Shown here: piece by piece, positions 1 through 53,184 of the stretch
Layout of the letters: the number at the start of each line of letters is the position of its first letter
Numbering within the stretch: position 1 is the first letter of the stretch
Source of the DNA: Calditrichota bacterium
GTDB lineage: Bacteria; Zhuqueibacterota; Zhuqueibacteria; Thermofontimicrobiales; Thermofontimicrobiaceae
Reading direction: 5' to 3'
Length of the DNA: 53,184 nt
Assembly: GCA_013152715.1 (NCBI GenBank)
Contig: JAADFU010000131.1
Coordinates: 1 to 53,184 of the forward strand
Made by a program: the position numbers and the translations under genes
The notes under the pieces: generated by a model
The model's database searches: none
Seen by the model: only the letters and a program-made list of their open reading frames with translations
Told to the model about the DNA's origin: nothing

Positions 1-131
1 CGAATGGTTTTTACAAACCCTGTTTTCTTTGAGAAACCGGGGTTTGTGAAAAAATTGAAATCAAAAAATGAGCCGGTAGGAAGGGCTCTGCGCCTCCTCC
101 GCGTGCTCCGTGGTTTCAAAAAAGACAAAAT

Positions 132-176
132 AAAAAAGCCGCCTCGATCCACTGTTTTCGGATTGAAGCGGCTTTT
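132..176 (-). terminator. Rho-independent terminator after the DUF2202 gene
   Basis: An inverted repeat with arms around 136-150 and 160-176 (core GCCGC/GCGGC) is followed on the minus strand by TTTTTTATTTT. It lies about 40 bases past the stop codon of the DUF2202 gene, which reads towards it. Confidence 0.7.
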
Positions 177-217
177 CAGGAGAACACACATGAACAATCT
201 TGCTGCTTGATTATCTT

Positions 218-904
218 TTAATTATTCCCTCGTTCCATCGGAGAATTCACAATCGCGTCATAAGTTTCCTGGTCAAGATACTGGGGCGTGTAATCTACAC
301 CCTGATTTCCCAGATTTCTGGTAAACGCGCGCAAGTGATTTCGCGAACCTCGCATCAGATTTTCGTAAACATAAGCGATATCCTGATTATCGACCACATC
401 GTCAAGTTGTTTCTTCAAATCCAGAATGTCAATTTCTTCAATAGCAGCACCAACCTTGAGCGCATCGATCAGTGATTGATTTCCCATCTCAATGAGCTGG
501 TCATACAGCGCTTTCAAATCCGTGTTTGTGAAAACGCCAACCGAATCGGTAACAACCGGATCCTGCAAATTATAACGCTCTAACAAAGTAGCAATTGCGT
601 CAGTGTGCATTTGTTCGCTTCTGGAGATGTTGGTAAAAACACGCATCCCCCATTGTTCGTAGAGAGTAATATACACATCGCGCGCTAATTTTTCTTCTTC
701 GCGCATAAATGCCAAACCTTCAGATTCAGCTTCGCTGACATCTTCCAAAGGATAATCCTCAATCGAGGCAACAAAATCAGCGCTATTAGATTGACTATCC
801 GTTGCTACCGGCGCAGCCGGATTCGCATCATCTGAACATTGTGCAAAAATCAGCGCGCTGAAGATCAGCATCATAACCAGAGTTAAATTTTTTGATAATT
901 TCAT
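218..904 (-). CDS. DUF2202 ferritin-like lipoprotein
   Basis: Predicted exported lipoprotein of 228 residues with a DUF2202 (ferritin-like) domain. The N-terminus has basic residues, a hydrophobic stretch and a lipobox ending in Cys (LIFAQC). The domain starts near residue 60 with EEEKLARDVY and continues with SRSEQMH, where Glu and His residues lie in the spacing expected of a four-helix diiron fold. DUF2202 proteins are poorly characterised; metal binding or an oxidative-stress role is inference. I start at 904 rather than the in-frame ATG at 919 because GGAGG lies 7 bases before the 904 codon, and the 919 ATG overlaps that ribosome site. The gene has its own terminator and appears monocistronic. 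Confidence 0.88.
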   Translation of the reverse strand: MKLSKNLTLVMMLIFSALIFAQCSDDANPAAPVATDSQSNSADFVASIEDYPLEDVSEAESEGLAFMREEEKLARDVYITLYEQWGMRVFTNISRSEQMHTDAIATLLERYNLQDPVVTDSVGVFTNTDLKALYDQLIEMGNQSLIDALKVGAAIEEIDILDLKKQLDDVVDNQDIAYVYENLMRGSRNHLRAFTRNLGNQGVDYTPQYLDQETYDAIVNSPMERGNN

Positions 905-1410
905 AACTATTTCCTCCATAGTTTTTTCATCTTTTTGATTAACATTTTATTGTTTTGCTCTATCATTAGACAAAAGATATGCCAAAGATTAAAACATAAT
1001 GTTTCTTAAGAAGTTAACATCTTTTCTCATTTCAAATTTGGATTGATTTCATTTTTAATTCGACCAAATGGGCGAAGAAGGAGACAGCGCGGGCGATATT
1101 TTTGAAATTATTCTCTGTTTTGGTCTTTCCGAACTTCATGTAAGGGATATTTTTTTGAAAGATGTGAAATTTAGATTAGGAAACTTGAGAGTTATTGCAG
1201 AAGATATTTTCTGTCTGGAGTAGTTAAAATGGAAATAGAAAAATACTACGCCATTTCTCCCATTATCTGCCGACCGGATTGCCCTGACACGAAAAATCAT
1301 CTGCATGTTAGAACAATCCGTGCTAACTGTACCCTATTCTCGATAAGTTGAATGAAGATACTAATAGAATTTCATTTTCTTGCAAGTTTGAAATAATGAA
1401 ATTCAGGAAT
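905..1410. other. Intergenic stretch, no clear gene
   Basis: About 500 AT-rich bases between two minus-strand genes. A 51-codon ORF at 1068-1223 (+) starts MGEEGDSAGD, has no ribosome site and matches no family I recognise, so I do not call it. The part next to 904 presumably carries the DUF2202 promoter, but no convincing -35/-10 pair was found. Confidence 0.4.
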
Positions 1411-2244
1411 CTATTTTTCAGCCAAAATCAAATCGAACCAAAATTCCTTTCCTTCCAAGTCAGACATGTCGGCATTCATGCCAGCACCTGACTTCCCCAT
1501 TCCGCCGCGGCCTCCCATGCCGCCGCCTCTGCCTCCTCCCATGCCACGCATTCCTTCTCTCCTATCGCGCATTCCGGACATGTTTTCGCGCATCGCGTCC
1601 CTCATTTCCGGCGTAATGCCGCCGATTTCGATGCCGATTTTTATTTTATCCGACATTTCTTCTTCACTATCATCAGTCGCGCTTAAGCCAAACCGAATTG
1701 GAATTTTGAATTCGTAACAAAAAAGTCCGTTGACCTCTTGCGAAGCCGCTGAAGGTCCCCAGGGATTGTTTTCCGGCTCGATGCGAAATTTCCCGTCGTG
1801 AAGGATACCAATCATCCCCGCCTGCGGCAAATCGCTCTTTTTGAATTTTCTCATCCGTGACGATGGGGTTCTTTGTCTGTCGAAATTCATGTTTTGCCGT
1901 AAACTCCTTGCCAGAGATTCGCTTCCAACATAGCGAATCCCAAATCTTTTTTCTTTTTTTCCTTCTCGCGAAAGCCAGATTGTCAAACCCATTCTTTGAA
2001 TTCGTCTAACCAGCCGCACATCCCCGATTTTTATTATCAGATATTCATTTTCCTCATCATTCGCTGAACCGAAAGCCACGTTCATGTCTTCTTCCATGAA
2101 AAGCGGCAGGCTTTGCCAGTCAGCGTCCGAGCCGTCAATTTTTAGTTCACCAGGCTTCCACTGATTCATTAATTCCTGATTCTTGCAGCCATGGACTAAA
2201 AAAACGCCAAGAAAAACTAACATAAAAAAACTCAATTTTTTCAT
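1411..2244 (-). CDS. Lipoprotein with CBM9/DOMON-like domain and Gly/Met/Arg-rich tail
   Basis: Exported lipoprotein of 277 residues; the lipobox cysteine follows LVFLGVFLVHG. Residues about 30-105 (KIDGSDADW, then alternating hydrophobic strands) resemble the CBM9-like/DOMON sandwich seen in many envelope proteins of this group; this is a weak family call. From about residue 215 the sequence becomes rich in Met, Arg and Gly (MRGMGGGRGGG and similar), a low-complexity tail just before a short ordered end (EFWFDLILAEK). Its role is unknown. It follows the LTxxQ-repeat gene on the same strand but is separated from it by a terminator, so it probably has its own promoter. Confidence 0.75.
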   Translation of the reverse strand: MKKLSFFMLVFLGVFLVHGCKNQELMNQWKPGELKIDGSDADWQSLPLFMEEDMNVAFGSANDEENEYLIIKIGDVRLVRRIQRMGLTIWLSREGKKEKRFGIRYVGSESLARSLRQNMNFDRQRTPSSRMRKFKKSDLPQAGMIGILHDGKFRIEPENNPWGPSAASQEVNGLFCYEFKIPIRFGLSATDDSEEEMSDKIKIGIEIGGITPEMRDAMRENMSGMRDRREGMRGMGGGRGGGMGGRGGMGKSGAGMNADMSDLEGKEFWFDLILAEK

Positions 2245-2308
2245 TCCTCGCTCCGATTTGCTTAAAAAAAATTTAAATTCTCTTATTCACTCACATTTTC
2301 TGCCATTA

Positions 2309-2360
2309 AAAAATAAAAAACAGGCAGCAGACCATTCCCAGGTGAGTTAGCCTGCTGCCT
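2309..2360 (-). terminator. Rho-independent terminator after the LTxxQ-repeat gene
   Basis: Nine-base arms AGGCAGCAG (2322-2330) and CTGCTGCCT (2352-2360) enclose a 21-base loop. On the minus strand the stem is followed by a T-rich run (2309-2321). It sits directly downstream of the stop codon at 2379. Confidence 0.75.
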
Positions 2361-2378
2361 TTGATCAGCAATAGCACC

Positions 2379-3899
2379 TCATTTCATCAGCATCATTTTC
2401 CGGCTGAAACTATCAGTTCCCGCTTGCAATTTGTACAAGTACACGCCGGAGACAACTTTTTCGCCAGCGTCGTTGGTTCCGTCCCATTTCACCGAATGGG
2501 AGCCTGCCGACTGCGTTTCATCAATCAGCGTGCGAATGAGTTGACCTTGCATGTTGTAAATTTTCAGCGAGACGTGTTCGGCATTGCTCAAAGTGTAGGA
2601 TATTTGAGTTTCCGGATTGAACGGATTGGGATAGTTCGTGACTTTCAGATCGCTTTCACTGCGGTAGCCGGTTTTGTCGCCAGCTTTTCCCGGACGCTGA
2701 TTTCCGGGCATTTCCGGCAAGTTCACGCCAAATTCTTCTAACATCTGGCGCACCGTTTCGTGAATTTCCTGCCGCGTTGCTCCTTGCTCGCGCAACTCTT
2801 CAACCCGGTCGTGAATCGCCTGGCGCTGTTCCTCAGTGAGTTGACTCATTACTCCCGGTCCAAAAGGACGTCGTCCGTGAAATCCGGGATGGGGCGGTTC
2901 AATCCCCCAATTGTGCAGCATGTCGCCCACAGCCAGAAAAATTTCTCCGGGTTCAGCATTGGCGTCCAGAAGCGCGATGATTTTCGCCCGCAATTGCTCT
3001 TTCTGTTCATCCGTCAATTTCCCGGCGAGTTTTTGCCCGCGAAATCCTTTTTTGTCAGGACGTTCCGGGACATCGTAACCCCACTGCTGAATTTGCTGCA
3101 TTACCGCATCGTGAATGGCTTCGAACTCGGCGCCATTGGCAAGCATGTCACGAATTTCCGTCCGCAGCGCTTGTTTCTGATCATCCGTCAAATCTTTCCA
3201 AAAGCGTCCTCGTTCAGGCGGGCCTGCCATAAATCTTTCGTCAAAATTTTCCGGGACTTCAACTCCCCAGCCACTGAGTAAATCTTTGACAGCAGTGATA
3301 ATTTCTTCACGAGAGGCATTTTTCTGGTGCAGTCCACTGACTGTTTCACGCAATTCCTGTCGTTGTTCCGATGTCAAATCGGCGAAAAATCCCATGCCGG
3401 GCTTGTGACCTCGCCGAAAACCTTTTCCCGGTTTTTCCGGAACATCGACTCCCCAGCTCTGCACAAGTGCATTTGCTGCTTCTCTGATCTCCTGTCGCGT
3501 CGCTCCCTGCTGACGCAAATCCTGCACCAGTTGTCTCAATTCAGCCATTTGCTCTTCATTCAATTCAAAAAGATACGGGCTGTTCCCACGAAGCCCAGGA
3601 CCCTGACGTCTCTGCGGCGGGTTTTCAGGAACCTGAATCCCGAACTCGTTCAACATTGCTTTTACGGCTTCATGAATTTCCTCCCGAGTCGCGCCTTGCT
3701 GACGCAATTCCTGAATCCTTGCCTGCACTTGCTCTTTTTGCTCATCAGTGAGTTGGCTCCAGAATCCGCCGCGGTCGCCGGCAAACATGTTTTCTTGCCC
3801 GCCTCGATTGTGCGGCTTTTGCGCCATCACCTGACTATTGAGCACAAAAACTGTTAGTAAACTGATCGCCAATGTAATGATAAAAATCGTCTTCTTCAT
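2379..3899 (-). CDS. Secreted protein with six LTxxQ units and a T9SS sorting domain
   Basis: A 506-residue exported protein. A signal peptide covers residues 1-26 (ends VMA). Six units of about 60 residues follow, each opening with an LTxxQ-like motif (residues 50, 113, 175, 237, 295, 354), continuing with an amphipathic helix and a second helix near GATRxEI, and closing with WG or FG plus V/I and a VPE/LPE turn. LTxxQ is the signature of the CpxP/Spy/ZraP periplasmic chaperone and metal-stress proteins; those usually carry two motifs. Residues about 417-506 form an FlgD-like/T9SS type A sorting domain (YPNPFNPET, SGVYLYKL). The likely location is the cell surface or outside. It is preceded by the DUF5659 gene with a 15-base gap, so the two are probably co-transcribed. 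The function is unknown; relation to Spy/CpxP is by motif only. Confidence 0.85.
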   Translation of the reverse strand: MKKTIFIITLAISLLTVFVLNSQVMAQKPHNRGGQENMFAGDRGGFWSQLTDEQKEQVQARIQELRQQGATREEIHEAVKAMLNEFGIQVPENPPQRRQGPGLRGNSPYLFELNEEQMAELRQLVQDLRQQGATRQEIREAANALVQSWGVDVPEKPGKGFRRGHKPGMGFFADLTSEQRQELRETVSGLHQKNASREEIITAVKDLLSGWGVEVPENFDERFMAGPPERGRFWKDLTDDQKQALRTEIRDMLANGAEFEAIHDAVMQQIQQWGYDVPERPDKKGFRGQKLAGKLTDEQKEQLRAKIIALLDANAEPGEIFLAVGDMLHNWGIEPPHPGFHGRRPFGPGVMSQLTEEQRQAIHDRVEELREQGATRQEIHETVRQMLEEFGVNLPEMPGNQRPGKAGDKTGYRSESDLKVTNYPNPFNPETQISYTLSNAEHVSLKIYNMQGQLIRTLIDETQSAGSHSVKWDGTNDAGEKVVSGVYLYKLQAGTDSFSRKMMLMK

Positions 3900-3914
3900 T
3901 TTGCACTACCTCCT

Positions 3915-4151
3915 TCACATAATTTTTTTTAAATTTCTGAGTTCATTGTAAAAAACGAGAAAATCGCTATTCACAAAATCGGTCTTGAGCTGACGCACGT
4001 CTGCGTCGTCGAGGTCGAAAGTGAAATAAATTTTTGATTTGTTGTGATGAAATTCTGTCAAACGATAACCTTTCATTTTCAGGTAGGCTGCGAGAGCCAG
4101 GTCATCGCTGATTATTTGATTGGATTGTGTTTGTTCGTTTAATTTGATCAT
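3915..4151 (-). CDS. DUF5659 domain protein
   Basis: A 78-residue protein with the pattern SDDLALAAYLKMKGYRL, then an acidic F.LDDADV segment and a final basic helix (YNELRNLKKIM), typical of DUF5659 small proteins. Their function is not known. There is no signal peptide, so it is probably cytoplasmic. A GGAG site lies before the start. It ends 15 bases before the six-unit LTxxQ gene and probably shares its transcript. A MITE is inserted immediately upstream: its target duplication starts 16 bases before the start codon, so promoter elements for this operon may have been displaced or are supplied by the MITE. Confidence 0.75.
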   Translation of the reverse strand: MIKLNEQTQSNQIISDDLALAAYLKMKGYRLTEFHHNKSKIYFTFDLDDADVRQLKTDFVNSDFLVFYNELRNLKKIM

Positions 4152-4175
4152 CTTTTTTATCTCCTTTGAATTTCT

Positions 4176-4392
4176 GTAACTATTCAGGTGTGGCCATTCC
4201 GGAAGCCGCTGAAGCGGCTAATTAGCTTGCAAGGTTGATTTATTGGCACCACGATGAATCGTGGTGTTAGTACAATCGGCTTTTTGAACGAACACCATGC
4301 TTCAGCATGGTGGTATAATCCAAACTAAAAAGCAAATAGCTGCTTCAGCAGCTTACAAAATTATAAATAGACGACTCAAGCTGAACAGTTAC
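4176..4392. mobile_element. IS66-type MITE, 217 bp, with 8-bp target duplication
   Basis: The ends are 12-base inverted repeats, GTAACTATTCAG (4176-4187) and CTGAACAGTTAC (4381-4392), with one mismatch. They are flanked by a perfect 8-base direct repeat GAATTTCT (4168-4175 and 4393-4400). Ends starting GTAA and 8-base duplications are the known signature of IS66-family elements. The inside has no transposase. It holds four short palindromes: AGCCGCTGAAGCGGCT, CACCACGATGAATCGTGGTG, CACCATGCTTCAGCATGGTG and AGCTGCTTCAGCAGCT. The first two have TGAA at the centre and the last two have TTCA, so the two halves mirror each other. Confidence 0.88.
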
Positions 4393-4573
4393 GAATTTCT
4401 TTTCTGCTAATTTGACAAAATGAAATTCTGTTTTATTCCCGTGAATGAAAATTTTTTTTGCCACCAATGGTTGAGGGCACAAATATTTCTTTCAAATTCA
4501 ATTTTAAGAATTGGCACTGAGAAAAGTTGTTTGCAGGATATTCGAAAGGGAAAAAACGCTACAATTATTGAAT

Positions 4574-4606
4574 ACCCTTCCAAAGATTCGGAACCTTTGA
4601 AAGGGT
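4574..4606. repeat. 33-bp hairpin repeat
   Basis: Arms ACCCTTCCAAAG and CTTTGAAAGGGT pair with one mismatch around a 9-base loop. It lies just past the LTxxQ-protein gene on the minus strand and may help end that transcript, though no T run follows. A similar hairpin occurs at 27721-27750, suggesting an interspersed repeat. Confidence 0.55.
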
Positions 4607-4644
4607 GAGAAAATGAAAATAGTTTTTTGGATGGGAAATAAATT

Positions 4645-5106
4645 TTACTCCGGCGGAATTGGTGGTGGCGGTTCAGGAGGTCTCTCTTCCGGAGGGCGAC
4701 GGAAATTTCGCCAGCGTCCTTTTTCGAAAGGCCTCTCGCGCATTGCCCCTCGACGCATGCGTTCAATGTGCTGCTGCATCTGTTCTTTCTGCTCATTAGT
4801 TAAAATTGGTTCGATTTCCACGCGCATCGAATCCATCAAATTCAGAGTTTTCATCCTCGTTGCAGCTCGCAATTTTTGGAATCGTTCACCGTACTTTTCC
4901 AGAATGGAATCGATTTGTGCTTTCTGCCCGGGAGTCGGTTGGATGATTCGCTCCAGAACAACGCGCGCCATTCCCGGGCCTTGGGCGCGCAAAAAACGAC
5001 GGCGCATTTGACTTTCCACGATTGTCCGATCTACGACAATTCCCAACACTACGCCTAACACAAACACAGCAATTAAAACGAAAACAGATTTAGTTTTGGT
5101 ATTCAT
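4645..5106 (-). CDS. Spy/CpxP/ZraP-like periplasmic LTxxQ protein
   Basis: A 153-residue protein with an N-terminal hydrophobic anchor or signal (residues about 8-26, VFVLIAVFVLGVVLGIVV) followed by a basic, helical periplasmic part. Two helix-start motifs, TPGQKAQID and LTNEQKEQM, match the LTxxQ repeats of the CpxP/Spy/ZraP (periplasmic heavy-metal sensor) group. The C-terminus is rich in Pro and Glu (PPEPPPPIPPE). It begins 3 bases after the anti-sigma gene ends and so belongs to the sigma operon. In known systems of this layout the periplasmic LTxxQ protein helps tune the stress sigma factor; that role here is inference. Confidence 0.82.
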   Translation of the reverse strand: MNTKTKSVFVLIAVFVLGVVLGIVVDRTIVESQMRRRFLRAQGPGMARVVLERIIQPTPGQKAQIDSILEKYGERFQKLRAATRMKTLNLMDSMRVEIEPILTNEQKEQMQQHIERMRRGAMRERPFEKGRWRNFRRPPEERPPEPPPPIPPE

Positions 5107-5109
5107 AGG

Positions 5110-5535
5110 TTACTCCAATTCCATTGCATACACGGGATCGACGATTTGTTCGAGACTTACGGGTTCTTTGCCCAACGCACCGGCGAGGGTGTAATTTTTT
5201 GTCGCTCTCAGGTTGTAAAACATCAGCGAGACCAACAAAATCACCGCGGCAATCGCCAGCGGCTTGAAGGCAGCGACGAGAAAATCAAACACCGAAGTCT
5301 GCTCAGCAGCAGCTTTCCTCGGCGCTTTGACGCTGTTCAGCACGCGCTCGGCAAAGAAAGGTCTGAAGGTAACTGCCGGCACGGCAGCCATTTTCTTGCG
5401 CAGGGCAACAATTTTTTCTCTCTCCCGCCGCAAAGCTTCGGACTTCTCCAGCGCTTTTTCTAATTTTTTTTGCTCACTGGCAGAGAGCGGCGCGTCGAAT
5501 GATCTGTACAAAAGTTCGACTAATTTTTTATTCAT
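5110..5535 (-). CDS. Single-pass anti-sigma factor
   Basis: A 141-residue membrane protein whose ATG overlaps the TGA of the sigma-factor gene (ATGA), indicating translational coupling. Residues 1-70 form a charged helical cytoplasmic domain, residues about 90-108 are a transmembrane helix (FKPLAIAAVILLVSLMFY) and about 30 residues lie outside. The zinc anti-sigma motif (HxxxCxxC) is absent, so it would be a non-zinc type. Identification rests on position and topology, not on a strong domain match. It presumably holds the neighbouring ECF sigma factor at the membrane. Confidence 0.78.
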   Translation of the reverse strand: MNKKLVELLYRSFDAPLSASEQKKLEKALEKSEALRREREKIVALRKKMAAVPAVTFRPFFAERVLNSVKAPRKAAAEQTSVFDFLVAAFKPLAIAAVILLVSLMFYNLRATKNYTLAGALGKEPVSLEQIVDPVYAMELE

Positions 5536-6077
5536 AACGTCTCTCCCAAGTAGTGCTCAATTATTTGTTTTAATTTTTTCTGGCCTCTCGCTAACCGGGA
5601 AAGAACCGTACCTGTGGGCAAACCTAATATTTCAGACGTTTCTGTCGTGGAATATCCTTCAATCAGACGTAGCACAACGACTGCCCGAAATTTTGCTTCT
5701 AATTTACTCAATGCTTTTTCCACTAATTCCTTTGCTTCACTGATTTCGCCGGATCGATCCTGATAAGGAACATCAAATTCCTCGTCACCGTGGCTCAGTG
5801 AAAAAAATGACCTCCGCTTTTTTCGTTTCAATTCGTTGAGGGACAGATTCATGGCGATCCGCGTCAGGTACGTCGCAATGGAGGCATCGCCGCGGAATTG
5901 ATTTGCAGCATTGAAAAATCGAATGAACGTCTCCTGTCCGACATCGTCTGCTTCCGGACTGTTTCCGAGCATACGAATCACTATCGCTGCCACGCGCGGC
6001 TCGTATTTTTTGACCACCTCGCGGAAAGCTTCTTCATCACCGGCACGAATTTTTTCCAGCAAAGCAGCATCGGTCAA
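5532..6077 (-). CDS. RNA polymerase ECF sigma factor (RpoE-like)
   Basis: A 181-residue sigma-70 family ECF factor. Region 2 spans residues about 10-85 (FREVVKKYEP, ADDVGQETFIRFF) and region 4 about 120-175 (LEAKFRAVVVLRLIEGYSTTETSEILGLPTGTVLSRLARG), with a helix-turn-helix at the end. It recruits RNA polymerase to a stress regulon and heads a three-gene operon with its anti-sigma and an LTxxQ protein. The start is a TTG 10 bases after GGAG. An ATG closer to that site gives only MKI and a TGA that overlaps the TTG. This may be a coupling leader, or a one-base loss in a run of A that would otherwise give MKNLTDAALL. Confidence 0.92.
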   Translation of the reverse strand: MTDAALLEKIRAGDEEAFREVVKKYEPRVAAIVIRMLGNSPEADDVGQETFIRFFNAANQFRGDASIATYLTRIAMNLSLNELKRKKRRSFFSLSHGDEEFDVPYQDRSGEISEAKELVEKALSKLEAKFRAVVVLRLIEGYSTTETSEILGLPTGTVLSRLARGQKKLKQIIEHYLGETL

Positions 6078-6233
6078 ATTTTCATTTCTCCTGTTTTTAC
6101 TTTTTAGACAACAAATTTAATAAAATTATTCCCCAATGTCAAATTTTTTTGACGGATGGTTGTGAAAATAATTCTCTCCCTCCAAATTTCATCGGCTGTG
6201 TTTGGATTGTTTCAAAAAAAAATAACATTTTTC

Positions 6234-6262
6234 TTGCATTATATTTCATAATCTTGTATATT
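6234..6262 (+). promoter_or_regulatory. Predicted sigma-70 promoter of the acidic-repeat protein gene
   Basis: TTGCAT at 6234 and TATATT at 6257 are separated by 17 bases, about 40 bases before the start codon at 6304. Good spacing and close match to the consensus; no experimental support. Confidence 0.5.
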
Positions 6263-6303
6263 CAAAAAGTACAATTTGAGTAGAATGACGAGGGACCGTA
6301 GTA

Positions 6304-7020
6304 ATGCCTTATTTTGATGACTTCGACGATTTCGATGACTTCGATGATTTTGACAACTTTGACGATTTTGACGATAATCTCCCTGAAGAAGAATGGGACG
6401 AAGCGCGCTGGGAAGAATTTTTTCAAAAAGAAGATGAACAGAAACGCCGCCTCGAAGAGTTGATGGACAAATACGGCTATTCCGAAGAAGGATTGCGCAA
6501 GGCATTCGAGGAAATGGGCTACGACCTCCCCGACGAAAAGGATCTGGATTTTGACGAAGACGAGGAAGATGAAGAAGATTTTTCTATTGATGAAATTTTA
6601 GAGCAGCAATACAGCGACTGGTCATCAGATGAGTCCGATCATTATTTCATGGAAGCCTCACACCCGCTTTTTCAGCAAGTCTACCAGCTTATTTTGCGCA
6701 TGTTGAAAATTTTCCGTCACGTGGACGTGGCTTATCGCGAGCATCCGTTGGTGACTTTTCAAACAGGACTTTTCGAGTGCATGAGTAAGCTCATCCGCGC
6801 CGGCTACGACAACATTGACGACAACCTGGAAGCGGAAAAAGGTCTCATTTTAGCGGCGCTGAAACGCTCGCGGCGTTCGCTATTTTCGTCGCTGCTGACA
6901 ATTCCGCAACTGAAAGAAATGAAAATCATCAGCCACACCACGCTGGCGATGTTCCGGCACGAAATAAATGACTTGCTCAGACAAATCAACAGCGAAATAA
7001 TGCTTCATAAAAACAGATGA
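6304..7020 (+). CDS. Acidic protein of unknown function with N-terminal DDF repeat
   Basis: A 238-residue, probably cytoplasmic protein that matches no family I recognise. Residues 3-24 are a run of Phe-Asp-Asp units (FDDFDDFDDFDDFDNF and on), followed by a very acidic region to about residue 100 with aromatic residues. The C-terminal half (from about 115, SDHYFMEASHPLFQQVYQL) is less acidic and predicted helical, looking like a folded domain. A GAGGGA site precedes the ATG. The repeat is encoded by slightly varied 9-base units, so it has been kept at the protein level and is not a fresh DNA slippage. The gene stands alone between a divergent sigma gene and the formyltransferase gene. Confidence 0.75.
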   Translation: MPYFDDFDDFDDFDDFDNFDDFDDNLPEEEWDEARWEEFFQKEDEQKRRLEELMDKYGYSEEGLRKAFEEMGYDLPDEKDLDFDEDEEDEEDFSIDEILEQQYSDWSSDESDHYFMEASHPLFQQVYQLILRMLKIFRHVDVAYREHPLVTFQTGLFECMSKLIRAGYDNIDDNLEAEKGLILAALKRSRRSLFSSLLTIPQLKEMKIISHTTLAMFRHEINDLLRQINSEIMLHKNR

Positions 7021-7256
7021 CGCTTCATATTTCATCTCATTGGCCGATTTTTCAATATATTCACCCACTCGCCTGCTTGAACACAGCATATTGTTAATTT
7101 TCTGAATTTCTTTTCTGCAAATATCTCCCTTTGCCTGTAAAAACATTGGTATATCTAAAATGGATCGCAATTGGTTTTCTCTTCATTATGGTCAACGCAT
7201 TCTAAAAAGTCTTGTCAATAATACAGCCATTCCTGTCAATAAGAAAGGAAGCAAGC

Positions 7257-8324
7257 ATGTGCTCAAAATCCAAGCTCAAAATAATTTTAATGGGAGGAAA
7301 CTTAATCGGCTGTAAAATTTTGCGCTATTTATTTCGCATGAAAAACGTCAGTATCCCTTTGGTCGTTAGCCAATGGAGCGATAACGGTGCGGTACTGGAA
7401 CCCAATGGTTGGAATGCTTCCCTCACGCGCGTCGCTCTTGCCAAGGGACTGCGGGTTATTCAACCAATTTCACCGCATAGTTCGGAATTTTTACAAGACA
7501 TTCACAGCATGGAAAGACCTGACCTCATCATCACTGCTGAATACAATCATTTTCTGGACCCGTCCCTGCTGGCGCTTCCTAAAATCGGGACGATAAACGT
7601 TCATTTTTCAAAATTGCCGCGTCATCGCGGAGATTTACCTTTCGTCTGGTCGGTGTTCGAAGACGACGAAGCCGGCGTCACCATTCACTGGGTCGATGAA
7701 AAAATTCATGCCGGAGACATTATTGCCCAAGACACGACTCCCATCAGCAAAGAAGATACTTCATTTACTATTTATAATCGCCTTACACAAATGGGCATCA
7801 AGCTATTCAATAAGTATTTTCCAAAAATTATTTCGGGAACAGCTCCTCGTATCCGACAAAATCACAATAAAGCTACTTTCCACGCGGCAGGTTATCCGAA
7901 TCAATGCTTAATTAATTGGTCCGAGCCCGCTGAAAAAATCAGGCGTCTCATTCATGCATTAGATTTCCCCGACGTCCGGCCGGCCACGACCTTTGTTTAT
8001 CTTGGCCAATATCCCATTGAAATTGTGGCGCCAGCCTGGACAATTGCAGAAAACTCAAAAAAAGTCCTTGAACCCGGCGAAATCGTCAGTATGTCGAAAG
8101 ACGGCGTAAAGACACAAACAGGCGACGGACAGCTTTATTTTAAGCATATTGTATTTAGTTCAAGAAACAAGCCGGCTCGGGCGGAAAAAATAATTAGGCT
8201 TCTGGAACTTGACACCGGTGGGAAATTTACTTCATTCAACCAATTAAAAAACAGCAACAAACTAAATTTGGTCTATTCTGACTATTATAAATTTTCCAGA
8301 GTAGAGCAAAGACCAGCAAGTTAA
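7257..8324 (+). CDS. Formyltransferase-family protein (Fmt/PurN-like fold)
   Basis: A 355-residue protein of the folate-dependent formyltransferase family (methionyl-tRNA formyltransferase-like). Residues about 8-200 hold the fold, with INVHFSKLPRHRG carrying the catalytic Asn114 and His116. At the position where Fmt, PurN and ArnA have the catalytic Asp (LDTGD/LDGGP/ADAGA), this protein reads IHAGD, so His151 replaces Asp by my alignment. The C-terminal part (about 215-310) resembles the Fmt C-terminal domain. The substrate is unknown; a sugar or nucleotide amine is possible. I start at ATG 7257, which has AAAGGAAG upstream; the longer reading from TTG 7212 adds 15 unlikely residues. It lies about 100 bases before the phosphodiesterase-fold gene and may be co-transcribed. 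Confidence 0.82.
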   Translation: MCSKSKLKIILMGGNLIGCKILRYLFRMKNVSIPLVVSQWSDNGAVLEPNGWNASLTRVALAKGLRVIQPISPHSSEFLQDIHSMERPDLIITAEYNHFLDPSLLALPKIGTINVHFSKLPRHRGDLPFVWSVFEDDEAGVTIHWVDEKIHAGDIIAQDTTPISKEDTSFTIYNRLTQMGIKLFNKYFPKIISGTAPRIRQNHNKATFHAAGYPNQCLINWSEPAEKIRRLIHALDFPDVRPATTFVYLGQYPIEIVAPAWTIAENSKKVLEPGEIVSMSKDGVKTQTGDGQLYFKHIVFSSRNKPARAEKIIRLLELDTGGKFTSFNQLKNSNKLNLVYSDYYKFSRVEQRPAS

Positions 8325-8428
8325 CGGACAAATGAAATTGAGAATGCTCGTGTCGAATAAAACAAGTCAAAGTGAAATTCAACTGAGGACGTATCGATTT
8401 TTTCCGTCAGCAAGCAACTGGGGGGTAG

Positions 8429-10087
8429 ATGCAAAATAGACAGCAACAAAAAAAGCTACTTCTGATCGGCCTTGAAGGCGCAACTTTTACGCAACTAAAA
8501 CCGCTAATCGAGCAAAAAAAATTGCCGTTTTTTTCTCGTCTCTATGCGCTGGGCTTGCATGGCAGCCTGAAATCCACTTATCCGATCAATCGCGCCAGTA
8601 CGTGGGCGTCTTTTTTCTCCGGCAAAAATCCGGGCAAACATAATGTATTTGATTTCCTCGATTATCGGGCAGACGCAAAATTACCGACTTTGACGACGCG
8701 CGAATCGATTAAGTCAAAAGTCCTGTGGAACTATGCCGATCAGGCTGGTTTAAAAACAATTCTGTTCAACGTGCCCATTTTGCAAGCTCCTGAGCCGGTC
8801 AACGGCGTGCTTGTCAGCGGATTTTTGACGCCGGAGGGGGAAAGTCTTGCCTATCCGGACTCGCTGAATAATCAATTGCAAAGACAGGGTTATGTGCCTG
8901 AAGTTGAGCCGAAAAGGAAAAAAAACGACAAGGATTATTTCAGGACAGCAATCGACACGGTAAAAAGACAATTTACTGTATTCCGAGATCTCTTGATCAA
9001 CCGGGAATGGGATTTGGCGCTTTTCACATCAAATGTCCTTGATCGCATTCAGCCGCTCTATTGGAATGATTGCGATAAAATAGAACGAGTGTATCTGGAG
9101 CTTGACTCTCTGCTTGGTAGTCTCGACAAAATTTTATCAGATGATGTATCAGTCATTATTTTTTCAAATTTTGGCTACTCGCCGATCAACAAAAAGCTTT
9201 TCGTTAATGAATGGCTCTGGGAAAAAGGCTTGCAGCAACGAAAAATCTCCACCGAAAAAAATTTTATTTCCGACATCGACGAATATTTTTCAGCTCACTC
9301 CAACGGCAACGGTCGAATTATTCCCGGCTTGCTGGCAAAATCCGGCATCACGAAAAACAATATTCGCTCGGTTCTACCTAATAACGTGAGCGAGGTTCTC
9401 AACAAAGCGGTTCCGAGATCGGTAAAAAAGCTTTTTCACACTGAATATCTGAACATCATCTGGAACAAATCAAAAGCCTTTTTTATTTCCAATAATTTGC
9501 AAGGTATTCAACTGAATGTGAAAGGGCGAGAGCCATTCGGAATAGTCGACTCCGGGAAAGAATACAAACAATTGCAAAACCAGATCATCAGCGAGCTCTA
9601 TCACATGAAAGACCCCTATACCTTTGAATATGTTTTTGAAGATCTGTATCGACGAGAAGACATTTTCAGCGGTGAATACGCCCAAAACGCTCCGGATGTG
9701 ATCCTCGTTCCACGCAAAAATCGCTACTATTTGCATCCGCAAAAACGTACATCGAGATTGTGCATTGGCTCGGCAAATGATGAGAATCCGATTTTTGCTC
9801 AGCGCGACGACTCGGGCATTTTTTTAATGAAATCGCCTGAGTACGCTGCTGCTAAAAGCCTGAGGCAAATCAACATCGTGGACATTCTCCCCTCTATTTT
9901 GGCATTTTTCCGCATATCCGCCGAGGGAACGTTCGACGGCGAAGTCAGAAAGGAATTGAGTGGAAAACTGGAAATTACCGCGGCAAAGAAAGCTCGTCCG
10001 GATTTTATTCCCGTATCGGACATCCCGCCGCTGAACTCTAGCAAAAAAATTCACGGCGCCGTTGGAACAACGCTTTTCCCACGCTGA
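8429..10087 (+). CDS. Type I phosphodiesterase/AP-superfamily protein, probably catalytically dead
   Basis: A 552-residue protein that follows the COG3379/PF01663 family closely: LLIGLEGATF, SGKNPGKHNVFDFLDY, VNGVLVSGFLTP and VDILPSILAFF. Yet almost every metal ligand differs. The first Asp (GLDG) is Glu16, the nucleophile Thr (TPPAW) aligns with Arg55, the His after DRxQ is Pro209, the SDHGFG motif reads SNFGYS (Asn247, Phe248), and the late His appears to be Arg. It is cytoplasmic (no signal peptide). The start ATG follows GGGGGT. The frame is intact over 1.6 kb, so it is under selection as a protein; a binding or regulatory role is inferred. A terminator follows. Confidence 0.85.
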   Translation: MQNRQQQKKLLLIGLEGATFTQLKPLIEQKKLPFFSRLYALGLHGSLKSTYPINRASTWASFFSGKNPGKHNVFDFLDYRADAKLPTLTTRESIKSKVLWNYADQAGLKTILFNVPILQAPEPVNGVLVSGFLTPEGESLAYPDSLNNQLQRQGYVPEVEPKRKKNDKDYFRTAIDTVKRQFTVFRDLLINREWDLALFTSNVLDRIQPLYWNDCDKIERVYLELDSLLGSLDKILSDDVSVIIFSNFGYSPINKKLFVNEWLWEKGLQQRKISTEKNFISDIDEYFSAHSNGNGRIIPGLLAKSGITKNNIRSVLPNNVSEVLNKAVPRSVKKLFHTEYLNIIWNKSKAFFISNNLQGIQLNVKGREPFGIVDSGKEYKQLQNQIISELYHMKDPYTFEYVFEDLYRREDIFSGEYAQNAPDVILVPRKNRYYLHPQKRTSRLCIGSANDENPIFAQRDDSGIFLMKSPEYAAAKSLRQINIVDILPSILAFFRISAEGTFDGEVRKELSGKLEITAAKKARPDFIPVSDIPPLNSSKKIHGAVGTTLFPR

Positions 10088-10148
10088 AAAAAACCTTACT
10101 TTTGTTTAAAGTCAACGCATAATGCCCATCAATATCCTTTTTATTTTT

Positions 10149-10182
10149 GAAAAACCTGAGCCAATCGGTTCAGGTTTTTTAT
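10149..10182 (+). terminator. Rho-independent terminator
   Basis: AACCTGA and TCAGGTT arms with a short loop (about 10153-10175) followed by TTTTTT. It closes the formyltransferase/phosphodiesterase-fold pair and separates it from purL. Confidence 0.7.
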
Positions 10183-10416
10183 TGCATTTTATCAAAGAAA
10201 TGCTTATTATTACTGACAAACGAAATCGCTGCTTTTCCAGAACAAGTCGTGACTTTAGTTTAATAATCTGGTATTTTCAAAAATGTCAAAAAATAGTAAG
10301 TTGTAACGTCAACAGAATCAATAGCGATCATCTCGCTCTGGTTTTGTAAATAGCAAATTTTTTCCCTTTTCAGAATGAACTCATTCATCCAATCTGTCGA
10401 AAAAAAGAGGACTCCG

Positions 10417-13275
10417 TTGGTTACGAAAATTGAAGTTGGCATTAAGCCACAATTTACCGATGTGAATGGCGAAAATATTCGCGCCAATATGAAAAATCTC
10501 GAAATCACAAATGTCGCTTCAGTGAGAAGCTTTGAGATTTATTACCTGCTCGGAGAGTTGTCCGATTCACAAATCAACAAAATATGCAAGTCGCTCTTGA
10601 CCGACCAAATCACGCAACACTTCGCCGTCAATGCGCCGCTTCACGCCGCCGCAAATAATGTCTGGGAGGCGGAAATCACGTACACCGTCGGCGTGATGGA
10701 CCCGGTCGAGGAAAGCACGCTCAAAGGCATTCGCGACCTGGGCATCAATACGGTGTCACGCGTTAAAACAGCAAAAAAGTATCACATCGAAGGCTCTCTC
10801 TCTGAAAATGAGAAAAATATCATTCTCGAAAAAATTCTAATGAACAAACTCATCCAACACGTCGTGCTGCCAAACGAAGAAATTTTTGCGCCGTCTCCTC
10901 CCTATCATTTTCAGCGCAAAGAAATTCAATTGCTGGACGCCTCAGACGTTGAATTGGAGCAAATCAGCACAGAAGGCCAGCTTTTTCTCAATTTGATTGA
11001 AATGAAAACGATCCAAGCCTATTTTCGACAAATGGACAGAAATCCCACTGACGTGGAACTGGAAACGCTGGCGCAGACCTGGTCTGAACATTGCGTGCAC
11101 AAAACTTTTCGCGGGAAAATCGAATTTAACGGTCAAATAATCGACAACCTGCTCAAATCCACGGTCATGCGCGTGACCCGGGAACTGGACAAACCGTGGT
11201 GCATTTCCGTTTTCAAGGACAATTCCGGCGTGATTGAATTTGACGACGAACACGATGTTTGCTTCAAAGTGGAAACGCACAATCATCCGTCCGCGCTGGA
11301 GCCGTACGGTGGCGCCAATACCGGCATCGGCGGCGTGATTCGCGATCCGCTCGGCACCGGTCTCGGCGCCAAGCCCATCGCCAACACAGATATTTTTTGT
11401 TTTGCTCCGCCAGATTTTCCCAGAGAAAAACTGCCGCCGGGAACGCTACACCCCAAGCGAATTTTTAGCGGCGTGCACGCCGGCGTTCGGGATTACGGCA
11501 ATCGCATGGGCATTCCCACTGTCAATGGCTCGATTTTTTTTGATGAGCGTTACGTGGGCAATCCGCTTGTTTTTTGCGGAAATGTGGGCATCATGCCCAA
11601 AAATTCCACTGAGAAAAAAGTGAAGCCAGGCGACCTGATCATCGTCGTTGGCGGCAAAACAGGGCGCGACGGGATTCATGGCGCGACTTTTTCATCGGGC
11701 GAACTCACCACTGAATCGGAAACTGTTTCCAGCGGCGCCGTGCAAATCGGCAATCCGATCACTGAAAAAAAAATGGTCGATACTTTGCTGCAAGCGCGGG
11801 ACCGAAAACTGTACACTGCAATCACCGATTGCGGCGCCGGAGGCTTGTCCTCGGCCGTGGGAGAAATTTGTGAGGAACACGGCGCTACAGTTGACCTTGA
11901 AAAAGTGCCGCTCAAATACGAAGGTTTGAGCTACACCGAAATCTGGATTTCCGAAGCGCAGGAGCGCATGGTAATTATCGTTCCGCCGGAAAACGAGCGG
12001 GAAATTCTGGAAATTTTTTCCGCGGAAAATGTGGAAGCCACCGTCATCGGCAAAGTGACTGACACCCACAGGCTGCAACTGCGCTATCAGGGGCACGAAG
12101 TGGCCGACCTGGAGATGCAATTTTTGCACCACGGCGTTCCGCAAATCACACGCAAAGCAGTGTGGCAAAAGCCTGACATTTGCGAACCCCAATTTTCTCA
12201 ACCAGAAAATCCGGGAAAAATTTTAAAGCAAATTCTTTCAGCGTGGAACGTGTGCAGCAAGGAATGGGTGATTCGCCAGTACGACCATGAAGTGCAGGGC
12301 GGCAGCGTGCTCAAGCCGCTCGTCGGCATCGAGAATGACGGCCCTGGCGACGCCGCTGTCCTCAGACCTGTGCTGGATTCCATGCGCGGCATCGTCATTT
12401 CCAACGGCGCAAATCCCAAATACGGACTCATCGCTCCCTACGCCATGGCAGCCGCCGCCATCGACGAAGCGATCAGACAAATCATCGCTGTAGGCGGGTC
12501 ACTGGAAAGAATTGCGCTGCTGGATAATTTTTGCTGGGGAAACACGGACAAGCCGGATCGGCTTGGCAGTCTCGTGCTCGCGGCAAAGGCGTGCTACGAT
12601 GTCGCGAAAATTTATGGCACGCCCTTTGTTTCCGGGAAAGACAGTCTGAACAACGAGTATCAGGTCGGAGATACCTCTATTTCTATTCCGCCGACGCTGC
12701 TCATCTCTGCCATTGGCATCATGGACGACGTCACGAAAACTATTTCCATGGATTTGAAAGAGGCCGGAAATTTGATTTACGTCATCGGCGACACCAGAGA
12801 TGAATTGGGCGGTTCGCATTATTTAGAAATGTTGGGTCTGCAAAGCGGAAATGTCCCGGCGGTTGATGCTGCCGAAGCAAAGAAAATTTTTACGGCAATA
12901 AGCAATGCGACGAATCAAAGGTTGCTGCGTTCATGCCACGACTGTTCCGAAGGCGGCATCGGCGTGGCGCTTGCGGAAATGTGTTTCGCCGGCGGGCTGG
13001 GCGCGAAAATTGATCTGGCAAAAATACCCAGCTCTGACCATTTGACCCGAGACGACAAATTGCTTTTCTCCGAATCTAACAGCCGCTTTGTCGCAGAAAT
13101 TACGCCGGAAAACGAGGAAACAGTTGAACAAATTTTGCAAAATGTCCCCCACACCCAAATTGGCATTGTGTCATCAGAAAGCCACTTGCAGGCAACGGGC
13201 TTGAACGGCAAAATCATTCTCGACGAAAACATTAATGAATTGAAAGAAGCCTGGCAAAAGCCACTGCGCTGGTGA
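10417..13275 (+). CDS. purL: Phosphoribosylformylglycinamidine synthase with two fused PurS-like units
   Basis: FGAM synthase synthetase subunit (purine biosynthesis step 4): converts FGAR, ATP and ammonia from PurQ into FGAM. The first 160 residues contain two PurS-like units (KIEVGIKPQFTDVNG and ITYTVGVMDPVEES...LGINTVSRV), then the PurL core with TWSEHCVHKTF, the FKVETHNHPSA metal/ATP motif, a glycine-rich GGANTGIGGVIRD segment, TDCGAGGLSSA and the second AIRS-like half (GGSLERIALLDNF, SGKDS). Small PurL enzymes use a separate PurS; large PurL enzymes have a PurS-dimer mimic and a fused glutaminase. This one has the mimic but a separate purQ. The start is TTG 10417 with AGAGG 6 bases before it; the upstream ATG at 10375 has no ribosome site. 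Confidence 0.93.
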   Translation: MVTKIEVGIKPQFTDVNGENIRANMKNLEITNVASVRSFEIYYLLGELSDSQINKICKSLLTDQITQHFAVNAPLHAAANNVWEAEITYTVGVMDPVEESTLKGIRDLGINTVSRVKTAKKYHIEGSLSENEKNIILEKILMNKLIQHVVLPNEEIFAPSPPYHFQRKEIQLLDASDVELEQISTEGQLFLNLIEMKTIQAYFRQMDRNPTDVELETLAQTWSEHCVHKTFRGKIEFNGQIIDNLLKSTVMRVTRELDKPWCISVFKDNSGVIEFDDEHDVCFKVETHNHPSALEPYGGANTGIGGVIRDPLGTGLGAKPIANTDIFCFAPPDFPREKLPPGTLHPKRIFSGVHAGVRDYGNRMGIPTVNGSIFFDERYVGNPLVFCGNVGIMPKNSTEKKVKPGDLIIVVGGKTGRDGIHGATFSSGELTTESETVSSGAVQIGNPITEKKMVDTLLQARDRKLYTAITDCGAGGLSSAVGEICEEHGATVDLEKVPLKYEGLSYTEIWISEAQERMVIIVPPENEREILEIFSAENVEATVIGKVTDTHRLQLRYQGHEVADLEMQFLHHGVPQITRKAVWQKPDICEPQFSQPENPGKILKQILSAWNVCSKEWVIRQYDHEVQGGSVLKPLVGIENDGPGDAAVLRPVLDSMRGIVISNGANPKYGLIAPYAMAAAAIDEAIRQIIAVGGSLERIALLDNFCWGNTDKPDRLGSLVLAAKACYDVAKIYGTPFVSGKDSLNNEYQVGDTSISIPPTLLISAIGIMDDVTKTISMDLKEAGNLIYVIGDTRDELGGSHYLEMLGLQSGNVPAVDAAEAKKIFTAISNATNQRLLRSCHDCSEGGIGVALAEMCFAGGLGAKIDLAKIPSSDHLTRDDKLLFSESNSRFVAEITPENEETVEQILQNVPHTQIGIVSSESHLQATGLNGKIILDENINELKEAWQKPLRW

Positions 13276-13304
13276 ATCCAAACATCCGAAGGATTATTTT
13301 TGAC

Positions 13305-14093
13305 ATGAAAAAGACAAAAACAATTGTCATCCGTACCGCAGGTTCCAACTGCGACTACGAAACAGTTCACGCTTTTCGTAGCGTCGGCGCGGAAGTGAAT
13401 CTGGTGCACATTAATCAAATTGTAAACCAAAAAGTATCTTTACGGGACTATCATATTTTGGCAATTCCCGGCGGTTTCACCTACGGCGATGACATCGCAG
13501 CAGGAAAAATTCTGGCCAATGAATTCAAATTCAAAATCAAAAAACAGATGAGCCAATTTGTTGATGAGGGGAAACTTATTCTCGGCATTTGCAACGGATT
13601 TCAGGTGCTGGTAAAAGCCGGACTTTTGCCGGATGTTGATCTGGAAAATGACGTGCAGCAAGTCACGCTGACACACAACGACTCCGGGAAATTCGAAGAT
13701 CGCTGGATTTATTTGCAACCCGCCAGCGAAAAATGCGTTTTTACCAGAGGAATGAGCGAGTCGGTCTATTTCCCGATCGCCCACGGTGAAGGCAAATTTA
13801 TCCCGCGAAATGCAGAAGTACTGGAACGGCTGAAACAGAACGACCAGATCGTTTTTCGCTACATTGCGCCGAACGGTTCCAAAGCGGACTATCCCTGGAA
13901 TCCCAACGGCTCGATCGACGACATCGCCGGCATTTGCGACCCCAGCGGCAGAATTTTCGGACTCATGCCCCATCCGGAGCGCCATTTTCATCCCACGCAG
14001 CATCCGCGTTGGACAAGAGAAGGTCTGAAAAAAGAAGCTGACGGGGAAAAAATTTTTCTGAATGCCGTGGAATATATCAGAGAAAATTTCTAA
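13305..14093 (+). CDS. purQ: Phosphoribosylformylglycinamidine synthase, glutaminase subunit
   Basis: Class I glutamine amidotransferase of 262 residues that supplies ammonia to PurL. Visible are RTAGSNCDYET near the N-terminus, PGGFTYGDDIAAG, the nucleophilic cysteine in GICNGFQVL and the PHPERH His/Glu pair near the C-terminus. It is longer than the usual 220-230 residue PurQ and close to the glutaminase of large PurL in its RTAG start. ATG 13305 is preceded by GAAGGA at a slightly long distance of 11 bases; a GTG at 13272 overlapping the purL stop is the alternative start. It is co-transcribed with purL. Confidence 0.92.
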   Translation: MKKTKTIVIRTAGSNCDYETVHAFRSVGAEVNLVHINQIVNQKVSLRDYHILAIPGGFTYGDDIAAGKILANEFKFKIKKQMSQFVDEGKLILGICNGFQVLVKAGLLPDVDLENDVQQVTLTHNDSGKFEDRWIYLQPASEKCVFTRGMSESVYFPIAHGEGKFIPRNAEVLERLKQNDQIVFRYIAPNGSKADYPWNPNGSIDDIAGICDPSGRIFGLMPHPERHFHPTQHPRWTREGLKKEADGEKIFLNAVEYIRENF

Positions 14094-14126
14094 TTTCGTC
14101 ACAATTAATTTTTTACGGAGGGAACC

Positions 14127-14333
14127 ATGCAATACGGCTACGTAAAAATGTGGGATTCAAATCGCGGTTTTGGTTTTATTGTCACTGAAGACGACGACGA
14201 ACTGTTCGTGCATGTCAGCGGTCTGGACATCACGGTGAAAGACAAACGCTTGCGCGAAAATCAACGCGTGGCTTTTGACGTCAAATCAGACATGAAAGGC
14301 GACCGGGCGGTGAATGTCCGCATCGTCGGATAG
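14127..14333 (+). CDS. Cold-shock domain protein
   Basis: A 68-residue CspA-family nucleic-acid binding protein, a five-strand OB fold. RNP1 is RGFGFI and RNP2 is LFVHVS; the opening (QYGYVKMWDSNRGFGFI) differs from the usual MxGxVKWFN by having Asp-Ser-Asn before RGFGF. ACGGAGGG precedes the ATG with good spacing. It lies 33 bases after purQ and may be read through from it. It probably acts as an RNA chaperone. Confidence 0.93.
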   Translation: MQYGYVKMWDSNRGFGFIVTEDDDELFVHVSGLDITVKDKRLRENQRVAFDVKSDMKGDRAVNVRIVG

Positions 14334-14381
14334 AAAAACCGAATTTCACGTGAAAACACGATCTCCATTTGAAAAATAAAT

Positions 14382-14885
14382 TTATTTGTATTTTCCGACG
14401 AGCCGCTCAAAAACGGGCTTCAGCTTGCGATATGTCTGTTCCAGCCCTTCGGAAATCACCTTGGTTTCAGCGAGCACAGGCATGAAATTTGTGTCGCCGT
14501 TCCAGCGCGGAACGATGTGAAAATGGAGATGGTCTTTCACGCCGGCGCCGGCGACGAGACCCAGATTCATCCCGATATTGAACCCCTGCGGCGACATGAG
14601 TTCGGACAGCGCGCGCTGACTCGCGATCAGCAAATTCATCAATTCCAATTTTTCTTCCGCTGACAAATCGTTCAGATCGCTGGTGTGTTTGAACGGCACG
14701 ATCATCAGATGGCCGTTATTGTAGGGAAACCGATTAAAAATTATGAAGCAGGTCTTCCCTCGGTAAAGGATCAAATTTTCCTCATCGCGCTGTTGCGCTG
14801 GTTTCTCACAAAAAATGCACTCGCTGCCGTCTTCTTTTGGCATTTCAATATATTCAATGCGCCACGGCGCCCAGAGCTTTTTCAT
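14382..14885 (-). CDS. HIT-family hydrolase (Ap4A phosphorylase/diadenosine-type)
   Basis: A 167-residue histidine-triad protein. It begins with the characteristic LWAPWRIEYI and a CIFC zinc-type motif near residue 25, has the substrate loop NRFPYNNGHLMIVP, and ends with the triad HLHFHIVPRW (His-x-His-x-His). These residues are typical of bacterial HIT proteins of the Ap4A phosphorylase-like group that hydrolyse nucleoside phosphate bonds. I start at 14885, where GGAGG lies 5 bases upstream, rather than 14897. It follows the EF-G-like gene on the minus strand with a terminator between them. Confidence 0.92.
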   Translation of the reverse strand: MKKLWAPWRIEYIEMPKEDGSECIFCEKPAQQRDEENLILYRGKTCFIIFNRFPYNNGHLMIVPFKHTSDLNDLSAEEKLELMNLLIASQRALSELMSPQGFNIGMNLGLVAGAGVKDHLHFHIVPRWNGDTNFMPVLAETKVISEGLEQTYRKLKPVFERLVGKYK

Positions 14886-14902
14886 GCAAACCTCCAAATG
14901 TT

Positions 14903-14941
14903 AAAAAGAAAAGGGCACGTTCAAAAACGAAACGCACCCTT
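14903..14941 (-). terminator. Rho-independent terminator after the EF-G-like gene
   Basis: Arms AAGGGCACGTT (14911-14921) and AACGCACCCTT (14931-14941) form a near-perfect stem. On the minus strand it is followed by TTCTTTTT. Confidence 0.65.
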
Positions 14942-14962
14942 GATTTTTCAACCTGATAAATT

Positions 14963-17038
14963 TTATTCTTCTTCTTGTTGAGATTCTGCGATCACTTTTG
15001 CCTCGACATCTTTCGGCACCGGATCGTAGTGAGAAAACTCGCGCGAATACTTGGCGCGTCCCTGGGTCATGGAACGCAGCGCCGTCGAATAATCGTGCAA
15101 TTCAGCCAACGGAATCAGCGCCTTCACAACTTGAAGCCGTCCTGCCGATTCCATTCCCAAAATTTTACCGCGGCGAGTGGAAATATCGCCCATGATGTCG
15201 CCCATGTTTTCTTCGGGGCATTTCACTTCAACGGTGTAAATTGGTTCAAGCAAAATCGGCTTGGCATTTTTCACCGCCATTTTGAAAACCTCACGACCGG
15301 CGATCTGGAAAGCGATGTCTTTAGAATCCACCGGATGCTCTTTGCCGTCGTAAACAATCGCCTTCACGTCAACAATTTTGTAACCGGCGACCGCGCCTTC
15401 GATCAAAACCTGCCGCACGCCTTTTTCGATGGAAGGGATGAAAACCGAAGAAATCGCGCCACCGACGACCTTGCTGGCGAATTCAAAGCCCTGCCCGCGT
15501 TCCAACGGCTCGATGCGCATCCAGACTTCGGCAAACTGCCCTGCGCCGCCGGACTGTTTTTTGTGGCGATATTTTTCGTCGGCCTTGGTCGTAATCGTCT
15601 CGCGATAAGGAATTTTCGGTTTTTTGCGCTCCACATCCACACCATAGCGCTCTTTCAAACGCTGCAAAATAACCGCTAAATGCACTTCTCCCTGGCCGGA
15701 AATGACCGTCTGATGCAACTCCGAATCTATTCTCACCTTGAAGCTGGGATCGATTTCATTCAGCGTCTGCAAACCGCTGGATATTTTATCTTCATCGCCT
15801 TTACTTTTCGGCTTTACCGCCACTTCAGTTACCGGCGTCGGAAACTCAATTTGTTTAAATTTAATTTTCCGTTTTTTGCTGCACAGGCTATCGTTGGTGT
15901 GTGTCCCTTTTAATTTCACCAGTGCGCCAATATCGCCGGCCGTGAGGACGCCAATCTCCTTTCGAGTCTTGCCGTTCAATGAGTAAATTTGACCTATCTT
16001 TTCTGAATTCCCCCGTGTCGAATTTAATACTTCATCGCCCTGTTTTAAAGCGCCCGAATAGACGCGCACCAGAGACAGCTCTCCCACATGCATTTCCGAC
16101 AACGTTTTGAATGCAAATCCGGAAAAGTCCGCCGCTGCATCTGCCTCGATTTTTATTTCTTCGCCGTTTTCTTCTGCGACGTACGGAGACAAATCCGCCG
16201 GCGAAAGTCCGTATTCCGCGATGAAATCCGACAACAGATGGACGCCCACATTCTTTTTCGCCGCGCCGCACAACAAGGGAAATATCGTTTTTTTCATCAA
16301 CCCGATCTTAATTCCGTTGACAATATCTTCCGGCGTCAATTCCCCGCTTTCAAAATATTTTTCCAAAATCTCATCATCACATTCAGCCACCTTTTCGATA
16401 AATTCGGTTCGCAATTGCTGAGCTTTTTCTTTTAAATCGTCGGGAATATCGTCAACGGTATATTTGCCGCTTTCGTCGGCCGCAAAAGTAATTTTTTTCA
16501 TTCGCAATACGTCTATCACGCTGTCAAATTGCTCGCCCTGGTTGACGGGAAAATTTAGCGCCACAACACCATTACCATAAGCGTCACGCACATCTTTGAG
16601 AACATTATCAAAATTTGCATGTTCCTTATCCATATGATTTATGAAAAATATTCTCGCCGTTCCGTATTCATCCAAAATTTCCCATGCAATATCAGCGCCA
16701 ACTTCGACGCCGGCCACGCCATTCAGCAACACGACCGCCAGATCAGCCGGCCGAACGCCGCATTTAACTTCACCGATAAAATCAAAATAGCCGGGCGTAT
16801 CCAGCAAGTTGATTTTATGACTTTTCCACTCAAGATGCATTAGAGATGTTGAAATAGAAATCTTTCGCTCTATCTCATCATTGCTATAATCGGATGTAGT
16901 AGTTCCGTCTTCCACACTACCAAAACGATTTGTCTCTCCCGCAGAAAACAGCATCGCTTCAGCGAGAGTCGTCTTGCCAGTATCTCCGTGTGACACAAAT
17001 ACAACGTTACGAATCTTGTCAATTGAATACTCTTTCAC
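14963..17038 (-). CDS. Elongation factor G-like translational GTPase
   Basis: A 691-residue EF-G-family protein. The G1 loop is SHGDTGKTTL, where canonical EF-G has AHVDAGKTT; switch II is DTPGYFDF (canonical DTPGHVDF) and G4 is NHMD (canonical NKMD). Domains II to V follow, ending with RGKILGMES and the domain V RSMTQGRAKYSREFSHY. These changes are typical of the EF-G-2-like branch, so it is probably not the main EF-G and may act in ribosome release or recycling. The start is a GTG with AAGGAGG upstream. It is probably a single-gene unit. Confidence 0.88.
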   Translation of the reverse strand: MKEYSIDKIRNVVFVSHGDTGKTTLAEAMLFSAGETNRFGSVEDGTTTSDYSNDEIERKISISTSLMHLEWKSHKINLLDTPGYFDFIGEVKCGVRPADLAVVLLNGVAGVEVGADIAWEILDEYGTARIFFINHMDKEHANFDNVLKDVRDAYGNGVVALNFPVNQGEQFDSVIDVLRMKKITFAADESGKYTVDDIPDDLKEKAQQLRTEFIEKVAECDDEILEKYFESGELTPEDIVNGIKIGLMKKTIFPLLCGAAKKNVGVHLLSDFIAEYGLSPADLSPYVAEENGEEIKIEADAAADFSGFAFKTLSEMHVGELSLVRVYSGALKQGDEVLNSTRGNSEKIGQIYSLNGKTRKEIGVLTAGDIGALVKLKGTHTNDSLCSKKRKIKFKQIEFPTPVTEVAVKPKSKGDEDKISSGLQTLNEIDPSFKVRIDSELHQTVISGQGEVHLAVILQRLKERYGVDVERKKPKIPYRETITTKADEKYRHKKQSGGAGQFAEVWMRIEPLERGQGFEFASKVVGGAISSVFIPSIEKGVRQVLIEGAVAGYKIVDVKAIVYDGKEHPVDSKDIAFQIAGREVFKMAVKNAKPILLEPIYTVEVKCPEENMGDIMGDISTRRGKILGMESAGRLQVVKALIPLAELHDYSTALRSMTQGRAKYSREFSHYDPVPKDVEAKVIAESQQEEE

Positions 17039-17071
17039 GAAAAGCCTCCTTCGATTAGCAGTGATTGTATA

Positions 17072-18574
17072 TTAAAGCCAAACTTCATTTTTTAGTTTTC
17101 TTTTGGAAATCTTCCCCATTCTCGTTCTCGGCAATTGGCTGCGGAACTCGATCAGAGAAGGACACATGTACATAGGAAATTTTTGCTTGCAAAATTCAAG
17201 AACCTCCGTTTGTGTCAAGCTATTACCCTTTGTCACAATGTACGCTTTAACATCCTGCTTGAATTTTGGATGTGGCACCGGGATTACTGCGACTTCTTTA
17301 ACTCTTGGATGCGTCCGTAGAATGGTTTCCACATCCCTGGCTAAAATTTGAAAGCCGCTTTTCAAAATCGTGTCACACTTGCGGTCAATAAAATAAATGA
17401 ACGCATCTACATCCTTCTTGCCGATATCTCCGCTATGGAACCATCCATCGCGCAAACGATTTGCCGTCAATTCATCGTTTTGGAAATAACCGGAGAACAA
17501 ACTGGCGCCGCGAATGAGCAGTTCGCCTCGTTCGCCGACAGGCAATAGCTCACCGCCATCCTGAAAAAGTTGAATTTCCACGTGCGGCAAAACCATCCCC
17601 ATAGAATTTCTCGGATTAAAAGATGACGGATGCATGGCTGCAACAATGCCGCCGGCTTCAGTGACCGAATATGCATTTAACAAATGAACGCCAATTTTTT
17701 GTTCAAAAGCTTCCCGAATTGATTCGCTCAAGAAATTATTCACCGACAGACAAATCTTCAGTTTTTGACCTTCAATCGGCGTTTCCAATTCGGCTATTTT
17801 CTGAAATAATCGAGGCGATCCGACGACCGTCGTTACTCGCTCTTCCGATATCATGCGAATGATCGATTCAATATCCAATTTGGGCATTAAAACGAGCGTC
17901 GCTCCTTTGTTCAGAGCGGCATTCATCACCGCGCTTTGAGAGACCCCAAAGGCAAGCGGCAACACTGCCAGGAATACATCCGAATCGGAAAATCTGAAAA
18001 ATTTTGTAATGCCCCGACAACTTTCCGTTAGCGAAGAATGCGATAACAGCGCGCCCTGAGGCGATGCGCTCGTTCCAGCGGTGAATTGAATCGCGCCGAT
18101 TTCGTGCGGCGAAATTTCTTCGGCTTGAAAATGTTCATCTGCTGAGGCGATCAAGTGCGTCAGCGACAATTCCTCGCCGTTCAATTTCTTCCCCAGCACG
18201 ATGCGAACCAGAGAATCATTCTCATTGGAAAAATACGAACTCAGCAAATTGCGAAATTTTCCCCAAAATATTACCGCTTTGGGGTCGGCTTTATTCAGCA
18301 CCTGATTTAAATCATCCAATTCCATGAGATAATTTAGCGGAATAATCTGCGCCCCGATCTGAAGCGCGGCATAGTAACTGAAAACGAAATGAGGCACATT
18401 TGGCAGTATCAAAGCCACGCGGTCGCCTTTCTCAATACCCGCTTTTCTCAATCCATTTGCCAGTCGATTGATGATTTCTCCCAACGCGCGATAAGAAATG
18501 CGATGATTTTGAAATACAAGCGCCTCTTTATCCGGATGAGACTCAATGATCGTGTGTAGTTTTTTCCATACCAT
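17072..18574 (-). CDS. AMP-forming acyl-CoA synthetase/ligase
   Basis: A 500-residue ANL-superfamily enzyme that would activate an acid with ATP and join it to CoA or a carrier. The P-loop reads FTAGTSASPQGALLSH, where the usual PKG has become PQG. GWFHSGDIG (A7) and YFIDRKCDTILKSGFQI (A8) are clear, and the C-terminal catalytic Lys is in PRTRMGKISKRK. The acid is unknown; medium- or long-chain fatty acid is a reasonable default. ATG 18574 has its ribosome site 15 bases away, whereas an in-frame CTG at 18583 lies 6 bases from GGAGG and could be the true start. Confidence 0.88.
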   Translation of the reverse strand: MVWKKLHTIIESHPDKEALVFQNHRISYRALGEIINRLANGLRKAGIEKGDRVALILPNVPHFVFSYYAALQIGAQIIPLNYLMELDDLNQVLNKADPKAVIFWGKFRNLLSSYFSNENDSLVRIVLGKKLNGEELSLTHLIASADEHFQAEEISPHEIGAIQFTAGTSASPQGALLSHSSLTESCRGITKFFRFSDSDVFLAVLPLAFGVSQSAVMNAALNKGATLVLMPKLDIESIIRMISEERVTTVVGSPRLFQKIAELETPIEGQKLKICLSVNNFLSESIREAFEQKIGVHLLNAYSVTEAGGIVAAMHPSSFNPRNSMGMVLPHVEIQLFQDGGELLPVGERGELLIRGASLFSGYFQNDELTANRLRDGWFHSGDIGKKDVDAFIYFIDRKCDTILKSGFQILARDVETILRTHPRVKEVAVIPVPHPKFKQDVKAYIVTKGNSLTQTEVLEFCKQKFPMYMCPSLIEFRSQLPRTRMGKISKRKLKNEVWL

Positions 18575-19147
18575 CGTTTGCAGGACATTCCTCCATAAAT
18601 TAAAAGTCTTATATATTAATGAAAAATTTTTTTAAAATCAAGCGTTTTTTCTGCCGTTGCCCAATATATTAAATTTAATGAGTAAATGAGCCACATTTCA
18701 GCAACTCAAATATAAATGTAGTCCGGTCAATTTGCCGCCTGTTTTTTAGAATGATCACGCCTGGAATGACAATAATCAGGAGAAATGCTTTTTGTCTATT
18801 TTTTTCTTGAATCTAATTAATTTATTTTGTACTTTTTAACTTTGCTTAGTCAGTTTGATTCTAAACATCCCCCCTTTCCCCCCTTCAAAGGGGGGGATCC
18901 AGTAAAGTCCACCTTTGAAGGGGGATTTAGAGGGATGTTTAACTGCATAAATAACATAATAAGTCTTGATATTCATAATTTGGCCAAGTAGTGTTAATTA
19001 AATTTCTGTAAAAATTAACGCCCTTGTTCAAAAACCATTTCTTGCAGCAAAAGATTGTTGAGCATATTGAAGTCATTAATTCGTATCGCTATTTCAATAG
19101 TCGGAATTATCGTGTGCAATAATTCAAACTTTTAACAGGAGAGACAA
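18575..19147. other. Intergenic stretch with an 80-bp palindromic repeat
   Basis: About 570 AT-rich bases between divergent genes. The only structure seen is the palindromic repeat at 18862-18941. Both flanking genes need promoters here, but none stands out. Confidence 0.5.
18862..18941. repeat. Imperfect 80-bp inverted repeat
   Basis: The ends TAAACATCCC and GGGATGTTTA match exactly, and the inner arms CCCCTTCAAAGG and CCTTTGAAGGGG also pair. The two halves are about 30 bases each with a few mismatches. No target duplication is visible. Similar C-run/G-run palindromes are widespread in bacterial genomes as interspersed repeats. Confidence 0.7.
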
Positions 19148-20149
19148 ATGGATCGAGCAAAAAGATTTTTTCTTCTTTCCGCAGTTTTTGTTTTCTCAGG
19201 ATTGTTTTCATTTTCTGTTATGGCCAAAGACAAAAAGCCAGCGAAAAAGGCCTTTTCGCTTCGTATTTTCAGTTCTACCAATCTGACAGGAAATCTGGCC
19301 CCCTGCGGCTGAGGCGGAAAACGCAGCGGCGGTGTAGCCCGGCGGGCTGCATACATCAAATCCCATGAGAAAGATAGCGAATTCCGTCTCGTCGTTGACG
19401 CCGGCGATTTTATCGGCAGACGCGGTGAAAATAATCGGCTGGAAGCGGAATACACGCTCAAAGCGCTGATGCGAATCGGCTGTGACGCCATTACTCTCGG
19501 CGAGCGCGATTTCTGGCAGCGCGTGGAATTTTTAACCACGATGCAGAAAAAGTACAATTTGCCTTTTGTTTCTGCAAACATTTACCAACCCGGCGGACAA
19601 GAACTCCTTTTCAAGCCGTACATTATTAAAACTTTGAAAGGCGCGAAAATCAACGGCAAAAATGCACCAGATTTGCGCGTTGGAATTTTCGGCGTTGTGT
19701 TTAAGCGGCTGCAAATTGTCGTCGACCAGAAAGAGCCGCAGCTCGTGGTGACGGACCCGATTGAAGCCGCGAAAAAAGTTGTTGCCGAAATCCGCGACAA
19801 ATGCGACGTCATCGTTGCGCTGGCGCACATCCGCTACCCGCAAATGAAAATGCTCGCAGAGACAGTACCCGGCATCGACGTCATCATTGGCTGCCACGAT
19901 CCGATTTACAAACCGGAAATTCAAAAATACGGAAATTCTGTGGCCATTTTGGGCGGCAACCGAGGCCAGCAAATCGGCGACATTCGGATCGATTTTAACA
20001 AGAGAAAGGAAATAATCAAGCGCACAGGAAAAGTTGTCACCCTGGACAAAAAAATCGCGGCTGACCCGGACATGCAAAAATTAGTCAGCGAATTCAAGAC
20101 GATGAAAGCCAGGCAGCAAACCAAAAAAGCTGCTTCTCAAAGCCATTGA
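19148..20149 (+). CDS. Exported metallophosphoesterase-like protein with an in-frame TGA, probable selenoprotein
   Basis: Reading on from ATG 19148 (AGGAGAG upstream) gives a signal peptide (ends FSVMA), then FSSTNLTGNLAPCG, a TGA at 19310-19312 (codon 55), then GGKRSGGVARRAAYI and an open frame to 20149, 333 residues in all. In related UshA/5'-nucleotidase-like proteins the motif is PCGCxGxxxGGLARRA, so the TGA sits where a Cys is expected. Later motifs are VVDAGDF, GERDF and VIIGCHDP, so several usual metal ligands (DxH, NHE) are changed. A hairpin follows the TGA at 19331-19351. The alternative is a nonsense mutation with only 19469-20149 translated. Confidence 0.72.
19331..19351 (+). promoter_or_regulatory. 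SECIS-like hairpin
   Basis: GTGTAGCCC and GGGCTGCAT pair (9 bases, two G-U) around a three-base loop GGC whose first base is G. The loop starts 27 bases after the TGA at 19310, inside the 16-37 base range reported for bacterial SECIS elements. No folding program was run. Confidence 0.5.
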
Positions 20150-20156
20150 TGAAATC

Positions 20157-20190
20157 AAAGCCCGATTCTCAAAAGGAATTGGGCTTTTTT
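20157..20190 (+). terminator. Rho-independent terminator
   Basis: Arms AAAGCCCGATTC and GAATTGGGCTTT around a short A-rich loop, then six T. It ends the probable selenoprotein gene, whose stop codon is only 8 bases before the stem. Confidence 0.8.
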
Positions 20191-20205
20191 GCAAATAAAT
20201 TCTTC

Positions 20206-20234
20206 TTGACAATCTTGCGGAAAATATGTATTTT
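20206..20234 (+). promoter_or_regulatory. Predicted sigma-70 promoter of the helicase operon
   Basis: TTGACA at 20206 and TATTTT at 20229 with a 17-base spacer, about 100 bases before the helicase start and directly after a terminator. Confidence 0.55.
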
Positions 20235-20340
20235 AATTTTATTAATGTTCAGGCGTTGAACTATTTTCCTTTCCTTCAAAAAAGGTTTGCATTTTTTTTA
20301 AATTCATTTCAATCCGTTCACTATCAGGACGTAAATTTTC

Positions 20341-22620
20341 ATGACCATAGACCAGATTCTCGACGTCGTCAAAAATAATCCTGACATCTACCTTAACGTC
20401 ACGCACTGGGAAAAAATTCCGGCGCGCCCCGCTGTTTTCTCTGAATTTCCCGATGCCATTCATCCCGACCTGGTCAAAATTCTGCAAGATCGCGGGATAA
20501 AAAAATTGTACAGCCACCAGGCATCCGCCATTGAAAATATTCTCGCGGGAAAAAATGTGGTGATTGTTACGCCCACGGCATCGGGAAAAACGCTGTGTTA
20601 CAATATTCCGGTACTCAACCAACTCATCTCAGATAAAGAATCGCGCGCGCTCTATTTGTTTCCCACGAAAGCGTTGTCGCAGGACCAATTGAATGAACTG
20701 TACGAAATCTCCCACGCATTGGATCGAGACATAAAAACGTACACTTTCGACGGCGACACCCCTGCTTCAGCAAGAAAAGCAATTCGTACCGCCGGACATA
20801 TTGTGATTACCAATCCGGACATGCTGCACCAGGGAATTCTGCCGCATCACACAAAATGGATTAAATTATTCGAAAATCTAAATTATGTTGTAATTGACGA
20901 AATACACCATTATCGTGGTGTATTCGGCAGCCACATGGCAAATATTATCCGCCGTCTCAAGCGGATCTGCAATTTTTACGGCAGTAACCCGCAATTCATT
21001 TGCTGCTCCGCGACTATCGGCAATCCAAAAGAACTGACAGAGAAAATTTTGGAAACTGACATCGATCTGATCGACAACAACGGAGCCCCGCGCGGAGAAA
21101 AACATTTCATCATGTACAACCCGCCGGTCGTGAATGTGGAACTGGGCATTCGGCGTTCTGTGATTAATGAGGCGCAAAAATTAGCGGCAAAATTTCTTTC
21201 CAGCGGGATTCAAACGATCGTTTTTGCCCGCAGCCGGCTGCGCGTGGAAATTTTGGTGACTTATCTCAAAGAAATCATGCGCAAAATGAAAAAGTCGCCC
21301 AAGCTCATTCGCGGCTACCGCGGCGGGTACTTGCCTTTGGAAAGACGCGATATCGAACAGGGGCTTCGCCAAGGCGATATTTTGGGAGTCGTCAGCACCA
21401 ATGCGCTGGAGTTAGGCATTGACATCGGTCAATTATCCGTGTGCATCATGGCTGGCTACCCGGGGACAATAATCAGTTCCTGGCAACAGGCAGGCCGCGC
21501 CGGCCGACGCGCAGAAACTTCCGTCGCCATTCTCGTCGCTTCCAGCGCGCCGTTGGATCAGTTCATCATCAATCACCCGGAGTATTTTTTCGAGAAATCT
21601 CCGGAAACCGGTATCGTCGATCCTAATAATTTAGTCATTCTCATGAGTCATCTCAAATGCGCCGCTTTTGAACTTCCTTTTGAAGACGACGAGCAATTTG
21701 GCGTTGACGCCACGCAGGACATTCTCGCCTATCTTGAGGAAAATGGCGTGCTTCACCACACAGAGGGAAAATGGCACTGGATGAGTGAAATTTACCCGGC
21801 GCAGGAAGTGAGCCTGCGCAGCGCTTCGCCGGAAAATTTTGTCATTATCGACACTACGCACGACGAGCGCGTCATCGGCGAAGTCGATTATTTCAGCGCT
21901 CCGCTGTTGATTTACGAGGATGCCATCTACATCCACGAGAGCCGGCAATTTCACGTGGACACACTCGATTGGGACAGGCGTAAGGCTTACGTGCACGAAG
22001 TCGAAGTCAACCACTACACCGACGCCCATTCCGAGACCAATTTGAAAGTGCTGGACGTTTTTGACGAACAGGAAGTGATCGGCGGGAAAAAAGCCTACGG
22101 TGAGGTCAGCGTCACCACTGTAGCGACGGCGTACAAAAAAATCAAATTTCACACCCACGAAAATATCGGTATGGGGCATATTCATCTGCCGGAACTGGAA
22201 ATGCACACGATGGCGTACTGGCTGGAATTGGACGAAGCAGCAATGGAGAAAATGAAACTTTCCGAAGAAGATCTGGGCTACGCGCTGCGCGCTCTGGCAA
22301 ATGTGCTGGGTAATGTGGCGCCGTTTTACGTCATGGCTGATCCGGCGGATTTGCGGACGATTCCCATGATTCGCGCCACTTTTTCCAAACGCCCCACGGT
22401 TTACATTTACGACGCCTATCCCGGCGGCGTGGGATTCAGCCGAAAATTATTTTACGTGCACGACGATTTACTCGTGGCAGCAAAGCAACTCATTGCCGAA
22501 TGCCCCTGTCAATCGGGCTGCCCGTCCTGCGTCGGTCCCGCTGAAGAGACCGGCGACAGCGGCAAAAGAAGTGCGTTGAAATTATTGGAAATTTTGATGG
22601 AAAAAGGAACATCGGAGTAA
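20341..22620 (+). CDS. MrfA/YprA-like DEAD/DEAH helicase with DUF1998 zinc domain
   Basis: A 759-residue superfamily 2 helicase of the MrfA/Hrq1 group. Walker A is TPTASGKT (residues 77-84) and Walker B DEIH (186-189), followed by SAT. Motifs V and VI are seen at TNALELGIDIG and QAGRAGRR. The C-terminal DUF1998 part ends with a zinc motif CPCQSGCPSC. Bacillus MrfA repairs mitomycin C adducts with the exonuclease MrfB; here no exonuclease gene follows. The next gene, a tandem Hfq-like protein, has its ribosome site overlapping this stop codon, so the two are translated from one message. Confidence 0.92.
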   Translation: MTIDQILDVVKNNPDIYLNVTHWEKIPARPAVFSEFPDAIHPDLVKILQDRGIKKLYSHQASAIENILAGKNVVIVTPTASGKTLCYNIPVLNQLISDKESRALYLFPTKALSQDQLNELYEISHALDRDIKTYTFDGDTPASARKAIRTAGHIVITNPDMLHQGILPHHTKWIKLFENLNYVVIDEIHHYRGVFGSHMANIIRRLKRICNFYGSNPQFICCSATIGNPKELTEKILETDIDLIDNNGAPRGEKHFIMYNPPVVNVELGIRRSVINEAQKLAAKFLSSGIQTIVFARSRLRVEILVTYLKEIMRKMKKSPKLIRGYRGGYLPLERRDIEQGLRQGDILGVVSTNALELGIDIGQLSVCIMAGYPGTIISSWQQAGRAGRRAETSVAILVASSAPLDQFIINHPEYFFEKSPETGIVDPNNLVILMSHLKCAAFELPFEDDEQFGVDATQDILAYLEENGVLHHTEGKWHWMSEIYPAQEVSLRSASPENFVIIDTTHDERVIGEVDYFSAPLLIYEDAIYIHESRQFHVDTLDWDRRKAYVHEVEVNHYTDAHSETNLKVLDVFDEQEVIGGKKAYGEVSVTTVATAYKKIKFHTHENIGMGHIHLPELEMHTMAYWLELDEAAMEKMKLSEEDLGYALRALANVLGNVAPFYVMADPADLRTIPMIRATFSKRPTVYIYDAYPGGVGFSRKLFYVHDDLLVAAKQLIAECPCQSGCPSCVGPAEETGDSGKRSALKLLEILMEKGTSE

Positions 22621-22624
22621 CACT

Positions 22625-23209
22625 GTGCCCAAGTTGATCGGCTTGAAAGAATATCTTGCTGAGAATTACGAAAAAAGTATTTTTAAAGAAGCACTCGCTG
22701 ATGAATCGCTCTATGATTTTCACGTTCACAGCAACCAAATTTTGACAGCAAAGGTAATTGACAATCAGGCTTACGAGGCAAAACTTTCTCTTCAAAATGG
22801 CAAAGAAATTTTGCTGCCAAAGCATAACATAAAATTTGTACATTTGCACGAACATCAGGTGCAAATTTCAAAATTGCTCAAATACAACGAGCACGTCAAG
22901 AAGCAGATGCTGGAGCCGATTCTGACCGTCAAAGATCGAAAATTTGTGAAAAACAAATCTTTGTTTCCGTTGATGAAAGACAAAGAAGTGCTGTTTTTCA
23001 CTCTGCTCGAAGGGGAAATCCTTCGCGGCGTGATTGCGGACTTTTCCCGCTACGAAATCACTTTGTATCTGAAAGGCGGCATTCCCGTGGTGATCCTGCG
23101 GCACGCCATTTACGACGTGCGCGACAAAAAAAGTCGCTGTTATTTGAAGCACGTGCAAGACAAAGCAAAAGATTGGCAGAAAAGCAGTTATTTCAGGGAT
23201 GAAAGTTAA
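22625..23209 (+). CDS. Protein with two Hfq/Sm-like domains
   Basis: A 194-residue soluble protein. Residues about 116-168 match Hfq: LEGEILRGVIADFSRYEITL resembles the Sm1 motif and ILRHAIYDV resembles the Sm2 YKHAISTV. Residues about 23-73 show the same pattern (HVHSNQILTAKVIDNQAYEA, then LLPKHNIKFV). So there appear to be two Sm folds in one chain, joined by a basic linker. Bacterial Hfq is normally a single-domain homohexamer of 70-110 residues. Start GTG 22625 follows GGAG that overlaps the helicase stop, so it is coupled to the DNA helicase. RNA or DNA binding is inferred; homology is by eye. Confidence 0.72.
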   Translation: MPKLIGLKEYLAENYEKSIFKEALADESLYDFHVHSNQILTAKVIDNQAYEAKLSLQNGKEILLPKHNIKFVHLHEHQVQISKLLKYNEHVKKQMLEPILTVKDRKFVKNKSLFPLMKDKEVLFFTLLEGEILRGVIADFSRYEITLYLKGGIPVVILRHAIYDVRDKKSRCYLKHVQDKAKDWQKSSYFRDES

Positions 23210-23252
23210 CGTGCAAATTAGAACTATGAAATTTTCTTAACCCCGGAGTTGT

Positions 23253-23870
23253 ATGATTCTCAAAAAAATTGTTGTCGGACCACTCGAAGTAAATTGTTTC
23301 ATTATTGCCCCCGAGGACAGTAGACATTGCGCTGTGATTGATCCGGGAGATGAGGCAGATAAAATTTTTGCTGCTGTTGAAAATGACAACCTCATTCCGG
23401 ATTTCATCCTTCTGACTCACGGTCATTTTGACCATCTCTCCGCCGTTAACACGCTCAAACAAAAATGGGACGTATCGGTTCTGCTGCATGAGGCGGATCA
23501 GGTTCTTGCCCAAAACGCTTCAACACAAGCGATGATGTTCGGCATGCCTGAACCGGGAAATGTTTCTGCGGATACTTTTCTGCACGACGGCGGTGAGTTG
23601 AAAATTGGGAAATTAGCAGTGAAAGTTTTGCACACGCCGGGACATTCGCCGGGCAACGTCACTTTTCAAATAGAAAACCACCTTTTTGTCGGCGATTTGA
23701 TTTTTCGGGGATCGATCGGCAGAACAGACTTGCCCGGTGGCAATTACGAACAACTCATCAAATCGGTGAAAAACAAAATTTTTGCACTGCCGGATTCCTG
23801 CATCATCCATCCGGGCCACGGACCGGACACGACAGTCGGGCAGGAGAAAGAAAATAATCCTTTTTTCTAA
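23253..23870 (+). CDS. MBL-fold metal-dependent hydrolase (glyoxalase II-like)
   Basis: A 205-residue metallo-beta-lactamase-fold protein. The metal motif THGHFDH is at residues 55-61; further ligands are in HTPGHSPGN and LFVGDLIF, and the last His in IIHPGHGPDT. This is the short glyoxalase II-like group (YcbL type), usually thioester or glutathione-related hydrolases; its substrate cannot be read from sequence. The ATG follows CCCGGAG. It lies 43 bases after the Hfq-like gene and 24 before the lipoprotein gene, probably in the same operon. Confidence 0.93.
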   Translation: MILKKIVVGPLEVNCFIIAPEDSRHCAVIDPGDEADKIFAAVENDNLIPDFILLTHGHFDHLSAVNTLKQKWDVSVLLHEADQVLAQNASTQAMMFGMPEPGNVSADTFLHDGGELKIGKLAVKVLHTPGHSPGNVTFQIENHLFVGDLIFRGSIGRTDLPGGNYEQLIKSVKNKIFALPDSCIIHPGHGPDTTVGQEKENNPFF

Positions 23871-23894
23871 TAAAAAAATCAGAAAGGCGCACAA

Positions 23895-24752
23895 ATGAAA
23901 ACAAAAACCATATTGCTGATTCTGCTCATTTCGTTGCCGCTAATTTTCTCCTGCGCAGCTTTGCAGCAATTGGCAAACGTACAAAAGCCGCAAGTGAAAG
24001 TCGGACAGGTCAGATTGACGAATATCACGTTCGACAAAGTGGATCTGGCAATAGATTTGAACATCACCAACCCGAACCCGGTCGCGGCGACGCTGGCGGG
24101 TTTTGATTACAATTTTTTGCTCAACGGACAATCCTTTCTCACCGGCAATCAGGCAAAGCAAACGACGATCAGCGCCAATGGCCAAAGCACACTGCAAATT
24201 CCGCTGTCGTTGACTTTCAAAAAAATTTACGACACTTACAAATCCCTGAAAAACAGCGACAACGCCGGCTACAAAATCGCCGCCGGGCTCACTTTTGATC
24301 TGCCTATTTTGGGCAAAACGCGCATCCCGGTGCAAAAGACAGGACAATTGCCGCTGGCAAAAATTCCTTCGATCAAGCTATCTTCGCTAAAATTGAAATC
24401 AATCAATTTTTCATCGGCGAAAGTGGAGCTGCAACTCAAAGTCGATAACCCCAACGCGTTTTCGCTCAACATCAACAAATTGAATTATGATTTTTTGGTG
24501 AACAATAAACAGTGGGGCGTGGGACAGATCGCCGAGGCGCTGCAGATTAATCAAAAAGGCAGCAGCATCATCAAAATTCCTCTGTCGCTGAATTTCGTGG
24601 AAATCGGGCGCACCGTGTACAGCATGCTCACCGGGAAATCCGGTTTGAATTACCAGCTCAAAGGAGACGCAGCGTTGACTTCGTCCCTGAAAGTCATGCC
24701 GCAATTGTCGCTGCCGTTCAATCGCACAGGGAATATTAAAATTTCACGGTAA
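23895..24752 (+). CDS. Lipoprotein with two LEA14/WHy-type domains
   Basis: A 285-residue exported lipoprotein with the lipobox Cys at residue 20 (LIFSC). It carries two copies of the LEA type 2/WHy fold: VDLAIDLNITNPNPVAATLAGF and VELQLKVDNPNAFSLNINKL are the repeated strand signatures (NPNP or NPNA). In bacteria these domains occur in stress- or desiccation-linked envelope lipoproteins. It closes the operon; the polA gene converges from the other strand about 30 bases after its stop codon. Confidence 0.88.
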   Translation: MKTKTILLILLISLPLIFSCAALQQLANVQKPQVKVGQVRLTNITFDKVDLAIDLNITNPNPVAATLAGFDYNFLLNGQSFLTGNQAKQTTISANGQSTLQIPLSLTFKKIYDTYKSLKNSDNAGYKIAAGLTFDLPILGKTRIPVQKTGQLPLAKIPSIKLSSLKLKSINFSSAKVELQLKVDNPNAFSLNINKLNYDFLVNNKQWGVGQIAEALQINQKGSSIIKIPLSLNFVEIGRTVYSMLTGKSGLNYQLKGDAALTSSLKVMPQLSLPFNRTGNIKISR

Positions 24753-24785
24753 GATTTGCAAAAACCGCAGAGCTGGCGGAAGCGA

Positions 24786-27512
24786 TCAGTGCGCTTCCAG
24801 CCAGTTCTCCCCTACTCCGATATCCACTTTGATGGGCACGTTCAAGTCAATGGCGCTTTCCATTTCTTCTTTAATCAGCGCTTTCGCCGCGTCCAATTCT
24901 GATTTCGGCACTTCAAAAACGAGTTCGTCGTGCACCTGCATGATCATTTTCGTTTGCAGTTTCTCTTTCTTGATCCGCTCCGAGATGTGAATCATGGCAA
25001 CTTTAATGAGATCCGCGGCACTGCCCTGAATGGGCGTGTTGATGGCATTTCTCTCGGCAAATTCGCGCAACTGGCGATTCTCGCTGTGAATTTCCGGCAA
25101 ATAGCGCCGGCGATTGAGCAACGTGGTTACAAAGCCCTGTTTGCGCGCCAGTTCTTTGCTCTCTTCCATAAATTTTCGAATGCCCGGATAACTGGCAAAA
25201 TAGGTCTGAATGAAGTTCTCGGCTTCTTCGTTGGAGATATTCAGCCGATTTGCCAGACCATAGGTGCCCATGCCGTACATGATGCCGAAATTCACTTCCT
25301 TGGCGCGGCGGCGCATGTCTTCGGTGACTTCCTCGGGCGGGACACTAAAAACCGTCGCCGCAGTGCTACGGTGAATGTCTGCACCATCCTGAAATGCTTT
25401 GATTAAATTTTTGTCGCCGGAAAGGTGCGCCATAATTCGCAACTCGATTTGCGAGTAATCTGCGTCCACTAAAATGTGATTCTTGTCTCCGGGAACAAAA
25501 GCCATGCGAATTTTTCTGCCCAAGTCGGTGCGAATGGGAATGTTCTGCAAATTGGGATCGCTGGACGAAAGTCTCCCTGTCGCTGCAACGGTCTGATTGT
25601 ACGATGTGTGCACTCTGCCGGTTCTTTTATTAATCAAACGAGGCAGCGCATCGACGTAAGTGGATTTCAGTTTGGACAATTGGCGATATTCCAGAATGTA
25701 GCGCGGAAGCTCGTGTTCTTTGGACAATTCTTCGAGCACGCCCACGTCCGTGGAAGGGCCTGTCTTTGTGCGCCGCACGACGCGCAGGTTGAGTCTTTCA
25801 AACAGAACTTCGGACAATTGCTTCGGCGAGTTAATATTGAATTCCAGGCCGGCGATGGAATAAATCTTCTTCACGATTTGATTTAAAAGCTCATCCAATT
25901 CCGCGGACATCTGCTGCAACAACTGAACGTCGAGCGCCACGCCGTTCATTTCCATTTCCATGAGCACGAACAGCAGCGGCAGTTCGACTTTGTCAAACAG
26001 GTCTTTCAAGCCCAATTCCGTTAATTTCGGTTCCAGCATCGTGCGCAGTCTTTGGGTGAAATCGGCATCTTCGCAAGCGTAAAATCCGATTTTGTCCAGC
26101 GGCACTTCCGCCATGCTGATTTGCTTTTTCCCGCTGCCGATGAGCTCTTTGGTGCTCACTTTTTTATAATTGAAATACTGCAGCGACAGCGCATCCAGAT
26201 TGTGTTGCCGCAACGAGGGATTGATGAGATAGCTGGCGACCATGGTGTCAAAATCTACGCCGCTGACTTCCGCGCCGGCATTTTTGAGCACAATCAAATC
26301 GTATTTGATATTTTGACCGCATTTATTTATTTTCTCGTCAAGAAAAATCGGCTGCAATTTTTTAAGTATTTCTTTTTTTGAGAAACCGGTAAAATCCTGA
26401 GTCTGAAATAGATCTCCGGTAGCTCCGCCTTCTCCCTGCAAAATCGGCACGTAAAAAGCCTCGCCTTCCTGCCAACTGAAAGAAAGTCCCACAATCTCCG
26501 CTTTCATGGGATCAACGTCTGTGGTCTCCAGATCCAGCGTAAATTTTTGGCAAGCAGCGAGATCTTTTTTCAATTTTTCCAGTGCCGCGCTGGTGCGAAT
26601 AATTTCATACTTTTGCACAGGTCTTTTTCTCATCGCCGAGGAAAACCGATCCAGCAATGAATTAAATTCCAGCTCTTTCATCAACGCAAATGCCTTTTTT
26701 TCATCAGCTTTTTTGAGCCGGAAATCTTTAACATCAAAGGGGATTTTTTTATTGGCATCTATCGTCACGAGCATTTTTGACAAATATGCCTGCTCTTTGT
26801 ATTTTTCCAACTGACGGCGGATATGTTCGGGCTCGACATCTCTGATGTTCAAGTAAATGTGTTCCAGATCGTGATACTTTTTCAGCAATTTCAACGCATT
26901 CACCGGCCCCACTTTCGGGACGCCGGGTACATTGTCGGACTGGTCGCCCATCAGTGCCAGATAATCGATAATCTGCTCCGGTTTCAATCCCACTTTTTTG
27001 ACAACACCATCCGGATCAAGAATGGTCACATCGACACCGGAACGGCCCGGGTTGTAAATTTTTATTTTCGATGAAACCAACTGCATGAAATCCTTGTCAC
27101 CGGTGACCAAAAATGTCTCCATGCCCATTTTTTCCGCCTTTTTGGCGAGAATTCCCATGACGTCGTCCGCTTCCAGACCGGGCACCTCGATCAGCGGAAT
27201 GTTCAAAACATCGAGCATTTCCCGGATGCGCGGCAATTGATCGACAAGTTCGTCGGGCATCTTTTCGCGAGTGGCTTTGTATTCCGGAAACATCTTGTGG
27301 CGAAAAGTCGGCTCTGGCGTGTCGAAAACTGCTGCTAAAAAATCAGGCCGCTGTTCGTCTAGAATTTTCAAGAGTGACTTTAAAAATAAATACACTGCCC
27401 CGACATTTTCGCCGCGGGTCGTAATGAGCGGATTTCTCTCAATTGCAAAATAAGCGCGATAAATCAGCGCCATGCTGTCAATTAAAAATAATTTTTTTTC
27501 TGTGTCGGTCAT
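24786..27512 (-). CDS. polA: DNA polymerase I
   Basis: A 908-residue three-domain Pol I. The N-terminal 5'-3' exonuclease (residues 1-290) has DSMALIYRAYFA and GLEADDVMG. The 3'-5' exonuclease (about 310-500) keeps its residues: LDLETTDVD (Exo I), NIKYD (Exo II), YACEDAD (Exo III). The polymerase part has DADYSQIELR (motif A), RRRAKEVNFGIMYG (motif B) and MQVHDELVFE (motif C). The start ATG follows AAAGGAAAG. It appears as a single-gene unit converging with the LEA14-like gene. Confidence 0.98.
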   Translation of the reverse strand: MTDTEKKLFLIDSMALIYRAYFAIERNPLITTRGENVGAVYLFLKSLLKILDEQRPDFLAAVFDTPEPTFRHKMFPEYKATREKMPDELVDQLPRIREMLDVLNIPLIEVPGLEADDVMGILAKKAEKMGMETFLVTGDKDFMQLVSSKIKIYNPGRSGVDVTILDPDGVVKKVGLKPEQIIDYLALMGDQSDNVPGVPKVGPVNALKLLKKYHDLEHIYLNIRDVEPEHIRRQLEKYKEQAYLSKMLVTIDANKKIPFDVKDFRLKKADEKKAFALMKELEFNSLLDRFSSAMRKRPVQKYEIIRTSAALEKLKKDLAACQKFTLDLETTDVDPMKAEIVGLSFSWQEGEAFYVPILQGEGGATGDLFQTQDFTGFSKKEILKKLQPIFLDEKINKCGQNIKYDLIVLKNAGAEVSGVDFDTMVASYLINPSLRQHNLDALSLQYFNYKKVSTKELIGSGKKQISMAEVPLDKIGFYACEDADFTQRLRTMLEPKLTELGLKDLFDKVELPLLFVLMEMEMNGVALDVQLLQQMSAELDELLNQIVKKIYSIAGLEFNINSPKQLSEVLFERLNLRVVRRTKTGPSTDVGVLEELSKEHELPRYILEYRQLSKLKSTYVDALPRLINKRTGRVHTSYNQTVAATGRLSSSDPNLQNIPIRTDLGRKIRMAFVPGDKNHILVDADYSQIELRIMAHLSGDKNLIKAFQDGADIHRSTAATVFSVPPEEVTEDMRRRAKEVNFGIMYGMGTYGLANRLNISNEEAENFIQTYFASYPGIRKFMEESKELARKQGFVTTLLNRRRYLPEIHSENRQLREFAERNAINTPIQGSAADLIKVAMIHISERIKKEKLQTKMIMQVHDELVFEVPKSELDAAKALIKEEMESAIDLNVPIKVDIGVGENWLEAH

Positions 27513-27636
27513 TCAACTTTCCTTTATTTTGGTGAAGTGGAATTTCTAATTTAATTTAAAATTTTCACAATGTCAATAAAAATTCAGACTTTCTCAGTCA
27601 TCAGGGCAATTTAAATTTACAAATGAGGGTTTTTGA

Positions 27637-27665
27637 TTGACTATTAGTTAAATATTTCTTATTAT
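27637..27665 (+). promoter_or_regulatory. Predicted sigma-70 promoter with long leader
   Basis: TTGACT at 27637 and TATTAT at 27660 with a 17-base spacer. It would give the DUF3467 gene a leader of about 190 bases, which contains the hairpin at 27721-27750. The rest of the 350-base gap shows nothing further. Confidence 0.45.
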
Positions 27666-27720
27666 TAGACTGCACTGAAAAAGCTAAAATTCAAACTCGC
27701 AAAAATACGGGACGGTAAAC

Positions 27721-27750
27721 CCTTTTAAAAGTTCGAAATCTTTGAAAAGG
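27721..27750. repeat. 30-bp hairpin repeat
   Basis: CCTTTTAAAAG and CTTTGAAAAGG pair with one mismatch around TTCGAAAT. The shape and core match the hairpin at 4574-4606. Confidence 0.5.
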
Positions 27751-27865
27751 CAGACGCAAAAATCTTTTTAAATAAAACGAAAACTTCTCTTGTAATACCA
27801 TCGCTAATTGCAAAAAAAACAGAACCGCAAAATATTAACTGAAATAAAAGAATGAGGTGTTTGCC

Positions 27866-28171
27866 ATGAATCAACAAAAACAACAACAAATTAATATTGA
27901 ATTAGGCGAAAAGGAAGCGGAAGGCATTTATTCAAATCTGGCGTTGATCACGCATTCGCCGGCAGAGTTTGTGATCGATTTTACCCGCATGTTGCCCGGG
28001 GTTCCCAAGACAAAAGTGTACGCGCGCATCATTATGACGCCACAACACGCGAAATCACTGCTTCGGGCGCTGGAAGACAATATCAAAAAGTACGAGGCAA
28101 ATTTCGGGGAAATTCGCATTTTGGGAGACTCAAAATCGAAATCGTTCGGATTCAAACCGCAAAATGAATAA
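27866..28171 (+). CDS. DUF3467 protein
   Basis: A 101-residue cytoplasmic protein. The pattern IYSNLALITHSPAEFVIDFTRMLPG, then AKVYARIIMTPQHAK-like and LLRALEDNIKKYEANFG, is typical of DUF3467, a small conserved family of unknown function widespread in FCB bacteria. I start at ATG 27866, which has GAGGTG 6 bases upstream; the GTG at 27857 lies inside that site. It is close to the beta-barrel candidate downstream (24-base gap). Confidence 0.88.
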   Translation: MNQQKQQQINIELGEKEAEGIYSNLALITHSPAEFVIDFTRMLPGVPKTKVYARIIMTPQHAKSLLRALEDNIKKYEANFGEIRILGDSKSKSFGFKPQNE

Positions 28172-28195
28172 GGCTCAACGGCTATTTTTTGAAAG

Positions 28196-28816
28196 ATGAA
28201 AAAGAGAAATAAAATTAAAAAGAAAATCATTGTCTTATTTTTATTCGTGGCAATGTTGTCGGGATTTTGGGGCAATCGTGCGCACGCGCAGAAAAAGCGG
28301 GGATCGGCATCGATCGGATTTGGTGTGGAAATGGGACAGTGGCTCCCCTCGCGACTCACTGACAACGCTGAGCTTTCGTCGCTGAAATCCGCCAGGCAAA
28401 ATCCTTACGTCGGCATTGTTATTCTGAAGCCGTGGCGCAGTTTTGCGCTCCGTTTCAGTGGCGGCTATTGGGAATATCACGGCGAAAAATCCAAAAGCCT
28501 GCTGCAGATCAGTTCGGTCGCAATGGACATGAAATATTCCATGCTTGCGGACATCTGGTTTTCTCCCTACGTTATTTACGGCATTGGATGGTTTTTAGGG
28601 AACGAGCATACTCTTGACGACCCGGATTTTTCCTATTTGCAAAATCCGGAATTGGGACTGGGATTTAATGTCGGCGCCGGCTTCGATTTTAGAATTTACA
28701 AATTCAACATCGCTGTGGAATTCAAATATCATTACGTTACTTTCAGTCAAATCATAGGTCCGACAGACAACTTCAGCGGTCCCAAAATCAGCGTGCAGGG
28801 GATATATTTTTTTTAG
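28196..28816 (+). CDS. Probable outer-membrane beta-barrel protein
   Basis: A 206-residue exported protein with a strongly basic start, a hydrophobic stretch and a signal-peptidase site near AHA-QKK (residues 29-31). The mature part alternates polar and hydrophobic residues in beta strands with Gly/Tyr/Trp girdles and ends with Phe (VQGIYFF), as outer-membrane barrels do. I recognise no named family. It lies between DUF3467 and a serine-hydrolase lipoprotein, on the same strand. Confidence 0.7.
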   Translation: MKKRNKIKKKIIVLFLFVAMLSGFWGNRAHAQKKRGSASIGFGVEMGQWLPSRLTDNAELSSLKSARQNPYVGIVILKPWRSFALRFSGGYWEYHGEKSKSLLQISSVAMDMKYSMLADIWFSPYVIYGIGWFLGNEHTLDDPDFSYLQNPELGLGFNVGAGFDFRIYKFNIAVEFKYHYVTFSQIIGPTDNFSGPKISVQGIYFF

Positions 28817-28893
28817 ATTGAACAAATCCAAATCAGCAGTTTTTGAGGCTCAATTTCTGGCAAAATTATTCGGTAAAACAACGGAAAGAACAA

Positions 28894-29964
28894 ATGAACA
28901 AGCTACTGAAAATTTTCCTGCTATTGTCAATTCTCTCTCTCTCTTTTTGCGCCAGAACTCCGGAAGAAAAAATCAATCGCTGGATGGCGATGTATTCCGG
29001 CAGCGATTCGCCTGGCGCCGCTCTGATGGTCGTCAAAAACGGCGCACCGATTTTAGTGAAAACTTACGGCATGGCGGACGTCGAAAATCAAGTTCCAGTG
29101 ACGCCGGAAACAAATTTTCGGCTCGCATCAGTGACAAAACAGTTCACAGCGATGTGCATTCTCATGCTCATGGAGCAGGGCAAATTGTCCGAGACACAGA
29201 CTTTGCAGGACATTTTTCCCGACTTCCCCGACTACGGGAAAAAGATCACCATTCACAATCTTATTCATCACACCTCAGGTTTAATTGACTACGAATCTCT
29301 CATTCCCGATTCTGCCACAGAACAAGTTCTCGATCGCGATGTGCTGGAAATGATGAAAGCGCAGGACTCGACATATTTTGCGCCAGGCACGAAGTATCAA
29401 TACAGTAACACCGGCTACGCTGTGCTGGCGATGATCATCGAAAAAATTTCAGGGCAGCGTTTTGCTGATTTTTTGCGGGAAAATATCTTCCTAAAAATTG
29501 GCATGAAAAATACCGTCGCCTACGAAAAAGGAATCTCTACGGTCGAAAATCGCGCCTACGGTTATGCGCTGGAAAACGGAGAACTTGTGCCCAAAGATCA
29601 GAGTCTGACCAGCGCCGTACTCGGAGACGGAGGCATCTACTCGTCGGTGCCCGATTTGTACAAATGGGACCAGGCGCTGTACACGGAGACACTTGTGTCT
29701 TCCGCATCTCTGAAATTCGCTTTCACGCCTGACACTTTGCTCGACGGCACGCCGACAATTTACGGTTTCGGCTGGCGCATTGACAAATTTCTGGGACATC
29801 GCCGCATTCACCACACCGGGCAGACATGCGGCTTCACGACAATCATCCAGCGTTTTCCCGATGACCGATTTAGCATAATTATTTTAACGAATAGAAATAA
29901 GCCGATGCTGAATGAAGTGGCGGAAAAAATTGCCCGTTTGTATTTGGGGAAAAATCAGAAATAA
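28894..29964 (+). CDS. Serine beta-lactamase-like (class C/esterase) lipoprotein
   Basis: A 356-residue protein of the beta-lactamase/D-alanyl-D-alanine carboxypeptidase-like serine hydrolase family (PF00144). The active site is SVTK in RLASVTKQF, the second motif is YSN in YQYSNTGYA, and the third is HTG in HHTGQTCGF. A lipobox (LSFC) marks it as an envelope lipoprotein. ATG 28894 gives this clean signal and has GGAAAG upstream; a longer reading from 28843 adds 17 residues that break it. The substrate is unknown; a peptidase or esterase is more likely than true beta-lactam resistance. Confidence 0.92.
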   Translation: MNKLLKIFLLLSILSLSFCARTPEEKINRWMAMYSGSDSPGAALMVVKNGAPILVKTYGMADVENQVPVTPETNFRLASVTKQFTAMCILMLMEQGKLSETQTLQDIFPDFPDYGKKITIHNLIHHTSGLIDYESLIPDSATEQVLDRDVLEMMKAQDSTYFAPGTKYQYSNTGYAVLAMIIEKISGQRFADFLRENIFLKIGMKNTVAYEKGISTVENRAYGYALENGELVPKDQSLTSAVLGDGGIYSSVPDLYKWDQALYTETLVSSASLKFAFTPDTLLDGTPTIYGFGWRIDKFLGHRRIHHTGQTCGFTTIIQRFPDDRFSIIILTNRNKPMLNEVAEKIARLYLGKNQK

Positions 29965-30026
29965 TCGCTTGCCAGCGACTTACCCTTGAAAATATTTTTT
30001 TTCACAAAAATAATCGGAGCTGAAAA

Positions 30027-31055
30027 ATGGTCTGGGAACAGAGATGGCATCCGCTGAGGGAAGAATGGATCATTGTGGCGGCGCACCGACAGGACAGGCC
30101 CTGGATCGGAGACACCGTTCGTCAGCCGCAAACTCAACTACCGCCGTACGATCCGAACTGTTATTTCTGCCCGGGAAACATACGCGTGAGCGGCGAGCAA
30201 AATCCCGACTACAAGCAAACTTTCGTCTTTGACAATGACCATGCCTGCGTTTCTTTTGATGCGCCAAATGTGCCAGAACTCACCGACTCCATTTACAAAC
30301 GCAAACCGGCGCGCGGTATCGCACGCGTCGTCTGCTACAGTCCGCGCCACGACTTGACACTCGCCGAACTGGAAACTTCGGAAATCATCACGCTGCTGAA
30401 AGTGTGGCAGCAGCAATATCTCGAATTGGGCGCGCATCCTGAAATCAATCATGTGCTCATTTTTGAAAACAAGGGCGAAGTCGTCGGCGTATCCAATCCG
30501 CACCCGCATTGTCAAATTTACGCGACAAATTTCATTTTCAAATACATCGAGACCGAAGCCCGGGTGTGCGAGCGGCATTTTGCTGACACTGGCAGAATTC
30601 TATTTCAGGATATTTTAAGAACGGAAAAAGAAGATGGCAGACGCATCATTTGCGAAAACGAAACGGTGATCGCTTTCATGCCCTATTTCGCGCGCTACGC
30701 TTACGAGGTTTTTGTCGCGCCGAAAAAGACGCACCCTCATTTGGCCGCTCTTTCCAATGACGAATTAAATGATCTCGCTGACATCCTACAGCAAATTCTC
30801 ATCAAATTTGACAATTTGTGGCAAATGCCATTCCCTTACGTCATGGCATTGCATCAGGCGCCGACGGACGGGGAAAAATATGATAATTTTCATTTTCACA
30901 TTGAATTTCACCCGCCGCTGCGCAAACCCAATCTGCTGAAATATCTGGCAGGACCGGAAATCGGCGGCGGGAATTTTCTCAGCGACACGTCACCCGAAGA
31001 AAAAGCAAAAGAATTGAAGCGACTGCCGACACTTCATTACAAGCTACAAAATTGA
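30027..31055 (+). CDS. galT: Galactose-1-phosphate uridylyltransferase
   Basis: A 342-residue GalT-family enzyme, exchanging UMP between UDP-glucose and galactose-1-phosphate. The active-site motif HPH is seen in [11 protein letters not shown]; the zinc residues CYFCPG near residue 50 and the C-terminal [10 protein letters not shown] segment fit the family. A GGAG ribosome site precedes the ATG. It is the first of three close genes with an IMPase-like phosphatase (36-base gap) and a GHMP kinase. Related enzymes use other nucleotides or sugars, so the exact substrate is less certain than the family. Confidence 0.93.
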
Positions 31056-31091
31056 CAAAAACAGATTTCAAGAAACAGAAAAGGAGTCCTC

Positions 31092-32102
31092 TTGCTGACA
31101 ATCGAATCATTGCTCCCACATCTTTTGCAAATTCACGCTGAAATCAGAGATGAGATCATTGCATCCTGCGAAAAACTTTCCATTGATCAGATGGCGCAAA
31201 TTCATCACGAATCTTCCAGCGACACGATTTACGCCATCGACCGCATTAGCGAGGATTTGATTCTGGAATTATTCTCGGAAAAAATTGCAGCGCAAGCGCC
31301 GATTGTGCTCATTGCCGAAGGCATCGGAGACGGGAAGGTCGTTCTTCCCGCCAGCGCCAAAGAAGAAGATGCCCAGTGGCGAATTATCATCGACCCCATC
31401 GACGGCACCCGGGAAATCATGTACCAGAAACGCAGCGCCTGGATTCTCACCGGCGTGGCGCCAAACAAAGGGGAGAATACCAATTTGCAGGACATCGAAT
31501 TAGCAGTGCAGACGGAAATTCCGCTGGTCAAGCAGCATCTGTGCGACGTGCTCTGGGCGCAAAAAGGACAAGGCGTGCAAGCGGAACGATACGACCGATT
31601 GAGCCAAAAATCCGTTTCGCTTGCGCTACAGCCATCGACAGCGGACACAATTGCGCACGGTTTTGCCATGATCTCGCGTTTTTTCCCCGGCGCGCGGGAT
31701 GTGCTGGCTGAAATTGACGAGGAACTGATTCGTGCCGTTCTGGGGCCTGTCCAAAAAGGAAAAACTCATTGTTTCGAAGATCAATATCTTTCCACCGGCG
31801 GCCAGATTTACGAACTCATCGCCGGCCACGATCGTTTCAACGCAGACATCAGGCCTTTGATGGACAAAGTTCTTGCGAAACAGGGATTCGAGCTGGGAAT
31901 TTGTTGCCATCCGTACGATATTTGCACGGAACTCATCGCACGGGAAGCAGGCGTCGTCATTACCGACGAATACGGCCAGCCGCTGCGCACAAAGCTGGAC
32001 GTGGACGAAAATTTGTGCTGGATCGGCTACGCCAATGAAAAAATCCGCGCCGCCCTCGAGCCAGTTTTACAGCGAATTTTAAAAAAACGTGATTTGATTT
32101 GA
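31092..32102 (+). CDS. Inositol monophosphatase/FBPase-family phosphatase
   Basis: A 336-residue protein of the lithium-sensitive sugar-phosphatase superfamily. The metal motifs are AEGIGDG (Glu), [10 protein letters not shown] (Asp-Pro-Ile-Asp-Gly-Thr) and [15 protein letters not shown] (second Asp). It is longer than IMPase (about 260 residues) because of inserts after the DPIDGT motif. The TTG start follows GGAG at the correct distance. The neighbours, GalT and a sugar kinase, suggest that its substrate is a sugar phosphate in the same route rather than inositol phosphate; this is inference. Confidence 0.82.
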
Positions 32103-32121
32103 TATTTTTGGAACTCCACCC

Positions 32122-33576
32122 ATGAAAATTTTGTCCGGAAAAACTCAGGCGCTGCCAGATGTGGAGAAATTCATCTCCGATTTCGGCGTATCACTTTCAC
32201 AAGGAAAAGCGTTTGGTTTTGATTCAAGCCAGCCGATTACGATCACGCGCGCGCCCGGCAGACTCGACGTCATGGGCGGCATTGCCGATTACTCCGGCGC
32301 GCTGGTTTTGCAAATGCCCATCAGAGAAGCCACGATTTGCGCCATTCAAGCGCGCTCGGATCGCCAAATCCGAATCACCAGCTTGAATCGAAAGAATTCC
32401 GCGCACGATGCTGAATTTGAAATTTCTTTGGATTATTTTTTTCAGGGAAAAACTCCCATTGCTTACGAAGACGCGCAGCAATTTTTTCAACAAAATGAAA
32501 AAACGTCATGGGCAGCCTACGTCGCCGGAGCGTTTTTAGTTCTGGCACAAGAAAAAAACTTTCATTTCCCACACGGCGCAACGCTGCTCATTCGCTCCAA
32601 TGTCCCGGAGGGAAAAGGCGTCAGTTCCTCAGCAGCGCTGGAAGTTGCAGCGATGGAAGCGATTGCTGCTCTGTACAATTTCTCCCTGACGCCGGAAGAG
32701 ATTGCCCTGTTGTGCCAAAAAGTGGAAAATTTTATCGTGGGCGCGCCCTGCGGCGTGATGGATCAGATGACGGCGGTTTTCGGCAGGGAAAATGAATTGA
32801 TGGCGCTGCTCTGCCAACCGGCGCAATTATTAGCACCTGTCAAAATTCCGGACGAAATCGAATTTTTCGGACTGGATTCTGGCGTGCGCCATTCTGTTTC
32901 CGGAGCGGATTACACTTCTGTCCGCGTCGGCGCTTTCATGGGCTATCGTATCATTGCAGAACTTGCCGGGCTGAAAATTAGTGCGGAAAAGGGAAAAACC
33001 AGAATCAATGACCCGCGCTGGCACGGCTATCTCGCAAATTTGTCTCCTTCTATTTTTGAGCAATTTCTTGCACAACAGTTACCGCCGGAAATTAAGGGTA
33101 GCGAATTTCTTGAAAAATACGGCGGCATCACCGACCCGGTCACTCAAGTTAATCCCGGGCGCACTTACGCCGTTCTCAATCCGACGAAGCATCCGATTTA
33201 TGAAAATTTTCGCGTGAAGGCTTTTGCCAACCTGATCGAAAAACCAGTGAGTGAGAAAACGCTGCATATTTTGGGAGAGCTCATGTACCAATCCCACGCC
33301 GGCTATTCTGCTTGCGGCCTTGGCTCTGATGCCACGGACTTGCTCGTCGAACTGGCGCGGCAATCCGAAACGAACAGCGCAATTTTCGGCGCAAAAATCA
33401 CCGGCGGCGGCAGCGGCGGCACGGTTGCCCTGCTCAGTAAAAAATCTGCTCTCGAATCAGTAGAAAAACTGCGCCAACAATTTCTTCAAAAAACCGGATA
33501 CAGTCCCTATTTGTTTCAGGGATCATCGCCGGGCTCTCGCTGGTTCGGTAGAATGAAAATTAAATTGATCGAATGA
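32122..33576 (+). CDS. GHMP-family sugar kinase (galactokinase/arabinokinase-like)
   Basis: A 484-residue GHMP kinase. The substrate-loop start is APGRLDVMGGIADYSG, the ATP loop is VPEGKGVSSSAALE, and motif 3 is KITGGGSGGTVALL. The MGGIADYSGALVLQMPI wording is closer to the C-terminal kinase of plant L-arabinokinase than to E. coli GalK (which has xGEHTDYNxG). GAPCGVMDQ and GLGSDATDLL agree with that. So galactose, arabinose or a related sugar could be phosphorylated at C1 and passed to the neighbouring GalT. It is the last gene of the galT run; the next gene is glgC. Confidence 0.87.
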   Translation: MKILSGKTQALPDVEKFISDFGVSLSQGKAFGFDSSQPITITRAPGRLDVMGGIADYSGALVLQMPIREATICAIQARSDRQIRITSLNRKNSAHDAEFEISLDYFFQGKTPIAYEDAQQFFQQNEKTSWAAYVAGAFLVLAQEKNFHFPHGATLLIRSNVPEGKGVSSSAALEVAAMEAIAALYNFSLTPEEIALLCQKVENFIVGAPCGVMDQMTAVFGRENELMALLCQPAQLLAPVKIPDEIEFFGLDSGVRHSVSGADYTSVRVGAFMGYRIIAELAGLKISAEKGKTRINDPRWHGYLANLSPSIFEQFLAQQLPPEIKGSEFLEKYGGITDPVTQVNPGRTYAVLNPTKHPIYENFRVKAFANLIEKPVSEKTLHILGELMYQSHAGYSACGLGSDATDLLVELARQSETNSAIFGAKITGGGSGGTVALLSKKSALESVEKLRQQFLQKTGYSPYLFQGSSPGSRWFGRMKIKLIE

Positions 33577-34027
33577 GAAAATAACTTCGGCTTCAAATAA
33601 TCGGACTTTGAATTCCGGCTTCTTTTTTGGCAAAAGCAAGTGATGAATTAATAGCGATTGGTTTAGCGAAGAGATTGTTCCGTAAATTCAGCTCAATAAT
33701 GCCAGATAAAGAACAAGCTAATTTTTTTGAAAATTGCTGGACGAATTTTGTAATTCATGATTCGTCTGGCAAAGTTGTTCGCCTTTTTCGCAGAATGAAT
33801 GAAATTAATCCGACAAAAACTCTGCTTTGGCGGCATTTTTCTATTGACATTTATCAGAATTCTATTATTTTGAGTAAAGGGCACCTTTCAACTCCGCTTG
33901 CAAGCAGCGGCATAGGAGGCGAGGCGCTGATTTGATTTCTCAATTTGGTAAAAATGAAATCTTGTTGTTGAAGCAGTCCATTCTAAAAAGTATTCGAGAT
34001 GAGCAGATAACCAATTGGAGCGCAAAG
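33577..34027. other. Intergenic stretch before glgC
   Basis: About 450 bases. Two weak readings exist: an ORF from a TTG at 33627 to 33935, and in-frame sequence ahead of the glgC ATG at 34028. Neither has a family signature or ribosome site. A promoter for glgC should lie here but was not identified. Confidence 0.4.
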
Positions 34028-35320
34028 ATGAAAAATGTGACCGCGGTAATCCTTGGCGGCGGCCAGGGCAAAAGACTTTTCCCGCTCACGCGCGAACGGG
34101 CGAAACCAGCGGTGAGTTTCGCCGGAAAATACCGGCTAATCGACATTCCGATTTCCAATTGCATCAATTCAGGCATTAATCGGATCTACGTCCTCACGCA
34201 GTTTCTTTCCGCCAGTCTGCATCGCCATATCATGCAAACCTACCAATTTGATACTTTTACTGACGGTTTTATTGATATCCTGGCGGCGGAGCAAACTCCG
34301 CGCGGTGAACGATGGTTTCAGGGAACAGCCGACGCGGTTCGCGCGACTCTTCGGCACACAACTTACTATAAATTTGATTACATGATTATTTTGTCCGGCG
34401 ATCATTTGTATCGTATGGATTATCAAAAAGCGCTCAGATTCCATCGAAAAAAAACGGCGGACATTACTGTTTGCGTCACGCCAGTTACCGCCGAGCAAGC
34501 GCCGGAATTTGGTCTGCTCAAAGTTGACGACGACGGGATCATCAAGAAATTCATCGAGAAGCCTGAAGATCCGCAATTGATCAGTCAGTTTTCTGCGCCG
34601 GAGAAACTATTTTACGACGCCGAAATGCCCCACCAAAAGGATAAATATCTCGCCTCCATGGGAATCTACATTTTTAACCCGGACATTTTGATCGAGCTTA
34701 TTGAAAAAACCAATTACGAAGATTTTGGCAAAGAAGTCATCCCGGCCGCCATCAAGAAATTTCGCGTGGCGACCTTTCCCTTTGTCGATTACTGGCGAGA
34801 CATCGGCACCATCAAATCCTATTTTGAAGCAAATCTGTCGCTGGCAAAACCCAACCCACCCTTTTCTTTGTACAAAGCAAGCTGGCCTTTTTACACCAGG
34901 ACCAGATCTTTGCCGCCCAGCCAAATTACGCGCTCTGAAATTCGCGACTGCATTATCGGAGAAGGCTCGCAAATTCACGGCGCGCGAATCGCTAACTCAA
35001 TTATCGGCACCAGGAGTATTATTGACGAAGGCTCAATCATAGAAGATGTTGTGATGTCCGGGGCAGATTTTTACCAAGAAGAACCAACGCTAAAAACGAG
35101 GGAGATGATCCAGAAAAACGCACCGCCGTTGGGAATCGGAAAAAATTGCACCGTACAAAAGGCGATCATCGACAAGAATGTGCGCGTCGGCGACGGCGTG
35201 CGAATTATCACCACGGACAAAGCTGCGGACAAAGACGATCCGCTTTACTACATCCGCGATGGGATTACTATTATTCCCAGAGGAACAATTATCCCGCCTT
35301 GCACGGATATCATTAATTAA
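34028..35320 (+). CDS. glgC: Glucose-1-phosphate adenylyltransferase
   Basis: A 430-residue ADP-glucose pyrophosphorylase (glycogen synthesis). The nucleotide-binding loop is ILGGGQGKRLFPLT, with KPAVSFAGKYRLIDIPISN next, then GTADAVR, SGDHLYRMDY (catalytic Asp), EFGLLKVD and the sugar site IEKP. The C-terminal left-handed beta-helix contains hexapeptide-like repeats (IIGEGSQIHGARI, IDEGSIIEDVVMSG). I chose ATG 34028 because GGAG lies 7 bases before it and the family starts here (KNVTAVILGG); the longer reading from 33932 adds 32 unrelated residues. A terminator follows. Confidence 0.96.
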   Translation: MKNVTAVILGGGQGKRLFPLTRERAKPAVSFAGKYRLIDIPISNCINSGINRIYVLTQFLSASLHRHIMQTYQFDTFTDGFIDILAAEQTPRGERWFQGTADAVRATLRHTTYYKFDYMIILSGDHLYRMDYQKALRFHRKKTADITVCVTPVTAEQAPEFGLLKVDDDGIIKKFIEKPEDPQLISQFSAPEKLFYDAEMPHQKDKYLASMGIYIFNPDILIELIEKTNYEDFGKEVIPAAIKKFRVATFPFVDYWRDIGTIKSYFEANLSLAKPNPPFSLYKASWPFYTRTRSLPPSQITRSEIRDCIIGEGSQIHGARIANSIIGTRSIIDEGSIIEDVVMSGADFYQEEPTLKTREMIQKNAPPLGIGKNCTVQKAIIDKNVRVGDGVRIITTDKAADKDDPLYYIRDGITIIPRGTIIPPCTDIIN

Positions 35321-35337
35321 TCTCTTGAGTCGGGAAC

Positions 35338-35377
35338 AAAAAAAAGCCTTCCCTTGGGTAAAGCGGAAGGCTTTTTT
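35338..35377. terminator. Bidirectional terminator between glgC and the parvulin gene
   Basis: AAGCCTTCC and GGAAGGCTT arms with a 12-base loop, preceded by a run of eight A and followed by six T, so it can end both converging transcripts. Confidence 0.82.
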
Positions 35378-35394
35378 CGTAATAACAAAGAAAG

Positions 35395-36408
35395 TTAAAA
35401 TTCGACGATTTCGAAATCAGCGTCTTTTTTCAGTTTCTCGATCAACTTCGGGATCAGCCGTTGTTGTCGATCAGTTTTGATTTTCTGCGCGATTTGATCG
35501 TGGACTTCAGCGAGCGACTTTGTCTCTTTTTTGCGATCCAAAACTTTCAAAATATGATAGCCGTAATTTGTCTCGACAATACCGCTGATGTCCCCGACGG
35601 GCACGGAAAAAGCCGCAGAGTCAAACGGGGCGACCATTTGTCCGCGCGCGAAGTCTTTGTACAAACCACCGCGATCTTTTGAACCCGGGTCTTCGCTGTA
35701 TTTTTTCGCCAATTCACCGAAATCTTTGCCGGCTTTTGCTTCTGCTAATATGCCTTCCATCTTTTTGTGAATTTCCTGCTTCGCTGAATCGCTTTTGCCT
35801 TGCGTGCGCAGCAAAATGTGCTGCACCGTCGCCGTCTTGTCCTGTGAGTATTCGTTCTCAATGTCCTGCTCGGTGACCTGCATCTCTTTTTCTAACATTT
35901 TGTCCAAATAAGCGTTGATTTTCAAATTTTTGGCAATGTCATTGCGGACAAAGTCCATTGAAAGGCCTCGCCTTTCAAGCATGCTGTTAAATTTTTCTTC
36001 GCCGCCGGCACGGGCATATTGCGCTTGCAGAATACTGTCAATCTGAGCATCCGTCACCTGAACGCCGGCTTTGTCGGCCAAGCTTAACAGCAGTTTCTGC
36101 TCGCCAAATCTTTTCGCCATACTCTTCAGATAGTCTTTCATTTTCTCGACCGGTATGCTCTTCAGTTGATCAGCATTGTTGCCCATGCCTGCTTTTAGTT
36201 CGGTAAAAAATTCTCCCGTGCGAATTTCAAAATTTTTGGATTTTACCAGGACGTTATTCTTATCCGGATCAAAATAGGGGACCTTCTCTGACAACGCCTT
36301 TGCCAACGCATATTCCGGCGTATCGGGTTGTAATTTGACGCCATTGTTGCCTCCGCACGCAACAACAAGAATAGCAATAGAGAAAGCAATAATTAGAATT
36401 CTTCTCAT
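35395..36408 (-). CDS. Parvulin-type peptidyl-prolyl isomerase lipoprotein (PrsA/SurA-like)
   Basis: A 337-residue exported folding factor. The lipobox is LVVAC, so it is probably tethered to a membrane. A SurA-N-like helical region (about 75-185, EQKLLLSLADKAGVQVTD and FVRNDIAKNLKINAYLD) precedes a PpiC domain at about 190-300 (VQHILLRT, FGELAKKYSEDPGSKDRGGLY, FSVPVGDISGIVETNYGYHILKV). It acts on proteins crossing or entering the outer membrane. The ATG follows AAGGAGAG. It appears as a single-gene unit. Confidence 0.93.
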   Translation of the reverse strand: MRRILIIAFSIAILVVACGGNNGVKLQPDTPEYALAKALSEKVPYFDPDKNNVLVKSKNFEIRTGEFFTELKAGMGNNADQLKSIPVEKMKDYLKSMAKRFGEQKLLLSLADKAGVQVTDAQIDSILQAQYARAGGEEKFNSMLERRGLSMDFVRNDIAKNLKINAYLDKMLEKEMQVTEQDIENEYSQDKTATVQHILLRTQGKSDSAKQEIHKKMEGILAEAKAGKDFGELAKKYSEDPGSKDRGGLYKDFARGQMVAPFDSAAFSVPVGDISGIVETNYGYHILKVLDRKKETKSLAEVHDQIAQKIKTDRQQRLIPKLIEKLKKDADFEIVEF

Positions 36409-36518
36409 GAACCTCTCCTTATCGATATTTAAATAATTGAATTAGTTTTAAAACTAAAATATAAGAATAAAATCTGAAAATTCCTAACATTTTTTTCTAA
36501 ATTTGGATGAAATGCCTC

Positions 36519-37052
36519 TTATTCTATGGTCGTCATCTGTGTCAGCACGCTCTGAAATATGGCATAGGCTTTGCTCTCAAAAAGACAAAAAACGACTCTT
36601 TCAATAGTTGTGCCCCCTTGCAAATATGTTATTGTTTCTTCGAGCATGATTTTCGCGCAGCGGTCGAGTGGATAACCGAAAATGCCGGTGCTGATTGCCG
36701 GGAAAGCAATGGATTTGAGTCTATTTTCATCCGCCACACGCAGACTGTTTTTTGTCGCATTGCGCAATTTATTGTCCTCATCGCCTTCGCCCAGTCGCGG
36801 TCCCACCGCATGAATGACATATTTTGCTGGTAAATTCCCTCCGGAAGTAATAACCGCTCCGCCCACAAAAGTTCCGCCGATTTGGTTGCATTCTTCCTGA
36901 ATGCGAGGCCCGCCCTTGCGACGAATCGCCCCGGCAACGCCGCCCCCCAAAATTAATTGCGCATTCGCCGCGTTGACAATAGCATCTGTTTCCATATCTG
37001 TGATGTCCCCCTGAATCAACTCCAGTGTCCGTCCGTTTATTTTTCGAAGCAT
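36519..37052 (-). CDS. Macro-domain protein (ADP-ribose/O-acetyl-ADP-ribose binding)
   Basis: A 177-residue macro domain. The signatures IQGDITDMETDAIVNAANAQLILGGGVAGAI, PAKYVIHAVGP and FPAISTGIFGYP are all clear, and they match the MacroD/YmdB-like group that removes ADP-ribose or deacetylates O-acetyl-ADP-ribose. ATG 37052 has GAGGAG 7 bases upstream; a longer reading to 37091 adds 13 mostly basic residues. It is 110 bases from the parvulin gene on the same strand. Confidence 0.93.
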   Translation of the reverse strand: MLRKINGRTLELIQGDITDMETDAIVNAANAQLILGGGVAGAIRRKGGPRIQEECNQIGGTFVGGAVITSGGNLPAKYVIHAVGPRLGEGDEDNKLRNATKNSLRVADENRLKSIAFPAISTGIFGYPLDRCAKIMLEETITYLQGGTTIERVVFCLFESKAYAIFQSVLTQMTTIE

Positions 37053-37239
37053 GTTTTTTCTCCTCTTTTCTTTTTTCGTTTGACGCCGCAAGTCAGATAT
37101 TTTCAGGAACTCGGGTCTGCTGTATCTTGAAAATTAAATATAATGACACAATCATTGAAATTCAAAGCTTTTTTTAAAATAGTGCTTTGTGTTTTTAATG
37201 GGCGTTCAAAAATTTGCTTCGGTTTCTTTTGGCAAAAGT

Positions 37240-37315
37240 TTTATTGTCCCGAAGACGCGAAGGACGCCAAGCATAATAATCAGTTTTTTTCTTGTGAACT
37301 TTGCGCCTTTGCGAT
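37240..37315. repeat. Partial inverted repeat of the CGCAAAGGCGCAAAG type
   Basis: CGAAGACGCGAAGGACGCCAAG (37250-37271 region) faces CTTTGCGCCTTTGCG near 37300-37314. Such repeats with 5-to-6-base periodic GCG/AAG units are common interspersed sequences in FCB genomes. No clean ends or target duplication could be set. Confidence 0.45.
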
Positions 37316-37358
37316 GAAATTACGCAGCTTGCTGCGTTGAGAAATATTAAAATTTTTC

Positions 37359-37387
37359 TTGATTATTAAAATAATTTTCGTTAATAT
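37359..37387 (+). promoter_or_regulatory. Predicted sigma-70 promoter of the ROK gene
   Basis: TTGATT at 37359 and TAATAT at 37382 with a 17-base spacer. The segment is rich in ATTAAT-type palindromic sequence, so autoregulation through an operator here is possible. Confidence 0.4.
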
Positions 37388-37586
37388 TTAATAATTAGTT
37401 AGCCGAACAAACCAAGCCGAAATTCTTGATGAAACATCATCCTTGCTTTCTCTGAAAAAATTGCAACTTTTCCGTTGTGAGAGAAGCTTACTCGCTTTAT
37501 TTCCGAATTGAATCGCAGCGCTATTCATCATTTTTAGCGCCGTTCAATAGAATTAACATGATGAAAGCTAAAATCGGGACAATCAA

Positions 37587-38849
37587 ATGAAAGAAAAAGT
37601 GAACATTCAACTCATTAAACAATTAAATGAAAAACGAGTACTCAACCTCATTCGCGATCACGGCCCCATCTCTCGCAACGAACTTGCCCGACAAAGCAAA
37701 ATTTCCAAAGTAGCCATTTCGGAAATTGTCAATCGCCTGGATATCGCCGGGTTCATTCTGGAAATTGGCAAAGGGAAATCCACCCGGCGCGGCGGTAAAC
37801 GCCCGATTTTGTTGAAACTCAATCCTGATGCGGGCTACGTGATCGGCATTGAAATCAAGCAGAGCTACGCTAATATCGCGCTTGCGGACATTGAATCTGA
37901 AATAAAAGCCAGGGGGCAAATTGAATACGAGCCAGGCATTGGGTTTGACAATTTTCTTCAAATGACGAGAAAAAAAATCAGCTCAGTGATGCATCGGGCA
38001 AAAGTCAAAAAAGATAAACTCGTGAGTATTGGTATCGGCGTGCCCGGTGTTGTCGATTATGAAAACGGCCAACTTCACGCCATCAACAAATTCAGTGGCT
38101 GGGCTGATATTCCGCTAGTGAAAAGATTTTATGAAATTTACCCCATTCCGATTATTCTCGAAAATGACGCCAACACGATTGCGCTCGGGGAAAAATTGAT
38201 AGGTGCCGGCAAAGGCGTACAAAATCTGGTCTGCATCTGGATCGGCGAAGGCGTCGGCGCCGGAATCATCATGCGCGATCAACTCATCCGAGGCGAAAGT
38301 GGCAATACCGGCGAGATCGGTTTTCTTGAAGCAGAAAGTTTGATCTCGTGTGCCAATCAGGAAAAACGACTTTTCCACGGCCAAAAATTTCTCGGAGACT
38401 TGCTTGCCGAGTCGAATTTATTAGTGGAATTGAAAAAGGCGACGCCGGAACTCGCGGCTGAAATTGGCGAGTCAAAAACTGACGACGAATTATTACAAAT
38501 TTATTTGCAATTAGCTGAAAGAGGCAATGCTGAAGTCCGCGCTGTCCTTGATGAATATGCGGAAATCGTCGCCGGACTCTGCACAACATTGATGAAAACT
38601 ATAAATCCAAGCCTGATCGTCATCAACGGTTTCGTTATCGAATACTCGTCTTACATCATGAAAAAAATTATCATCAAAGCCGATGAGCACATGCAAGATA
38701 TTCCTTTCAAAGCGAGTACCATTGTCTCCGGTGAATTGAAACAAATGGCGGGCGTGAAAGGCGCCATTGCCCTGGCGCTGCAGACGATTTTTGAGCCGCC
38801 GGTCACGCGAAACCGCAATCATATCACTCTGGTTGATACGAATCGGTAA
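37587..38849 (+). CDS. ROK-family transcription regulator (NagC/XylR-like)
   Basis: A 420-residue regulator. Residues 1-75 form a winged helix (RVLNLIRDHGPISRNELARQSKISKVAISEIVNRL) and the rest a ROK sugar-kinase-like domain with VIGIEIKQSYANIALAD, GIGVPGVVDYENG and the ENDANTIALGE motif bearing the conserved Asp. The usual zinc cluster GEIGH...CxCGxxGCxE is altered: GEIGFLEAESL is kept but only one Cys (SLISCANQEK) follows. It may therefore sense a ligand without zinc. Its targets are unknown; it is followed by a terminator, so they lie elsewhere or across the divergent region. Confidence 0.9.
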   Translation: MKEKVNIQLIKQLNEKRVLNLIRDHGPISRNELARQSKISKVAISEIVNRLDIAGFILEIGKGKSTRRGGKRPILLKLNPDAGYVIGIEIKQSYANIALADIESEIKARGQIEYEPGIGFDNFLQMTRKKISSVMHRAKVKKDKLVSIGIGVPGVVDYENGQLHAINKFSGWADIPLVKRFYEIYPIPIILENDANTIALGEKLIGAGKGVQNLVCIWIGEGVGAGIIMRDQLIRGESGNTGEIGFLEAESLISCANQEKRLFHGQKFLGDLLAESNLLVELKKATPELAAEIGESKTDDELLQIYLQLAERGNAEVRAVLDEYAEIVAGLCTTLMKTINPSLIVINGFVIEYSSYIMKKIIIKADEHMQDIPFKASTIVSGELKQMAGVKGAIALALQTIFEPPVTRNRNHITLVDTNR

Positions 38850-38899
38850 AATTTCAATTGCGAAGGTTAGCGCTCAAGAAACTGAGCTGAGACACTTCA

Positions 38900-38932
38900 G
38901 GGACTCTTTCCCCGCAGAGAGTCCCTTTTTTT
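38900..38932 (+). terminator. Rho-independent terminator after the ROK gene
   Basis: GGGACTCT (38900-38907) and AGAGTCCC (38918-38925) pair exactly around a 10-base loop and are followed by seven T. Confidence 0.82.
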
Positions 38933-38935
38933 CTG

Positions 38936-40528
38936 CTATTTTTTTCCGTTGCCGTACAAAATTTTACCTGCCTTGTCAAACACAATTTTGCCGTCTCTCG
39001 CGGCAATCTTGCCATTGACGATGATGTAGCTTATGCCTGAAGGATACTGATGCGGCTGCTGGAATGTCGCATTGTCTTTTATTTTTTCAAAATCAAAAAT
39101 AACAATATCGGCAAAACAGCCAGGTTTGAGCAAGCCCCGCTGATAAAAACCCATAGCTTGCGCCGGCAAACTGGTCATTTTTCGGATGGCGTCCGTCAGA
39201 GAAAGTACTTTCTTTTCTCTGACGTAGCGGGCGATAATCCGCGGAAACGTACCGTAAGCCCGCGGGTGGGGAACTTCCACCCCCGGAATTTCAATTTTTC
39301 CGTCTGATGCAATCATGTTGTAAGGTTTTTTCATTATTTCCTGAACATCTTTTTCGTCCATCTGAAAAAATATCCCTCGCGGATGATCGTACATGGTCAT
39401 CTGAATCACCAGATCCGCTGCATTGGAAACAGTTTTGTCTTTCCCCAGCATTGCCAAAATTTCCGCCAGATTTTTTCCTTCGTATTCGTGATGATTTTTG
39501 TTGTAAGCAACGTAAATTTTTTCCAATTTATTGATGCCGCGAGCCGAGACAAAACGTCTTTGAATCAGTCCCTGTTTCGCTTTTTCGTAAGTCGCGGGAT
39601 TTTTCATGCGGTCGATGAAAGCCTTTGTCCCGCCAGCGACGACCCAGCCGCGAAAACTGCTGCTAAAACCGGAACTGGTCGCTGTGTACGGATATTGATC
39701 CATGTAAACTTCCCGCCCTTCTTTCCGCGCATTTTCCACCGGATCAGTGATGAACTCGTAGCGTCCCCAGACAGCGTCATTGGCTAATTTGATGTGAGAA
39801 AGTTCAACACGCACGCCGGCTTCCCTGCCAATTCGAATTGCTTCTTCGATTGCTCGTTTTATTCCTTTGCCCTGATTGCGCAAATGGCTGGTATAAACGC
39901 CGCGATAGGGGGCAATCATTTTTGCAAGTTCAATAATTTCTTTTGTTTTCGAATACCTGCCCGGAACGTAAGCCAGCCCAGTGCTGAGTCCAATGGCGCC
40001 AGCGCGCATTTCCTGGTCCACTAATTTTTTCATTTGTTCCAGTTCCTCCGGCGAGGGCTGTCGATCAGCGGCGCCCATCACCTGCGAGCGGATGGTATTG
40101 TGTCCGACAAGCGAAGCAAAATTAATCCCAATCCCTTTCTTTTCCAATTTTTCAAATAACTTGTTTAGCGGATATCTGCTTCCGCCGCAATTGCCGCCGA
40201 CAACAGTAGTTACGCCCTGCAGCAAATAATTTTTCACCTGCGTCAATGAGTCAATCAGACGATCGGTGTGCGTGTGCACGTCAATGAATCCGGGCGTCAC
40301 GTAGAGATTTTTGGCGTCGATTATTTTTTTTGCCTTGCGGTCAGACAAATCTCCAATGGCAGCAATACGCTCGCCGCGAATGCCGATGTCAGCGTAGTAA
40401 AAAGGATTCTTGGCGCCGTCGACTATTTTTCCTGATCGAATAATTAAATCATAGGTTTGATTATTCGTTTGACAGGAAAAAAGAAAAAGCAGCGTCAATG
40501 CGAAAATTAACGTTATTTTTTTGAACAT
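38936..40528 (-). CDS. N-acyl-D-amino-acid deacylase/D-aminoacylase family lipoprotein
   Basis: A 530-residue amidohydrolase. A lipobox (FLFSC) marks export. The metal motif is PGFIDVHTHTD near residue 78, with GVTTVVGGNCG after it; VGHNTIR, GLSTGLAY, SHLRNQG, VELSHIKL and MIASDGKI bring the remaining His and Asp ligands. This fits D-aminoacylase (N-acyl-D-amino acid hydrolysis). It is the last of four closely spaced minus-strand genes after M48, M14 and gamma-glutamyltransferase, with a GGAG site and a gap of 63 bases. Confidence 0.93.
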   Translation of the reverse strand: MFKKITLIFALTLLFLFSCQTNNQTYDLIIRSGKIVDGAKNPFYYADIGIRGERIAAIGDLSDRKAKKIIDAKNLYVTPGFIDVHTHTDRLIDSLTQVKNYLLQGVTTVVGGNCGGSRYPLNKLFEKLEKKGIGINFASLVGHNTIRSQVMGAADRQPSPEELEQMKKLVDQEMRAGAIGLSTGLAYVPGRYSKTKEIIELAKMIAPYRGVYTSHLRNQGKGIKRAIEEAIRIGREAGVRVELSHIKLANDAVWGRYEFITDPVENARKEGREVYMDQYPYTATSSGFSSSFRGWVVAGGTKAFIDRMKNPATYEKAKQGLIQRRFVSARGINKLEKIYVAYNKNHHEYEGKNLAEILAMLGKDKTVSNAADLVIQMTMYDHPRGIFFQMDEKDVQEIMKKPYNMIASDGKIEIPGVEVPHPRAYGTFPRIIARYVREKKVLSLTDAIRKMTSLPAQAMGFYQRGLLKPGCFADIVIFDFEKIKDNATFQQPHQYPSGISYIIVNGKIAARDGKIVFDKAGKILYGNGKK

Positions 40529-40591
40529 TTCAAATCTCCAATTTGAGAAACGTAAAAAGGAACAACGAAATGTTTGACTAATAATTTCCTC

Positions 40592-42433
40592 TCACCATGC
40601 AATCCCATAATCCTCGCCGTAATTACTGGACCCGCCCCAGAAGCTGCCGTGCTTCCAATCAAAAAAGATCGCGTTCATGGGTCCAGAAGTTTTGCTCTGT
40701 AATCTGATTTGATAGCCGCGTTTTCTCAATTCTGACTGCACCCACTGTGGCACATCGCGGCGCAAACTCAGGCGTCCTGGTGATTTATCGTGGGCGCCAA
40801 AAGAACTGTGCATCTGGTAACTCACAATGTTTGCCGCTTCACACGCTTCCTGCACGGTCATGCCGAACTCGACGATGTCGAGAAAAAATTGCAGACAATT
40901 CTGATCCTGCGTGTCGCCGCCCTGAATGGAGAAAGACAAATATGGTTTCCCGTCTTTCATGGCGATTGTCGGCGTCAATGTTGCGCGCGGTCTTTTCCCC
41001 GGTTCAACAACATTAAACGGATTTTCTTTTTTGTCAAGCACAAAACTCTGCATGCGTTGGCTCATTCCCACGCCGGTCTTGCCGGCGATGCACGCCGGAA
41101 TCCAGCCGCCGCTCGGTGTCACTGAAACTACCCAGCCATTTTCATCAGCAGCCTGAATCGACGTTGTGCCGCGGAAAAATTCTTCTGCCAATTTTTCCGG
41201 CGTGAGCGACCGCCCTTTTCGCTGAATTTCCGACCAGTCTTTTAAAATATTTTGAAAAGGATTCTTTTCCCCCATGAAAAAATAAGGATCACCGGGTTTT
41301 ACATTCGGATCATTTTTCTCCGTGTCGATCAATTTTACTCTTTCTTGAGCATATTTTTTTGACAGCAGTCCCGCAAGCGGCTCTTCGGGCGGAAAGTAGG
41401 GATCGCCGTAGTAAAAATCCCGATCAGCGTAAGCCAGATTCATCGCTTGGTACAAAGTGTGAATGTAATTCGCGCTGTTGTACCCCATGGATTTGAGATC
41501 AAAATTTTCCAAAATATTCAGCGTTTGCAGCATCACAGGTCCTTGCACCCAACATGTCAATTTGTACACGTCAATTCCTTTGTAATTCGTGCTGACTGGT
41601 TCTTCCTGATAGACTTTCCAGTTCCTCAAGTCTTGTTTGGTGATTAAGCCGCCCTGTTCCTGGCAGCCGCGGACAAATTCATCGGCGATGTCGCCTTTGT
41701 AAAAGCGGTCGTAAGCCGCATAGATTGCTTCTTTTCTGTTTTTCCCGTGTGTCAGCGCCTGCTGTTCTGCTGCGACAAGTTTCTCCAGCGTTTGCAGAAG
41801 ATCGGCCTGCCGGAAAATCTCGCCGGGGTAAGGCGCTTCTCGTTTTTCGCCGAGATGAGTGAGAAAAACTTTTTTGGAATAAGGCCACTGTTTGATGCGT
41901 TTTTTGTAGTGTTCGATTGAATTGGCTGTCTGCGCTTCGATGGGATATCCCTGCGCCATTTCCATTGCCGGCTGCAAAACTTCTTTCAAACTCATGGTTC
42001 CAAATTCCGCGAGCATGACCATCAAACCGCCCGGCGTACCCGGCGTGACGGCAGCTAACGGGCCGTACTCGGGCGGATATTTCAGACCTTTTTTCTTGAA
42101 AAACCCCGCTGTGGCGCCCGTCGGCGCAACACCGAGGGCATTGATGCCAATGATTTTTTTTGTGTTGGGATTATAAATTAATGCCTGTGTTTCGCCGCCC
42201 CAACTCAAAACATCCCACATGGTGCAGGTCGCTGCTAACATGGCACAAGCCGCATCCACGGCATTTCCCCCGCGAATAAAAATTTTCGCGCCTGCCGTCG
42301 CTGCCAGTGGCTTGCCTGTAATCGCCACCCAGTGCTTTCCGTGCAAAATTGGCTTTTCTGTAGCTAAACCAAGCGTGAAGAATAGAAATAGTAGCAAAAA
42401 GACGATCAAAAAACGGCTAATTTTATTTGTCAT
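40592..42433 (-). CDS. ggt: Gamma-glutamyltransferase
   Basis: A 613-residue Ntn-hydrolase with a signal peptide (residues 1-24). Autocleavage and the new nucleophile Thr are expected at GTTSIQAAD (Thr423), giving a large and a small chain. AATCTMWDVLSWGG and PLAAVTPGTPGGL are typical of the large chain. The usual small-chain motif (SMTxTIN) reads WVVSVTPSGGW, so the acceptor site may differ. It would hydrolyse or transfer gamma-glutamyl groups in the periplasm. AGGAGG precedes the ATG. It lies 53 bases after the M14 peptidase gene. Confidence 0.93.
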   Translation of the reverse strand: MTNKISRFLIVFLLLFLFFTLGLATEKPILHGKHWVAITGKPLAATAGAKIFIRGGNAVDAACAMLAATCTMWDVLSWGGETQALIYNPNTKKIIGINALGVAPTGATAGFFKKKGLKYPPEYGPLAAVTPGTPGGLMVMLAEFGTMSLKEVLQPAMEMAQGYPIEAQTANSIEHYKKRIKQWPYSKKVFLTHLGEKREAPYPGEIFRQADLLQTLEKLVAAEQQALTHGKNRKEAIYAAYDRFYKGDIADEFVRGCQEQGGLITKQDLRNWKVYQEEPVSTNYKGIDVYKLTCWVQGPVMLQTLNILENFDLKSMGYNSANYIHTLYQAMNLAYADRDFYYGDPYFPPEEPLAGLLSKKYAQERVKLIDTEKNDPNVKPGDPYFFMGEKNPFQNILKDWSEIQRKGRSLTPEKLAEEFFRGTTSIQAADENGWVVSVTPSGGWIPACIAGKTGVGMSQRMQSFVLDKKENPFNVVEPGKRPRATLTPTIAMKDGKPYLSFSIQGGDTQDQNCLQFFLDIVEFGMTVQEACEAANIVSYQMHSSFGAHDKSPGRLSLRRDVPQWVQSELRKRGYQIRLQSKTSGPMNAIFFDWKHGSFWGGSSNYGEDYGIAW

Positions 42434-42485
42434 AAAAAATCCTCCTAATTTTCTTTGTCAAATTAATCGGACTGTCGGACGAAAG

Positions 42486-45026
42486 TTAAAATTTTCCTTC
42501 TTTCGCGCTTCCGTAAAAAATTGAATTAAACAAAAAACGGAATGTCGCGTGCGCCTGGCCGCGGTAAAGCGTCGGAAATCCGATGAGGATGATTTTCCCT
42601 TTGCCACGCTTGACTTCGACAATGGCACTTTTTCCCGCAAGATGCGCTCCGCCGTTAATCCAACCACTGAGAAGCAAATTCTTGTCGGGATAAGTGACTA
42701 CCGAGGTTCCTTCATTCACGGAAAATACCGGGCTGCCCCGGAAAAATATCGCGCTGCTGCTGCCGTAACCGTAAGCGACCGGATGCCGATTATCCACTTT
42801 GGCGCGCAAAATAGAGCCCGGGCAATAAAAATCCTTTCGCGTCCATTTTCTGCTGCTATCGACAACGTTAATTTGAAAATATTTGATAGCGAAAGAAGCC
42901 GCGCGGTTGAGCGTGATCAGAGCGCCGCCATTTTCCACAAATTGAATCACATTTTTCACACCCACGTCTTCGATACCGCCGGCATATTCTGGCGGAATTG
43001 ATTTTTCCGAAATCCCTTTCACGATCATTCTTTCGTGAATGTCCGGAAGAATCAAAACATCGAATTTTTTGTTTAGATTTCCGTTTTTGACCATTTTGTT
43101 TTCCACTCGCGTGTAAGGAATTTCAAATTGTTCCAACACCCACCGTGTCCAACCTTCGTCCATCGAAGCCGACCAACTGTGGTACAAACCTAATTTTGGT
43201 TTTTTTAATTTGAGGACGCGAACGTCAGGATTTTCTTTCAATAGTTGAAAATGCACATTGAGGTCATCAGCAATATTTTTGACGGCAGCAGACAGCCCCT
43301 TTTTCTTTTTCACGAAAAAGGAACCGGCTTTGAACGTACTTCCTGTCTGATGAAAATCTTCAGCCGCGCGCGAAACGCCAAACCCTTTTTCCAGCAATCG
43401 CTCCGCAGCGACGATAGCGTCATTTGTCCCGCTGTCCCAAAAATAGCCGTAAAATTCAGCAGTCGTCGCGTCGATTTGACTTTGCGGCGCAGGAAGTGAT
43501 CTGAGCAATTCAGCCGACGCTGAAAAAGGCTTGCTAATTTGAATTACTTTCACCCCCATCAACAGCGGCAAGGTGTGGGCAACAACGTCGTAAGGCGGTT
43601 TCAGAGGTCCGCCGGGATAAGCGCGAATTTCAGGATAGACCTGCGGCTCCAACAGCGTCTTGGCAAAGCTGCCGTAGGGCTGCGCCATGTAAATGATGAA
43701 AGAAGCGGCAGAAAAAGTTTTCCCGTCTGCGGCGAAATCTTCCTGTGCCTGGTGAATTTCCACTGCCCCTAGTTTGAGCACTTCGAGCAATTTCAAAGTT
43801 GTGGAATAGTCCCCTTGCGCGGCAGGAACGACAAACGCAAATGGCGGCGCTGTCCGGTTCACTGCTTTCCAGTGGATTCGGTAGAAATTTCTCAGCCAAT
43901 TTTCCCGCAGCCGTGCGGCATTTGTCAGCGCCGCAACCGCCGCAGCGTAATCGTAATCAACAATATCTTCCAGCGTCCAATCGCCTCCCTGCCAGGGAAG
44001 CGGCATTCGCACCGAGGGTTTTCTGACATCTGCCGCCAATTCAAAAGGTTCGATTTTTATCGGCGTGGCGACGCGCACACTGGCGCACTCCGTCAAAATC
44101 CGAATTCCGCCGTGATAATGATGGTAAGCCCGCGCCGGAGTCCAGGCGTCGTAACGACTGCTGTGGATGACGCCGGCCTTGCCCTGCGACGTCAACTCCG
44201 TCGCGATAAAAGTGCCCATCATTCCCACTTCCTGCTGCAGAATGGGATCTACATTTGGCTCGAATGGATCCACGTAAGGCGGCACAAAAAGACGCGCGCC
44301 TCTGCTGCCCATCTGATGCATGTCAACGATGATCTGCGGATGCCAGGCATTGTGCACTTTTAGTGTGAGCCGCGATTCCACCTGCGTGAACATGTACCAA
44401 TCGCGATTATTGTCGTGTCCCACGTATTTGTTGTACAGCCACGGCATTCTTCCGCCTTCGTAGGGAGTGCCCAAATATTGACGGTACCAATCTACAACCA
44501 TCTGAACGCCATCGGGATTGTGCATGGGAACGAGTAACAAAATAACCTTGTCGAGAATTTCCTGAAATGTCCGGTTCTGGCTTGTTGCCAGATCGTAGGC
44601 GAGCTGCATTGCCATTTGCGAAGCGCCGATTTCGGAGGCATGAATGGAACAGTTGATCATCACCACAGTTTTTCCCTTATCGCGTATGATTTCTTCCGCC
44701 TGTTGCGGAGAAATTTTTCTGGGGTCTGCCAGCAGTTGCTGATAATTTTGGAAATCAGACAGGTGGGACTGGTTTTTTTCGGCAGTAATGACGGCGACGA
44801 TGAACGGATTTCCCAGGGTCGTTTTACCAACTTCTTCCACGGCGACGCGCCCGCTATTCTCGCCCAAAATTTTGAAATATGCCACAATTTGACGCATGTC
44901 AGCTAATTTTCGGTCTGTGCCGGGCTTGAAGCCTAAAAATTGCTCTGGCGACGGGACATCAGCAAAGGCTGTTATTTGAATGAGAAACAGAAAAAAAATG
45001 AAAAGCAAGATGGCTTTGCGGGGCAT
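42486..45026 (-). CDS. M14-family zinc carboxypeptidase
   Basis: An 846-residue secreted metallopeptidase with a signal peptide (1-22). The zinc motif HASE is at residues 129-132 (INCSIHASEIG), with MHNPDGVQ and GHDNNRDW next and the third ligand in VDMHQMGS (His237). This is the M14 carboxypeptidase fold, about residues 40-380. The remaining 460 residues contain a region with a DJ-1/glutamine-amidotransferase-like beta/alpha pattern (LGLYHSWSASMDEGWTRWVLE, DVLILPD) and end in a C-terminal beta part. Such long M14 proteins are common in Bacteroidota-type bacteria. GAGAGGAG precedes the ATG. Confidence 0.92.
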   Translation of the reverse strand: MPRKAILLFIFFLFLIQITAFADVPSPEQFLGFKPGTDRKLADMRQIVAYFKILGENSGRVAVEEVGKTTLGNPFIVAVITAEKNQSHLSDFQNYQQLLADPRKISPQQAEEIIRDKGKTVVMINCSIHASEIGASQMAMQLAYDLATSQNRTFQEILDKVILLLVPMHNPDGVQMVVDWYRQYLGTPYEGGRMPWLYNKYVGHDNNRDWYMFTQVESRLTLKVHNAWHPQIIVDMHQMGSRGARLFVPPYVDPFEPNVDPILQQEVGMMGTFIATELTSQGKAGVIHSSRYDAWTPARAYHHYHGGIRILTECASVRVATPIKIEPFELAADVRKPSVRMPLPWQGGDWTLEDIVDYDYAAAVAALTNAARLRENWLRNFYRIHWKAVNRTAPPFAFVVPAAQGDYSTTLKLLEVLKLGAVEIHQAQEDFAADGKTFSAASFIIYMAQPYGSFAKTLLEPQVYPEIRAYPGGPLKPPYDVVAHTLPLLMGVKVIQISKPFSASAELLRSLPAPQSQIDATTAEFYGYFWDSGTNDAIVAAERLLEKGFGVSRAAEDFHQTGSTFKAGSFFVKKKKGLSAAVKNIADDLNVHFQLLKENPDVRVLKLKKPKLGLYHSWSASMDEGWTRWVLEQFEIPYTRVENKMVKNGNLNKKFDVLILPDIHERMIVKGISEKSIPPEYAGGIEDVGVKNVIQFVENGGALITLNRAASFAIKYFQINVVDSSRKWTRKDFYCPGSILRAKVDNRHPVAYGYGSSSAIFFRGSPVFSVNEGTSVVTYPDKNLLLSGWINGGAHLAGKSAIVEVKRGKGKIILIGFPTLYRGQAHATFRFLFNSIFYGSAKEGKF

Positions 45027-45072
45027 GATTTTCTCCTCTCCAATTTTCCGACAGATTTGTTCTCAGCAAAAG

Positions 45073-45804
45073 TTATTTCAATTTCTTCCTGATTAGCGGC
45101 GTTAGCGCCCGAATTCTTTCCTGAACCGGCGGATGCGTGGAAAAATAGTGATGAATTGCAGGGCTCGATTCATTCTCCGACTGCAATTTTCTGAGCAGCG
45201 AGGCTGAAGCTGTGACATCAAAATTAGCGCGCGACATCAGGCGAACCGCTCCTTTGTCCGCTTCAAATTCATTTTCCTGCGAAAAACCACTTTTGAGCAG
45301 ATTGGCGACAATCTCACTCGCCAGGGCGCCAAGAGTGCCGCCGGGTCTCAATAATCGGGAAATGGTTTGAATAGAATAATTGGCAAGAATTCGGCTCATC
45401 AAATGGCGAAGTTGAATGTGGCTCATTTCGTGCGCCAGCACAAAAGCGATCTCATCCTCGTTGTTTTCGATTTTTCTGAACAAACCGGAAGTGAGAAAAA
45501 CCAACCCGCCGGGCAGAGCAAAACCATTGACATCGCGGCTGGCTATGAGATAAAAGCGAAAATCCCTGTCCGTCTCCCTGAATTGATCGCAAAGCCGTGA
45601 ACCGATGCGCTCTAATGTCTTCTGTCCATCGGATTGAATTAAAATTGTGATTTCTTTTTTTAATTTACGGACGAGATCGCGTGAGACTTTTAACTCAGCT
45701 TGGAGCGCATCTTTTTCTGATCCGAAGGCCGATTGGTAGAGCCATTTTCCTTTGTTAAAAGTTGCGCCAAGGGAATGGCCTATTTTTTCAAATATTTTTT
45801 CCAC
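45073..45804 (-). CDS. M48-family metallopeptidase
   Basis: A 243-residue Zn peptidase of the M48 (Ste24/HtpX/BepA-like) type. HEMSHIQLRH is the HExxH motif and NEFEADKGAVRLM the third-ligand helix. There is no signal peptide or transmembrane segment, unlike HtpX, so it is probably cytosolic or exported by another route. The start appears to be GTG with an AGGG-type site. It is 46 bases upstream of the M14 gene, probably in the same operon. Confidence 0.9.
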   Translation of the reverse strand: MEKIFEKIGHSLGATFNKGKWLYQSAFGSEKDALQAELKVSRDLVRKLKKEITILIQSDGQKTLERIGSRLCDQFRETDRDFRFYLIASRDVNGFALPGGLVFLTSGLFRKIENNEDEIAFVLAHEMSHIQLRHLMSRILANYSIQTISRLLRPGGTLGALASEIVANLLKSGFSQENEFEADKGAVRLMSRANFDVTASASLLRKLQSENESSPAIHHYFSTHPPVQERIRALTPLIRKKLK

Positions 45805-46005
45805 AAGGATACCCTGAAAAATTGTTGTTTTGAATGAGCGCCGGAAAAATAAATTTAATTTTGCGGCTATTTGTATTATTCCGCTTTTGTCGTTCCTTTA
45901 TTTTCGGCGAAGGCATTAGTTATTTTTCGTGCGCGGGCGTTCTGCCCTGTTTTGCCGATCTGCTCAAAATTGAATCCGCGAAAATCCGCGTCCCATTCTC
46001 AAAAA

Positions 46006-47205
46006 TCAATCTCTTGGTTCAAAAGTCCCGTACACGAGCGTTTTTTTGTTTTCAACCATCACTTTGCCGCGGGCAATCACTGTGTCAACTTCCCAGTCGG
46101 CATCCAGCAGCACTAAATCGGCATCTTTTCCGACCACAACTTCGCCTTTATTGCTCAATTTCAAATTTCTGGCAGGATTCGAGGTCACTGTCTGCAAAAC
46201 TATTTCCGGCGACAGATTTAACTCAAGAGTTGCCAATTTTAACTGGTGCAAAATCGAGTCAACGCCGGAAACTTCCAGTGCGGTGCAATTGCCGTTCCCG
46301 TCGAACACCGGCAAACTTCCCTGCCCGTCCGAGGAAAAGGAAATGTTTTCTATCGGGGCATCGGCTTCCAGAGCTTCCTTGAGCAACTGGGCGCACGAAC
46401 CGGGAATCTCTTGTCGATCTCTTCTCTCCCTGCCCGTGGTCATATCGATTAATCCGCCTTTTTTGGCAAATGCAATTGCAGAGAGGAAAAGCGGTCTGTT
46501 TCGGTTAACGTGGGTGACGACAAATTGCGTCGGCGGAATCTCTGTGCGTTCAATGACTTGCTCGATTGGCGCGAGTTTCTGCTCGCTGTCGCCAAGGTGG
46601 ACGTTCACAATTCCCGCTTTCCCGGAAAGCATGCCACCCAGACGCGCGTCAGAGGCCAATTTCGCCAATTGCTCAATCGTCGGATGCGAGGAACGATGGT
46701 CAGATACGGAGACCTCGCCAACGCCGATAATTTTATCGATGAGAATAATGTCATTAACAAGAGATCCGGTCGCTGTTCGCACCGGGACCTCGTAAGAGCC
46801 GGTGTAAACGAAAGTAGAAATTCCTTCTTCTTCCAGACCGCGCGCCTTGGCCAACAAATTGCTCATGGTTCTGGTGATTCCGTCCGTTCCCAGACACCCG
46901 ACAACCGTAGTCACACCGGCGCGGGTAATATCCGTCAATACAATTTCCGGAGTGCGTGTTTTGAAACCTCCTTCGCCGCCGCCGCCGAGGATATGGACGT
47001 GATTGTCGATAAATCCGGGCATGAGCAACTTGCCTGTTCCATCGAGAACTTTTATTTGCAGGGAAGCAGGGAAATCAATGTTTTCAGCAATCAAACCAAT
47101 TTTTTCGCCAGTGATCAACACATCTTTTTTCCCCAGAAATCGGGGAGCGTAAACCTTTGCACCCTTTATCAGAATGAGTGTCTCGCATACATTTTCAGCA
47201 TCCAT
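46006..47205 (-). CDS. iadA: Isoaspartyl (beta-aspartyl) dipeptidase
   Basis: A 399-residue amidohydrolase of the IadA family that hydrolyses dipeptides with beta-linked aspartate. Metal ligands are in MPGFIDNHVHILGGGGEGG, VGCLGTDGITR, YTGSYEVPVRTATGS, EVSVSDHRSS, NVHLGDS, THVNRN and SFSSDGQGS. No signal peptide, so it is cytosolic. It precedes the M48 gene by about 200 bases on the same strand; whether it is in the same transcript is uncertain. It fits the run of genes for unusual peptide bonds. Confidence 0.96.
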   Translation of the reverse strand: MDAENVCETLILIKGAKVYAPRFLGKKDVLITGEKIGLIAENIDFPASLQIKVLDGTGKLLMPGFIDNHVHILGGGGEGGFKTRTPEIVLTDITRAGVTTVVGCLGTDGITRTMSNLLAKARGLEEEGISTFVYTGSYEVPVRTATGSLVNDIILIDKIIGVGEVSVSDHRSSHPTIEQLAKLASDARLGGMLSGKAGIVNVHLGDSEQKLAPIEQVIERTEIPPTQFVVTHVNRNRPLFLSAIAFAKKGGLIDMTTGRERRDRQEIPGSCAQLLKEALEADAPIENISFSSDGQGSLPVFDGNGNCTALEVSGVDSILHQLKLATLELNLSPEIVLQTVTSNPARNLKLSNKGEVVVGKDADLVLLDADWEVDTVIARGKVMVENKKTLVYGTFEPRD

Positions 47206-47958
47206 TTTTTGTCTTTCTCAACTCAATGTCAGTAACTATTCACTATTTCAATTATTTTAACATATTATTGACAAAATCTTGCTCTCTATGCCTCTTTTTG
47301 GCAAATATCGACCGGAAATAATATTCACTGATCCTTCAGGCAAATTTCTGGATCTTCCCTAAAAAGCAATTGTTGGTAATTTTTTTCGCCCCATTTCTCT
47401 GTCCTGAAATAACCATTTTTGAGTTCATTCTGCGAATTCGTCAATTTTCATTTGGCGAAAATTTTATCACACCTCAGCGGAAGAGCAAATTAATTCGACA
47501 ATGAATTGAAGATCAAAAATTGACCAAATTGCCTGTCCAGGTTGATTCGGGATCCAGGGACGGGGTTATTTTGAAATGATTTTAAAACGGAAATCGCTAT
47601 TGCTTTTCCAAAAACTAACGGTTAAAGACTATTCTCAATGTGCACGCGAAATATTTTTTCCATTTTAAATCATTGGTAAAAAAATTATTTCAATTAAGTT
47701 TAGGAATTTTTTTTGAATTTGTCAAGTATTATTTTTGTAATTTTAAAACAAATATCAAAATTGGATTAAATGAAAAAAATCCTGATTTGCCGTCCAGAAT
47801 CTTGATTACATTTCGGTAGCCAACCATAAAAAATGTAACTTTTTACAAATTTTACTTGACACTTGTCGAATAATTTGATATAATAAAGTGTTGGCAATCT
47901 TCAAATGCAACAGGTATTTCAGAGGTGTAATTTCATAAATGAGAGGAGGGGTAGGTGA
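47206..47958. other. AT-rich intergenic region between iadA and the bifunctional nuclease gene
   Basis: About 750 AT-rich bases between divergent genes. The last part holds a strong promoter (see 47856-47884). At 47232-47242 there is GTAACTATTCA, an 11-base match to the MITE end at 4176, with no partner end. No ORF of note and no RNA gene was recognised. Confidence 0.5.
47856..47884 (+). promoter_or_regulatory. Consensus sigma-70 promoter of the bifunctional nuclease gene
   Basis: TTGACA at 47856 and TATAAT at 47879 with a 17-base spacer: a perfect consensus. The transcript would begin near 47891, about 70 bases before the start codon. Confidence 0.75.
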
Positions 47959-48537
47959 ATGCAAATCCCCGTGAGAGTTGATCGCGTGACATTAGATACA
48001 TCATCGAACCGATTTGTCGTCATTTTGCGCGATGATGTATTTAGCCGTTGGCTGCCAATCGTGGTGGGCACAACTGAAGCGCAGGCAATCGCTTTACAAT
48101 TGGAAGGCATTGTTCCGCCTCGTCCTCTGACTCATGATTTGCTGCGAGATTTGTTGAAAACCATCGACATAGAGATCGACAAAATCATCGTGAACGACCT
48201 GAGACAAAACACCTACTACGCTATCATTTATCTGCATCAGGGCAGGAAAAAATACGAAATCGACGCCAGACCGAGCGACGCCATCGCGCTGGCTCTGCGG
48301 ATGGGAGCGCCAATTTTTGTAGAAGAAATGGTGATGGTGAACGCCGCCATTGCCGAAGATTCCGAGCCAAAGGAAATCATTAAAAACCAGGAAACAGATA
48401 GGCCGTTGCGCGATGTCGACCAACTGGAAGAACTCAATATCAAGCTGCAAAAAGCTATCAGAGAAGAGCGATTCGAAGACGCGGCTCGCATCCGCGATGA
48501 GATTGCCAACTTGAAACATGAGCGTCACCAACAATAA
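47959..48537 (+). CDS. Bifunctional nuclease (DUF151) with a UVR domain
   Basis: A 192-residue cytosolic protein. Residues 1-130 are a BFN/DUF151 domain (LPIVVGTTEAQAIALQLEG, PRPLTHDLLRDLL, DARPSDAIALALRMGAPIFV). Residues about 150-190 are a UvrB/UvrC-type UVR motif (LEELNIKLQKAIREERFEDAARIRDEI). BFN proteins have reported RNase and DNase activity in plants and occur as BFN-UVR fusions in bacteria. GAGGAGG lies upstream of the ATG and the promoter is a perfect consensus, so it is expected to be well expressed. Confidence 0.93.
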   Translation: MQIPVRVDRVTLDTSSNRFVVILRDDVFSRWLPIVVGTTEAQAIALQLEGIVPPRPLTHDLLRDLLKTIDIEIDKIIVNDLRQNTYYAIIYLHQGRKKYEIDARPSDAIALALRMGAPIFVEEMVMVNAAIAEDSEPKEIIKNQETDRPLRDVDQLEELNIKLQKAIREERFEDAARIRDEIANLKHERHQQ

Positions 48538-48656
48538 TTTTAACAATAAAATTCATTCTCGATAAATTTCATTGAAATGGTATGCTTTCATGGCGGTGCC
48601 ATTTTTTTGTTCAAAAAGCTGCCAAACAACACATTATCCAACAAGGAGATGCAAAA

Positions 48657-49226
48657 ATAGATTCCGGATCAATAAACACGGTCCACTCTTTTATTGCCGG
48701 AGAAAAAATCTACCTTCGGCCGATTGCAATCGATGACGCCAATTTCATCTACCAGGGGGAGAATGACGAACTTGTCCGCGATGCGCTGTTTTTGGCGTTG
48801 CCAGTAAGCCTTTCCGCCGCCCGCGAAAAAATTGAAAAATCCATCAATGATCCCAGCCAGATCGTATTTATGATTGTGACAAAAGACCGCCATATCACCG
48901 TAGGACAGACCGCGTTTTTTCGTATCGATTACATCAGCCGCGCAGCGGTGTTTTATCTTGCAATTCTCGATGCAAAATTTTGGGGTTCCGGTTTTGGCGC
49001 CGAAACCACGAAATTGATGGTCGATTATGCCTTTCAAACGCTAAATTTAAACCGCATCCAACTGCACGTAAATGAAAAAAATACGCCTGCAATAAAAATT
49101 TACCAACGCGTTGGATTTCAAAAAGAAGGTGTGTTGCGCCAGGCAATGTTCAAAAACAACCGCTATTTTGACTTCTGGGTCATGGGTATTTTGCGCGAGG
49201 AGTGGGAAAAAATATTAAAGCGGTGA
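48657..49226 (+). CDS. GNAT-family N-acetyltransferase, possible ATA start
   Basis: A GNAT acetyltransferase of the RimJ/RimL-like group, about 189 residues. GEKIYLRPIAIDDANFIYQ opens the domain, FWGSGFGAETTKLMVDYAF is the acetyl-CoA motif, and NLNRIQLHVNEKNTPAIKIYQRVGFQKEG is the C-terminal half. The start is unclear. The ATG at 48582 has no ribosome site and adds 25 residues unlike the family. A good site AAGGAG (48643-48648) lies 8 bases before an in-frame ATA at 48657. The ATG just after that site is out of frame and stops after three codons. Confidence 0.8.
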   Translation: MDSGSINTVHSFIAGEKIYLRPIAIDDANFIYQGENDELVRDALFLALPVSLSAAREKIEKSINDPSQIVFMIVTKDRHITVGQTAFFRIDYISRAAVFYLAILDAKFWGSGFGAETTKLMVDYAFQTLNLNRIQLHVNEKNTPAIKIYQRVGFQKEGVLRQAMFKNNRYFDFWVMGILREEWEKILKR

Positions 49227-49330
49227 TGAAGTGACTTTTCGGGGAAAGGGTAAACCGTTTGTTGTAATAATTCAACTACTGGTGACAATTCTGCGAACAA
49301 ACAGAATTCAAACAAGAAAGGATGGTGCAC

Positions 49331-49609
49331 ATGAGTAACTCTCGAAAAATTTCGTTGCCGAAAGCTGTACTCATCATTACTGTCGTTGTGTTGATTTTTG
49401 TCATTCTGGGATCAACTCCATTAGGGAAACCATTAGCAAATTTTGCAAAAAGCCCGACTGGGAAAACCATTTTGATAGTTCTGGTATTTGTCTGGCTCGC
49501 ATTGGCATTGTTAGCCGATTATCGCAATTGGTCAGAATATTCACTGGGAAGAAAAATTTTTGCTGTTGTTGTTTGGGTAATTATTATCGTCTTTTTCATT
49601 AAGTCGTAA
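49331..49609 (+). CDS. Small membrane protein, unknown function
   Basis: A 92-residue protein with three predicted membrane segments: about residues 8-24 (LIITVVVLIFVILG), 42-57 (ILIVLVFVWLALALLAD) and 71-89 (IFAVVVWVIIIVFFI). No family is recognised. I start at ATG 49331, with AAAGGA 8 bases upstream, rather than 49322. It lies about 150 bases before the AmpG-like carrier gene and is on the same strand. Confidence 0.65.
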   Translation: MSNSRKISLPKAVLIITVVVLIFVILGSTPLGKPLANFAKSPTGKTILIVLVFVWLALALLADYRNWSEYSLGRKIFAVVVWVIIIVFFIKS

Positions 49610-49766
49610 TTTGTCCGGATTGTTTTTAGAAATATTTAAGTTCAAAGTGGTGGGCGAAAGCACAGGAGTAGTGTCTCATCTCTCAATCCGTGATCTTAAT
49701 GGTCGTAGCGACGGACAGTAGAATTAAATATCTATGAAAATTATCAAATAAAAGCGGAGCAAACCA

Positions 49767-51638
49767 ATGGCGAAAACCGCAGCGCAAAATCAATCTCCCG
49801 GACGTTCCCCCTGGCTTTGGGTGCCGAGCATCTATTTTGCTGAAGGCATCCCTTACATTGTTGTGATGACAATTTCCGTAATCATGTACAAGCGAATGGG
49901 TATTTCCAATACAGACATTGCTCTTTACACCAGTTGGCTCTATCTGCCCTGGGTCATCAAGCCACTCTGGAGTCCGTTAGTTGATTTAATGAAAACGCGG
50001 CGCTTCTGGATCGTAACTATGCAATTCATCATCGGCGCGGGACTTGCTTCTGTTGCGCTGACCATTCCTTTGCCCAGATTTTTTCAGTTCACTCTTGCTT
50101 TTTTCTGGTTGTTAGCCTTCAGCTCGGCAACGCACGACATTGCCGCCGACGGATTTTACATGTTAGGGCTGAATCAGCACCAACAGGCATGGTTTGTGGG
50201 AGTGAGAAGTACGTTTTACCGTTTCGCTATGTTGACCGGTCAGGGCCTGCTGGTGATTTTGGCCGGCTACATCGAGAGCCACAGCGGTCTGCCCAGTATT
50301 GATTATCGCGTTTCTGCAGCGCCGGGGCAGACAGTGCAGGAAGTCATTTCTCCGGACAGTTTGCACATTACGCCTCTGGATGAACATCTGCACATTATCG
50401 CCTATCCGCCGGAGTTGGAAATTGCTGCTGTTCCACGCACTGCAGAAAAAGTGAATGAACTCATTGCTCAAGCAAAAAAATGGAACAGTCAATTTGCCAC
50501 CCAGCGCGAAATTCAGGAACAAAAACAAAAGCAGGAAAAACCTGGCTGGTGGCACGAGCATGTCACCAAACCGTTGGGCAGCGGAATTCAATCGATTTTT
50601 GGCATTGAGCAAAAAGAAAAAGCAATTTCAAAATATGTGGGAAATATCGGCGTCGGCTACCTCTATTTGTCAAAAAAACCTGACGCAGGCGAAAAAATCG
50701 TCGTCAATTTCGGCAGGGAGAGAGGAGACAAAAGCATCAATTTGATTGAAGGAAGTCGTCGCGAATTCACAGCGGAAAACTGGAATCAGCCACTCATGGT
50801 CATCGTTCAACTTGACGCGAAACTGGATCACGCTGCCTCTGCAGTCTTCGCCGCCCGCGCCGGAAATATTCCTTTGTCGTGGATTCTGACTTTTGCCTTT
50901 ATGGCGGCGCTGTTTTTTCTGTTCGCCATTTACCACAAATTTATTCTCCCGCACCCGGCAGCAGATGTGTCCCGTTCTCTGGGCGATGTGCAACAATTTT
51001 TCAAAAATTTTGTCAACACGTTCGTGCTCTTTTTCAAAAAAGACAAAATCGGCATTTCTCTGGCATTTCTGCTCATTTACCGTCTCGGGGAAGCGCAATT
51101 GGTGAAAATCGCCTCGCCATTTCTGTTGGACAGTCAGGAAGCCGGAGGACTGGGACTGACGACCGGCGAAGTCGGTTTTGTTTACGGCACCATTGGCATC
51201 GCCATGCTCACCATCGGCGGTTTGCTGGGCGGATTTGTCGCGGCAAAATACGGTCTCAAAAAATGGCTCATCTGGATGGCGATCTTCATCAATCTGCCCG
51301 ATGCCGTTTACCTTTACATGGCGCATACGCAGACGGATAATTTTTTCATCATCAATCTCTGCGTTGGCATCGAACAATTTGGCTACGGATTTGGCTTCAC
51401 CGCATATATGTTGTTCATGATTTACATTTCCGAAGGCGAGTTCAAAACCGCCCATTTTGCCATTACAACGGGATTCATGGCACTGGGCATGATGATTCCC
51501 GGCATGATTAGCGGCTGGGTTCAGGAATTGATTGGCTATAACAATTTTTTCATCTGGGTGCTCATCTCGACAATTCCCGGAATTATTTTGTGTAAATTTT
51601 TGCCCATCGATCCGGAGTTTGGGATGAAGAAAGAATAG
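49767..51638 (+). CDS. AmpG-like MFS transporter with a large periplasmic insert
   Basis: A 623-residue membrane carrier. The opening PWLWVPSIYFAEGIPYIVVM and SWLYLPWVIKPLWSPLVD, then AFSSATHDIAADGFYM, follow the AmpG/muropeptide permease group of the MFS. After the fifth membrane segment (ends near residue 170) come about 195 mostly soluble residues (172-367) before the sixth (IPLSWILTFAFMAALFFLF). The usual loop there is short. By the positive-inside pattern the insert lies in the periplasm. AmpG takes up anhydromuropeptides from cell-wall recycling; the insert may bind substrate. GGAG lies upstream of the ATG. Confidence 0.85.
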   Translation: MAKTAAQNQSPGRSPWLWVPSIYFAEGIPYIVVMTISVIMYKRMGISNTDIALYTSWLYLPWVIKPLWSPLVDLMKTRRFWIVTMQFIIGAGLASVALTIPLPRFFQFTLAFFWLLAFSSATHDIAADGFYMLGLNQHQQAWFVGVRSTFYRFAMLTGQGLLVILAGYIESHSGLPSIDYRVSAAPGQTVQEVISPDSLHITPLDEHLHIIAYPPELEIAAVPRTAEKVNELIAQAKKWNSQFATQREIQEQKQKQEKPGWWHEHVTKPLGSGIQSIFGIEQKEKAISKYVGNIGVGYLYLSKKPDAGEKIVVNFGRERGDKSINLIEGSRREFTAENWNQPLMVIVQLDAKLDHAASAVFAARAGNIPLSWILTFAFMAALFFLFAIYHKFILPHPAADVSRSLGDVQQFFKNFVNTFVLFFKKDKIGISLAFLLIYRLGEAQLVKIASPFLLDSQEAGGLGLTTGEVGFVYGTIGIAMLTIGGLLGGFVAAKYGLKKWLIWMAIFINLPDAVYLYMAHTQTDNFFIINLCVGIEQFGYGFGFTAYMLFMIYISEGEFKTAHFAITTGFMALGMMIPGMISGWVQELIGYNNFFIWVLISTIPGIILCKFLPIDPEFGMKKE

Positions 51639-51645
51639 TAAGTTT

Positions 51646-51670
51646 AAGATGTAGTCCACTTCTGAAGTGG
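51646..51670. repeat. 25-bp palindrome
   Basis: GTAGTCCACTTC and GAAGTGGACTAC are perfect inverted arms around a single T. It lies between the AmpG-like gene and the transposase element. Its centre TTCTGAA resembles the TTCA/TGAA cores of the MITE palindromes at 4176-4392. Confidence 0.65.
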
Positions 51671-51684
51671 ACTACACCTTGACA

Positions 51685-51865
51685 ATGTTCAACCCTTTAG
51701 GTTGTAATTGGTCTGATTGGTGTTTTTCTACAAAAGTTGAATGCCTCCCGTGTTCTTGGCTCAATAAGAATTTGAGATCGAAATCCGCCGTAGGCGGATT
51801 TACATTTGTAGCAAAAAACGGTCGCAACACAAACGGAGAACTCCGCAGGAATTCAACAGAAATAA
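51685..51865 (+). repeat. Left copy of structured direct repeat flanking the IS200-type transposase
   Basis: Begins ATGTTCAACCC and ends near ATTCAACAGAAA. It shares blocks with the copy at 52349-52536: TTTTCTACAAA, CCT...GTTCT.GG, AATTTGAG, AAATCCGC, GGCGGAT, ACATTTGTAG and ACTCCGCAGGA. Its AAATCCGCC/GGCGGATTT hairpin is perfect. Confidence 0.75.
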
Positions 51866-51895
51866 CAATCAAACAAAAAAAGGAGAATTACCAAA

Positions 51896-52345
51896 ATGTC
51901 CACCTACACCCAAATTTACATCCATATCGTTTTCCATATCCAGAATCCCCAACTTCTGCTGATGGGTGAAACCAAAACGAGGGTATTCAAATACATGACC
52001 GGAATTATCAAAAATATCGGACATAAACCGATCATCATCAATGGGATGCCGGATCATGTCCATATTTTAGTCGGCTTGTCGCCGGACAAAACCATTTCTG
52101 ATTTGGTAAAAGAGGTTAAACGCTGTTCCACCAATTTCATCAATGATAATAAATTTTTCCCTGTTAAATTTGCCTGGCAAAAGGGATATGGTGCTTTTAG
52201 CTATTCCAGATCGCATTTGACCAATATCATTGATTACATAAAAAATCAAAAAGAACACCACCGCAAGAAAACATTCAAAGAGGAATATATTGAAATGTTG
52301 AAAAGATTTGGTGTGGATTATGATCCTAAATATATCGATTTGTGA
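51896..52345 (+). CDS. tnpA: IS200/IS605-family Y1 transposase (TnpA)
   Basis: A 149-residue HUH single-strand transposase. The metal motif His54-Val-His56 (MPDHVHILVG) and the catalytic Tyr114 in IDYIKNQKEHH are both present, with FAWQKGYGAFSYSRSH between them. The length is normal and no residue is missing, so it is probably active. AAGGAG lies before the ATG. It is flanked on each side by an imperfect direct repeat of about 185 bases (51685-51865, 52349-52536). No accessory tnpB follows. Confidence 0.93.
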   Translation: MSTYTQIYIHIVFHIQNPQLLLMGETKTRVFKYMTGIIKNIGHKPIIINGMPDHVHILVGLSPDKTISDLVKEVKRCSTNFINDNKFFPVKFAWQKGYGAFSYSRSHLTNIIDYIKNQKEHHRKKTFKEEYIEMLKRFGVDYDPKYIDL

Positions 52346-52348
52346 ATT

Positions 52349-52536
52349 ATGTTCAACCCCGCCAGCGGGGTTGGCAATTTGCCACGTTCGAATATTTTCT
52401 ACAAATGTCGAACACCTTCGGCGTTCTGGGTTACGTTTAAAATTTGAGGATAAAATCCGCTGACAGGCGGATAAACATTTGTAGAAAAAACCGATTCTAT
52501 CACGGCGAGGAACTCCGCAGGAGTTCAACAAAAAAT
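52349..52536 (+). repeat. Right copy of structured direct repeat, cloverleaf-like
   Basis: It can fold into a cloverleaf-like set: a first hairpin CAACCCCGCCAGCGGGGTTG (52353-52372); a 14-base stem, TTTTCTACAAATGT (52395-52408) with ACATTTGTAGAAAA (52475-52488), enclosing GAACACC/GGCGTTC (52410-52426) and ATCCGC/GCGGAT (52455-52472); and a last palindrome GAACTCCGCAGGAGTTC (52510-52526). It is the better preserved of two copies. Confidence 0.8.
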
Positions 52537-52624
52537 ACGTGTAGAGAGAATTTGCATTTTACGACCAGACGATTGACGCTATACAAAATTTTACCAGAAA
52601 CATTCACTTTAACCCAAACCGCAA

Positions 52625-53184
52625 ATGAACACTCAACTTCAAGAATTCACCTTCACATCAAATCTCACGACTATAGATTTCTCGATCATCTTACTTTTCA
52701 TTCTCTTTTCAATTTCCATCGGTCTCTATTTTTCCAAACGCGGCAGGAAAAACATTGCCGAATACTTCGCTTCCGGCGGCGGGAGTCCGTGGTGGCTTCT
52801 CGGCACTTCCATGGTGGCGACAACTTTTGCTGCAGATACGCCGCTGGCGATCAGCGGATTAGTCGTCAGACAGGGCATCTGGGGAAACTGGTTCTGGTGG
52901 GCGCAAATACCGATTTTCACCGGGGGAGTCTTCTTTTTTTCCCGTCTCTGGAAGAGAGCCAGAGTGCTCACTGACACAGAACTGGTGAATATCCGCTATT
53001 CCGGTAAATCTGCCAAATTCTTGCGCGGCTTTCGTGCTGTCTATTTGTCCCTGCCGTACAATTGCCTTATCATGGGGTGGGTAATCCTTTCCATGACCAA
53101 AATCATGGATTTGACTTTCAACATTCCCAAACATACGGCTGTTTTCATTTGCCTCGGCATTGCGGTGCTCTATTCTGCAATTTC
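52625..53184 (+). CDS. Sodium:solute symporter family protein, cut by the window end
   Basis: An open frame from ATG 52625 runs to the last base (186 codons, no stop). It has a hydrophobic segment (FSIILLFILFSISIGLYFS), then RGRKNIAEYFASGGGSPWWLLGTSMVATTFAADTPLAISGLV, which is the signature start of SSS-family carriers, and further membrane segments. The first 186 of about 550-650 residues are present. The substrate is unknown. The nearest upstream sequence is the right structured repeat, so its promoter region has been close to a mobile element. Confidence 0.88.
   Translation, partial: MNTQLQEFTFTSNLTTIDFSIILLFILFSISIGLYFSKRGRKNIAEYFASGGGSPWWLLGTSMVATTFAADTPLAISGLVVRQGIWGNWFWWAQIPIFTGGVFFFSRLWKRARVLTDTELVNIRYSGKSAKFLRGFRAVYLSLPYNCLIMGWVILSMTKIMDLTFNIPKHTAVFICLGIAVLYSAI

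What the first reader, a model, noticed from the sequence alone, without database searches (positions are those of the whole stretch)
19148..20149. In-frame TGA in a CGC-type motif: probable new selenoprotein
Seen: ATG 19148 with a ribosome site, a signal peptide, then TGA at codon 55 in PCG-TGA-GGKRSGGVARRA, and the frame stays open to 20149 with the family's motifs after it. Known: in related UshA-like metallophosphoesterase proteins this position is a Cys in PCGC, the usual partner for Sec substitution. Also seen: a hairpin of 7-9 base pairs with a G-starting 3-base loop, 27 bases after the TGA, inside the known bacterial SECIS range. Inference: the protein carries CGU, a selenenylsulfide-type redox pair. 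The metal-binding motifs (DxH and NHE) are changed, so it may be a redox rather than a phosphatase protein.
Basis: partly seen in the sequence, partly recalled or inferred. Interest (0 to 1): 0.87.

Follow-up and report, generated by a model that had tools for sequence, protein, structure and literature searches.

The report
UshA-like selenoprotein, known family, KSB1 bacterium
This gene really does encode a selenium-containing protein read through an internal TGA codon, but it belongs to an already catalogued selenoprotein family (UshA-like, CxU motif); the useful extras are evidence that its phosphatase site is dead and that many relatives carry an attached multi-heme cytochrome, which points to an electron-transfer job.

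Summary
In detail: ATG 19148, in-frame TGA 19310-19312 (codon 55, PCG-U-GG), frame open to 20149, hairpin downstream. It is not an error or a broken gene. 29 of 30 inspected homologues from the same class carry TGA at exactly this codon. The genome has selA, selB, selD and tRNA-Sec(TCA). The hairpin stem is kept in 46 of 47 Sec forms (wobble-wobble pair co-varies T-A/C-G) but in only 4 of 10 non-Sec forms. The one same-class relative with Cys here lacks selA, selB and tRNA-Sec, and its hairpin is broken. Sec insertion is as secure as comparative genomics allows. 'New selenoprotein' is not supported: the family is NCBIfam NF041198 (UshA_like_PCGU), listed as COG0737 UshA-like, CxU, since 2008. 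The window protein is a haem-less member: NF041198 covers a UshA domain plus a four-haem cytochrome module, and only the first part is here. Most two-metal ligands of UshA/CD73 are lost while C53, Sec55 and D84 are kept, and cytochrome c554-type modules are fused in many relatives. Most likely it is a secreted thiol/selenol redox protein on a dead phosphatase scaffold that exchanges electrons with c-type haem; substrate unknown. New member of a known kind.

The parts
19137..19142 (+). Shine-Dalgarno-like AGGAGA, 5 bases before the ATG
   Evidence: read from sequence
19148..20149 (+). UshA-like selenoprotein gene, 333 aa + stop; N-terminal hydrophobic export-type helix at about residues 5-26, then one metallophosphoesterase (5'-nucleotidase N-terminal type) domain
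   Evidence: AlphaFold model pLDDT 92.1, best PDB match E. coli 5'-nucleotidase
19310..19312 (+). TGA decoded as selenocysteine (codon 55) in PCGU
   Evidence: TGA at the same codon in 29 of 30 homologues inspected; TGC in the one relative that lacks Sec genes
19332..19352 (+). bacterial SECIS-type hairpin in the mRNA, 9-bp stem, GGC triloop
20160..20190 (+). intrinsic-terminator-like hairpin GCCCGATTC-TCAAAAG-GAATTGGGC-TTTTTT just after the final stop codon; agrees with one gene ending at 20149
   Evidence: read from sequence; the pattern scan did not list it

Best explanation
The gene encodes a secreted UshA-like selenoprotein of the already known CxU family (NF041198 type), in a genome related to candidate phylum KSB1. 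SelB with Sec-tRNA reads the TGA at codon 55 as selenocysteine, guided by the hairpin 19332-19352 (shown by comparison, not by experiment). The fold is a 5'-nucleotidase-type metallophosphoesterase domain whose dinuclear metal site is largely lost; Cys53 and Sec55, invariant as C-G-U/C in the class, with the invariant D84 and the GG-(L/V)ARR segment, form the likely active site (inferred). Most likely it works as a periplasmic or surface thiol/selenol oxidoreductase: C53-U55 cycles between reduced and selenenylsulfide forms and exchanges electrons with c-type haem. In many relatives the haem partner is fused at the C-terminus (four CxxCH, cytochrome c554 type); here the module is absent and the partner would be a separate cytochrome (inferred). 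The substrate is unknown; a sulfur compound is the leading guess because SoxB is one of the related families (weak).
For: Sec insertion: TGA at the same codon in 29/30 inspected loci down to about 27% identity; selA 568 bits and selB 331 bits adjacent on one contig, selD 407 bits, tRNA-Sec TCA; of 38 genomes with a strong TGA-type match 37 have selA over the cut-off and the remaining one (G028) has selB and tRNA-Sec; the Cys form in G021 goes with absence of selA, selB and tRNA-Sec at 96% completeness and a broken hairpin; hairpin covariation. Redox role: ligand positions 47, 119, 120 and 252 (His, Asn, His, His in CD73/UshA) almost never hold those residues, while 53, 55 and 84 are invariant in the class; C-terminal PF13435 four-haem module in many homologues, at least 9 gains or losses on the tree; a separate four-haem gene just downstream in L095 and multihaem genes beside L101 and L105.
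Against: No protein or Se-labelling data. The hairpin of this one sequence is not exceptional on its own, and one Sec homologue (L103) lacks the canonical pairs. Neighbouring genes in the class are housekeeping or envelope genes and give no functional hint. No cytochrome gene was seen next to the gene in the window; the genome holds multihaem proteins elsewhere without a shown link. About half of the relatives keep one or two metal-ligand His (227, 250), so a residual or altered metal site is not excluded.
Confidence: 0.75

Rival explanations
1. The TGA is a true stop, a sequencing error or a broken gene: a 54-residue peptide followed by a separate 226-aa ORF from ATG 19469.
For: The mechanical ORF list gives only 19469-20149, as a standard gene caller would.
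Against: The same TGA is kept at the same codon in 29/30 homologues across families, with conserved sequence on both sides; Sec machinery is present; hairpin covariation.
Confidence: 0.02
2. It is a selenoprotein but still a hydrolase: Sec55/Cys53 act as metal ligands or as nucleophile in a remodelled phosphoesterase or SoxB-like thiosulfohydrolase site.
For: Fold and profile match 5'-nucleotidases and SoxB; D84 invariant, H227 in 18/30 and H250 in 15/30 class rows.
Against: Other ligands and the N-H motif are gone; ligand His are not kept in the wider family while C53-x-U/C55 is; fused four-haem modules fit redox better than hydrolysis.
Confidence: 0.2
3. Binding or sensing: the CGU motif binds a metal or oxyanion rather than turning over.
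For: Short invariant CxU motif in an exported protein; no enzyme function shown.
Against: Selenocysteine in known bacterial families is usually catalytic (general knowledge); cytochrome fusions.
Confidence: 0.08

Closest known systems
NCBIfam NF041198 UshA_like_PCGU, 'UshA-like (seleno)protein' (COG0737 UshA-like, CxU)
   Same: PCGU motif, UshA-type domain, exported, Sec/Cys exchange; E = 1e-50 to profile positions 5-307. The N-terminal domain alone of two over-cut-off members scores 186 and 205 bits, similar to 173 here
   Different: Lacks the C-terminal four-haem part (profile about 348-519), so the whole-protein cut-off of 275 bits is not reached
NCBIfam NF049981 UshA-like (seleno)protein family 2 (CxxU)
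   Same: Related domain (55 bits)
   Different: Below its cut-off of 140 bits; motif CxU here instead of CxxU (PMC13188914)
E. coli UshA / human CD73 5'-nucleotidase N-terminal domain
   Same: Fold (TM-score to query about 0.7), GG(V/L)ARRA segment seen in venom 5'-nucleotidase, D84
   Different: Two-metal ligands largely replaced; no C-terminal nucleotidase domain; CGU motif in the loop after the first strand
SoxB thiosulfohydrolase
   Same: Related profile (68.6 bits here, 119 in a relative)
   Different: Far below the SoxB cut-off (550); no sox genes among the neighbours typed; ligands lost

Membership tests
NF041198 UshA-like selenoprotein (PCGU) | UshA-like domain with PCG-U/C motif | tested here: met
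NF041198 UshA-like selenoprotein (PCGU) | Curated whole-protein score of 275 bits (profile includes a C-terminal four-haem half) | tested here: not met
   172.9 bits, positions 5-307/519 only; shortfall explained by the missing haem half
Bacterial selenoprotein (Sec by SelB/SECIS) | In-frame TGA conserved in homologues and aligned with Cys in others | tested here: met
Bacterial selenoprotein (Sec by SelB/SECIS) | selA, selB, selD and tRNA-Sec in the genome | tested here: met
Bacterial selenoprotein (Sec by SelB/SECIS) | Stem-loop after the TGA with G in the loop | tested here: met
Bacterial selenoprotein (Sec by SelB/SECIS) | Selenium present in the protein | not testable with these tools
   needs mass spectrometry or 75Se labelling
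5'-nucleotidase / UshA phosphoesterase (functional) | Dinuclear metal ligands (D-x-H, GD, N-H, H, G-H-x-H) | tested here: not met
   only D84 invariant; H of D-x-H, N-H and the last H lost
SoxB | Profile cut-off and sox operon | tested here: not met
   68.6 versus 550 bits; no sox genes among the conserved neighbours typed with Pfam

The most novel reading that the evidence does not exclude
A dead two-metal phosphatase scaffold has been turned into a selenocysteine-dependent extracytoplasmic oxidoreductase that passes electrons to multihaem c-type cytochromes, with the haem module repeatedly fused and lost; the short forms as in this window are the version that works with a separate cytochrome.
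Probability: 0.45. Interest if true: 0.6.

Novelty: new member of a known kind. Interest (0 to 1): 0.33.

Why it matters
A standard gene caller would probably start this gene at ATG 19469 and drop the signal peptide and the active site; the same goes for the relatives with TGA. The family has been listed since 2008, but the passages read here name no function. Ligand loss plus recurrent tetrahaem fusion gives it a testable redox hypothesis. The work also finds tRNA-Sec in genomes of this group, where a published KSB1 survey reported selC absent (PMC9012183).

Tried and rejected
Gene neighbourhood as a clue to function: conserved neighbours are a helicase, glycyl-type tRNA synthetase/RecO/KsgA-type genes, penicillin amidase, envelope and TonB genes; nothing redox except cytochromes beside a few homologues outside the class. 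Single-sequence significance of the hairpin: not convincing by itself, so covariation was used. A haem protein next to the gene in the window: none found; C554-type proteins exist elsewhere in the genome but no link to this gene was shown.

Full report
Observation. The gene is as described: SD AGGAGA, ATG 19148, TGA at 19310-19312, frame open to 20149. A terminator-like hairpin with a T run follows the final stop at once (20160-20190, read), which fits one gene rather than two. The standard ORF list gives only the downstream piece 19469-20149.

Is the TGA translated? The window's genome (G000, 4.15 Mb, 97.9% complete) holds selA and selB side by side on contig C32, selD on C1 and a tRNA-Sec with anticodon TCA on C19. 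A search of 60 genomes (the own one and relatives) found homologues with one in-frame TGA in 38 genomes at E <= 4.1e-27 and weaker ones in 12 more. In 29 of the 30 loci read out, the TGA sits in the same codon of PCG_. 37 of the 38 genomes have selA over the cut-off; the 38th (G028) has selB and tRNA-Sec. The exception to TGA, G021, has TGC there, and at 96% completeness it has no selA, selB or tRNA-Sec over the cut-off that stands scrutiny: its best RF01852 match is a tRNA-Leu. This is the result expected if TGA means Sec.

SECIS. The hairpin 19332-19352 has a 9-pair stem and a GGC loop. Taken alone it could arise from the GGVARRA codons (7% of synonymous recodings give as long a stem, 20% as low an energy). 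Across 29 Sec forms the six core pairs are formed in 96.6% of cells, against 29-50% with slid partners, and the wobble-wobble pair is T-A in 22, C-G in 6 and T-G in 1; the sisters L022 (C-G) and L023 (T-A) differ on both sides. In a wider set, 46 of 47 Sec forms keep at least 5 of 6 pairs, versus 4 of 10 non-Sec forms (p 4e-5; related sequences are not independent, so the p-value is only a guide). In the Cys form of G021 four core pairs are broken although the protein still reads GLSRRS.

What protein is it? NCBIfam NF041198 'UshA-like (seleno)protein' matches at 1e-50 but with 172.9 bits against a cut-off of 275, over positions 5-307 of 519. Full relatives such as L024, L030 and L083 pass the cut-off because they carry a C-terminal four-haem module (PF13435); the UshA domains of L024 and L030 alone score 186 and 205. 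So the window protein has the family's UshA domain without the cytochrome half. The family is in the literature as COG0737 UshA-like, CxU, from 2008 on (PMC2398784, PMC9312934, PMC13188914). Record titles of matching contigs, whose lengths equal those of several relatives, name candidate division KSB1; other titles name Gemmatimonadetes, Eisenbacteria, Myxococcales, Chloroflexi, Acidobacteria and more.

Active site. A profile search aligns the family with 5'-nucleotidases (venom enzyme, CD73; E to 7.5e-37) and with UshA and SoxB; the AlphaFold model (pLDDT 92.1, pTM 0.87) matches E. coli 5'-nucleotidase best. At the ligand positions of that fold, the His of D-x-H (47), the Asn and His of N-H (119, 120) and the last His (252) are replaced in nearly all members; the first Asp is D or N; two His (227, 250) are kept in about half; D84 is invariant. 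In the class set C53, G54, position 55, G61, G62, R65 and R66 are invariant. The assignment to CD73/UshA ligand positions rests on the profile alignment plus general knowledge of those enzymes.

Mechanism. Shown: ligand loss, invariant C-G-U/C in the class, N-terminal export-type helix, fused tetrahaem modules in 21 of 55 tree rows with at least 9 changes, Sec/Cys with at least 4 changes, and separate multihaem genes next to three homologues outside the class. Inferred: C53-U55 is a redox pair serving electron exchange with c-type haem outside the cytoplasm. The substrate is not known. A modified hydrolase remains possible.

Verdict. Real selenoprotein, confidently; ordinary in kind because the family is catalogued; moderately interesting for the redox-on-phosphatase-fold hypothesis and for showing tRNA-Sec in this group (contrast PMC9012183).

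Noticed in passing
L018 325-2532 (genome contig C1): SelD in this genome is fused to an N-terminal NifS/IscS-type cysteine desulfurase (735 aa, recognised by eye), a plausible selenide-delivery fusion.
   Followed up: partly
L024, L025, L030, L031, L041, L077, L081, L083-L085 and others: Four-haem cytochrome c554-type modules fused to the C-terminus of the UshA-like domain; gained or lost at least 9 times on the tree.
   Followed up: yes
L095 5500-6546; L101 2414-5776; L105 2474-3955: Separate multihaem genes (4; 7 and 26; 4 CxxCH) next to UshA-like genes.
   Followed up: partly
L103 (Sec form): TGA present but the canonical hairpin is missing three of six pairs; may use another structure.
   Followed up: no
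L094 and L079: Sec-site variants: CDU instead of CGU in L094, and a PCP-type sequence with one in-frame TGA in L079.
   Followed up: no
L009 853-949: tRNA-Sec found in this KSB1-related genome, whereas PMC9012183 reports selC absent from KSB1 genomes.
   Followed up: partly
window 18868-18940: Tract of C runs and G runs (cccccctttcccccc, ttcaaagggggggat, cacctttgaagggggatttagaggg) in the upstream intergenic region; looks like a dispersed inverted-repeat element.
   Followed up: no
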